DNA of 39,486 bases, from positions 1-39,486 of the IMG/VR virus record IMGVR_UViG_3300002144_000160. One strand, 5' to 3'. Under the pieces are notes generated by a model. It was given only the letters and a program-made list of their open reading frames with translations, was not told the origin of the DNA and did no database searches. The position numbers were made by a program, and so were the translations under genes. The DNA is from a virus. This document shows, piece by piece, positions 1-39,486 of the stretch (its first letter is position 1; each line of letters starts with the position of its first letter).

Positions 1-2
1 TA

Positions 3-128
3 AAAACCGCAGAAACTAATTTTTATGCTAACCAAACTCATGTAAAAGCCGTTGACAACCTTCGACGAAACACGGGCACGACAAAAGAACAATTAACAAG
101 GATGTTTAACCAATTAAAAACTTATTAA
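3..128 (+). CDS. C-terminal end of an unknown protein (partial)
   Basis: An open frame enters from the left window edge and stops with TAA at 126-128, giving 41 residues that end in LTRMFNQLKTY. The residues are polar and basic and look helical. The stop lies three bases before the next start codon, in the same direction, as expected for a tightly packed operon. There is no start codon in the window and no recognisable motif, so no function is assigned. It is kept because it is in register with the operon layout and has the same codon style as its neighbours. Confidence 0.5.
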   Translation, partial: KTAETNFYANQTHVKAVDNLRRNTGTTKEQLTRMFNQLKTY

Positions 129-131
129 ATT

Positions 132-446
132 ATGGCAAGTATTATGAAAGCAAACATAGATCTAAATAAAATCCCTAAGGATAAGATCTATAAAGGAAAA
201 AAGGGTAGCTATTTACCAATCGTTATTACAATAAACGATGAACTAGGAAACTATGGCGACAGTGGTCCCATAATTGTAGAACAAACTAAAGACGAGCGTG
301 ACGCTAAAGTTGATAAAGTTTATTTAGGTAATGTAAAAATTGTATGGACTAACGGTATAAACGTTGATGCAGCACCTAAAGAAGATGGACAACAGCAATC
401 AGCACCAAGAGCTGCTGTAGTAGAAGACGATGGATTGCCTTTTTAG
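132..446 (+). CDS. Putative single-stranded DNA-binding protein (SSB-like acidic tip)
   Basis: This 104-residue protein has a basic, beta-prone N-terminal half (KGSYLPIVITI, then VYLGNVKIVW) and a disordered Gln/Ala/acidic C-terminus ending in EDDGLPF. The last residues match the acidic tip of bacterial SSB (DDDIPF type), which docks replication partners. Position next to the primase-helicase supports a role in binding single-stranded DNA at the phage fork. At 104 residues it is shorter than cellular SSB (about 170), but phage SSBs vary widely. The start at 132 follows an A/T-rich leader without a Shine-Dalgarno; an in-frame ATG at 144 is the alternative. The OB fold is inferred, not demonstrated. 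Confidence 0.6.
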   Translation: MASIMKANIDLNKIPKDKIYKGKKGSYLPIVITINDELGNYGDSGPIIVEQTKDERDAKVDKVYLGNVKIVWTNGINVDAAPKEDGQQQSAPRAAVVEDDGLPF

Positions 447-541
447 TGACAGAGCAATGCGAAATGTGTAATGAAGTCATGACTAAGTGTGACTTTGATT
501 ATTGCGACATCTGTCCGGACTGCTTAGACGAATCAAATTAA
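446..541 (+). CDS. Tiny CxxC zinc-knuckle-like protein
   Basis: A GTG-started frame of 31 residues overlaps the last base of the SSB-like stop codon (TAGTG). It contains six cysteines, CEMC followed by CDFDYCDICPDC, an arrangement that could bind zinc like a rubredoxin or ribbon knuckle. The overlap with the upstream stop suggests translational coupling, and the rest of the peptide is acidic. An in-frame ATG at 464 would remove the first cysteine, so GTG is preferred. No function is known. The evidence is the cysteine pattern plus the coupling; the frame is short enough that chance cannot be excluded. Confidence 0.45.
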   Translation: MTEQCEMCNEVMTKCDFDYCDICPDCLDESN

Positions 542-553
542 ATTAATCTTATT

Positions 554-585
554 GGGAGTATATAGAAATGTATGCTCCCTTTTTT
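554..585 (+). terminator. Intrinsic terminator or attenuator
   Basis: GGGAGTATAT pairs with GTATGCTCCC (554-563 with 570-579) to make a 10-bp stem, counting two G-T wobbles, with a six-base loop. Six T residues follow at 580-585. It lies between the SSB-like/CxxC genes and the primase-helicase, whose start codon is only 14 bases further on. There is too little room for a new promoter after it, so it probably sets partial read-through rather than ending the unit. Confidence 0.75.
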
Positions 586-599
586 AACCCATATAAATA

Positions 600-2306
600 A
601 TGGTAAGAGAAATCAACGGCTTTGTAATTGACGAGTACAATGTACATAAGCTAGAAGAGAAGACACAAGGTGTATGCCCTATGTGTTCTCATGACCGGAA
701 ACCTAAGAATCAAAAAGCTAAATGTGCTTCTTATGACTGGGATAGAGGTATTGGTACGTGTCACAACTGCAATAAGCCTTTTCAACTGCATACCTTTAAA
801 CGCAAAGGTAAAGCAGAAAAAGTATACGAAAAACCTAAACCCTTTGTCGATGCTGAAGTATCGTCTAAAGTAGTTGAGTGGTTTGGGTCGAGAGGGATCA
901 GTGCTGAAACACTGAAAGATGTAAGAGTAACTGAAGGCCCAACGTATATGCCTCAGACTCAGAAGAATGAAAATGCTATACATTTCAATTACTTCATGGG
1001 CGGTGAATTGACGAACATTAAATACAGAGATGCGCGTAAAAACTTTAAGCTCGTATCTGGCGCTGAAAAAGTGTTCTACAATATAGATGCCACAGTTGGC
1101 TTTGAATATTGTATAATAGTTGAAGGCGAGATGGATGTATTAGCCCTGCACGAAGCGGGTATAACAAACGCTATATCAGTACCGAATGGCGCAACCTTAA
1201 ATAATAATAACCTTGATTATCTTGATAATTGTATTGATTATTTTGAAGACAAAAAGAAGATCATATTAGCTGTTGACACAGACGATGCTGGATTAGCATT
1301 ACAAACTGAGTTAATACGTAGACTAGGATCTGAAGTGTGCTTCATAACAACATTTGAAGATTGTAAGGATGCTAACGAATATTTACAGAAGTATGGAAAA
1401 GAAAGATTATCAGAACGTATTACAGGTGCAAAGCCTGTACCAATGGAGAATGTTACAACGTTTAGGGATATCGAAGACGAAATTACTGAGTTTGTTAGGA
1501 ATGGCTTTACGCCAGGATTTCAAGTTGGGCTGGAAGACTTTGATAATATCTTTTCAACTTATACCGGTCAATTTATTACTGTCACTGGTATACCTTCTTC
1601 CGGTAAGTCTGATTTTGTCGATCAAATGGTTGTGGGGTATAACAAACGCTACAATTGGAAAACAGCGTATGCTTCGCCTGAAAATGTACCGACCTTTTTA
1701 CACGCGCATAAGTTAATGCGTAAACACTGGGAGGGTATGCCTACCAAAACAGATATTGGAGGAGACAAGTGGAATCAGATAGCGGATCACTGTAATGTAA
1801 ATTACTTTCACATCGACATGGAAAGATACTCTTTAGAAGCCGTACTTAAGAAGGGTGCAGAGCTTGTTAAGCGCAAAGGTATTAAATGTTTAGTAATAGA
1901 TCCGTTCAACAAGGTAAGAGATATAGATGCTACTAGTGACGACGTCAACAGATATACTATGGATTACTTAACTAAAATAGAAGTCTTTGCTAAGAAGTAC
2001 GATGTACTTGTGTTCGTAGTTGCTCACCCCACTAAAATGTATAAGAATCAAAAGACGGGTGAAATTGAAGAGCCTACAATGTATTCTATTAAAGGTGGAG
2101 GAGAATGGTACGATGCTAGTTATCACGGGCTATTAGTCCACAGAGACTACGAAGCTAACACTGTTAAAGTAAAAGTACTTAAGTGTAAGTTTCAAAATCT
2201 AGGTACTAACGGAGCTGAAACGCATTTCACCTGGGAAAAGAATAGTGGTTGTTATATACCGCTAAACAAACCAGAGGGAGAAAAAATGCCTTGGGAGAAT
2301 GGCTAA
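600..2306 (+). CDS. Primase-helicase, T7 gp4/Twinkle type
   Basis: The 568-residue protein has the order of T7 gp4: an N-terminal zinc motif (CPMC at 26-29 and CHNC at 54-57), a TOPRIM primase core (IVEGEMD with E175; AVDTDDAG with D226 and D228), and a RecA-fold hexameric helicase with Walker A GIPSSGKS (330-337, K336) and Walker B LVIDPFNKV at about 430. Length matches T7 gp4 (566). It would unwind the phage fork and lay RNA primers. The start at 600 has an A/T-rich leader (ATATAAATA) and follows a terminator hairpin. The stop overlaps the next gene by 8 bases. The partner polymerase must lie outside the window. Confidence 0.95.
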   Translation: MVREINGFVIDEYNVHKLEEKTQGVCPMCSHDRKPKNQKAKCASYDWDRGIGTCHNCNKPFQLHTFKRKGKAEKVYEKPKPFVDAEVSSKVVEWFGSRGISAETLKDVRVTEGPTYMPQTQKNENAIHFNYFMGGELTNIKYRDARKNFKLVSGAEKVFYNIDATVGFEYCIIVEGEMDVLALHEAGITNAISVPNGATLNNNNLDYLDNCIDYFEDKKKIILAVDTDDAGLALQTELIRRLGSEVCFITTFEDCKDANEYLQKYGKERLSERITGAKPVPMENVTTFRDIEDEITEFVRNGFTPGFQVGLEDFDNIFSTYTGQFITVTGIPSSGKSDFVDQMVVGYNKRYNWKTAYASPENVPTFLHAHKLMRKHWEGMPTKTDIGGDKWNQIADHCNVNYFHIDMERYSLEAVLKKGAELVKRKGIKCLVIDPFNKVRDIDATSDDVNRYTMDYLTKIEVFAKKYDVLVFVVAHPTKMYKNQKTGEIEEPTMYSIKGGGEWYDASYHGLLVHRDYEANTVKVKVLKCKFQNLGTNGAETHFTWEKNSGCYIPLNKPEGEKMPWENG

Positions 2307-2553
2307 AGCTAAAGTAAGTATGATGGGTAAGCACAACCCAAACGAAGAAGAAGAAGCTGCAAGACGTTGGTGTATTGATAATAATATAAGAATATCACCT
2401 TCTGCGGTAGGCGCCGGAACACCTACCAGATGGATATTAGTATTAGATCTCAATGGCAAGATAGTTAACGGTCCTGATCAACTTGCTAAAAACGAAGTGT
2501 GGATTAAAATGTACGAGTATTATATGTATTACTATAAAAAATCAAATCAATGA
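2299..2553 (+). CDS. Conserved-looking hypothetical protein
   Basis: An 84-residue protein that begins inside the last codons of the primase-helicase (8-base overlap), with its stop overlapping the next start by 4 bases (ATGA). The middle part (PTRWILVLDLNGKIVNG) looks like a two-stranded beta hairpin, and the C-terminus is rich in Tyr and Lys (YEYYMYYYKK). No catalytic motif is visible. Coupled translation with the helicase and the MazG-like gene suggests a replication or nucleotide-metabolism accessory role, but this is only from context. Confidence 0.75.
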   Translation: MAKAKVSMMGKHNPNEEEEAARRWCIDNNIRISPSAVGAGTPTRWILVLDLNGKIVNGPDQLAKNEVWIKMYEYYMYYYKKSNQ

Positions 2554-2762
2554 AAACAAAAGAAGTAACATTTAGAGATCCAATTATTGAAAAAGTATGC
2601 GATCAACTAGTAAGCAGATCCGATGTAGGATATAAAAAGTATGGTGTAACCTTAGACGAAGATGTGCCGGACTTACAGAAGTGGTTACAACACTTACAAG
2701 AAGAACTATTAGACGCAGCTAACTACGTAGAAAAACTAAAAAGTGTATTAAGCAATGATTAA
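2550..2762 (+). CDS. Small MazG-like (all-alpha NTP pyrophosphohydrolase-like) protein
   Basis: This 70-residue helical protein has the pattern RSxVGYKKYGVTL, then WLQHLQEELLDAANYVEKL. The EELLDAANY helix matches the ExxD metal-binding helix of MazG/dCTPase-type enzymes that hydrolyse NTPs to NMP and pyrophosphate. The first EExxE helix of a full MazG is not obvious, so it may be a minimal form or may work as an oligomer. It overlaps the thymidylate synthase homologue by 8 bases, which places it in nucleotide-pool control. If it acts on dCTP it would supply dCMP to the next enzyme; that substrate is inference. Confidence 0.6.
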   Translation: MKTKEVTFRDPIIEKVCDQLVSRSDVGYKKYGVTLDEDVPDLQKWLQHLQEELLDAANYVEKLKSVLSND

Positions 2763-3591
2763 TATAGAGAGAGAATACAGAAAACTTATGTACGATATCC
2801 TTGCTACAGGCAAAGATAAGTCAGATAGAACAGGTACAGGCACAAAGTCTGTGTTTGGTAGAACTATCCAGCACGATATGAGCGAAGGATTTCCTATGTT
2901 AACATCTAAAAAAGTCAGCTTCAATGCTGCAAGAACTGAATTGCTGTGGATATTAAACGGTAGAACAGATCTAAAGTATCTTGAAGACAATGGCGTTAAA
3001 TACTGGAGGCCTGATTACGAACGCTCAGGTAGAACAGATGAAACGTTAGGTCCAGTATACGGCAAGCAATGGCGCGATTTTAACGGCGTAGATCAACTAG
3101 ACGAGCTTGTGTATAGCATTAAGCTAGAACCAGATTCAAGACGTCTTATGGTTAGCGCATGGAATCCAGCTGAGCTTGATAATATGGTTTTGCCTCCGTG
3201 TCATTACGGTTTTCAAGTCTATATTAATGACGGTGTTATGGATCTTATGTGGCAACAACGATCTGCCGATGTGTTTTTAGGATTACCTTACGATATTGCA
3301 ATGTACGGATTACTATTAGAAATGTTAGCCAAGGGTGCTGATTTAAAGCCCGGACGTTTAATTGGTCAACTTGGTGATTGCCATTTGTATAACAACCACT
3401 TAGACCAAGCTAAAGAATTTTTAGATAGACCAATAAGAGCAACACCCCAGTTAGAATTGACGCAAGGTATATTTCATTCAGATGGGGCATTACATAGTAG
3501 TGCTCTTTATATACCCGGAAGTCAAGAAATTAAATTAGTTAATTATAACCCCCTGCCAGCTATAAAAGCTCCCTTGAGCGTTGGCAACTAA
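2755..3591 (+). CDS. thyA: Thymidylate synthase family enzyme (ThyA-like), possibly acting on dCMP
   Basis: A 278-residue ThyA-fold enzyme of full family length. Conserved features are the phosphate-binding segment SDRTGTGT near the N-terminus, GPVYGKQWR, the catalytic cysteine in PPCHYGFQ (C149), QRSADVFLGLP (169-178), GDCHLYNNH and the C-terminal YNPLPAIKAP folate segment. Family members methylate dUMP with methylene-tetrahydrofolate. The residue equivalent to E. coli Asn177, which reads the uracil ring, is Asp (D180). The alignment from the catalytic cysteine is gap-free with a constant offset of 3. Asp at this site is found in T4 dCMP hydroxymethylase, and Asn-to-Asp mutants of thymidylate synthase prefer dCMP. 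The product may therefore be 5-methyl- or 5-hydroxymethyl-dCMP. Family membership is certain; the substrate is inferred. Confidence 0.95.
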   Translation: MINIEREYRKLMYDILATGKDKSDRTGTGTKSVFGRTIQHDMSEGFPMLTSKKVSFNAARTELLWILNGRTDLKYLEDNGVKYWRPDYERSGRTDETLGPVYGKQWRDFNGVDQLDELVYSIKLEPDSRRLMVSAWNPAELDNMVLPPCHYGFQVYINDGVMDLMWQQRSADVFLGLPYDIAMYGLLLEMLAKGADLKPGRLIGQLGDCHLYNNHLDQAKEFLDRPIRATPQLELTQGIFHSDGALHSSALYIPGSQEIKLVNYNPLPAIKAPLSVGN

Positions 3592-3603
3592 AACAATTAA
3601 ATT

Positions 3604-4476
3604 ATGAGTAAATCAAAAAGATATTATCTATACCACGTTAAAGGTTTAAAAATAGGAGTAACAAGTAACGTGAAGCGAAGAGTTGAAGAAGAGCAAGGAT
3701 TTGCACCGGGTGAGTACGAAATACTAGCTAGCAGTGCGGACAAAGAAATAATTTCTAATATGGAATTTGATCAGCAAAGAAAGTTTGGTTATTCAACAGA
3801 TAGAGAAAGCTACGCTCAAGTCACTAGGCCAAAGCAGCCGTATGCTGGTGATAAGCCTAATGTAACAGATCAAACAATTACCTTCCCGTGTCCCATAGTA
3901 AAGCTAGACGAGTGGATGCGGTCTAAGTTACCTTTATCTATAACAATACCGAACAAAGGAGTTGCTTTAATAACGTTAGAAAATATAAACGAAGTTATGG
4001 ATCTTGTTCAAACTTCTCAATGGCGCAAAGAAAGATGTTATATATACAACAATAAATTGTATGCAGCGTGCAAAGAGCAAACTACACAGGGATCAAACGA
4101 TTTTATGAGTATGACAGTTAATGAGCCGTCTTACGCCTACGACTACCAGCCACCGGCAGTTACAGCAACATGCAACAAGTGTATATTCCCTAAGATACGT
4201 GAGTGGGCAAAAGAGCGCGGTATATTTGACAAAGGCGATGCTAAAACACAATACGTAAAGCTGATGGAAGAAGCTGGAGAAGTTGCTAGAGCTATACTAA
4301 AGAATGATACGTCTGAGATAAAAGACGGTATTGGTGATATGGTTGTTGTTTTAACCAACTTAGCGCACTTGTCAGGTCTTACTATAGAAGAATGTATTGA
4401 GTCCGCTTATGATGTTATAAGCAAGCGCAAGGGTGCAATGGTTAACGGATCTTTTGTTAAGAATGAAACGCTTTAA
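3604..4476 (+). CDS. GIY-YIG-like N-domain fused to MazG nucleotide pyrophosphohydrolase
   Basis: A 290-residue two-domain protein. Residues 1-70 (YYLYHVKGLKIGVTSNVKRR and following) resemble GIY-YIG/T5orf172-type nuclease domains, with the second strand KIGVT and an Arg pair. The middle (about 80-160, with TFPCPIVKL) is a module I recall following such domains in phages. Residues about 195-285 form a MazG domain: KLMEEAGEVARAIL carries the EExxE helix and EIKDGIGDMVVVL the ExxD helix, the metal-binding set for NTP to NMP plus pyrophosphate. It sits 12 bases after the ThyA-like gene. The GIY-YIG assignment is weaker than MazG because a clear catalytic Glu is not evident; the domain could bind DNA without cutting it. 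Confidence 0.85.
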   Translation: MSKSKRYYLYHVKGLKIGVTSNVKRRVEEEQGFAPGEYEILASSADKEIISNMEFDQQRKFGYSTDRESYAQVTRPKQPYAGDKPNVTDQTITFPCPIVKLDEWMRSKLPLSITIPNKGVALITLENINEVMDLVQTSQWRKERCYIYNNKLYAACKEQTTQGSNDFMSMTVNEPSYAYDYQPPAVTATCNKCIFPKIREWAKERGIFDKGDAKTQYVKLMEEAGEVARAILKNDTSEIKDGIGDMVVVLTNLAHLSGLTIEECIESAYDVISKRKGAMVNGSFVKNETL

Positions 4477-4918
4477 AAAGTCAAAGAATAAAGGTCCTGT
4501 CCGCGCTAAAAAAGCTAGTGCCGACGGGATCCAATTCAGATCAGGACTTGAGAAGCATACCTACTTAGCACTTAAAGCCACCAACCTGTTTGAATTGTAC
4601 GAAGACGAAGTATTTAAAACCTTAGAAGGTTTCACATTCCCTAATGAATCTATTGAAAAACAATCTAATGGCAAGGGAGAGTTTAAAAACCGAGGGGCTA
4701 AAAAAATACTAGGCATTAAATACACACCAGATTTTACTGGTTATGATTACATAATCGAATGCAAAGGAAGAGCTAACGAACAATTTCCTTTACGTTGGAA
4801 ACTATTTAAAAGATGGTGTGTTAATAATGGAGAAACTAGAACACTATATAAACCTCAGAATCAAGCAGATGTAGCTGAAATGATAAAACTTATATTAGAT
4901 GGTAGAAAACAAAAATAA
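4463..4918 (+). CDS. PD-(D/E)XK nuclease (endonuclease I / resolvase-like)
   Basis: The protein is 151 residues from the ATG at 4463, chosen because the upstream in-frame ATG at 4433 would add a Leu-rich stretch and overlap the MazG gene by 44 bases instead of 14. After a Lys/Arg-rich start come FRSGLEKHTYLAL (helix with Glu), YTPDFTGYDYIIECKGR (the PD...ECK metal and catalytic motif) and FPLRWKLFKRW. The arrangement matches phage endonucleases such as T7 gp3 (Holliday-junction resolvase) and related small PDDEXK proteins. Likely jobs are resolving replication branches or degrading host DNA. Family confidence is high; the exact substrate is unknown. Confidence 0.82.
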   Translation: MKRFKKSKNKGPVRAKKASADGIQFRSGLEKHTYLALKATNLFELYEDEVFKTLEGFTFPNESIEKQSNGKGEFKNRGAKKILGIKYTPDFTGYDYIIECKGRANEQFPLRWKLFKRWCVNNGETRTLYKPQNQADVAEMIKLILDGRKQK

Positions 4919-5054
4919 TAAATACCTAGCTAGAAAAGCTTACGGTGAACGACAAATAGACAAGTGGGTAAAATGGTCCTGGGCAAACACTGGTCAAATA
5001 TCCTGGAGAGAGTTAGTAAAAAAACAGAATGAGTTTAACATTAAAGTTTATTAA
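4899..5054 (+). CDS. Small basic hypothetical protein
   Basis: A 51-residue frame that starts inside the end of the nuclease gene (20-base overlap) and stops directly before the ATG of the next small gene. It is rich in Lys, Asn and Trp (DKWVKWSWANTGQISW). No motif was recognised. The gap-free fit between its neighbours on the same strand argues that it is a real gene. Confidence 0.6.
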   Translation: MVENKNNKYLARKAYGERQIDKWVKWSWANTGQISWRELVKKQNEFNIKVY

Positions 5055-5210
5055 ATGAAAGAAAAACCAGCAATTTTTGGAATCAGTGCAGGTTTCTATC
5101 CCGGAATACTATTCGGAATGAGAACCTATCCTGGCCCGCAGTCAACACAGTATGTTATATACATACCCTTTTTAGATTTAGCAATAACAAAATTTCACCC
5201 AGAAGAGTAA
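5055..5210 (+). CDS. Small hypothetical protein preceding the RNR
   Basis: A 51-residue frame beginning right after the stop of the previous small gene and ending right before the RNR start (TAA then ATG with no gap). The sequence is Gly/Pro/aromatic-rich (FGISAGFYPGILFGMRTYPG, then QYVIYIPFLDLAI) and looks beta-structured and globular rather than a membrane helix. Function is unknown. Direct abutment with nrdJ suggests translational coupling. Confidence 0.6.
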   Translation: MKEKPAIFGISAGFYPGILFGMRTYPGPQSTQYVIYIPFLDLAITKFHPEE

Positions 5211-7073
5211 ATGAATTTATCAAACAAAATATTATCAGACATTACAGTGTACATGAAGTATGCGAAGTATATACCAGAAACAAAACGCCGCGAAACGTGG
5301 GAGCAATTAGTTGGCCGTAATGAGGCCATGCATATAAAGAAATTTCCGGAACTTAAAGAAGAAATAAAAACAGCCTATGAAGATGTGTATAGCAAAAACA
5401 TATTACCGTCTATGCGAAGTCTGCAGTTTGGCGGAAAACCTATCGAGATATCTCCTAACAGGATTTATAACTGTGCTTACTTACCAATTGAATCCGTAGC
5501 TGCTTTTAGCGAAACGATGTTCTTATTGTTAGGTGGAACAGGGGTAGGTTACTCAGTGCAACAGCATCACGTAGACAAATTACCAGCAATTACTGTGCCA
5601 TTTAAAAAACGTACTAAAAGATTTTTAGTAATGGATTCAATCGAAGGTTGGGCAGATGCAATTAAATTTTGTATGAAGTCTTATCTTGGTAACAAAAGAT
5701 CTTCTAAAATAGAGTTTGATTACTCAGACATTAGACCTAAAGGAGCAAGACTTGTAACATCAGGAGGTAAAGCACCTGGTCCTCAGCCGCTTAAAGAATG
5801 TATCGTAAAGATCATGGGCATAATGGACAGTAAGAAAGACGGTGAATACTTAACAACAGTTGAGGCACACGATATTATATGTCACATTGCTGATTCAGTT
5901 TTAGCTGGAGGTATTAGAAGAGCCGCTTTAATCGCGTTGTTTTCGTCTACAGATGATGCGATGATCGGATGTAAGTCAGGAGATTGGTGGGAGAAAAATC
6001 CACAAAGAGGTAGAGCTAATAACTCGGCAGTATTAATACGTCAGAAGCTAACCAAAGAATTCTTTTTAGGATTGTGGAAACGCATTGAGCTATCAGGATC
6101 AGGAGAACCCGGTTTCTATTTAAGCAAAGACAAAGATTGGGGAACAAACCCATGCTGTGAAATTGCATTGAGACCATACCAATTCTGTAACTTATGTGAA
6201 GTTAATGCATCGGAAATTGATAGTCAAGAAGAATTTGATAGAAGAGTTAAGCATGCATCGTTCATAGGAACAATACAAGCCTCATACACGAGCTTTCATT
6301 ATCTTAGAGGAATTTGGCAAGAGACAACAGAAAAGGATGCTTTAATTGGCGTTTCTATGACAGGTATCGGATCTGGTGCAGTGCTAAAATTAGATATGAA
6401 GAAAGCCGCTAAGATCGTTAATAAAGAAAACAACAGGGTTGCAAAGCTAATAGGTATTAATCCTTCCGCTAGAACAACAACTGTTAAACCTGCAGGCACA
6501 ACCTCTTTAACGTTAGGAACCTCATCAGGTATTCACGCTTGGCACAATGATTACTATGTACGTAGAATCCGTGTAGGTAAGAATGAATCGATGTACAAGT
6601 TTCTTATAGAAAACCATCCGGAATTAGTTGAAGACGAATACTTCAGACCTCATGACACAGGAGTTATTAGTATACCACAAAAAGCGCCTGATGGGTCTAT
6701 TCTTAGAACAGAATCACCAGTTGATTTGTTGGAACGCATAAAAACTGTATCACAAGAATGGGTTGCTCCAGGGCACAGAGACGGTGCTAACCGCCATAAC
6801 ATATCAGCTACCATTAGTATCAGAGATGATGAGTGGGAAATGATTGGCGATTGGATGTGGGATAATAAAGAATTTTACAATGGTTTATCTGTATTGCCTT
6901 ATAACGGTGGTACTTATGTTCAAGCCCCCTTTGAGGATATAACCAAAGAAAAATACGAAGAGTTAATGGCAACATTACAAAATGTAAATGTAGCCACTAT
7001 TGAAGAGGACGATGATGAAACTGATTTGTCTGGTGAGTTAGCGTGCGCAGGGGGTGCATGTGAGATCACTTAA
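5211..7073 (+). CDS. nrdJ: Adenosylcobalamin-dependent (class II) ribonucleotide reductase, monomeric type
   Basis: A 620-residue enzyme of the Lactobacillus leichmannii RTPR type, reducing ribonucleotides to deoxyribonucleotides with a coenzyme-B12-generated thiyl radical. Visible parts are IYNCAYLPI (C88, matching RTPR C119), the active-site loop NPCCEI (C315 and E317, matching the radical Cys408 and Glu410), a cysteine 11 residues later (C326, matching C419), TTVKPAGTTSL, and a C-terminal relay CAGGAC (C612 and C617, the same spacing as RTPR C731 and C736). It is shorter than RTPR (739), as is common in phages. RTPR-type enzymes usually have NPCGEI; here the Gly is a second Cys. It is the last gene of the + unit, with a terminator 8 bases after the stop. 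Confidence 0.95.
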   Translation: MNLSNKILSDITVYMKYAKYIPETKRRETWEQLVGRNEAMHIKKFPELKEEIKTAYEDVYSKNILPSMRSLQFGGKPIEISPNRIYNCAYLPIESVAAFSETMFLLLGGTGVGYSVQQHHVDKLPAITVPFKKRTKRFLVMDSIEGWADAIKFCMKSYLGNKRSSKIEFDYSDIRPKGARLVTSGGKAPGPQPLKECIVKIMGIMDSKKDGEYLTTVEAHDIICHIADSVLAGGIRRAALIALFSSTDDAMIGCKSGDWWEKNPQRGRANNSAVLIRQKLTKEFFLGLWKRIELSGSGEPGFYLSKDKDWGTNPCCEIALRPYQFCNLCEVNASEIDSQEEFDRRVKHASFIGTIQASYTSFHYLRGIWQETTEKDALIGVSMTGIGSGAVLKLDMKKAAKIVNKENNRVAKLIGINPSARTTTVKPAGTTSLTLGTSSGIHAWHNDYYVRRIRVGKNESMYKFLIENHPELVEDEYFRPHDTGVISIPQKAPDGSILRTESPVDLLERIKTVSQEWVAPGHRDGANRHNISATISIRDDEWEMIGDWMWDNKEFYNGLSVLPYNGGTYVQAPFEDITKEKYEELMATLQNVNVATIEEDDDETDLSGELACAGGACEIT

Positions 7074-7080
7074 TTAAATC

Positions 7081-7114
7081 AAAAAAGCCGACACTTAATT
7101 GCGTCGGCTTTTTT
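7081..7114. terminator. Bidirectional intrinsic terminator between converging units
   Basis: GCCGAC at 7087-7092 pairs with GTCGGC at 7103-7108 around a ten-base loop. Six A residues precede the stem (7081-7086) and six T residues follow it (7109-7114), so either strand gives a hairpin plus U-run. It stands 8 bases after the RNR stop and 41 bases beyond the last - strand gene, and ends both units. Confidence 0.93.
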
Positions 7115-7154
7115 ATTATAGAATTTTCGAGGTGTGGTTGCCTGTTGTGTAATT

Positions 7155-7235
7155 CTATTTTGTTCTGTTCTTAAACATCAAGTAATATAAGAACGAGTTC
7201 CATTCGTGTTTTAGTTTTGCTATAAATTTTTTCAT
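7155..7235 (-). CDS. Tiny hypothetical protein at the end of the late operon
   Basis: A 26-residue frame whose ATG overlaps the stop of the upstream 53-residue gene (ATGA). It is basic at the N-terminus, then aromatic and hydrophobic (EWNSFLYYLMF), so it may be a short membrane-associated peptide. Coupling to a membrane gene suggests a pair, possibly linked to lysis. This rests only on layout and composition. Confidence 0.4.
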   Translation of the reverse strand: MKKFIAKLKHEWNSFLYYLMFKNRTK

Positions 7236-7393
7236 TTTTTGTTTTTGTTTTTAGTTAATAACCACCACTTATGTGCGGTGTAACCGATACTTACTGCTAG
7301 CAATGCAAGTTTAAGAATCATATCTATCTGCGACATTGATATCGCGAGCGTGCCTATGTTTAATAAATAAATTTTCAAATCTGATATAGTCAT
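7232..7393 (-). CDS. Small single-span membrane protein, holin candidate
   Basis: A 53-residue protein with a hydrophobic stretch of about 20 residues (MILKLALLAVSIGYTA, about 25-40, flanked by HKWWLL) and a Lys/Asn-rich tail (TKNKNKK). Size, one membrane span and a basic C-terminus fit small phage holins or spanin-like lysis proteins, and its position at the end of the virion operon fits as well. It starts 11 bases after the stop of the giant gene. No endolysin is recognisable nearby, so the lysis role is unproven. Confidence 0.55.
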   Translation of the reverse strand: MTISDLKIYLLNIGTLAISMSQIDMILKLALLAVSIGYTAHKWWLLTKNKNKK

Positions 7394-7403
7394 TTTAGGG
7401 GAT

Positions 7404-10400
7404 TTATTTTAAAGAATCTTTTCTTTTTTTATTCTGTAATTCTATTATTTTATTTATTCTGCTTTCTTCTGAACTAAGTTCATTAACTTGCCATCTTTTC
7501 AAGTTGTATTCGTACAACATGCTAACTTGCTGAGCCTTGCTTAGCTTTTCTATTTTTTTTCTTTTAGCAGTTTCTTCTTTGCTATACACTTTCGGCTCAG
7601 GCTTTCGCGTAGTAGGTACGTCGCTAGCTTTCATTTCTTCCCCTTTGCTTAGTGACTCCATGTCTTTTTCGTATTGCTCTTTATCTTGAAGTCCTATTAA
7701 CTTATCAACACGTTTGCCTTCGGTGTCTAATTCATTAACTTGCCACCTTTTTAAACCATACTCGTAAAGTTTGTCTACTTGCTCTTTTTTTGTCATGTCC
7801 GTTAAAAGAAGCCTTCTTCTTTCCGTTTTGTCAAGCTTACTAAATTCTTCCTTTTCAGTTTTTCTTTCTTTTTCGCCCTCAAGTTTCTTAAACCTTTCTT
7901 TTTCCGCTTCTTTAGTTGCAGCCTTAGTTGCTTCAGATTCCAGTTGCCATTTAGGCCAACCCATTATTATTAATGGCTTCATCCAAGCTTCTGTGTCTGC
8001 GCTAGCAACATCAACAGCGTCTATTGCCATTCCTACTGCCCTGTCGACCGGCAAAGATGTAACACCTGCAATTGCACTAGACGCGGCAGTTACATACGGA
8101 TGCTTGAGTGACATTTTGTCAAACTCAATTTCCTTCTGTCCCCATTCTATTGCGCTTCCTGCTTTACCAAGCTTAGTTAGCTTACTAGACAACGGAGGAG
8201 ACATCTTTAACAATTCCTCATAAATAGTCATCTTATAGTCTTTGTTCCTTTTCTTGTCGCTTCTTTGATAAATTTTTATTCCTAAGTTCTTTAATACCGA
8301 AAATATTACTCCGGCTACACCAATACCTCTAAGAATACCATCAGCCATAGAATTAGCAACACTAAGCAATTTTTTGTCGTTGCTAGCTTCTTGCAGCTCC
8401 GTCATTTCTTCGTCGGATTCATCGTCGTCTCCGAACATAGCAGCGAACATTGCTTGCTGTAGGTAGTTGAAGACTGCATTTTGTATAACTCCGTAGTAAA
8501 CTAATCTAGATATGTGAGTAGCAGGTTTTCCTCTGCCATTATAAAGATCCTGGGCAGACCTTTTCATTATCCTAGCGTACTGAGAAGGAGTGTTAGCAAA
8601 AGCCAGTATGATTCGCCCTATGGGCTCTGCTTGCTGCTTAGAAGTCTTGCTTGGATCGCTCGACTGCTGAGATACTTCGGCAGTAGCTATAAAATCTTCC
8701 ATTGCTTTCTTTTCCGCAGCAACTGGATCCATTCCGTCTTTAATTAAGGAATTAACTCTGTTTCTGTAAAAAGAAGCACCACCTGTTGCAATAGCCGCAC
8801 TATCCGCCATTTTTGTTGGCAAGAATCCTGCTTTTAAAATCTTAGCTAATACACCTTGAAACCCGCCTTCTTTAGCCGTGGTTGCAATATCCGCTTCATT
8901 TACGTTAATTCTTAATCCATCTCGCCTGTCTACCAAGTAGTCAGAGTTCATTAAGTATATCCAATCCTTCCAATACTGTGGCTGGTTAGCAAATGCCCTA
9001 CTTGCCTGATAAAGATTGTTCCCTTCAAAGTTTATGAAGTTAGTGAAAGATATAAGCTGTAATACAGCAGATCTTCTGTTAAGAAACATTATGTTACCAA
9101 CAGCTCCGTTTAACCATCTAACAAACGTATCTGTAACTGTGTTAGGTGTAGGTACGGTATTTCTACCCGATTTCATTCTTCTTAAAGCATCTTTGACAGC
9201 TACCACGTAATTCTCACCGTAGGCAGCCTCTAGTTTGCTCATGTTCTTACTAGAAAATATAACATCAACATTTTGTTGCCATAATTCTAACAGCCCTTTT
9301 CTTCCTTCAGTGTTAAGATCGTTAAGTAAATCCGATGTTATAGTACCAGCCGGCCAGTTTTTATTGGGAGTAGCTGATTTTTTACCTTTATTAAGAGCCA
9401 GTAGTTGATCGCCAAAAGCTTTTAAATTCGGGTTAGCATTAACGTAATTTACTAGTATTGGCAAATCAACATTGGATAAGCCTTCAACCTCTATTCCTTG
9501 AGCGTCCCATACGTATACTCTAATAGCCATCTCTTTGCTAAACAAACTTTCCTTCATTTTGCCATTCTCGTCCTCGTACTCAAAAGTCTTTTTAAGTTCT
9601 TTAGGTACAATACCAAGTTGTTTCTTTACAGCTTTGTAGTCTTTAGCCATAGCGATTCTACCTTTTCGCAATCCATTTATAGCTCTCGCATACGGTTGCA
9701 ATAAGTGTTCCGTATAAAACGCTAAAGCTGCTTCCCCTTGTTTTCCTTTAGGCAATGTAGTATACAATAACCCTAAGAAATCTTCAGCTGATGGCGGTAT
9801 AAAGAATTTCATTCTAAATTTCTTAACCTTGCCTTTAAGCGCCGCTTTAACCGACTTGTATTCTTTAAAGTCTTCTATACCGGATTCCTGCTCTATTATC
9901 TTATTAAATTCCTGATCTAAAGTTTTACTGTATCTTATACGGCTTTGTTGTGTCTTGCTTTTTACATCGAGGGTATTAATAACATCTTTAACGGCTTTTG
10001 GCTGAGCATCTAAATTAGTTGACTGCCCAGGCAAAGCCTCACCTTTTGTAGACAACTCATTTGTTAAAAAGTTAATTTCTCCTTCAAGTTTTTTAGAATA
10101 CTTAACCGTATAATTTTTGCCAAAGACTTTACCTGAATCGGTATTCATCATGATAGACGGCCCATTAATTTTGCCCTTAGTATCTCTAGGTACTTTTAAA
10201 GCTAAATCTTTTGTACCATGATCCATGCGATCAAACCATTCTTGTTTGCTACCTCCAAGGTTTTTAAGAGCCAGTAATTTACCGTCTTTAAATGCTATTT
10301 CAAAACCGCCATCATTAATCTCTACAGCTCCAGTGTCTTCATTAACCATTTCGGTAAAGACGGGCTTACCGTAATTCTCCCACATGTTAAAAGATGCCTT

Positions 10401-13400
10401 TGTTAATTTAACCGGGCCAGTAGCGTATATTTCCGGGTTTTTAACAGTCCCTCCTTTAGCGGGTCCGTTATCAAACTCCTTTTGAGTCATGTTTGGGTCT
10501 TTAGTTTTGTAGTAAGAAACGTATTTTTGAACCCTGTTTACTTCAGGATCATTGTTGCGCTCCATTTGTACATAAAAATTATCCTGGCTAGTATCATAGC
10601 TTCCCTCTCTTATAGTGTATCCTTCGGCTTTGGCTTGATCTAATTCTTTGTTAAAGTCTTGTTCATTTTCCCTGTCTATTACCCATTGATCGTTAGGATC
10701 TGTGCTGTCGTATTCTGCTTTTCCCGCAACCCATCCTGGCTTTAAATTGCCAATAAAATCAAACATAACGTCCTCCACTCGGTTGCCTAGGTTATCAAAT
10801 GTTATATAGTTTTCCACAACCCCCGCATTCACTATAGCTTCGTACGTAACCTTAACTGTAGTTCCAATAGGAATACCTGGGGGGGTTTCTTTTCGCGCTT
10901 TTTGTTCTGCCGGGGTGTATTCGGTTTTTTGTACCGTTACGCACCAAGGGTTGGCTTTTTCGCCCCAATGAGTATCTAACATTCTTCTAACAGCCTGCTG
11001 ACCTCCACGCTGAGTTGTTATTTGAAATGTTTCTACACCTTCTGGTAAAGATTTTTTATTAAAAAATTGTTTTTCTTTATTAGGGTCTAATCGCTCAGCC
11101 TTAACTTCTCCTGCAAATTTATCTATAATGTCGCGAGGATTGCTAAAGTCCATTACGTTTAGCTTTTTTAGCTCGGCTATTCTTATAGCTTCACCTACAA
11201 TTTCAGCGTCAACAGGAAAATTGGTAGGGCTCTTCGCTACAAAGTTTAAAGCAGCCTTTTTGTATTTAGCTTGATTTTTTTCTGGTATATCTAAACTCTT
11301 AACCCAGTCGAATACCTCGTCTATTTGCTGTTCTGCTGAGAACACTTTGTTACCTTCTATTACATCGCCGCCTCGTAGCTTATCAAGTATTGTGCTGTAT
11401 TCTGCACGTATTTTTTTAGAGTACTTAGCAGCTTTAGCTAGTTCAACCTTACTTTGCACATCGTCTAATCTAGAAAGGGCATCGCCTACCGCAGCCACAT
11501 TACCTACGTGATCGTCTGCGAAGTAAAAGTCATTGTAACCTTCTGCAAATTTGCTTACAACCCAGTTAGCTTTTGCCTGTGGGTCTGAGCTTGCAAGTCC
11601 GGTAATATTAGATAGAGGAATGTCAAGACCGATTCCCTTGAGAAATTCGTGTATAGCATTAGCGCTATTAGCCGGGCGAGCGGTTAATATGTAAACATCT
11701 TGGTTACCAAACTTCTTGTTTCTATCTACAGCCTTATTAAAGAATGGGCCTTTAGCACCGCTCATCACTTTGCTAAATTCACTAAAATCAAATTCAGCAC
11801 CGTTAGCTAAAAATGTATCGCCTTCTTTTGCGAATCTTGATGCATCTAATTTGCCTTTAGTTCCATCAGGCATTGTGTATAACACGTTGCTTTTGGTTGT
11901 TGCCAATGTATCGTCAAAATCCCAAACGCTAATGCCTCTGGTCGGCCTGTCAAGGCTATTACCTAGGTCTATAGCTTTATCAAATGCCTCAGCTTGCTGT
12001 AAAGACTGCTCTAAAGTTTGCCCTTCTACTCGCAAGTTCTTAGGCAAGTTTTCACTATTAAGTTTAGCGGATTGCTTATGTTTTGCACCGTAATTTACAT
12101 CAATCGCTACTTTTCCCTTATAATTATCTATTAAATCATTATACCTGCCTTCCTCTAAGCTTCCTTCTTTCTTTAGCTGTTTGTCAATAGTCTTAGATAT
12201 ATTATTTATAGTAGTTTTATCTAAATATGCATCTAAAGTAGCTTTGTTTCTATTTTTGATATAGCTAGCTAACTTTAAATTAACATAGCTCATGCTAGGA
12301 TTATGGTCTAATGTCGTAACATCATCTGCATTTATTTTAAAGGTTCTTCCCATGGAGGCCAATTGCCTTGCTATCCCGCTCGGGCTAACGTTCATTAATG
12401 CCAACGCACTATATGCTCCCTTTATATCTCCTGCGTCAAGAAAAGCGTCAATAATTTCGTAAAATTCTTTTCTTGCTATTTTACTATTTTTATTTACGTT
12501 AACTGCCGCTGCGTTATTATCCGCAGAATTTTTGCTATTAAGCCCTTTTTTTACTTGATCGGAGTTCACCGTAAGCCCTAAAGGCTTTGAAACGGCTCCT
12601 TTTTTTGTTTTTTCAGTAAAGTTTATGGTGTGTCCCCCTATTGATTTAGCTAGTGTAAATCCTAGCTTATTCATTTGATCAGTAGATAATCCGCTTGCTT
12701 TGCTAATTTCTTCAAAAACACGGGTATTGTTTGTTGCCTTCAAAAACGGAAACCCAGCGCTATAATCCAAGTCTCTTCCTGCTCGGTTCCATCTATTAAT
12801 ATAATCCTTAATAACCTGTATTTTAGTTTCTTTTGAAACCCCTGGCTTTTTAAGCGCTTCTACTTTGCTCCACTCAAAATTAATAGCTTCGTCTTTAACA
12901 GTGTACAAAAAGGCTTGCCCAAAAGCAAATTGCATATCTTTCATAACCTCTATTTCTGCCTTGATCTTGCTATAACCTTCGGAGTCGTGTGCCTCATATA
13001 ATTGGCGAAACAGTTTTTTATACACTCTTCCTGGCCTAGTACCAAATGCCTCAGTTGCGTACTTTTGAACAATATTAGAAGCCTCTAATCCGGTCAGTTT
13101 ACGCTTAAGGCGAATCTGCTCATCTACCATAAACTCGTATGGTAAATTCAATTTTTCTGGGGTCAGTGCTTTAGTTTTAAAGTTTTCACCTCTGAAAATT
13201 TCAATATCAACGGGGCCGTTCATAGCGGTGTACATAGGGTCAATAACGGAGGAGTACATGTTAGGATTTTTACCCGCCGCAAGATCTTCCTTTGTCATTG
13301 GGTCCAAAGCTGTTTCAGTCCTACTAAGCTCATTGGTGGTCATTCTACCGAACAAATTAATAATTCCTAGCATAGTCTGGCCTTCTCTATCTCTACCAGT

Positions 13401-16400
13401 GACCGACATTTTTTTAGTTATGTTACCCTCTGGATCTACACCTGCTCCAATTGCTTCAAGAACGTCCTCTATTGTAAGATTTTCTTTTTGCGAGCGAGCT
13501 TCGTTACCAACACCTTTGGTTTCTCTTCCTTCTCTTTGATAAGCTAATGCCATCAAGTTTTTAGGTAATCCAGTTGATTTTCCAGAATACCTACCTTTTC
13601 TGCCGCTTTCGTACTTGTATTGCGGTGCACTGGATAATGGCAAGAACTTAAGAAAGCCTTCCACCATAGTTTCGTTTAATTCTCTTTTGAAACTAAACGA
13701 CTTGTCTTCAGCTCTTTTTTCACTTAGCTTGCTTTGGAACTCAGGCACGTCCTCTAAAGCAACGCGCTCCTCTCTTATGATCCCGTTTTCTTTTATAGTA
13801 TAAACAGCTTGCTCTTTAGTAAAAGCCTCTATAGCGTTCCTAAAATCAGTATCGTTAAGGTTACCCGATCTAGCGGTTAAAGTCCCTTCTCTAACGCCAA
13901 ACATTTCTGCTAAAATATCATTTATAAGGTTAGGCACTCCTTTAAAGCTTTCAAACTTAGTTACTCCTTCGTTTTCATCCCAAAACTCCTGTACCTTCTT
14001 TTTGGTAAGGTTATACCTTTCACTGCTCGTTAAAAGCGAAGATACTTTTCTTTTTTCACGGAATGCAACGTAATCATTACTATTTTCGTCAAAGTTATCG
14101 GAAGACGTACCTTCCGCAGCTATATTAGTTAAAGCGTCAGCTCCTCTAGAAATACCTGAAGCCTTGCTTACAACTCCCTCGCGTTCCGCTTTGTCTCTCA
14201 TACGGAAATAACCTCTTTGGAATATGATATCCTCGATATCATTAAAAACTGTTTCTCCTTCTCTATTAACAGTTACGGGCTTAAATTCATTAAGAGTATA
14301 GTTTGTTATCTCTGCTCTTACCGAGGCTTTAAAATCATCTTTACTTACTGCTTTCTTCGCGTTTTCAGATATTCTATCGTAAAATACTCTAGTAAGTAAG
14401 TTTGTTGCTTTGCTTATAGGCACAGCTAGTTCTTTAATCAACTCTGCTTCAAGTTTAGTTATTTCATCTTCTTTTCGTATGGTTAACGGTTTAGCCTTAA
14501 GCGCTATTATTCTTTTTTCTCTATCGGATCTGCTTTCAACTTTGTCGTCGATTGCATTGATAGCCGCTATTGCTTCCTCGTTTAATTTTCTTTCTGCCGC
14601 TCTTTGCGCTCTATTAGCTTCTCTTACCTTAGCTATCTTAGGCTCAAGCTCTTTTTTTACTTCCTTATCTAAGGAGTACTTTCTTTTGCTCTTGTCGGCT
14701 TTGGGCCGTACTATCTTTTCTTTTTTTACGGGTTCAACAGCTGGACTTGTGGTAGTGCTTTCCGTAACAGGCACTACTCCAGCATCTAAAGCAGCCTCTG
14801 CTAAATCGTATTCTTTTTGAGCATCTTCTACAGCCTTCTTTAATGAAGGATCATACTGATCTAGGTTGTACAGATCTTCGGCATCGTCTAAAGCCTCTTC
14901 CGCTTTGTCAAATCTTTCTTGTAATCTTGACGATGATTTATTTGTTTTAGGCGCCTTCGTTCCTTCGTCTTTTATAAGTTTACCTTTTATTCCAGCCGCT
15001 CCTTTTTGAATCTTCTTACTAGCTTTACCCTTCTTTATTGATCGGTTGTATTCTTTTACGAAATCAAATACGCTTTTACCATCATCTAAAGTAATATCTT
15101 TGTTTACGCTTAAAAGCCTTTTAACTCCGTCTATTAATTTGCCGATGTTCCCCTGATTGGATTTTACTTTCCCGTCAAGCATAGCCTCACTAAGCATAGT
15201 GATTAGCTCTTCGTTATAGTTGTTTGAGTTTTCTCCAAAATCTCTGGCAGCTTGTGCTCTCCTAGCCTCAAACTCGCCGTTAGAATCCATTCCTAAACTT
15301 TTGTAATACTCGTTTAAAGATTTACCAACTGCAGCAGTGTTTCCAGAGTCGTCCTTTAATGTATTCTTTAAATACCTATGTAATAACTCGTGAGCTGCTG
15401 TATTTATTCTACCATCTTTTATAGCCGCTGCTTTGTTTACCAGTATAACATCACTACCGTCTTTCATTGCAATTATAACCCCGTATGCAGTCTTATCTAT
15501 ATCGGTATCCTCAGCTCCATTAACTTTAAGCTCGTCTATGCGGTCGTCAATTTCTTGTTGAGTATCGTAAGCCTCCAGCTCAGAGCCAAGATCTAAAGCT
15601 TTGTTTATTTTTTTAGCTGTTTCAACATCCTTGGCAGCTGCTTCTTTTACAAACTTAGCAGCTTTACCGGTTTTGTTGGCAGCCTTTATTTTCTCGTCTA
15701 AAACTTTTATGGCAGCATCATTATCTCCTCTAAAGGCTGGGTCTAGATTTTTGTTCTTCTCCACTAACTCCTGTTTCTCAATCAGCAGTTGCAGTTCTGC
15801 GCCAGACACATTAGCAGGAGAATTCTTTAATGCGGTAGTCATTTTTTTAGCAAAACTTATAGCCTCCTCTATTTTAGCTATATCTTCTGCTTTTATTCCG
15901 CTACCAGGCTTTTTCTGCTCTTTTAGCATAGCCTTTCTCTGTTCGTACAAAGTGCCTAAAGCAATATTCATTTGCCACTCAGCTACGTTTATAAAATTGT
16001 CGTAAGTGTTGATTGCTGTCTGAGTTGCTCCTACCCCGCTTAAAGGACCACTTATTAACATGGTACTTAAGAGTATCTTTTTATTTTCAACCCACCATTG
16101 ATCTCCTAAAAATTCACTGTTAGCGATAGCAAATGCGCCGTTCAGTGCTCTTTCTCCAATGCTTTCAGTTAATTCCTCCAGGTACTCCATGCTTACGCCT
16201 CCTAGTAACTTTGCTCCACCCCCAAATACTGCTTTCTTTATGGCTGCCCATTGAAGATTTCCAGGCAACTTACTTATAGATGTAAGTATTGATTGGCTAG
16301 GTGTTATCATTTTGATGTCGGGGTAGATCATTTGGATAGCCGCAGTCATTAAAGACTGTTGCGCAGAATATATTGTGGCCGTGTTTTTATCCATTCCAGC

Positions 16401-18224
16401 ATCCAAAGCATTAGCGTAGTTGCTCATGGTAACAGCTTCTATTGTTGCTTTTGCCGTAATAAATTCTATGTTATCTTTTGATAATATTTTTTTAAATTTA
16501 TTAGTCCTGCTGGTTACATCGCCTATTGCCTTATAGTAATTATCTACTTGACCTTGTTTTGCTTTCCTCATTAACTGCAACGTAAACCCAATTCCGTCTC
16601 CAACTAAAGCCAGTACTTCTGTTCCCTCTTGTTCAAAAAGACCTTTACCATTTTCAAATACGGTACTAGCCTCCACACCTAATTGGTCGTAGGCTATATT
16701 GTTTTTTACAGTATCAAAAAAAGCATCGTATACGTTGTATTTTTCTGTATCCCCCTCCATTAGCCCTAGACCAAAAGAACCAAATTTAGTCAATAGAAAA
16801 GTAGGCAATCCAATCTCGCCCTCCAGAGCTAACTGGAAGGTGCTTTGTAAAAAAGAGTTCAAGCCTTTGGCAGCTCCCCCTAGTTCAGCGCTACTTTCTT
16901 TTTTAAACTGGTCTATGATATCGCTTTTCTTAAAAGCATTGCCTATTGTGTTAGCGGCTAAATCTATTTTATACGCTCCAGCTAATGTAATTTGATCTGA
17001 TTTTAGCTTTTCAAATTGCGTTTCTGCCTCTGTTTGCCTTTTATCAAATCCAGCTACTATGCTGTTTATTTGTTTTCCTAATATATTTATCTGATCAATT
17101 TCCGCTTGATTTAACTCTTTGTTTGTTTTTGTGCCTTTTATTTTTTTAATTTGAGCGTTTAGCTCGGCTACTTGCTGGGTAGCGCCGTTTAAATCCTTAA
17201 CAAGATCTTCGTTTAGGTTAGCTGCTTGATATTCGTTATCTTTAGACGTTTTTTTGTATGCGTTTACACGAGCCTCTTTTAATAGGTTTTCTTTTACTTC
17301 TAAAGATGCTGTGTCAGAAAGCAGCCTACCTCTTAACACCTTGTCTTTGGACACTATATCTGCTACCTCACTATAAACTGCTTGGTCGTATTTCAGCACT
17401 TGGCTAGGCATGGAATCAGCTGCTCCAAAAGTTTCCGGAAAAGCTCTGCTCAATCCAAGGCTTTCGTTTACCAGCCTACTAGCTGAGGCTAGCATTGGAA
17501 AGTTTTTAAATATAGGACCAGTTTCTGTTGCTGCACTGTAGCCGTTTGTGTCCTCTACCGCTTTCTGCATAGCAGTGTATACTTCTTTTTGCTCCGGACT
17601 AAGACTTGCTTCCGCTACTTCTTTGTCGCTGCCAATGGGCATCTGCCTAATTGCAAACAGGCGTTCTGTTTCAGACTCTTGCAGCTGCGCTTGTAGTTGG
17701 GCCTCTCTTTTAGCTAACTCTTTATAATCCGGGCTTGCTGAAAAAGTATTACTTAAGGCGCTCTGTACTTCCCTTAGTTCCTCTTCTATCCCGTTTCTTT
17801 CTATAGGATCGGATACCCATGGATTGAAGGTTGTACCAGCGTCCTTTTCTTCTTCAGGAACAGCTTCGTTAAGAGCTTTATACTCTTCTTCTGTAACTTC
17901 TTTGCCATTAAATGTAAACGGCACTTCTCCTCCTAAATCAATTTCTTGATCATCAACTGGCGGAAATCCTTGAAATTCCAAAGAACCATCTTCCTGCGGT
18001 AATTCCGTATCTTGTTGTGCTTCCCTTGCGTCCTCCGCATTCGCACTTTGAGGAGGGCTTTGAAAATCCCCTGCTTCTGGAGCTTCCTTTGGGCCAACGT
18101 CTTTAGTTTCTATCTCTAACCTTTCGATAGTGAAGTTGTTTGCTTCCGCTTCCGCTAAGCCTTTTTGCCTGGCGCTAATGCTATCAAAAGTAACTTCTTT
18201 TCCATTTATACGATATCTAAACAT
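7404..18224 (-). CDS. Giant multidomain internal virion / ejection protein (polyvalent protein)
   Basis: At 3606 residues this is the largest gene, at the position of T7 gp16 after two other ejection-protein candidates. Visible in order: NGKEVT motifs at 7 and 106 around an acidic linker; long helices; hydrophobic segments near 467-488 and 722-738; a zincin-like HELLH at 945-949; a charged coiled-coil stretch at about 1100-1200; a HAD phosphatase-like domain with DFDDT (2102-2106), LTARP (T2181) and FADD (D2237, D2238); an ANPWCVT motif (C2428) followed by a FKDGKLLAL stretch near 2645; a conserved-looking block near 2800; hydrophobic segments at about 3040-3066, 3236-3263, 3298-3319 and 3378-3407; and two LYEYxLKRWQVNEL repeats at the C-terminus. 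It probably enters the host envelope with the DNA, while the enzymatic domains may act on host targets. No lytic transglycosylase or RNA polymerase motif was seen. Confidence 0.8.
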   Translation of the reverse strand: MFRYRINGKEVTFDSISARQKGLAEAEANNFTIERLEIETKDVGPKEAPEAGDFQSPPQSANAEDAREAQQDTELPQEDGSLEFQGFPPVDDQEIDLGGEVPFTFNGKEVTEEEYKALNEAVPEEEKDAGTTFNPWVSDPIERNGIEEELREVQSALSNTFSASPDYKELAKREAQLQAQLQESETERLFAIRQMPIGSDKEVAEASLSPEQKEVYTAMQKAVEDTNGYSAATETGPIFKNFPMLASASRLVNESLGLSRAFPETFGAADSMPSQVLKYDQAVYSEVADIVSKDKVLRGRLLSDTASLEVKENLLKEARVNAYKKTSKDNEYQAANLNEDLVKDLNGATQQVAELNAQIKKIKGTKTNKELNQAEIDQINILGKQINSIVAGFDKRQTEAETQFEKLKSDQITLAGAYKIDLAANTIGNAFKKSDIIDQFKKESSAELGGAAKGLNSFLQSTFQLALEGEIGLPTFLLTKFGSFGLGLMEGDTEKYNVYDAFFDTVKNNIAYDQLGVEASTVFENGKGLFEQEGTEVLALVGDGIGFTLQLMRKAKQGQVDNYYKAIGDVTSRTNKFKKILSKDNIEFITAKATIEAVTMSNYANALDAGMDKNTATIYSAQQSLMTAAIQMIYPDIKMITPSQSILTSISKLPGNLQWAAIKKAVFGGGAKLLGGVSMEYLEELTESIGERALNGAFAIANSEFLGDQWWVENKKILLSTMLISGPLSGVGATQTAINTYDNFINVAEWQMNIALGTLYEQRKAMLKEQKKPGSGIKAEDIAKIEEAISFAKKMTTALKNSPANVSGAELQLLIEKQELVEKNKNLDPAFRGDNDAAIKVLDEKIKAANKTGKAAKFVKEAAAKDVETAKKINKALDLGSELEAYDTQQEIDDRIDELKVNGAEDTDIDKTAYGVIIAMKDGSDVILVNKAAAIKDGRINTAAHELLHRYLKNTLKDDSGNTAAVGKSLNEYYKSLGMDSNGEFEARRAQAARDFGENSNNYNEELITMLSEAMLDGKVKSNQGNIGKLIDGVKRLLSVNKDITLDDGKSVFDFVKEYNRSIKKGKASKKIQKGAAGIKGKLIKDEGTKAPKTNKSSSRLQERFDKAEEALDDAEDLYNLDQYDPSLKKAVEDAQKEYDLAEAALDAGVVPVTESTTTSPAVEPVKKEKIVRPKADKSKRKYSLDKEVKKELEPKIAKVREANRAQRAAERKLNEEAIAAINAIDDKVESRSDREKRIIALKAKPLTIRKEDEITKLEAELIKELAVPISKATNLLTRVFYDRISENAKKAVSKDDFKASVRAEITNYTLNEFKPVTVNREGETVFNDIEDIIFQRGYFRMRDKAEREGVVSKASGISRGADALTNIAAEGTSSDNFDENSNDYVAFREKRKVSSLLTSSERYNLTKKKVQEFWDENEGVTKFESFKGVPNLINDILAEMFGVREGTLTARSGNLNDTDFRNAIEAFTKEQAVYTIKENGIIREERVALEDVPEFQSKLSEKRAEDKSFSFKRELNETMVEGFLKFLPLSSAPQYKYESGRKGRYSGKSTGLPKNLMALAYQREGRETKGVGNEARSQKENLTIEDVLEAIGAGVDPEGNITKKMSVTGRDREGQTMLGIINLFGRMTTNELSRTETALDPMTKEDLAAGKNPNMYSSVIDPMYTAMNGPVDIEIFRGENFKTKALTPEKLNLPYEFMVDEQIRLKRKLTGLEASNIVQKYATEAFGTRPGRVYKKLFRQLYEAHDSEGYSKIKAEIEVMKDMQFAFGQAFLYTVKDEAINFEWSKVEALKKPGVSKETKIQVIKDYINRWNRAGRDLDYSAGFPFLKATNNTRVFEEISKASGLSTDQMNKLGFTLAKSIGGHTINFTEKTKKGAVSKPLGLTVNSDQVKKGLNSKNSADNNAAAVNVNKNSKIARKEFYEIIDAFLDAGDIKGAYSALALMNVSPSGIARQLASMGRTFKINADDVTTLDHNPSMSYVNLKLASYIKNRNKATLDAYLDKTTINNISKTIDKQLKKEGSLEEGRYNDLIDNYKGKVAIDVNYGAKHKQSAKLNSENLPKNLRVEGQTLEQSLQQAEAFDKAIDLGNSLDRPTRGISVWDFDDTLATTKSNVLYTMPDGTKGKLDASRFAKEGDTFLANGAEFDFSEFSKVMSGAKGPFFNKAVDRNKKFGNQDVYILTARPANSANAIHEFLKGIGLDIPLSNITGLASSDPQAKANWVVSKFAEGYNDFYFADDHVGNVAAVGDALSRLDDVQSKVELAKAAKYSKKIRAEYSTILDKLRGGDVIEGNKVFSAEQQIDEVFDWVKSLDIPEKNQAKYKKAALNFVAKSPTNFPVDAEIVGEAIRIAELKKLNVMDFSNPRDIIDKFAGEVKAERLDPNKEKQFFNKKSLPEGVETFQITTQRGGQQAVRRMLDTHWGEKANPWCVTVQKTEYTPAEQKARKETPPGIPIGTTVKVTYEAIVNAGVVENYITFDNLGNRVEDVMFDFIGNLKPGWVAGKAEYDSTDPNDQWVIDRENEQDFNKELDQAKAEGYTIREGSYDTSQDNFYVQMERNNDPEVNRVQKYVSYYKTKDPNMTQKEFDNGPAKGGTVKNPEIYATGPVKLTKASFNMWENYGKPVFTEMVNEDTGAVEINDGGFEIAFKDGKLLALKNLGGSKQEWFDRMDHGTKDLALKVPRDTKGKINGPSIMMNTDSGKVFGKNYTVKYSKKLEGEINFLTNELSTKGEALPGQSTNLDAQPKAVKDVINTLDVKSKTQQSRIRYSKTLDQEFNKIIEQESGIEDFKEYKSVKAALKGKVKKFRMKFFIPPSAEDFLGLLYTTLPKGKQGEAALAFYTEHLLQPYARAINGLRKGRIAMAKDYKAVKKQLGIVPKELKKTFEYEDENGKMKESLFSKEMAIRVYVWDAQGIEVEGLSNVDLPILVNYVNANPNLKAFGDQLLALNKGKKSATPNKNWPAGTITSDLLNDLNTEGRKGLLELWQQNVDVIFSSKNMSKLEAAYGENYVVAVKDALRRMKSGRNTVPTPNTVTDTFVRWLNGAVGNIMFLNRRSAVLQLISFTNFINFEGNNLYQASRAFANQPQYWKDWIYLMNSDYLVDRRDGLRINVNEADIATTAKEGGFQGVLAKILKAGFLPTKMADSAAIATGGASFYRNRVNSLIKDGMDPVAAEKKAMEDFIATAEVSQQSSDPSKTSKQQAEPIGRIILAFANTPSQYARIMKRSAQDLYNGRGKPATHISRLVYYGVIQNAVFNYLQQAMFAAMFGDDDESDEEMTELQEASNDKKLLSVANSMADGILRGIGVAGVIFSVLKNLGIKIYQRSDKKRNKDYKMTIYEELLKMSPPLSSKLTKLGKAGSAIEWGQKEIEFDKMSLKHPYVTAASSAIAGVTSLPVDRAVGMAIDAVDVASADTEAWMKPLIIMGWPKWQLESEATKAATKEAEKERFKKLEGEKERKTEKEEFSKLDKTERRRLLLTDMTKKEQVDKLYEYGLKRWQVNELDTEGKRVDKLIGLQDKEQYEKDMESLSKGEEMKASDVPTTRKPEPKVYSKEETAKRKKIEKLSKAQQVSMLYEYNLKRWQVNELSSEESRINKIIELQNKKRKDSLK

Positions 18225-18250
18225 ACTTGTGTTTTTTTTATTTATTATAT

Positions 18251-19873
18251 TTAATTTGCAGCTCTTAATTCACGTAACTTTTTAGACAACGCAGCCGCTA
18301 AAGGATCAATCTGAGATGTTAAAAGACCCGTTTTATTTCTAAGGAAGTTTTCCGCTTCCCCTTCATTGGTGAGATCAAATTTCAAAGCAGAGTCTCCTCT
18401 ACCTTCTCCGTCTCCTCCTTTTCCCGCTCTAGTTACGGTAACCAAAAAGTTATCGTCCATTGTAATTCCAAGAGCCTTAAAGTCATCACTAGATCCGGCA
18501 GCAATTGAAGCTCCTGGCCCTAAGCTAGCAAAATCGTAAATAAGATTTCTTGCGGCTTCTCGGGAGGCGGTGCGGTCTACCCCAAGCGTGGCATTTAGTG
18601 CTACTATTTTGTCAATACCTGTGTTATATTTTTCATACGTTTTGAGTAATTCTGCATCCAACTTAGACGCTTTGTCACTTGACGGAACTTTTGCTCCTTG
18701 AGTTTCTCTAAAGTAATTTCCATCTTCTTCTCTTACATTATACGTTTTAAGCATAATGTTTTTTACGGAGTCATTTATAGTCTGGGTTTTTCCTTTCGCA
18801 TCGAGTTTTTCGTACTCTTCTGGGGAAATGTTTAAGTCAAGAAGATATGAGCTTCTATCATGGGGCGTTTGAAATGAGCCAATATTAGAAACAGTGTATT
18901 GCTGCTGCGAACTGACCTGAGCATTAAATAGCTGTGTGTTTAATTGGGATTCATTTATGTAGTAGCCTCCGTCATTTACTCTTCTGGTAGGCTTGTTCTG
19001 CATTACGGGCTCTTGTGGTATCTCTCCACTTGCATTAGCGGTAGCTCCCGGCACATCTCTTGTTTCTAGCATTCCAGGATTAGTTACCTCTTTTCCTCCC
19101 TGCTGTACCAAAATCATAGAGTTTTTACTATTCTTTTGAATAGACGTAACCATGTTTTGATCCTTCAATGACCATAAAGGTCCCATGTTTCTTACTTCTT
19201 GGTGGCTAAACGCTGTTTCTTTTCTTTTTTCCCCTTCAACTTCAGGGTGTAAAATAACTAATTTATCTCGCTTTTCATCGTTTTTAGTGGATGGCTCAAG
19301 CCTATAGCCGTAACCGTTAGCAGCCGTCATACCGTTGTTTATAAGAATTGCATTTTCGCCGTTATCACCATTTATAGAAGGATACAAGACATTACCATTA
19401 AGCGTAGCGGCACCCAATTGTTGGTGTTTAAGCGCTTGCTGTTGCATTGACCCGGTATTTATTATGAGCATGTTGTAATCATTAACTCTACCCATGACCC
19501 CAACCATTTTTTCAGTATTTTCTCTGGTAGGATTTTGCCTGTGTTGATTGGTATATCCGTCTTTTTCTAAAGCTAATTCAGCAAAGTACTCTTTAGCTCC
19601 TGCGTCTACGTTTTGAGCGTATTTTTCTATATTAGCGGCTTGCTGCTGTAGGTTTTTATTGGCTTTTTCTGCATCCAATATTATTGCATTGTTGCGCTCC
19701 TCGTTTTCTTTTTTATCCTCGGCTAGCTGTTTTTCTTTTCTTTCCCTAGCAAGCTGATTTTGTTTTTCCATTCCTATTATGCCCCCAGCTATGTTTTGTG
19801 CACCTTGTGCTATTGCCTGGCCTAGAACAGATCCTGAATCGTCTTTTACTATTGTTGGATTTCTATAACTCAT
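18251..19873 (-). CDS. Putative internal virion / ejection protein (T7 gp15 position)
   Basis: A 540-residue, mostly helical protein. After a Gly/Ala-rich start (GSVLGQAIAQGAQNIAGGIIG, about 14-34) comes a long Lys/Glu/Gln coiled coil to about residue 95, then a polar mixed region. No enzyme motif is seen. It lies 14 bases after the 260-residue Ala/Gln-rich gene and 26 bases before the giant gene, as gp14, gp15 and gp16 are ordered in T7-like phages. The leader before the ATG is pure A/T with no Shine-Dalgarno. The ejection role is inferred from order and composition. Confidence 0.6.
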   Translation of the reverse strand: MSYRNPTIVKDDSGSVLGQAIAQGAQNIAGGIIGMEKQNQLARERKEKQLAEDKKENEERNNAIILDAEKANKNLQQQAANIEKYAQNVDAGAKEYFAELALEKDGYTNQHRQNPTRENTEKMVGVMGRVNDYNMLIINTGSMQQQALKHQQLGAATLNGNVLYPSINGDNGENAILINNGMTAANGYGYRLEPSTKNDEKRDKLVILHPEVEGEKRKETAFSHQEVRNMGPLWSLKDQNMVTSIQKNSKNSMILVQQGGKEVTNPGMLETRDVPGATANASGEIPQEPVMQNKPTRRVNDGGYYINESQLNTQLFNAQVSSQQQYTVSNIGSFQTPHDRSSYLLDLNISPEEYEKLDAKGKTQTINDSVKNIMLKTYNVREEDGNYFRETQGAKVPSSDKASKLDAELLKTYEKYNTGIDKIVALNATLGVDRTASREAARNLIYDFASLGPGASIAAGSSDDFKALGITMDDNFLVTVTRAGKGGDGEGRGDSALKFDLTNEGEAENFLRNKTGLLTSQIDPLAAALSKKLRELRAAN

Positions 19874-19887
19874 ATTTTATATTTTTA

Positions 19888-20670
19888 TTAAAAAGGCAAC
19901 CCCGTTGCTGGGTTTATTGCTCCGGCGTAAGGGTTTAAAGACCCGCCTTCTGCAAATGCTCCTGAACTCATTAGCCCGCCTATTGAGGATGTTACCCCGC
20001 TGATCATGCCAGCCTGCGCTTGCGCCCCCGCCATATTTGCACTAGCTATATCCTGCCTGGCTTGAGATTGCTGCCCAGACATTCTGTCTAAAGAGGCCAT
20101 ATCTCTATTTTCTTGGGCGTTAAACATAAAGGCGGCTCCTTGAGCCTGTGCGTTTTGCACCCTAGCTTCTTCACTCATTTCCATTTGCGTAAGCTGCATT
20201 TCTTTGGCTTGCAGGGCTTGTTCTCCTTGAGCCCTTAGCTTTTCGTTAGCGACTTCTTGCTGCTCTATGTTAGCGGCAACTTCTTTCTTACTTTGCTTAG
20301 CTGCTTGAGCTAATGCTGTGGCACCTCCGGCGCTCGCACCCGTTGCTTGTAATGTATCTAATGTATTTGCTAATGCTATATCTGTTTGCTCCATTTGGAT
20401 CTCCGCAGCGCTTGTAGCTACCCCTAGGTTTGCAAACGGATTACTAAGATCAGCCCGCATTTCGTCTACTAAACCAGACAAAGATGTTACATCTGAATAA
20501 GGGTTAGTCACAGCTTGCCTGTTGGCTTCAAATGCCGCTATTTGTCTATCTAGCCTTGCTTTTTCTGCTTTAGCCGCATTGGCCTGATCTCTTGCGTTTT
20601 TTCCACTAATAAGTCCTCCAGCTATGCTACCTAATACTCCGATTCCCGCGGCTACTAATATTCCTGACAT
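19888..20670 (-). CDS. Putative internal virion protein (T7 gp14-like)
   Basis: A 260-residue protein with an N-terminal glycine-zipper membrane helix (LVAAGIGVLGSIAGGLISG, about 5-23) followed by a long Ala/Gln/Glu coiled coil (about 30-220) and a Gly-rich tail ending in NPATGLPF. This composition is typical of the smallest ejection protein of podoviruses, which forms a pore in the outer membrane. It overlaps the cupin gene by 16 bases. Sequence identity to gp14 is not visible; the call rests on architecture and position. Confidence 0.65.
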   Translation of the reverse strand: MSGILVAAGIGVLGSIAGGLISGKNARDQANAAKAEKARLDRQIAAFEANRQAVTNPYSDVTSLSGLVDEMRADLSNPFANLGVATSAAEIQMEQTDIALANTLDTLQATGASAGGATALAQAAKQSKKEVAANIEQQEVANEKLRAQGEQALQAKEMQLTQMEMSEEARVQNAQAQGAAFMFNAQENRDMASLDRMSGQQSQARQDIASANMAGAQAQAGMISGVTSSIGGLMSSGAFAEGGSLNPYAGAINPATGLPF

Positions 20671-21125
20671 AATTTTTCTTTTTTATTATATTCCTCAAGT
20701 GTCATTGAGAAAAAGTTATTTTCTACTTCTTGCATATCCTTGGTGTCTGTAGGATTAGCTATTACATTAATCCACACGCAATCCTCGATGCACCTAATAA
20801 GTCTTTTTGTTCCTTTAACAGAATAGGACCAACAAGGGGCTATATGTTCTACTGTTTCATTATCCGCTTCTACTATTACCTTTCCTGAAAGTAAAAACCA
20901 AAAATGATTTGTATGATGTATCGCGCTTATAACGATTGTATCAGCCTTCATTTTCATCTGGCGCATATACAGGCCATCTGTAAAGTTGTTTGTTATAGGA
21001 AACTCCTCATTGTTCACTAGGGATTTTCCGTCTCCATACACGCCTTCTGTGTCATTGTTTTCTATGAAAACATTTTGCAAACTTTCTAGACTTTTTATAA
21101 AGCTAGTTGATAATTCTGTATTCAT
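20655..21125 (-). CDS. Cupin-fold protein in the tail gene cluster
   Basis: A 156-residue protein with a single cupin barrel (about 50-135). The signature segment IHHTNHFWFLLSGKVIV resembles cupin motif 1 (HxH...E...G), but the usual Glu is replaced by a hydrophobic residue, so metal binding may be altered or lost. It is followed by strands ending in KGTKRLIRC and VWINVIANP. Similar proteins occur among tail genes of marine phages, as I recall. Its place between a tail protein and the ejection proteins suggests a minor virion or assembly role, or carbohydrate binding. The fold call is good; the function is unknown. Confidence 0.75.
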   Translation of the reverse strand: MNTELSTSFIKSLESLQNVFIENNDTEGVYGDGKSLVNNEEFPITNNFTDGLYMRQMKMKADTIVISAIHHTNHFWFLLSGKVIVEADNETVEHIAPCWSYSVKGTKRLIRCIEDCVWINVIANPTDTKDMQEVENNFFSMTLEEYNKKEKLCQEY

Positions 21126-21134
21126 TTAATTTAA

Positions 21135-22700
21135 TTAAGATGATTGCACAAATCCTGTACTTACTGCAAACAATTCTTTTTTACCGACGTTGCTGTTATT
21201 TATTGACATTGTTACTTCTCCGAAGAATCCTTTTACACCTGATGATGAGCTACCCCATACAACTTCTCCGTTTTGCGAGGGTGTACCATTAACTAGATTG
21301 GCGTAGTATTTATCTTCTTTTAACTTAAACCTGTTTATTAATAACGAGTTTTGCATTTGTTCCAATGTAGTAACAAAAACCGCGCTTGTTATAGGTAACG
21401 TTAAATCCGTGTTAGTTTTAAAGCTATCCATTCTCCACCCGGAGTCTCCTTCGTAATTTATTGTTTGGAAGTTTTTAACCATTGAAGGCGCCCCATTGAA
21501 TACGAAGGTTACATTGGAATTATTTTGATTTCCGTAAAACACTCCTCTAGCTTGTGTGTTTGGGGCTAAAGTATAATGCTTATACAATTTACCATTATAA
21601 GCTGTAAAGTAATTGTTATTTAAACTAATTATTTGATTTGGTTCATAATCAAAAAAGCTTACCCACCCTTTCGACGTTTCGTCAAACGCTAATGTTTCGT
21701 TTGGCGCGGGGCTTTCTTGTGGGATTGAAACTACATATTGCTTGTTATGAGCATCCCATCCACCTATTATGTTTTCTTCAGCGGTAGATAGTTTATCTCT
21801 AAAATAGTCGGTCATGCCATAATCAGATATAACGGTTATCCCATCCATTGATAATCTGCAAACAACGTTTTGATCTCTGTCTGTAAAGTATTTTCTGTAA
21901 CCATTTACAGCAAATGATTCAGGATCCGAACTTATACCGTACTCTCCGGCGTAAGCTACATTTTGTCCTATAACTAAATTACGGCTAGTAACACTAGCGT
22001 TTCCTTCCGCTGAGTATATTGCGTCTTTATCTATTAAAGACTTACTTACCTTACTTTCTTGAAATATGACTAAGTTAGTGTCTTCAGCATATAATTTTTG
22101 TATTGAACCATTAGCTGGATCTATTGTTCTTGTTATGTCTTCCCCTACTGAAAACTGATTAGTTTGGTTAACCCCTGTTCTTGAGTTAAATATACCCGAG
22201 TGTATAAGCGAACTAAGCCTATGCGACTGAGCAGGCTCATCCTCTACTAAGTAGGCTTTTACTCCGTAATCAACAGAAGTGTTATTATATCCAGCTCTTA
22301 TTCGTGATTCTTCAATAAGCCAATCATCATCAGCGTCTGAAACACTGCTAGGGTATCCCTGTGGTATATTATCAAAATTAATAATTTTGCCTATATTAGC
22401 TTGCTGAGGTAATACCGGAGTTGAAGGAGGATCGTCTGCTAAAATAAAGTTCTGATCATTAACGCGTTCTACTATATGAGTTCTATACGTGACCAAAGTG
22501 CCCATAATAGACCATTTGATTGTAACTTCCTGACCCACATTCATTTGCGTTTCAGTCTGGGAGGTATTCATATTAAGGTTTCTTGTAGCCGCGTTGAATG
22601 AATTTGCTTGAGAAACTCTTCCCGGCTTAACATCTGTAATCTTCTTGATCTTTTTTAACCAAAAGGTATTAAAGTATTTTAACTCTATTAGTGCAGCCAT
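21135..22700 (-). CDS. Putative tail nozzle/stabilisation protein
   Basis: A 521-residue beta-rich protein. Phrases such as LYAEDTNLVIFQESKV, YRKYFTDRDQNVVCRLSMDG and WDAHNKQYVVSIP recur as short strand-turn-strand units, as in the propeller-like tail nozzle or tail-stabilising proteins of podoviruses. It begins 5 bases after the stop of the 1620-residue nozzle-like gene and may form the same structure. I saw no peptidase or sugar-binding motif. The structural role is inferred from order and repeat style; receptor binding is an alternative. Confidence 0.6.
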   Translation of the reverse strand: MAALIELKYFNTFWLKKIKKITDVKPGRVSQANSFNAATRNLNMNTSQTETQMNVGQEVTIKWSIMGTLVTYRTHIVERVNDQNFILADDPPSTPVLPQQANIGKIINFDNIPQGYPSSVSDADDDWLIEESRIRAGYNNTSVDYGVKAYLVEDEPAQSHRLSSLIHSGIFNSRTGVNQTNQFSVGEDITRTIDPANGSIQKLYAEDTNLVIFQESKVSKSLIDKDAIYSAEGNASVTSRNLVIGQNVAYAGEYGISSDPESFAVNGYRKYFTDRDQNVVCRLSMDGITVISDYGMTDYFRDKLSTAEENIIGGWDAHNKQYVVSIPQESPAPNETLAFDETSKGWVSFFDYEPNQIISLNNNYFTAYNGKLYKHYTLAPNTQARGVFYGNQNNSNVTFVFNGAPSMVKNFQTINYEGDSGWRMDSFKTNTDLTLPITSAVFVTTLEQMQNSLLINRFKLKEDKYYANLVNGTPSQNGEVVWGSSSSGVKGFFGEVTMSINNSNVGKKELFAVSTGFVQSS

Positions 22701-22705
22701 TAATT

Positions 22706-25700
22706 TTAATTTTTAGATATTCTAATTGTGCCCATGCCAAAAATTGCATTAGTGCCCTGAAAAGTTCTTTTCGCTGCAACTCCACTAGAAATATTGGTGT
22801 TTAATATTTTTTTACCATTGACGGAGCTAAATCCAGCTACAAATTGTAGGTTTTCGTCATCAGCATCATCTCCCTCTCCAGCATAGTTAGTATAAGGAAG
22901 ATTCGTCCACGACGCAAGAGGTGTTGATAAATTGCGATCTATTTTTAAATTGAGATACTCTTCCCCGGGCAATGAAGGGATAAAGGCTACATAGTTGGTT
23001 TGTCCCGTGTACAACTCATTAAGATAATCTCCATAAGGGCTTCTTCCCCATATTTCTATGCCTGCATTCACGTACAATTCTGAGTCGGCGTTTCCGGCCG
23101 ATCTAGTATACCTAAATAATTGGCCTGCTCCTCCATTTGCAGTTACGGCATTTACTCCTTGCCATGGCGCACATCTAGGGTAATTAATGTCATCTGCAAT
23201 AACCCAGGATCTTACTATATCGTTAGTTAAACCTTTATATTGAACTTGATCTTGAACTGTTATTGCATACTCAATTCCATAATTCGACTCTGCAGTAAAC
23301 TCCGGTGTAAACAATTCGTCAAAATTAAATGCCCTTACCGTTTGCACCCATACAGGATCTGGTCCTCTATCGCTTATTACTCGGGATACGCTATCAAATT
23401 CCTCGCTAAAACTATTTCGAAAATTACCTATAACAAAGTTATTACTAGTAGGATCGTTACCTACTTGGTCATTAAATAGTGAAGAAGGAAATCGTCCGGA
23501 AGGAGCAGCTAATTGATTTGAAAGACTATACCCTGATTCCAAATGCCCCACTTGGTTCATTTCTGCTGTTCGAGGTAATGGTATCCATTGAGGATTTTCA
23601 TTATCTGCGGTTGGTTGCCTGTAATAAAACTGTGCCCATGGCATTTTAAAGACACTTACGCTATCAACTCCTACATCGTTGTAAGGACAGTATGTATTTA
23701 CAGTGAATGAAATCATACCGCTTTTGTGGTCGCTACTACCTATTCTATAATAATAAGCATTACTACTTCCGGCCTTATCTCCCATTCCTTTTCCTGGAAA
23801 AAATGCCTCATCATCAGCATTGCTACCCGGATTTAAGTTTCTATCGCTTATGTAATACGTGCATCCAACGGAGTGGTTATTTTCGTATTGTCCAAAAACA
23901 CCGTCTGCTCTTACCGTAGGCGCTTCTGTTATTGCTGCAGGCGTTAAGACGCAATCATTCATAGGCGATTTAGCCCCATCATTCACCATAGATGGATCTA
24001 ATCTTATGTATATAAACTGGGTAACCGCTAAAGGTTCATACCCTTCCGTATCTCCGGTAGGCGCGGATGAATCCCCGTTTGCATCCGTTAACGTAACTTT
24101 TATTCTGTATATTCCAAGAGGATTTCCTGTAAAATTATCCGGGCCACCTAAGTTAGCTCTTTGTGTTAACTCCCCCGTTACTGGATTCATTTCCCAGTTG
24201 TCTGGAATGGGTGTAGAATTGGTATGCTCTGCAAAAGAAAACGCTAATTGGCTTTTCTTTGTTAGGCCTGTTGATCCCGCTGTTGCAGCTACGCTACTTC
24301 CGTTGAAAAAGTTTGTTGCTTCCCATGTAGCTTTGCTTATCAGTACCCTTGTAGTAGGCGTGCTAACTATATCGGCTACTTGAGCAAATTCAGGCTGTAA
24401 ATTTAATAAAGCGCCAAATCCTCCAGAAGTTCCAGCTAATGGTATAGTGCTGGTAATACCTGTATTGTTATCGGTAGTGCACTCTATTACGAAGGAGTAT
24501 ACGTCTTTAATGTCACTGCCTTGTGCATAGACAAGACCACTTCCGATATAATTTATTCTAAATTTTCCTTCCTCAGAACTACCTACTGACCCTTCTTCTA
24601 ATTCAAAAGAAGTTGTGTCTAGCGCGTTTAAGCCGTTCCTAACTGAAATAAGTATACCTCTAGTCCTTGTTACAAATGGTAAACCTTGATTGTCAATAGG
24701 GCTAAACCAGCCGGTAACCGAAGTGCCTGTGGTAATATCTTCTTTAAAGTCCCATGCAAGATCTTGGAAGCCTGTAACGCCCGTGTTACTTGATGCAACA
24801 GCTGCGTTTAAATCTACTATTAAGCCATCCGACGATGTTTCCCAATAGATATCTATTAAAGACTCCACCGGAGCTGTTTCGTAGATAGCTAGGTAAGGCT
24901 GCATGTTCCATTCGTACTCCCCGTGTACCAAAGTAGGGTTTACAGTTCTTTCTGCGTCTGCTCCGATAGCCTTTTCATTAGTAGCTATTCTTGCTATTAG
25001 GGGGTTGCTATCTATTTGATAAAACACTAAGTTTCCGTCTCGCCCTCCAAAGCTCTGCCCTGTGTCCGTGGAAAGCTCTTTGTAGGCCATGTCTAACTCA
25101 GAAGCGGTTGCTATTGTTGTAGCCGTGTGTTTAATTGCGTTTTTTCCAGTATAATCTAGCCTAGGGTAATATTGTTTGTTTCCAGGGTTTACGTCTGTAG
25201 TAAGGTTATTAAGGGTAGGAATCATTATGTTTGTAACTCTTCCATAAAGTTCTACTGAACTTCTAAATTGCTTGTCCTGTTCTCCTACTTCCTTTAGGTC
25301 TCTTGGCACCTTGTTTATATTGTCGTTAAACAAAACTGTATGAGCAGTTAAGTTTAATTCGTTTCCTGGAAACGGCCCATTATCTTCCCCTTCAGTATTT
25401 TGCCCTGGGTATCCATTTAATATGCCCGGAAGATATACATTATAGTAGTCTTGCTCAGTTTGCTTAACTACAATTTGATAACTATACCAACCTAAGTCGT
25501 TTATAAGGTACGCAAATTTTAAATCGGGTGTATTAATTGGTATATCTATTTCTCTTAAATAAACATCACTTACTCTTCCAGTTGTAGTAACGGTATATTC
25601 GTTTCCGGCGCTAGGCCCTACTACCTCAGTAACCTTAACGAAATCTTCGTAGGCCCCTCTTAAAGAATTTCCTACTTGCGGAACATTAGCATTATTAAAA

Positions 25701-27568
25701 TAATTAGCTACGTCTAGAGTGAATGTCCACGTAGTATTCGTTATCGGCGATACGCCAGCAGCTGAAAAGCCGTCTGTAATCGCAAAGCCTTCTCCTGTAT
25801 TAGGAGAGTACTGATTTTTTATAGCGTAAAGACCGGGGGTTCCGGCTATTAAATTCGTTTCTGATTCTATTGGCTGATTAACTAAAACCTGTATTGCATC
25901 ACCAAACCAGTTTAAAACGTTGGTGTCGGTGCTGTTTGTATCGTAAGGTGAATATATAGTAGATCCTGCGTAAAACAATCCGTTTTCTTCTATACCTGCA
26001 TCAACAGAGGATAATAGAACAGGAGATTTTCTACCAAATTTATCAGACAAAACAAAACCTACTTGGTAATTTCTATTTCTTTTAACAGAATGGTTTGGGT
26101 ATTCTATCCAATTGTTAAAAGCTCCTGTAGATGATTTTTTTTCTATTCTGCAGTTGTAGTCTATAGATGCAGGGGGAGTGTGCTTATCTGCGTAATTACC
26201 ATATATTATTCTATTCCCAGCTACTTCTTGAGAAAAAGCTCTGACAGGAACTTTATCATACACCCTTACTGTTTGTGCTTCAGGAAGAGTTCTGTAAGGT
26301 TTTCTAGATTGATATTCGTATGTATACGTGTTGTCAGCACCGCTTTCTCCAGATATTGTACCTGAATTGATTGTAGTCAAAACCTTAGCCGCTATTCCAT
26401 CGCTTTCTCTAAATAGTATTTCTAATTCAGTAATTTTGTAATCTCTTATAAGCCTATTAGCTGATGTAGGTAACGGTATTACCAAGCCTACATCTTGAAC
26501 TTGATTTTCCATAAAGTCCACAATAGTGGATCTATAAGCAGCGTCTTCATCACCGTAAACAAAAAACCCATTTTGTTTTGGTATGTATGCTATTTGAGTG
26601 AATGGAGCCATCAGTGAATACTCGTTATCATCGAACTTAAACCTATAGCTAAATCTTACAAATTTGTCTTCTAAGTAATCTGGATCGCCAGGCCAGGTGC
26701 TATCATTATTTTTGTTGCTCATGGTAGATCCAATAATGGAAACAAAATCGTTGGGAGCTGGTGCGGCCTGTAATGCAGGCGAAACAGTTATTGTAGTTTT
26801 GTTAGGGGTAGTAAGAGAATTCAATATGGTAACTACTTTTACATAATCAGAGCCCTGAGTAGAAGGCGAGGTTTCAGAGCAAACAACTGTTGCGCCTATA
26901 AGATTAACCAATTCAGCTCTTCTATGCCCATCTATTTCAAAAGAAGTTGTAGTTGCACCCGGTAAAACCTGCAAATCAGCTCTATTATACAATTGTATAG
27001 CTTGATATGGATTATATTTAGCAACAGATATTTGATGTTCCTGCGTATAATAATTAGTAGCTCCTGCTGTCGTAGAAAGTCCGGCAGAAGTAGCTAATTC
27101 TATATTTATTTTTCTAGGCTGATTTCTGTTGTCAGTCCAAAAAAGTAAATTTTCAAGCAAATTTATACCTATTATTCTATTCGTTTTTGAAAAATTTAAA
27201 AATTCCCCCTGTACTAGCCTTAGGTATTGACCATTTTTGTTATTATAGGAGTAAATATAATGTTTTGAAGATATGGGGGCATTAGTGGGATTAGCGGGGT
27301 TTGGATCAGAGTAGTCCGTTAAAAATACAAACAAGGTGTCTATAGAATTTTCTGCATAAATACCTATAATAGTCAAACCATTGCCAATATCCGTACCGGT
27401 AACTAAGTCATTACCAATAATATTCTCTAAGGCACCTACGTCATTATCTTCGGATCTGCCAACAGATATGTTCCGAGCATCTCTATATTCACCGTTAGGC
27501 AATATTCTATCATCAAGATCTTTATTCATCTTGGATTTTAGAAATGTGTTTTTGATTTCTTGTGCCAT
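22706..27568 (-). CDS. Large tail nozzle/muzzle protein with a cadherin-like domain
   Basis: A 1620-residue beta-rich structural protein. The N-terminus carries NKDLDDRILPNGEYRDARN (about 15-33) followed by DVGALENIIGN, a signature I know from tail nozzle proteins of crAss-like and other podoviruses. Residues about 1095-1185 look like a cadherin/Ig-like repeat: a strand ending in MNPVTGELTQ, then YRIKVTLTDANGD. Such domains often bind Ca2+ or surface glycans. The C-terminal third is aromatic and Gly-rich. It follows two adaptor/ring-like genes, as expected for a nozzle. It may also reach the host receptor, since no separate tail fibre is recognisable in the window. Confidence 0.65.
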   Translation of the reverse strand: MAQEIKNTFLKSKMNKDLDDRILPNGEYRDARNISVGRSEDNDVGALENIIGNDLVTGTDIGNGLTIIGIYAENSIDTLFVFLTDYSDPNPANPTNAPISSKHYIYSYNNKNGQYLRLVQGEFLNFSKTNRIIGINLLENLLFWTDNRNQPRKINIELATSAGLSTTAGATNYYTQEHQISVAKYNPYQAIQLYNRADLQVLPGATTTSFEIDGHRRAELVNLIGATVVCSETSPSTQGSDYVKVVTILNSLTTPNKTTITVSPALQAAPAPNDFVSIIGSTMSNKNNDSTWPGDPDYLEDKFVRFSYRFKFDDNEYSLMAPFTQIAYIPKQNGFFVYGDEDAAYRSTIVDFMENQVQDVGLVIPLPTSANRLIRDYKITELEILFRESDGIAAKVLTTINSGTISGESGADNTYTYEYQSRKPYRTLPEAQTVRVYDKVPVRAFSQEVAGNRIIYGNYADKHTPPASIDYNCRIEKKSSTGAFNNWIEYPNHSVKRNRNYQVGFVLSDKFGRKSPVLLSSVDAGIEENGLFYAGSTIYSPYDTNSTDTNVLNWFGDAIQVLVNQPIESETNLIAGTPGLYAIKNQYSPNTGEGFAITDGFSAAGVSPITNTTWTFTLDVANYFNNANVPQVGNSLRGAYEDFVKVTEVVGPSAGNEYTVTTTGRVSDVYLREIDIPINTPDLKFAYLINDLGWYSYQIVVKQTEQDYYNVYLPGILNGYPGQNTEGEDNGPFPGNELNLTAHTVLFNDNINKVPRDLKEVGEQDKQFRSSVELYGRVTNIMIPTLNNLTTDVNPGNKQYYPRLDYTGKNAIKHTATTIATASELDMAYKELSTDTGQSFGGRDGNLVFYQIDSNPLIARIATNEKAIGADAERTVNPTLVHGEYEWNMQPYLAIYETAPVESLIDIYWETSSDGLIVDLNAAVASSNTGVTGFQDLAWDFKEDITTGTSVTGWFSPIDNQGLPFVTRTRGILISVRNGLNALDTTSFELEEGSVGSSEEGKFRINYIGSGLVYAQGSDIKDVYSFVIECTTDNNTGITSTIPLAGTSGGFGALLNLQPEFAQVADIVSTPTTRVLISKATWEATNFFNGSSVAATAGSTGLTKKSQLAFSFAEHTNSTPIPDNWEMNPVTGELTQRANLGGPDNFTGNPLGIYRIKVTLTDANGDSSAPTGDTEGYEPLAVTQFIYIRLDPSMVNDGAKSPMNDCVLTPAAITEAPTVRADGVFGQYENNHSVGCTYYISDRNLNPGSNADDEAFFPGKGMGDKAGSSNAYYYRIGSSDHKSGMISFTVNTYCPYNDVGVDSVSVFKMPWAQFYYRQPTADNENPQWIPLPRTAEMNQVGHLESGYSLSNQLAAPSGRFPSSLFNDQVGNDPTSNNFVIGNFRNSFSEEFDSVSRVISDRGPDPVWVQTVRAFNFDELFTPEFTAESNYGIEYAITVQDQVQYKGLTNDIVRSWVIADDINYPRCAPWQGVNAVTANGGAGQLFRYTRSAGNADSELYVNAGIEIWGRSPYGDYLNELYTGQTNYVAFIPSLPGEEYLNLKIDRNLSTPLASWTNLPYTNYAGEGDDADDENLQFVAGFSSVNGKKILNTNISSGVAAKRTFQGTNAIFGMGTIRISKN

Positions 27569-27572
27569 TAAA

Positions 27573-28781
27573 TTATGATTTTATCCATTTAGATTTACCC
27601 CTCATTACCTGTACTATCTCTGATAGTTTAATGTTGGATAATCTTATTTTAGCATTTCTTAGTTTAGCAGATCTGTCTTTCTTTAAACGTTGTATAACGT
27701 ACTCTGGTTGATTAATTCTTCCCGCTAATATAGAATATAGTATGTGCGCATATAATGCATCCTCGGCCATCTTAGGTATCCTAGAATCCAAGTCATACGC
27801 TAATCCGTCTGAAATATAGTCAAGTATTATTAATCGGTCTTTTAAGTTAGAAGAAAAAGCTATTGTGCCATCTCGTTCATTCATATTAAACCAACCATTT
27901 CTTTGCGAGTTCTGAGGATCGTTACCGTATCTTTGCCCGTAAAATGGATTACCTGTTAAGTAACTTCCGTAAGACCAGTAATCGTCAAATGTTATATTAC
28001 CGTTTAAAAGCCTATCATTAGCTGTGGCCCATCTTTCGTTTGTAATAGAAGTACCCTCTAAAAGATCACCAGTATTATCCATAGTGTAATCCCCTGCTTC
28101 ATCCTGCAACGGCACCTCGTATGGGCTGCTGGTTAAATTGTTTGCTGGATATATTGGGTGTCTTACACCTAATTGATCTATATAAGCTAAGCTAACGTAG
28201 TTTACGTAGTCTTGTGGTATTGTAACACCTAGACTAGGTGGAATAGTTATTTCTTGCGACTTAACGCTTTTTAAAGTATCGTAACTAAATTCTTGCAATC
28301 CTCTTTTAGCATGAAATATTACATCTGTTCTTTTAACATCGCCTATTAATTTATGCTCACCAACGTAAGTTGCGATAAAGCCGTTAATAACATCGTTTAA
28401 AGAAGTGTAAGCGTAGCTTCCGTAGTTTTCTTGTACTGCATCCCCGAAGGCATCCTCATTTCCAAAATTTCCTCCGTCTAAAGATTTTAATTGTACTGCA
28501 ATATGTTTTCTTAATGTGTTTGTTCCAGTAAAGGTTATTGTATTTCCCGCAACAGTATATGGCCCCGCAAATTCATCATAGTTCCCGGCTAAGCCATCGG
28601 CACTAGTGTAAACAACAAAGTTGGTTAATGCAGCGTTAACCGAATCGTATATTAGATCAGTATTGAATGTAGTCGTTACGGAATCACCTATGACAGGAGG
28701 ATCCGATATAAGAAATCGCTGTGCTCCAGCGTAATATTGTTCATTAGTTTCGGTTATTAAACCACCATTAGGTATCGGCAT
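27573..28781 (-). CDS. Putative head-tail connector ring/tail protein
   Basis: A 402-residue protein. The N-terminal 120 residues hold a beta domain with VTTTFNTDLIYDSVNAAL, and residues about 139-170 carry VGEHKLIGDVKRTDVIFHAKRGLQEF followed by IPPSLGVTIPQDYVNYV. I associate this helix-plus-strand combination with ring or tail tube proteins of Bacteroidetes podoviruses. The C-terminus is basic (RLKKDRSAKLRNAKIRL). It lies 3 bases after the 305-residue adaptor-like gene and 4 bases before the nozzle gene. The role is inferred from that order and the remembered motif. Confidence 0.65.
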   Translation of the reverse strand: MPIPNGGLITETNEQYYAGAQRFLISDPPVIGDSVTTTFNTDLIYDSVNAALTNFVVYTSADGLAGNYDEFAGPYTVAGNTITFTGTNTLRKHIAVQLKSLDGGNFGNEDAFGDAVQENYGSYAYTSLNDVINGFIATYVGEHKLIGDVKRTDVIFHAKRGLQEFSYDTLKSVKSQEITIPPSLGVTIPQDYVNYVSLAYIDQLGVRHPIYPANNLTSSPYEVPLQDEAGDYTMDNTGDLLEGTSITNERWATANDRLLNGNITFDDYWSYGSYLTGNPFYGQRYGNDPQNSQRNGWFNMNERDGTIAFSSNLKDRLIILDYISDGLAYDLDSRIPKMAEDALYAHILYSILAGRINQPEYVIQRLKKDRSAKLRNAKIRLSNIKLSEIVQVMRGKSKWIKS

Positions 28782-28784
28782 ATC

Positions 28785-29702
28785 TTACATTATTGAGCGT
28801 TGATTTTCTTGTTGCACTTGCTGTGCCGCTATCTGTACTATTGATGGGTCTCTTATAACGACACCCGAGTAGAGTAATATCTTTAAGATAATATTTGCCT
28901 GCTCTGTTTTTGATAGCTCAAAATTAACTGAGTTAGTAGCATTGTATTGGTAGTAGTTCTGTCCGGATGGAATTGTAAAGTTCCATATAACATCTACAGG
29001 TTTTCTTAAATAGCTAACACTTATATCCGATGTAATAGTTTGTGGATACAAGTATAATTTACTGTCCTCATATAGATATATAGGATACGTTTTTGTTGGT
29101 GCTATTAAAGGATTGTTGTTTAAGTATAGAAGCTCGTTTCGCTGAGATAGCTGCGCTTCTTTTGAATCTTGATATATAACTGTACCGAGTCTGTAAAAGT
29201 CCTCTGGGGTCGCTGTAACGATTATTGCAACTTTTGCAGCTGGTATGCTATTAAAGATTATGTTAGCTCCACTGATTGTGTAAGCTGTAGTAGATACACC
29301 GTTTATTGTAACAGCTATTACGCTAGTTTGTAACTGCGAAGATGTTATCGACGTAAAAGGAAACGATATTGCAACTCCGTCACCTGTAAGTGTCTGCACC
29401 GCAGCGCCCAACCCTGAGGTTGTTGGTAAAGTAAAATACCCGCCTGTTGGTACGTAAGTTGCGTTACCGTATGTTTTAAATACAGATATGTTGTGATCAA
29501 CATTTTTAATGCGATCGCCATACTCTGTATCATTATCTGGTCTACGTAATTGTTGATTAAGCATATCAAAATAGCTCTCGAAGATTTCTAATTGTACTTG
29601 CGTTGCAACTTTATTGAATTCATCCGGAGATAAGTTACCTCTCTGTTCTTTATTCAGAATAAGTAACACTGTTTTATAAACTATATCTACATTTACTGCC
29701 AT
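28785..29702 (-). CDS. Putative head-tail adaptor protein
   Basis: A 305-residue protein whose N-terminus, VYKTVLLILNKEQRGNLSPDEF (residues 8-29) and then ATQVQLEIFESYFDMLN, is a helical module I recall from adaptor/ring proteins of crAss-like phages. The centre is a beta-rich insertion and the C-terminus is helical, ending QQVQQENQRSIM. It stands after the capsid genes and before the second ring-like gene, where the adaptor of short-tailed phages is found. A hairpin lies 21 bases before the start codon. Confidence 0.65.
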   Translation of the reverse strand: MAVNVDIVYKTVLLILNKEQRGNLSPDEFNKVATQVQLEIFESYFDMLNQQLRRPDNDTEYGDRIKNVDHNISVFKTYGNATYVPTGGYFTLPTTSGLGAAVQTLTGDGVAISFPFTSITSSQLQTSVIAVTINGVSTTAYTISGANIIFNSIPAAKVAIIVTATPEDFYRLGTVIYQDSKEAQLSQRNELLYLNNNPLIAPTKTYPIYLYEDSKLYLYPQTITSDISVSYLRKPVDVIWNFTIPSGQNYYQYNATNSVNFELSKTEQANIILKILLYSGVVIRDPSIVQIAAQQVQQENQRSIM

Positions 29703-29723
29703 TTTTTTGTTTTATTATAAATA

Positions 29724-29753
29724 TTAACCGGCCCCAGTGATGAAGCCGGCTAA
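29724..29753 (-). other. RNA stem-loop between head and adaptor genes
   Basis: Read as - strand RNA, TTAGCCGGC pairs with GCCGGTTAA over nine pairs including one G-U, with a twelve-base loop. On the + strand the same position is an A-C mismatch, so the fold favours the - transcript. No U-run follows it, so it is not a classic terminator. It may be a processing or stability element before the adaptor gene. Confidence 0.55.
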
Positions 29754-29801
29754 AATTAATTCACCATCTATAATATAATTACATAGTTTTTTTAAAAACT
29801 A

Positions 29802-30668
29802 CTAATTAAACTTTTTTTCTATAGATCTAAATACTTCGCCACCTTCGTCGGTCTTAAAGTAAGCTGCCATTGCAGAGTAAGGATTCTCGTCAAAAGGCAC
29901 ACTCATAAGCTTTCTGCCATTAGATGCCCAAGAAAATGTTCTTTGATCTTGTGACAAAGCTAATATACCCGCTTCGGTTGCTTTGATTGCTGTGTTACGT
30001 AATCCAACGTTTTCATCTTGTGCTAATTCTAAGAACAACTCAGGGTTTGCATTCGCAAACAATCTTAGGTCTCTTTTAATTTCCTTAGATGATAACTGGT
30101 TTACCGCACTCCCCATTTCTACTCTAAGTATTGCCTCAGCGTCGTCAATATCCATTTCTCTTGCAAATACTGCTGCATCTGTTTGTAAATCAAGCATTTC
30201 TAAATCATCGTATGCTTCTTCTACTGGATCAAACTCTTCGTATATTCTACCTTTTAAAGGGTGATACAAAGATAACAGCTTTTGTAAGTTTTGTTTTTCT
30301 TTAGGTACTCTTAAGTCCCCGTTCATAAACATAATATGCCCCATTGTCGCTTCTCCCTTTTGGTCTTCTTTAAACGGCGAATCGTGGTTGGTTGCATATC
30401 TAATTTCTTTTTGCTTACCTGTTTTAGGATCAAAATAAAGTAAAGCGTGCTTTCGCGTATGCTTACCTGGTATTGTTAAAGTTAAAGGACTATGTCTACC
30501 TGTTAAGTAATATATCCTATCTTTAATTTCCCACTCTGGTTTAGCTGGTTCCAGTTCTTCTTTAACTGGTGTAACCTTTTTTTCTATTGTTTCAGTTGGT
30601 ACAACTACTTGTTCTACAACCTCTACTTCTTTTGCGGCTTTTTTAGCCACTGGTTTTTTATTTGCCAT
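29802..30668 (-). CDS. Conserved head-associated protein of unknown function
   Basis: A 288-residue protein directly after the major capsid gene. Residues 1-45 are Lys/Val/Glu-rich and probably disordered. A compact region begins at DRIYYLTGRHSPL and runs through KLLSLYHPL (about 135), an acidic helix block, then SSKEIKRDLRLFANANPELF, and ends with QRTFSWASNGRKLMSVPF. I recall similar proteins next to capsid genes in marine phage contigs, without known function. Head decoration or completion is plausible from position. It is separated from the capsid gene by an 81-base gap that holds a stable stem-loop. Confidence 0.65.
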   Translation of the reverse strand: MANKKPVAKKAAKEVEVVEQVVVPTETIEKKVTPVKEELEPAKPEWEIKDRIYYLTGRHSPLTLTIPGKHTRKHALLYFDPKTGKQKEIRYATNHDSPFKEDQKGEATMGHIMFMNGDLRVPKEKQNLQKLLSLYHPLKGRIYEEFDPVEEAYDDLEMLDLQTDAAVFAREMDIDDAEAILRVEMGSAVNQLSSKEIKRDLRLFANANPELFLELAQDENVGLRNTAIKATEAGILALSQDQRTFSWASNGRKLMSVPFDENPYSAMAAYFKTDEGGEVFRSIEKKFN

Positions 30669-30702
30669 AATATAATATAATTTAATAGTTTAAGAGTAAT
30701 AA

Positions 30703-30729
30703 TTACCCCCGTTGATATAACGAGGGTAA
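30703..30729 (-). terminator. Stable stem-loop after the major capsid gene (terminator or attenuator)
   Basis: In the - transcript TTACCCTCGTT pairs with AACGGGGGTAA over eleven pairs (one G-U) around a five-base loop. It lies 20 bases after the capsid stop codon. The following sequence is only moderately U-rich (TTATTACTCTT), so partial termination or protection of capsid mRNA from 3' decay is more likely than a full stop. Confidence 0.6.
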
Positions 30730-30749
30730 CAATTACATAATTTGAATCC

Positions 30750-32213
30750 TTAGATTCCTCTGAATAATACAAAGTTGTTAGCAGCTTGAGTAATCAAACA
30801 TCTTTCAGATAGGAAGTTTACTTCCATTGCATCAAGAGTCGAGTTACTTGCTCCACCAACAGATCCAGTTAACCAAGACTTCATTCTACGGTCATCAGTT
30901 TGAGAAGCTCTATATCGTACATGCAAAAATGGACGTCTGATATTTGTTCCTAATATTTGATCGTAAACAGTTGAAGTTCCAGCTGGTACTAATACACCTT
31001 CAATTGAGTTAACTCCATTGATTGCTCCACGAGTAGATGCATCATTTAAGTATTTCCAATCTGTTTTGTAAAAGTCGTAAGATCCTCTACGGAATCCAGT
31101 GAATCCTAAGTTTAAAGCCATTTCAGAAGAGTTCTCGAATAAACCGTAAGCGGTTCCTCCTTGTGCTCCTCCAGAAATTGCAGCTAGCATATCATCAAAG
31201 TCCAAAGAAGTTTGACGTTGTAAAAACAACATATTCTCTTCAATAGCTCCCTGAGTATCAAGGTTCTTAAGAATGTTATCAAATTCAGTTAAACCACCTG
31301 CTGCCGTAAACCCAGTCTCTACGTTTCCTCTTGATTGGATCGCAGCAAACATACCTTCTGTTCCTGGTTGTGTTAATGGATTTAAAGCAGATGCATTTAA
31401 TTCTCCTTCTACCATTGCCATTTCTAAGTAATCTTCAAAACGTAAACGTGTTTCAGACTCAGCTTTTAGGTACCATAAGTATCCATCAGTTCCGTCTTCA
31501 GTTGCTACATTCACCCATCCGATCTGCGCAGTATCTGATCCAGATACAACATACTGATCTCTAATGATAATTGGTGAGTTTGAAAATTGCGTTAGTACAG
31601 GGTCTATACTGTTTCTCACAGCAGAGTTGCCTGCTCCAACAGCAGCAATAGTTGTCCCTTTAGAATAATCAGATCCGTAAACAAATACTTTTAATCCTGT
31701 CGCAGCAAAGCCTTGAGCAGTTAAAGTAGTACCCGCAAAAGGTTGAATAGTAATTGTTCCAGCTGCCCCTAGTGTAGAAGCTGTAACAATACCTTTGGCT
31801 TCTAATCCAGTAGCTGGGTCTAAAACAACAACCGTGTCATTTACAGAAATTACATTTTGTACTCCTGCAACTGCTCCTGGGTTTACCGTGATAACAGATA
31901 ATGTTCCCGCGCCATTTGCTTGAGACACTCCTGTGTAAGATATGTGTAGACGATTTTGTTCAGACCAAATAACTTGATCAGACGTCATTGGCATTTCAGC
32001 GCCAACCATTTTTAAAAATCCAGATAACGTTCTGTTTCCATAACGCTCTACTTCTGCTTCGTAGATTTCTGGTAAATACTGCTGCGCAAAGTCAGCGAAA
32101 TTGTTAGGAACTCCGGCTCCTCCGCCATTGTTGTTCCATTGTAGGTAATTTGTCGCAAGTAATTGCGGCGTTTGTGATGGGACTAAACTCCCAAACTGTG
32201 GTAATAAACTCAT
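30750..32213 (-). CDS. Major capsid protein
   Basis: A 487-residue protein of capsid size and composition (Ala/Gly/Thr/Asn-rich, very few cysteines). Key segments are FAQQYLPEIYEAEVERYGNR (an N-terminal helix), MTSDQVIWSEQNRLHI, a beta-rich insertion (about 105-195), and RRPFLHVRYRASQTDDRRMK near the C-terminus. These fit an HK97-fold capsid of the type seen in crAss-like phages. It follows the scaffold-like gene by 5 bases and is followed by a hairpin, as expected for an abundant late protein. The leader AACTAATAATT lacks a Shine-Dalgarno. The fold is inferred; the position makes it the best capsid candidate. Confidence 0.85.
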   Translation of the reverse strand: MSLLPQFGSLVPSQTPQLLATNYLQWNNNGGGAGVPNNFADFAQQYLPEIYEAEVERYGNRTLSGFLKMVGAEMPMTSDQVIWSEQNRLHISYTGVSQANGAGTLSVITVNPGAVAGVQNVISVNDTVVVLDPATGLEAKGIVTASTLGAAGTITIQPFAGTTLTAQGFAATGLKVFVYGSDYSKGTTIAAVGAGNSAVRNSIDPVLTQFSNSPIIIRDQYVVSGSDTAQIGWVNVATEDGTDGYLWYLKAESETRLRFEDYLEMAMVEGELNASALNPLTQPGTEGMFAAIQSRGNVETGFTAAGGLTEFDNILKNLDTQGAIEENMLFLQRQTSLDFDDMLAAISGGAQGGTAYGLFENSSEMALNLGFTGFRRGSYDFYKTDWKYLNDASTRGAINGVNSIEGVLVPAGTSTVYDQILGTNIRRPFLHVRYRASQTDDRRMKSWLTGSVGGASNSTLDAMEVNFLSERCLITQAANNFVLFRGI

Positions 32214-32218
32214 AATTA

Positions 32219-33301
32219 TTAGTTGTTAAACTTTTTAATTTTTAATTTTGATGAGTCCGCTCCAGAAACTGATTTCACTTTGTATGCTCCAAACTTGGCT
32301 CCGTCCATAGGCGCAGCTTGTCTTGCTCCCGTCGATGGGTTTTTAGATTTAGATAGGATATCTCTAGTTGCGTCGGCTTTACCCTGCTCGTAGAAATGAT
32401 TTGCCATTTTATCGGCATTTGCCCCAGCATATAATGCTTTGTGATACCCTGCGGTATCTGTAATCGTGCCGTCTTCTCCAAGAAACTTCCCTATGAAGTT
32501 ACTAATATCTGACTGCTTTTCCGCTATCTGTGATGGGTTTTGTACGCCGTATCTAAACTTTTTCTCACCTAAACTAAAATCGAAACCTTCGAAATTTTCA
32601 TTAAGTAATTCATTAGTCTTGGCTTTAAACTTTTCGTGGTTAGCGACGTTTCTTTCCTGGTCCTCTTTATATCGATTAAAAAAGTCCGATGCTTTAGCTT
32701 GGTCCTCAGTAAGCGTTGGCGAATTCAACTTGATTTCGTCGTAGTACTTATCCTTAGTCTCATTTAAAAACGTACGGGCTTTTGCAACCTCTTCTTTATA
32801 TGCGAGTTTTTTTCTACGGATATCTCGCTCCTCGTCTAGGTCTTCGTCAAACGCAAAGTTGTCCTCGATCATAAACTCGATTTCTTCTGCACTTAAGTGG
32901 GACTTAGTGTTTTTGTAATATTCTTTTACCAATACGTCACGGTCTACATCGTCGTAATTAGTATTTAATCGCATGTAATCCTGCATGGTTCCTCCGGTTT
33001 CACGCATAAAATCGACTAGCTTTGTAACGTTTTCCGGCAACTCTACGGCTGGCGCGACAGGCACAGCTGGCGCTACCGTTGGTTCAATAGGCTTATCGTC
33101 AACTATTTCTTTTATGATCCCGTCTTCTTCTGCTTCTTTTAAAAGCAAATCCTCAGCCGGTGCATCTTCTTTAGGTATTACTACTTTTGTTACATTACTT
33201 GGAACATCTATTAACGGCTCCTTGTTTTTAGCTGCTAACTGCTGCTCCGTAAGTTTTGGTCTACTTTTAATTTTAAAAGTCCCCTCTGTTTTTTCACTCA
33301 T
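32219..33301 (-). CDS. Putative capsid scaffolding protein
   Basis: A 360-residue, highly charged protein between portal and capsid. Residues 1-100 are disordered, with a Pro/Ala/Val run (PTVAPAVPVAPAVELPENV). The middle is a long acidic helical region (LSAEEIEFMIEDNFAFDEDL, then a Lys/Glu coiled coil), and the C-terminus is basic (SSKLKIKKFNN). This matches phage scaffolds, whose basic C-terminus binds the capsid subunit. No protease motif is present, so scaffold removal without cleavage, or by an unseen protease, is likely. The call is from composition and position. Confidence 0.72.
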   Translation of the reverse strand: MSEKTEGTFKIKSRPKLTEQQLAAKNKEPLIDVPSNVTKVVIPKEDAPAEDLLLKEAEEDGIIKEIVDDKPIEPTVAPAVPVAPAVELPENVTKLVDFMRETGGTMQDYMRLNTNYDDVDRDVLVKEYYKNTKSHLSAEEIEFMIEDNFAFDEDLDEERDIRRKKLAYKEEVAKARTFLNETKDKYYDEIKLNSPTLTEDQAKASDFFNRYKEDQERNVANHEKFKAKTNELLNENFEGFDFSLGEKKFRYGVQNPSQIAEKQSDISNFIGKFLGEDGTITDTAGYHKALYAGANADKMANHFYEQGKADATRDILSKSKNPSTGARQAAPMDGAKFGAYKVKSVSGADSSKLKIKKFNN

Positions 33302-33333
33302 GATATGATATTATATAATTATTAAATAGGTAC

Positions 33334-35745
33334 TTATTGCGGGTTGAATTGAGATAGATCAAATCCGCCTAGGTTATCATTGCCGGCAGACTCAAAGTCT
33401 TTTGGCAATCCCTGTGTTTGCCTTTGCTCTATTAGCTGGCTTTGTTGTGATCCTTCTTTTTCAATTCTTTTGTCTTTACGATCTTCTATTTGTGCGTCCT
33501 TAGCTTTTATTTCTTGAGCTTTCATCTGCGCAAGCTTTAAGTTGTATTGAAACTCAGTTGCCATTAACTCTTTTTTAATCTGCGCTTCGGCCTGCATTCT
33601 TTGCATTTCAAAGTTTGATTTAGCTTGTTCAACTGCTACCTTTTCAGCAGTCATTGCTTGTTGCTTTTGCACCTCAGCCATTGCAGCCCTTTCAGATGCT
33701 TCCGCATTTGCTTGAGCCTGTGCTTGTATATTTTGCTGAACCAGCGCTTGCTCTCTTTCCTGTTTCTTCTTACGCTTTAGCTTTAGCATTTGATTAGCTA
33801 GCTTAAGGTTTTTTATTTGATTAAGATCAATCGAATCTTCAATATCAATTTCTTTTGTTTGCAAGGCTATTTGTATATTTCTTTGCAATTCCGCTTTTTC
33901 CTCATCATCCGGCTCCATTTCTAAAAATATACCAAAGTCATGCAAATTAAGATTTTCAATCTCCTTTAAAGTTTCCACATTAAAAGTAGATACGCTATTC
34001 ATTAAAGAATTTTTAGTAAGAGGGAAGCTTAACACGTCAGCTATTTTAAGCGAAATATTTTCGCAGGTGCTCAATGTTAATTGTATACTTGCGTCCTGTA
34101 TGTGCTTAGTAGCAACATTAGAAGCGTTGGCTGCCATTTTTTGCAAGCCGACTAAGGCGTTGGGATCTGGCATAGCCCCGTCTCTGGCTTCATTTAATCC
34201 AGTAACGTCTCTAATCATCTGCATATTATAGTTGTATGCAGTAATTAAAGATTGTATTTTAGATATACCGGAAGAGCTTGATAATTCCTGTATAGGAACC
34301 TTACCTCTGTTCATATCTCCTTCCTGCGTCATTGATCTACCAACAACTGAACCTGTTTGGAAATACATGTTTAGTGCTTCTGCTGGATTATAATTTGTAC
34401 CGTTACCTAGATCAACCTCTGCTAAGCCATCAATATCTAAAAATATTCCATCAGGAACCATTCTAGATAGCACCTGCTGTATTTTTAAATGTGTTAATTG
34501 TATTACATCAGCAAACCCAATACACTTGCTTATAAGCGATTGTATCACTCCTTTGTACATTCTAGGCGCAGCTATAGAATAACTCATTTCCACCCTTGTA
34601 GTGTCAGCCATTGGGCGGGTCATGTTTTCGGCTAGCTTCCATTCTAACATCATGTCCGTGCCTACTATTTTGGCTCCTTGGTACAATACTTCAATTGATC
34701 TGGCTACTCTTTCAAAGTTGTCATTTGGAGGTGGATCAAATTCGTCTGTTTTTTCAATAGCTTTTTCAAGGCCATTGTCTGTTCTTTTTATTTTAAACAC
34801 CTGATCCGTATAGGTTTTGTACTCAAAGTATAATACCTGAACAGTATTATAGTCGTAGTTTTCAAAGCCTCGTATCATTCTACGGTTGCCTGGTGATTTT
34901 TGAATTCTTTCTAATTCTTCATCAGATATGTAAGGAAATTCTTTTTTAAGTTCAGGAATGGTTATAGATTTAACCTCGCCTACATAATATATGTCATCGA
35001 AGTTTGGATCTTCTGTATAAGACCATACGCAATAAGCCGGGTCCACGTAATCAACAACTATACCTTCTGCCGGGTTGAACGATGTTTTAGTTATACCTAT
35101 TCCGATATTAACTAAATCTTGATTTACCCTAGCTCTTGTCAGGTGATACTCGTTAGTCGCTAGCACAGTGTTAATAGCTTCTTCTTCCGCTATTTCTATG
35201 GCAGGCTTGTACTTAAGCTGCATGTGCAAATCCCTTTCTTCCATTGTTTCCGGAAGCTCCGCATCGGTCATTCCTGACTTACTTAGGTCCATAGGCAAAA
35301 CTGAGCTAGCTGCCGCTCTAATGTCTTTCGTATTCATGTCAAACAGCAAGTTTGCCGCGTAATCCGTCCTAGCTTTTAGCGACTCCGGATCCTGAGAATA
35401 AGCTGATATGTCATATTGCTTTTGGGTAATACCATTAGCAACAATATTTGAGAACTTTGATAGTATAGGTACTGGTTTCCAATCTAAATTCAAATAAGAT
35501 AAATCGCCATTGATAGCTAATTCATCTTTATATTTTTGAACGCTTTGTTCTCCCCTGGCGTATAACCTTAGGTTATGAAAGTTATTCCAGTTAGTTAGAT
35601 ATCTATTTGAACCCGCTCCCCCATAATTAAACCACTCTTGCTCAATAGCACGAGAAACCTGTAATCCGTATTCTAGCGTTGCTTTTTCAGCATCACTTAC
35701 TACCTGATCAGGAAATGGACTATTAGTATTTGTACTTACATTCAT
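33334..35745 (-). CDS. Portal protein
   Basis: An 803-residue protein directly after TerL (stop and start abut). The N-terminal part has LRLYARGEQSVQKYKDEL and NLDWKPVPILSKF (about 60-100), which I associate with portals of crAss-like and related phages. The core continues through beta-rich wing segments. Residues about 640-780 form a long Gln/Ala/Lys coiled coil, expected for the barrel or crown. It would form the dodecameric ring through which DNA is packaged and ejected. Length fits the large portals of this group (about 700-850). Confidence 0.85.
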   Translation of the reverse strand: MNVSTNTNSPFPDQVVSDAEKATLEYGLQVSRAIEQEWFNYGGAGSNRYLTNWNNFHNLRLYARGEQSVQKYKDELAINGDLSYLNLDWKPVPILSKFSNIVANGITQKQYDISAYSQDPESLKARTDYAANLLFDMNTKDIRAAASSVLPMDLSKSGMTDAELPETMEERDLHMQLKYKPAIEIAEEEAINTVLATNEYHLTRARVNQDLVNIGIGITKTSFNPAEGIVVDYVDPAYCVWSYTEDPNFDDIYYVGEVKSITIPELKKEFPYISDEELERIQKSPGNRRMIRGFENYDYNTVQVLYFEYKTYTDQVFKIKRTDNGLEKAIEKTDEFDPPPNDNFERVARSIEVLYQGAKIVGTDMMLEWKLAENMTRPMADTTRVEMSYSIAAPRMYKGVIQSLISKCIGFADVIQLTHLKIQQVLSRMVPDGIFLDIDGLAEVDLGNGTNYNPAEALNMYFQTGSVVGRSMTQEGDMNRGKVPIQELSSSSGISKIQSLITAYNYNMQMIRDVTGLNEARDGAMPDPNALVGLQKMAANASNVATKHIQDASIQLTLSTCENISLKIADVLSFPLTKNSLMNSVSTFNVETLKEIENLNLHDFGIFLEMEPDDEEKAELQRNIQIALQTKEIDIEDSIDLNQIKNLKLANQMLKLKRKKKQEREQALVQQNIQAQAQANAEASERAAMAEVQKQQAMTAEKVAVEQAKSNFEMQRMQAEAQIKKELMATEFQYNLKLAQMKAQEIKAKDAQIEDRKDKRIEKEGSQQSQLIEQRQTQGLPKDFESAGNDNLGGFDLSQFNPQ

Positions 35746-37959
35746 CTATTGCATTATTTTTGAGGTGGTTCCTTTATTGTCGTATTTCTTAAACCCTAAA
35801 GAATATTTCTTTGTTGTTATAGCTCCTTTAGGACTATATCTATGTTTGTTGCATGCCATCAAAGCTAAGCCGGAGCTTATTGATGCATCATGCTTTGTTC
35901 TGTTGTTTATATCAAACTTGGCCCAGTCTTCTAATGTTCTTTGTAAATAAACATCACCGTACCCTTCTTTTGTTTGACCAACAAAGTCTTCTATATAAGT
36001 TTCAATTGCCGAAGCGTGTGCTTGTTTAATATCTTCACTTGAGTTAGGTATACCACCTACCTCTCGTTCTGACACAGATAACTTATTGTAAGATCTATCT
36101 GGTCTATTAATACTAAAACCTCTGTATCCTCGACGCTTTAAGTAATAAAGCAATCTAGGCTTGTTATTTTCACATAATATTGGCATTCCGTAAAACACCA
36201 TAGCCATAAGCACATCTTCAAAAAACATTTCAGCGGTTGATGGCCTAGCTATATATTCTAAAAAGAAATGATTAGGAGGTGCGTCTTCCATTGAAAACTT
36301 AGTTAATCCATGAAGCGCTCCGTTAGAACCTCCACCACCAACAACACCACTAATATCGTAACTGTCACAACCAAAAGCTCCAATATGTTCGTTTCCAGGG
36401 TACTTGATACCATTCTTTATTATTATGTTATTCTGTTGTTCTTGATTAGGAACCCAAGTAATCCAAAATCTACCATCTTTGTTCGGGTAGAACATTACTT
36501 TTGTGTCTTTAATACCGCGTTCCCATTGAAAGTTTCCTTTCGTAACCATTGTATTGTTTTTTAACTCGTCGTTATAATCTATCTGTTGATAGATCTTAGT
36601 TAAGTTAAATAACGATTGCTTAGACTCATCTCTAAAAGCGTGTTGTTCTGTTCTTGGAAATTGGCGATAGTATTCGTTCAACGCATCCGGGTCGTCTTTT
36701 AACCCTTCAACTTCATTTTCCCAATGATCAATGACGCCCTCATCAATAATGTCACCTTGAGGACCAAGAATATCTTTCTTAGGTGCGTCAAAAACCGGCC
36801 AACCGTGTTCATCAATGAATCCTTCATAGTTCCACTCCATCGGTATAAAAAGCTTATACAACCCGCTTTTTGTTTGCCCATTCTTATTTCTTTTTGTAAC
36901 GTCTGAATCGTTATATAATTTTTTAAAGTTTTTACCTCCCTTGTCTAATGCATTTGAGGTTGATCCCATCATACACTTACCGATAATGCGACTACCTAAT
37001 CTTAAGCAAGTTTTTGTAACTCGCCAGTTGTTAAGTATGTTAGTAGGTCTTTCCCACTTACCGCTTTCGTCGTGTACTAATAGCTTTAGTTTTTCTCCAT
37101 CGTAAGAGTTGTCCCCGGTGTTTTTCCAGTCGATCGTTGTGTCGAGACCTGTAATTTCCTGAAGTTTCTCGTTTGAATCAAGTTTCCTCCTTGTAAGCTT
37201 TGAGGCTGGTACTCTGTACGCAAGCTCTGTTTTCGGGCGGTCCATTCCGTCCTGTATTGGTTTAAAGAAGAATGGATAGTTAACCGATATCGGAACAACT
37301 TTGTCTGTAAACAGCTTCTTTGCATCGGGTCCAGACTTGGACAGTATGCCAAATCTAGCATCCGTAGATATTGTGCCTTGGTTAACGGTCTCTCCTGAGG
37401 CCATAAAAGAAAAGCCCGATCTTCTGTTCTTAAGGTAGCACATGCCATAGCTTCGTCTGTCTGCTTTGCAAGCTTCCCAAAAAATGTAGAACAATCTGTT
37501 TGATTCTCTAAAGTCGGGGTGCCCAACGTCAATCTTGGACCACTGCAGGTACATGTAATGAGTACCAGTAATATAAGCAGGCTGGTCTTTGTTAATAAAC
37601 CAAAAACCTTCTTCACGCCGGTTAAACTCTGTGTCAATATATCCATACCACTTTTCTTTAAATGCAGTTGGATACTTTTCCCAATCCGCTTCGCTTTTAA
37701 TTTTACTTAATTCTTTTGGGTATTCTTTTGGTGCCCACTTATTGATTCCTTTACTAAGTTTATCCTCTAGCAAAGGCAATGCGATATGCAAATCACCAAT
37801 AACATATATATCTCCTATCTTACCTGTTCTACTTATTACAACAAGATCGTATTCTTTGTCGTAACCATACTCCCATTTAGCGTAGCGATTCTTTTTCTTA
37901 ATTGCTTGGGGCTTAATGTAGTCTTTGGCTATCCGGTATAATGCCTGTTGATATGCCAT
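35746..37959 (-). CDS. terL: Terminase large subunit (TerL)
   Basis: A 737-residue packaging motor. The ATPase part has a divergent Walker A, LKNRRSGFSFMASG (about 176-189), a Walker B LLVHDES (292-298) with the catalytic Glu, and a coupling motif GSTSN soon after. The nuclease part (RNase H fold) begins at FGCDSYDISG (acidic residues about 531-535) and includes HDASISSGLALM near 690-700. The P-loop lacks the usual GK[S/T]; an Arg-Ser-Gly stretch stands in its place, as in several phage terminases. The start overlaps the stop of the 90-residue upstream gene by one base (TAATG). TerL docks on the portal encoded next. Confidence 0.93.
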   Translation of the reverse strand: MAYQQALYRIAKDYIKPQAIKKKNRYAKWEYGYDKEYDLVVISRTGKIGDIYVIGDLHIALPLLEDKLSKGINKWAPKEYPKELSKIKSEADWEKYPTAFKEKWYGYIDTEFNRREEGFWFINKDQPAYITGTHYMYLQWSKIDVGHPDFRESNRLFYIFWEACKADRRSYGMCYLKNRRSGFSFMASGETVNQGTISTDARFGILSKSGPDAKKLFTDKVVPISVNYPFFFKPIQDGMDRPKTELAYRVPASKLTRRKLDSNEKLQEITGLDTTIDWKNTGDNSYDGEKLKLLVHDESGKWERPTNILNNWRVTKTCLRLGSRIIGKCMMGSTSNALDKGGKNFKKLYNDSDVTKRNKNGQTKSGLYKLFIPMEWNYEGFIDEHGWPVFDAPKKDILGPQGDIIDEGVIDHWENEVEGLKDDPDALNEYYRQFPRTEQHAFRDESKQSLFNLTKIYQQIDYNDELKNNTMVTKGNFQWERGIKDTKVMFYPNKDGRFWITWVPNQEQQNNIIIKNGIKYPGNEHIGAFGCDSYDISGVVGGGGSNGALHGLTKFSMEDAPPNHFFLEYIARPSTAEMFFEDVLMAMVFYGMPILCENNKPRLLYYLKRRGYRGFSINRPDRSYNKLSVSEREVGGIPNSSEDIKQAHASAIETYIEDFVGQTKEGYGDVYLQRTLEDWAKFDINNRTKHDASISSGLALMACNKHRYSPKGAITTKKYSLGFKKYDNKGTTSKIMQ

Positions 37960-38231
37960 TATTTAGACCTTGATTCTGCAAACCCTTTAAAAGCGGGTTT
38001 AGTTGAAGCACTTGACGATTCGTTTATCATACTTTCCTCCTCTTGAATTCTTGTAAGAATTTCAAAGGCATCAAATATACATAACTTTTTAGTAGCGGCA
38101 GCATTTTTAAGTCTGTCAGCTGAGATATCCTCTTCTGAGTCAACGATCTTTTCTTTTGCTACCTTTACTAATTCTTCAATCGCTATTCGCCCAGCGGCTA
38201 TTATATTCTTCTTCGTTTCTATCGAGTCCAT
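37959..38231 (-). CDS. Small helical protein before TerL, small terminase candidate
   Basis: A 90-residue, all-helical, charged protein (IAAGRIAIEELVKVAKEKI, then DRLKNAAATKKLCIFDAFEIL) with a Ser/Lys-rich tail. Position immediately before TerL, with a one-base overlap, is the usual place of the small terminase subunit that recognises DNA. It is short for TerS, and no clear helix-turn-helix could be identified. Its start lies 56 bases inside the GroES-like gene; only one upstream-most ATG gives the conserved-looking N-terminus MDSIETKKN. The TerS role is inferred from position alone. Confidence 0.65.
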   Translation of the reverse strand: MDSIETKKNIIAAGRIAIEELVKVAKEKIVDSEEDISADRLKNAAATKKLCIFDAFEILTRIQEEESMINESSSASTKPAFKGFAESRSK

Positions 38232-38781
38232 ACTTTATAACAATATCATTTGATTTCATACAATACATAATTTGATTGTCTACAACAAATTCCCATTCGC
38301 TATTTGGTGTGAACCCAACTATGTCTCCTGGATTGATTCCAGACTCCTCTAAGGAGCTATTACCTATTTTAAGTATACCAATAAGATCAGCTACTTTATC
38401 TGTGCTTAAAAAGTCTTTATTCTTGACAGGTGCGACAAAGCATCTATCTCCGAATGATTTCCAAGTGTCTGTCCTTTTATACAAGTACACTTGATCAACC
38501 GCGCAAAAAAATAAGTCGTCTTTTAAGAAAGACCTACTGTTCTTTTTGATTCCTTTCATGTCGTAAAATACCCTGAACACATTATGGTGTACAATAATTA
38601 AATCACCCTTTCTTATAGGTGTTGCGAATGCAACTGGCGTTTCAACTACCTCAGCAATATTGTTAACATGCTTAAAGCTTTCTATAGAGCTATTTGTTAT
38701 AAGGGTATGCTCCCCAACCTTTACCTCGTTATCATACCTTTTGCCTACCGGCTTTATGATAAAGTCATATACACTCCGCAT
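38176..38781 (-). CDS. GroES-like co-chaperonin (Cpn10 fold) candidate
   Basis: A 201-residue protein. The N-terminal half has EVVETP, then PIRKGDLIIVHHNVFRVFYD, the GroES core strand with its turn. The C-terminal part NPGDIVGFTPNSEWEFVVDN followed by YCMKSNDIVIKYG matches the end of GroES (GDxVxF ... DG ... MxxxDIxxI). The middle holds an insertion (about 75-140) where GroES has only the mobile loop and roof, making it twice the length of bacterial GroES. T4 gp31 is a precedent for a phage co-chaperonin needed for capsid folding. A position just before terminase and capsid genes fits. A capsid-related beta-barrel protein is the alternative. Confidence 0.65.
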   Translation of the reverse strand: MRSVYDFIIKPVGKRYDNEVKVGEHTLITNSSIESFKHVNNIAEVVETPVAFATPIRKGDLIIVHHNVFRVFYDMKGIKKNSRSFLKDDLFFCAVDQVYLYKRTDTWKSFGDRCFVAPVKNKDFLSTDKVADLIGILKIGNSSLEESGINPGDIVGFTPNSEWEFVVDNQIMYCMKSNDIVIKYGLDRNEEEYNSRWANSD

Positions 38782-39008
38782 TAATATTCTAAGTCATATT
38801 CAACGGATATTGCCATGTTTGAATTGAATTTCTTCCATGGCATTATCTCGTCTACTTTTTTTATAAATATATTATAAGAATTATCAGACTTTTCAAATAG
38901 TATGTGAGAGATTTCGTGACCGCCGTAAACTGTCTGTTTAACAGAGTAATGCATTGCTTCGTTTTTATAGTCAGCCCCGATACTAATCTTTCTTATAATA
39001 CTATCCAT
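38781..39008 (-). CDS. Hypothetical protein
   Basis: A 75-residue protein whose stop shares one base with the GroES-like start (TAATG). It contains alternating strands (HYSVKQTVYGGHEISHILFE, then SYNIFIKKVDEIMPWKKF) and an acidic, tyrosine-rich end. It has no known motif. It lies in a tightly coupled run upstream of the terminase genes, so it is probably expressed with them. Confidence 0.65.
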   Translation of the reverse strand: MDSIIRKISIGADYKNEAMHYSVKQTVYGGHEISHILFEKSDNSYNIFIKKVDEIMPWKKFNSNMAISVEYDLEY

Positions 39009-39012
39009 AATA

Positions 39013-39285
39013 TTACTCTACAACAGCTTCCGGTACAATCTCTTCGAAAGTTCCATCTACAAGGTTAATATTAATTGGCCCGTACTTAGCTTCAATATCT
39101 TTTTTAGTCTCGTCCATTTCTTTTTCAAGAAGGTTAACGTGATAGATAGCTTTTGCTTTTTGAACCTCTAGTACTCCGATGTTTGCTAAATAAGATTGCA
39201 ATTCTCCTTGTACTTTTTTAACGTTTGCTAATTCTTCTGCTGTAATAGCGTTTACTTTTAATTTCATTTTTTTTACTTTACTCAT
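39013..39285 (-). CDS. Small coiled-coil protein
   Basis: A 90-residue helical protein: a basic start (MSKVKKMKLKVNAIT), a coiled coil (about 17-70) with heptad-like Leu/Val spacing, then an acidic end (FEEIVPEAVVE). It resembles small assembly or regulatory proteins found near phage packaging genes, but no family can be named. The leader AATTAAATTAAATCAAA has no Shine-Dalgarno. It precedes the 75-residue gene by 4 bases. Confidence 0.65.
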   Translation of the reverse strand: MSKVKKMKLKVNAITAEELANVKKVQGELQSYLANIGVLEVQKAKAIYHVNLLEKEMDETKKDIEAKYGPININLVDGTFEEIVPEAVVE

Positions 39286-39316
39286 TTTGATTTAATTTAA
39301 TTGTTAATTTATATTA

Positions 39317-39486
39317 TTACTTGCCTTTGACAGCATTGACCCCTTTAACAGGCACTGCTTCAAACTCGCCCCCTCCTTTAATAGGCTCCCCTTTAATAGG
39401 CTCCCCTTTAATAGGCTCCCCTTTAATAGGTCCCTCCGGATCTATTGGCTTTACAGGACCGCTTCCAACTAGCTGTGCTCTTATGG
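39317..39486 (-). CDS. C-terminal end of a protein with PIKGE repeats (partial)
   Basis: An open frame enters from the right edge and stops with TAA at 39317-39319, giving about 55 residues. The sequence is Pro/Gly/Lys-rich with PIKGE repeated three times plus a partial copy, then VPVKGVNAVKGK. The repeat is also visible in the DNA as 15-base units. It is probably a disordered tail of a protein encoded upstream of the packaging genes. Nothing indicates its function. Confidence 0.6.
   Translation of the reverse strand, partial: IRAQLVGSGPVKPIDPEGPIKGEPIKGEPIKGEPIKGGGEFEAVPVKGVNAVKGK
39377..39430. repeat. 15-bp tandem repeat, 3.6 copies
   Basis: The unit TTTAATAGGCTCCCC is repeated perfectly at 39377-39391, 39392-39406 and 39407-39421, followed by the partial unit TTTAATAGG to 39430. 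It lies in frame inside the partial gene and encodes the PIKGE peptide repeat, so it expands or contracts without a frameshift. Confidence 0.95.

Follow-up and report, generated by a model that had tools for sequence, protein, structure and literature searches.

The ThyA-family gene at positions 2755-3591 of the window, the whole 39,486-base stretch of viral DNA analysed here, probably encodes a deoxycytidylate 5-methylase derived from thymidylate synthase (TS). This is the best overall explanation of its sequence and setting, with a probability of roughly 0.72. The predicted enzyme has Asp in place of the Asn that selects uracil in ordinary TS, and it occupies a gene slot in which three TS-family types, all with this Asp, replace one another among related phages. 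The kind of enzyme is already known from the phages Xp12 and T4, and Asp177 was tied to modified cytosine in 2021. The literature searched yielded neither the phage lineage nor its slot in which dCMP-modifying enzymes are interchanged.

The ThyA homologue and its selector residue

The open reading frame (2755-3591, plus strand) encodes a full-length ThyA homologue of 278 amino acids (PF00303, 6e-86). It is about 45% identical to solved TS structures, so that the TS fold is already fixed for it. In the alignment with the E. coli enzyme, the catalytic Cys149 (TGT codon, 3199-3201, plus strand) stands at C146, and the 31 residues from C149 to D180 run without a gap, the same spacing as from C146 to N177. 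The GAT codon at 3292-3294 (plus strand) places Asp180 at the pyrimidine selector, which confirms the earlier note's observation of a changed dUMP/dCMP selector in this gene. The note had also listed the other key residues as kept, and the RS pair, D169, the GDCHLYNNH segment and the equivalents of W80 and E58 are indeed retained. All of E58, W80, Y94, R126, R127, C146, R166, S167, D169, H207 and Y209 of E. coli are matched and L143 and H147 are likewise conserved; besides D180 and C149, the window protein reads R169-S170, H210, Y212, L146, W84 and V101-Y102. E. coli W83 is Asp in the window protein and Asn or Asp across the family. This position was dropped as a diagnostic, since Asn also stands at it in T4-like td and T5-like TS.

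The C-terminal tail (NPLPAIKAPLSVGN) aligns to the tail of E. coli TS. It contains IKAPLSVGN and terminates in LSVGN where ThyA has VAI. The C-terminal Ile264 of the E. coli enzyme normally closes the active site. In most family members the Val that aligns to Ile264 is followed by one or two further residues (G, GN, GK or GI), which in the window are encoded at 3583-3588.

Fold and sequence family are those of dUMP-type ThyA, and the Asn177 uracil selector is replaced by Asp180. The prediction that automatic annotation would return plain thymidylate synthase is borne out by TIGR03284, which scores the protein at 276 bits over a cut-off of 108. Public TS models call such proteins plain TS, so that genome modification in a widely sampled group of uncultured marine phages would be overlooked.

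Asp is fixed across the family

The selector residue was counted in all loci fetched by then, using a search for PY followed by any residue. In the 129 distinct proteins of the family that have this motif, Asp follows in every case, encoded by GAT in 120 and by GAC in nine; a chance change or a misassembled codon is thereby ruled out. The first set consisted of the window and its 80 closest IMG/VR relatives (64-82% identity). There the strict motif found PYD in 80 of 81 proteins; the one it missed reads PYDF and brings the count to 81 of 81. Every bacterial ThyA checked in a genome scan, mostly from Paenibacillus and Methylococcales, has Asn at this position.

A maximum-likelihood TS tree built with the selector column removed unites the family, all of it Asp-type, in one clade (UFBoot 100) that is separate from both T4 gp42 and the Xp12-like enzyme; the deeper nodes are poorly supported and leave the sister group of the family unplaced. 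The earlier note had held that a position within ordinary dUMP-type TS would speak against its reading, and the clade of its own is a different outcome. No cultured phage with exactly this family was found, the best match being 46%. A scan for the pattern PFD, hence a sample selected for Asp, returned 29 further Asp-type proteins. In another phage group a T4-td-like TS with Asp177 (L197) is sister to T4-like td with Asn (UFBoot 100), and its Asp is an independent change.

One slot, three types of occupant

The block common to the relatives consists of genes for an SSB-like protein, a primase-helicase, a small protein, TS, MazG and a DUF1064 nuclease. In the window, all on the plus strand, the upstream anchor of the slot is the primase-helicase (600-2306; phrog_239, 3.7e-86). 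A small open reading frame of conserved synteny follows (2299-2553), then another small conserved one (2550-2762; phrog_11184, 3e-15) that lies 5′ of the TS gene here but 3′ of MazG in most relatives. Downstream of the TS gene, the reading frame at 3604-4476 has a GIY-YIG-like N-terminal part, recognised by eye and with no Pfam match, and a C-terminal MazG-type NTP pyrophosphohydrolase domain at about 4183-4470 (PF03819, 9.5e-9; phrog_1992/715). The downstream anchor is a DUF1064 or Holliday-junction-resolvase-like nuclease (4433-4918; PF06356, phrog_190).

Earlier scans had used the TS gene itself as anchor; three scans anchored on the upstream primase-helicase allowed the slot to be read in 203 loci, with the occupants re-read from open reading frames chosen by blastp. 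The full-length occupants comprise 72 of the window's type (type A), 107 resembling T4 gp42 (type B) and 10 of a third TS type with Cys-Tyr and a TS-like tail (type C). Three further occupants are truncated and one locus has no open reading frame. Asp stands at the selector in all 189 full-length occupants of the three types, and neither an Asn-type ThyA nor a ThyX was found in the slot of the 203 loci. The distinct type B sequences of the first scan all carry S94, Y96, D145, C148 and D179, the signature that Park and colleagues proposed as diagnostic for T4-type dCMP hydroxymethylase (PMC6400193). Bacteroides phages have relatives of type B whose annotation reads deoxycytidylate 5-hydroxymethyltransferase, and the type B occupants of the sister phages are predicted to make 5-hydroxymethyl-dCMP.

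The slot occupant and MazG go together. Of the loci that extend 2.5 kb or more downstream, 180 of 180 with a TS-family gene (69 A, 102 B and 9 C) have MazG, and none of the seven without one does. In the first scan this co-occurrence gave a Fisher value of 5e-8, which the relatedness of the loci makes too small; the absences of MazG fall in two parts of the first-scan tree. Three loci without TS and MazG (L400, L412 and L415) have in the slot a calcineurin-like phosphoesterase, identified by eye.

Close pairs of loci show the replacement of a single gene, with the three TS-family types in turn at one position. A type C and a type A locus (L362 and L364) are 93.7% identical along 6.9 kb of upstream and 91.4% along 3.9 kb of downstream sequence; only the TS gene interrupts the match. 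The same pattern is seen in a second C and A pair (L353 and L377; 86.7 and 84.7%). A type B and a type A locus (L367 and L361) are 91.7% identical in the primase-helicase gene and 79% identical in MazG. On the primase-helicase tree (FastTree; a single anchor gene, with recombination within it uncorrected and loci sampled by similarity) parsimony requires at least 23 changes of slot type, the same number after nodes below 0.8 are collapsed. Shuffled slot labels give a mean of 69 changes, and slot types are thus partly inherited. One contig of 129.5 kb (L374 and L407) carries two different primase-helicase blocks, one with a gp42-like occupant and one of type A; two phages may have been joined in its assembly.

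Substrate

The enzyme very probably acts on dCMP. The change of substrate that the earlier note had proposed gains support from the Asp fixed in the family, the all-Asp slot, the exchange with a gp42-like type and the co-occurrence with MazG. According to the account in PMC8670742, TS engineered from Asn to Asp turns to dCMP (Hardy and Nalivaika 1992; Liu and Santi 1992, as cited there), the N177D enzyme of E. coli and the N229D enzyme of L. casei being reported to prefer dCMP and to form 5mdCMP. The window protein shares with these mutants Asp177 in an otherwise ordinary TS active site. It differs in being a natural enzyme, fixed in a large phage family and about 41% identical to that of E. 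coli. The family is a natural counterpart of the 1992 mutants and offers more than 100 sequences for comparison.

The 2021 study also found that Asp177 of TS homologues marks contigs with modified cytosine (PMC8670742). The Asp177 homologues of that MetaGPA work, which covered 433 sequences, resemble the window protein in this residue and come from phage metagenomes, one of them coastal. Residue 147 was the other top-ranked position beside 177 in that study. The window's family keeps the His of ordinary TS there, where Thr stands in T4 gp42 and Pro in the Xp12-like enzyme; this retention counts against the methylase reading. So may the one or two residues past the TS C-terminal position in the family.

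It is improbable that the gene encodes an ordinary dTMP synthase in which Asp at 177 is tolerated and which provides the dTMP for replication. The protein does share 41-46% identity with bacterial ThyA (E. coli, Paenibacillus), the full ThyA architecture, His147, Trp80, Leu143, the tail and all catalytic residues but one, the exception being the family-invariant Asp for Asn177. Neither a second TS nor a ThyX was found in 31 long type A relatives, which speaks for this account. The terminase-nearest phage record (MW202828) has a ThyX, which likewise favours a dTMP synthase, but that record has no recognisable copy of the replication block. Opposed to this are the invariance of Asp in the family and in the 189 slot occupants of three types, a slot that never holds an Asn-type ThyA or ThyX, and the shift to dCMP of the engineered enzymes as described in PMC8670742. 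The dCMP deaminase family is also matched in none of the 31 relatives.

It is very improbable that the enzyme methylates CMP, or that the modified nucleotide serves a use other than genome modification. MilA and BcmA set a precedent as Asp-type TS-family enzymes that act on CMP (PMC5175136). The window protein, however, retains the Arg pair and the Ser associated with deoxynucleotides (equivalents of R126, R127 and S167) where MilA has Lys and Ala (PMC5175136), and its gene lies within a replication and dNTP block, beside ribonucleotide reductase.

Product

The earlier note had left open whether the product carries a methyl or a hydroxymethyl group; the signature residues and the C-terminal tail favour the methyl part of that claim. 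In T4 gp42 Asp145 activates the water, and the D145N enzyme makes no 5-hydroxymethyl-dCMP (PMC6400193). The window protein has Leu146 three residues before the catalytic Cys, where the hydroxymethylase has Asp145 (Glu), and Pro at the Ser94 position. In TS the C-terminal tail seals the active site for hydride transfer. Since Leu and Pro stand at these two positions and the TS tail is retained, the predicted product is 5-methyl-dCMP, which is likely if dCMP is indeed the substrate.

A hydroxymethylating enzyme like T4 gp42, in which water rather than hydride ends the reaction on dCMP, is unlikely. It would fit the slot, as that of sister phages holds T4-gp42-like enzymes with the hydroxymethylase signature and a swap in place may mean an identical product. 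The window protein and gp42 have in common the selector Asp (D179 in gp42), the catalytic Cys and the TS fold. In contrast to gp42, the window protein lacks the Asp145 and Ser94 equivalents, has Leu at 143 and a TS tail that gp42 lacks, and stands far from it in the tree; in gp42 even the D145N change abolished hydroxymethylation (PMC6400193). The signature residues were tried as a basis for calling the window gene a hydroxymethylase, and the assignment was rejected on them.

The deoxycytidylate methylase proposed here has a close known counterpart in the Xp12 dCMP methyltransferase (EC 2.1.1.54), with which it shares the predicted conversion of dCMP to 5-methyl-dCMP with CH2-THF, the Asp selector and the phage setting. 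A nucleotide pyrophosphohydrolase gene nearby is a further shared feature (AXL1). The sequence comparison was made with the Xp12-like TS of phage DoCa6 as a stand-in. Asp at 177 and the lack of a hydroxymethylase Asp/Glu at -3 from the Cys (Leu146) are features of the Xp12 type that the window protein has, but it lies outside the Xp12-type sequence clade, the DoCa6 enzyme being about 25% identical to it and elsewhere in the tree. The DoCa6 enzyme reads Cys-Pro where the window has Cys-His and Asn where it has Leu at 143, has no aligned TS tail and is encoded next to a dCMP deaminase.

Nucleotide supply and proposed pathway

The gene at 5211-7073 (plus strand) encodes an adenosylcobalamin-dependent (class II) ribonucleotide reductase (phrog_367, 1.5e-127; TIGR02505), a supplier of deoxynucleotides. 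Most fetched relatives, four of the first five among them, have a class I enzyme at this place; some, like the window, have class II. The ribonucleotide reductase is another exchanged module.

In T4, the dCTPase gp56 supplies dCMP to gp42, and by natural analogy the MazG domain is the likely source of dCMP from dCTP in the window's phage. MazG has relatives among the all-alpha NTP pyrophosphatases, such as human DCTPP1 and mouse RS21-C6. These two enzymes are reported to cut 5-methyl-dCTP (PMC10742078).

In the proposed pathway ribonucleotide reductase would lead to dCTP (or dCDP), and the MazG domain would cleave dCTP to dCMP, depleting the unmodified dCTP. Asp180 would bind dCMP by contacting and protonating N3, and Cys149 would attack C6. 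The methylene group of CH2-THF would then pass to C5 and undergo the hydride reduction known from ThyA, a step proposed on the strength of the retained Leu146, Trp84 and C-terminal tail, giving 5-methyl-dCMP and DHF. Host kinases would lift 5-methyl-dCMP to 5-methyl-dCTP for incorporation into phage DNA. A thymidylate kinase was sought in 24 relatives, all with a gp42-like or third-type occupant, and gave no match. The 35 genomes searched for a T4-gp1-type dNMP kinase, which represent every type and include the window, had none either. This leaves phosphorylation to the host or to an unrecognised enzyme. Virion DNA with largely 5-methylcytosine is somewhat favoured on this reading of the genes, and the modification would probably protect against host nucleases. 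In sister phages the slot's T4-type enzyme would produce 5-hydroxymethyl-dCMP.

The odds are about even that one slot in marine podovirus-like phages toggles genome chemistry between 5-methylcytosine DNA (ThyA-derived enzyme) and 5-hydroxymethylcytosine DNA (gp42-like enzyme), while MazG, primase-helicase and ribonucleotide reductase stay constant as partners, perhaps evading modification-specific host defences. Defences against modified cytosine in phage DNA are the subject of two recent papers (PMC11078745, PMC12923530). The swap of a predicted methylase for a predicted hydroxymethylase at a fixed position lets one ask whether phages change their base modification under such defences.

Phage lineage and other genes

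The source record in IMG/VR comprises the same 39,486 bases and is classed as linear, which often denotes a fragment. Flavobacterium and Cellulophaga phages have structural proteins similar to those encoded here, which makes a Bacteroidota host likely; the terminase is 43% identical to that of Elemovirus and 63% to that of an uncultured podovirus.

Glycosyltransferases were absent from the best 25 of 36 Pfam matches in five type A relatives, and none was seen by eye in the gene-content comparison. In a small sample of related genomes, a DNA ligase gene is present in six of six with the gp42-like type (G032, G034, G041, G042, G044 and G046), in the one genome of the third type that was read and in one of seven of type A. 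DNA ligase domains have been associated with modified contigs (PMC8670742). The minus strand of the window encodes a protein of 3,606 amino acids (7404-18224), which has no Pfam match and a weak PHROG match to polynucleotide kinase (2.4e-5), and which is conserved in the relatives read.
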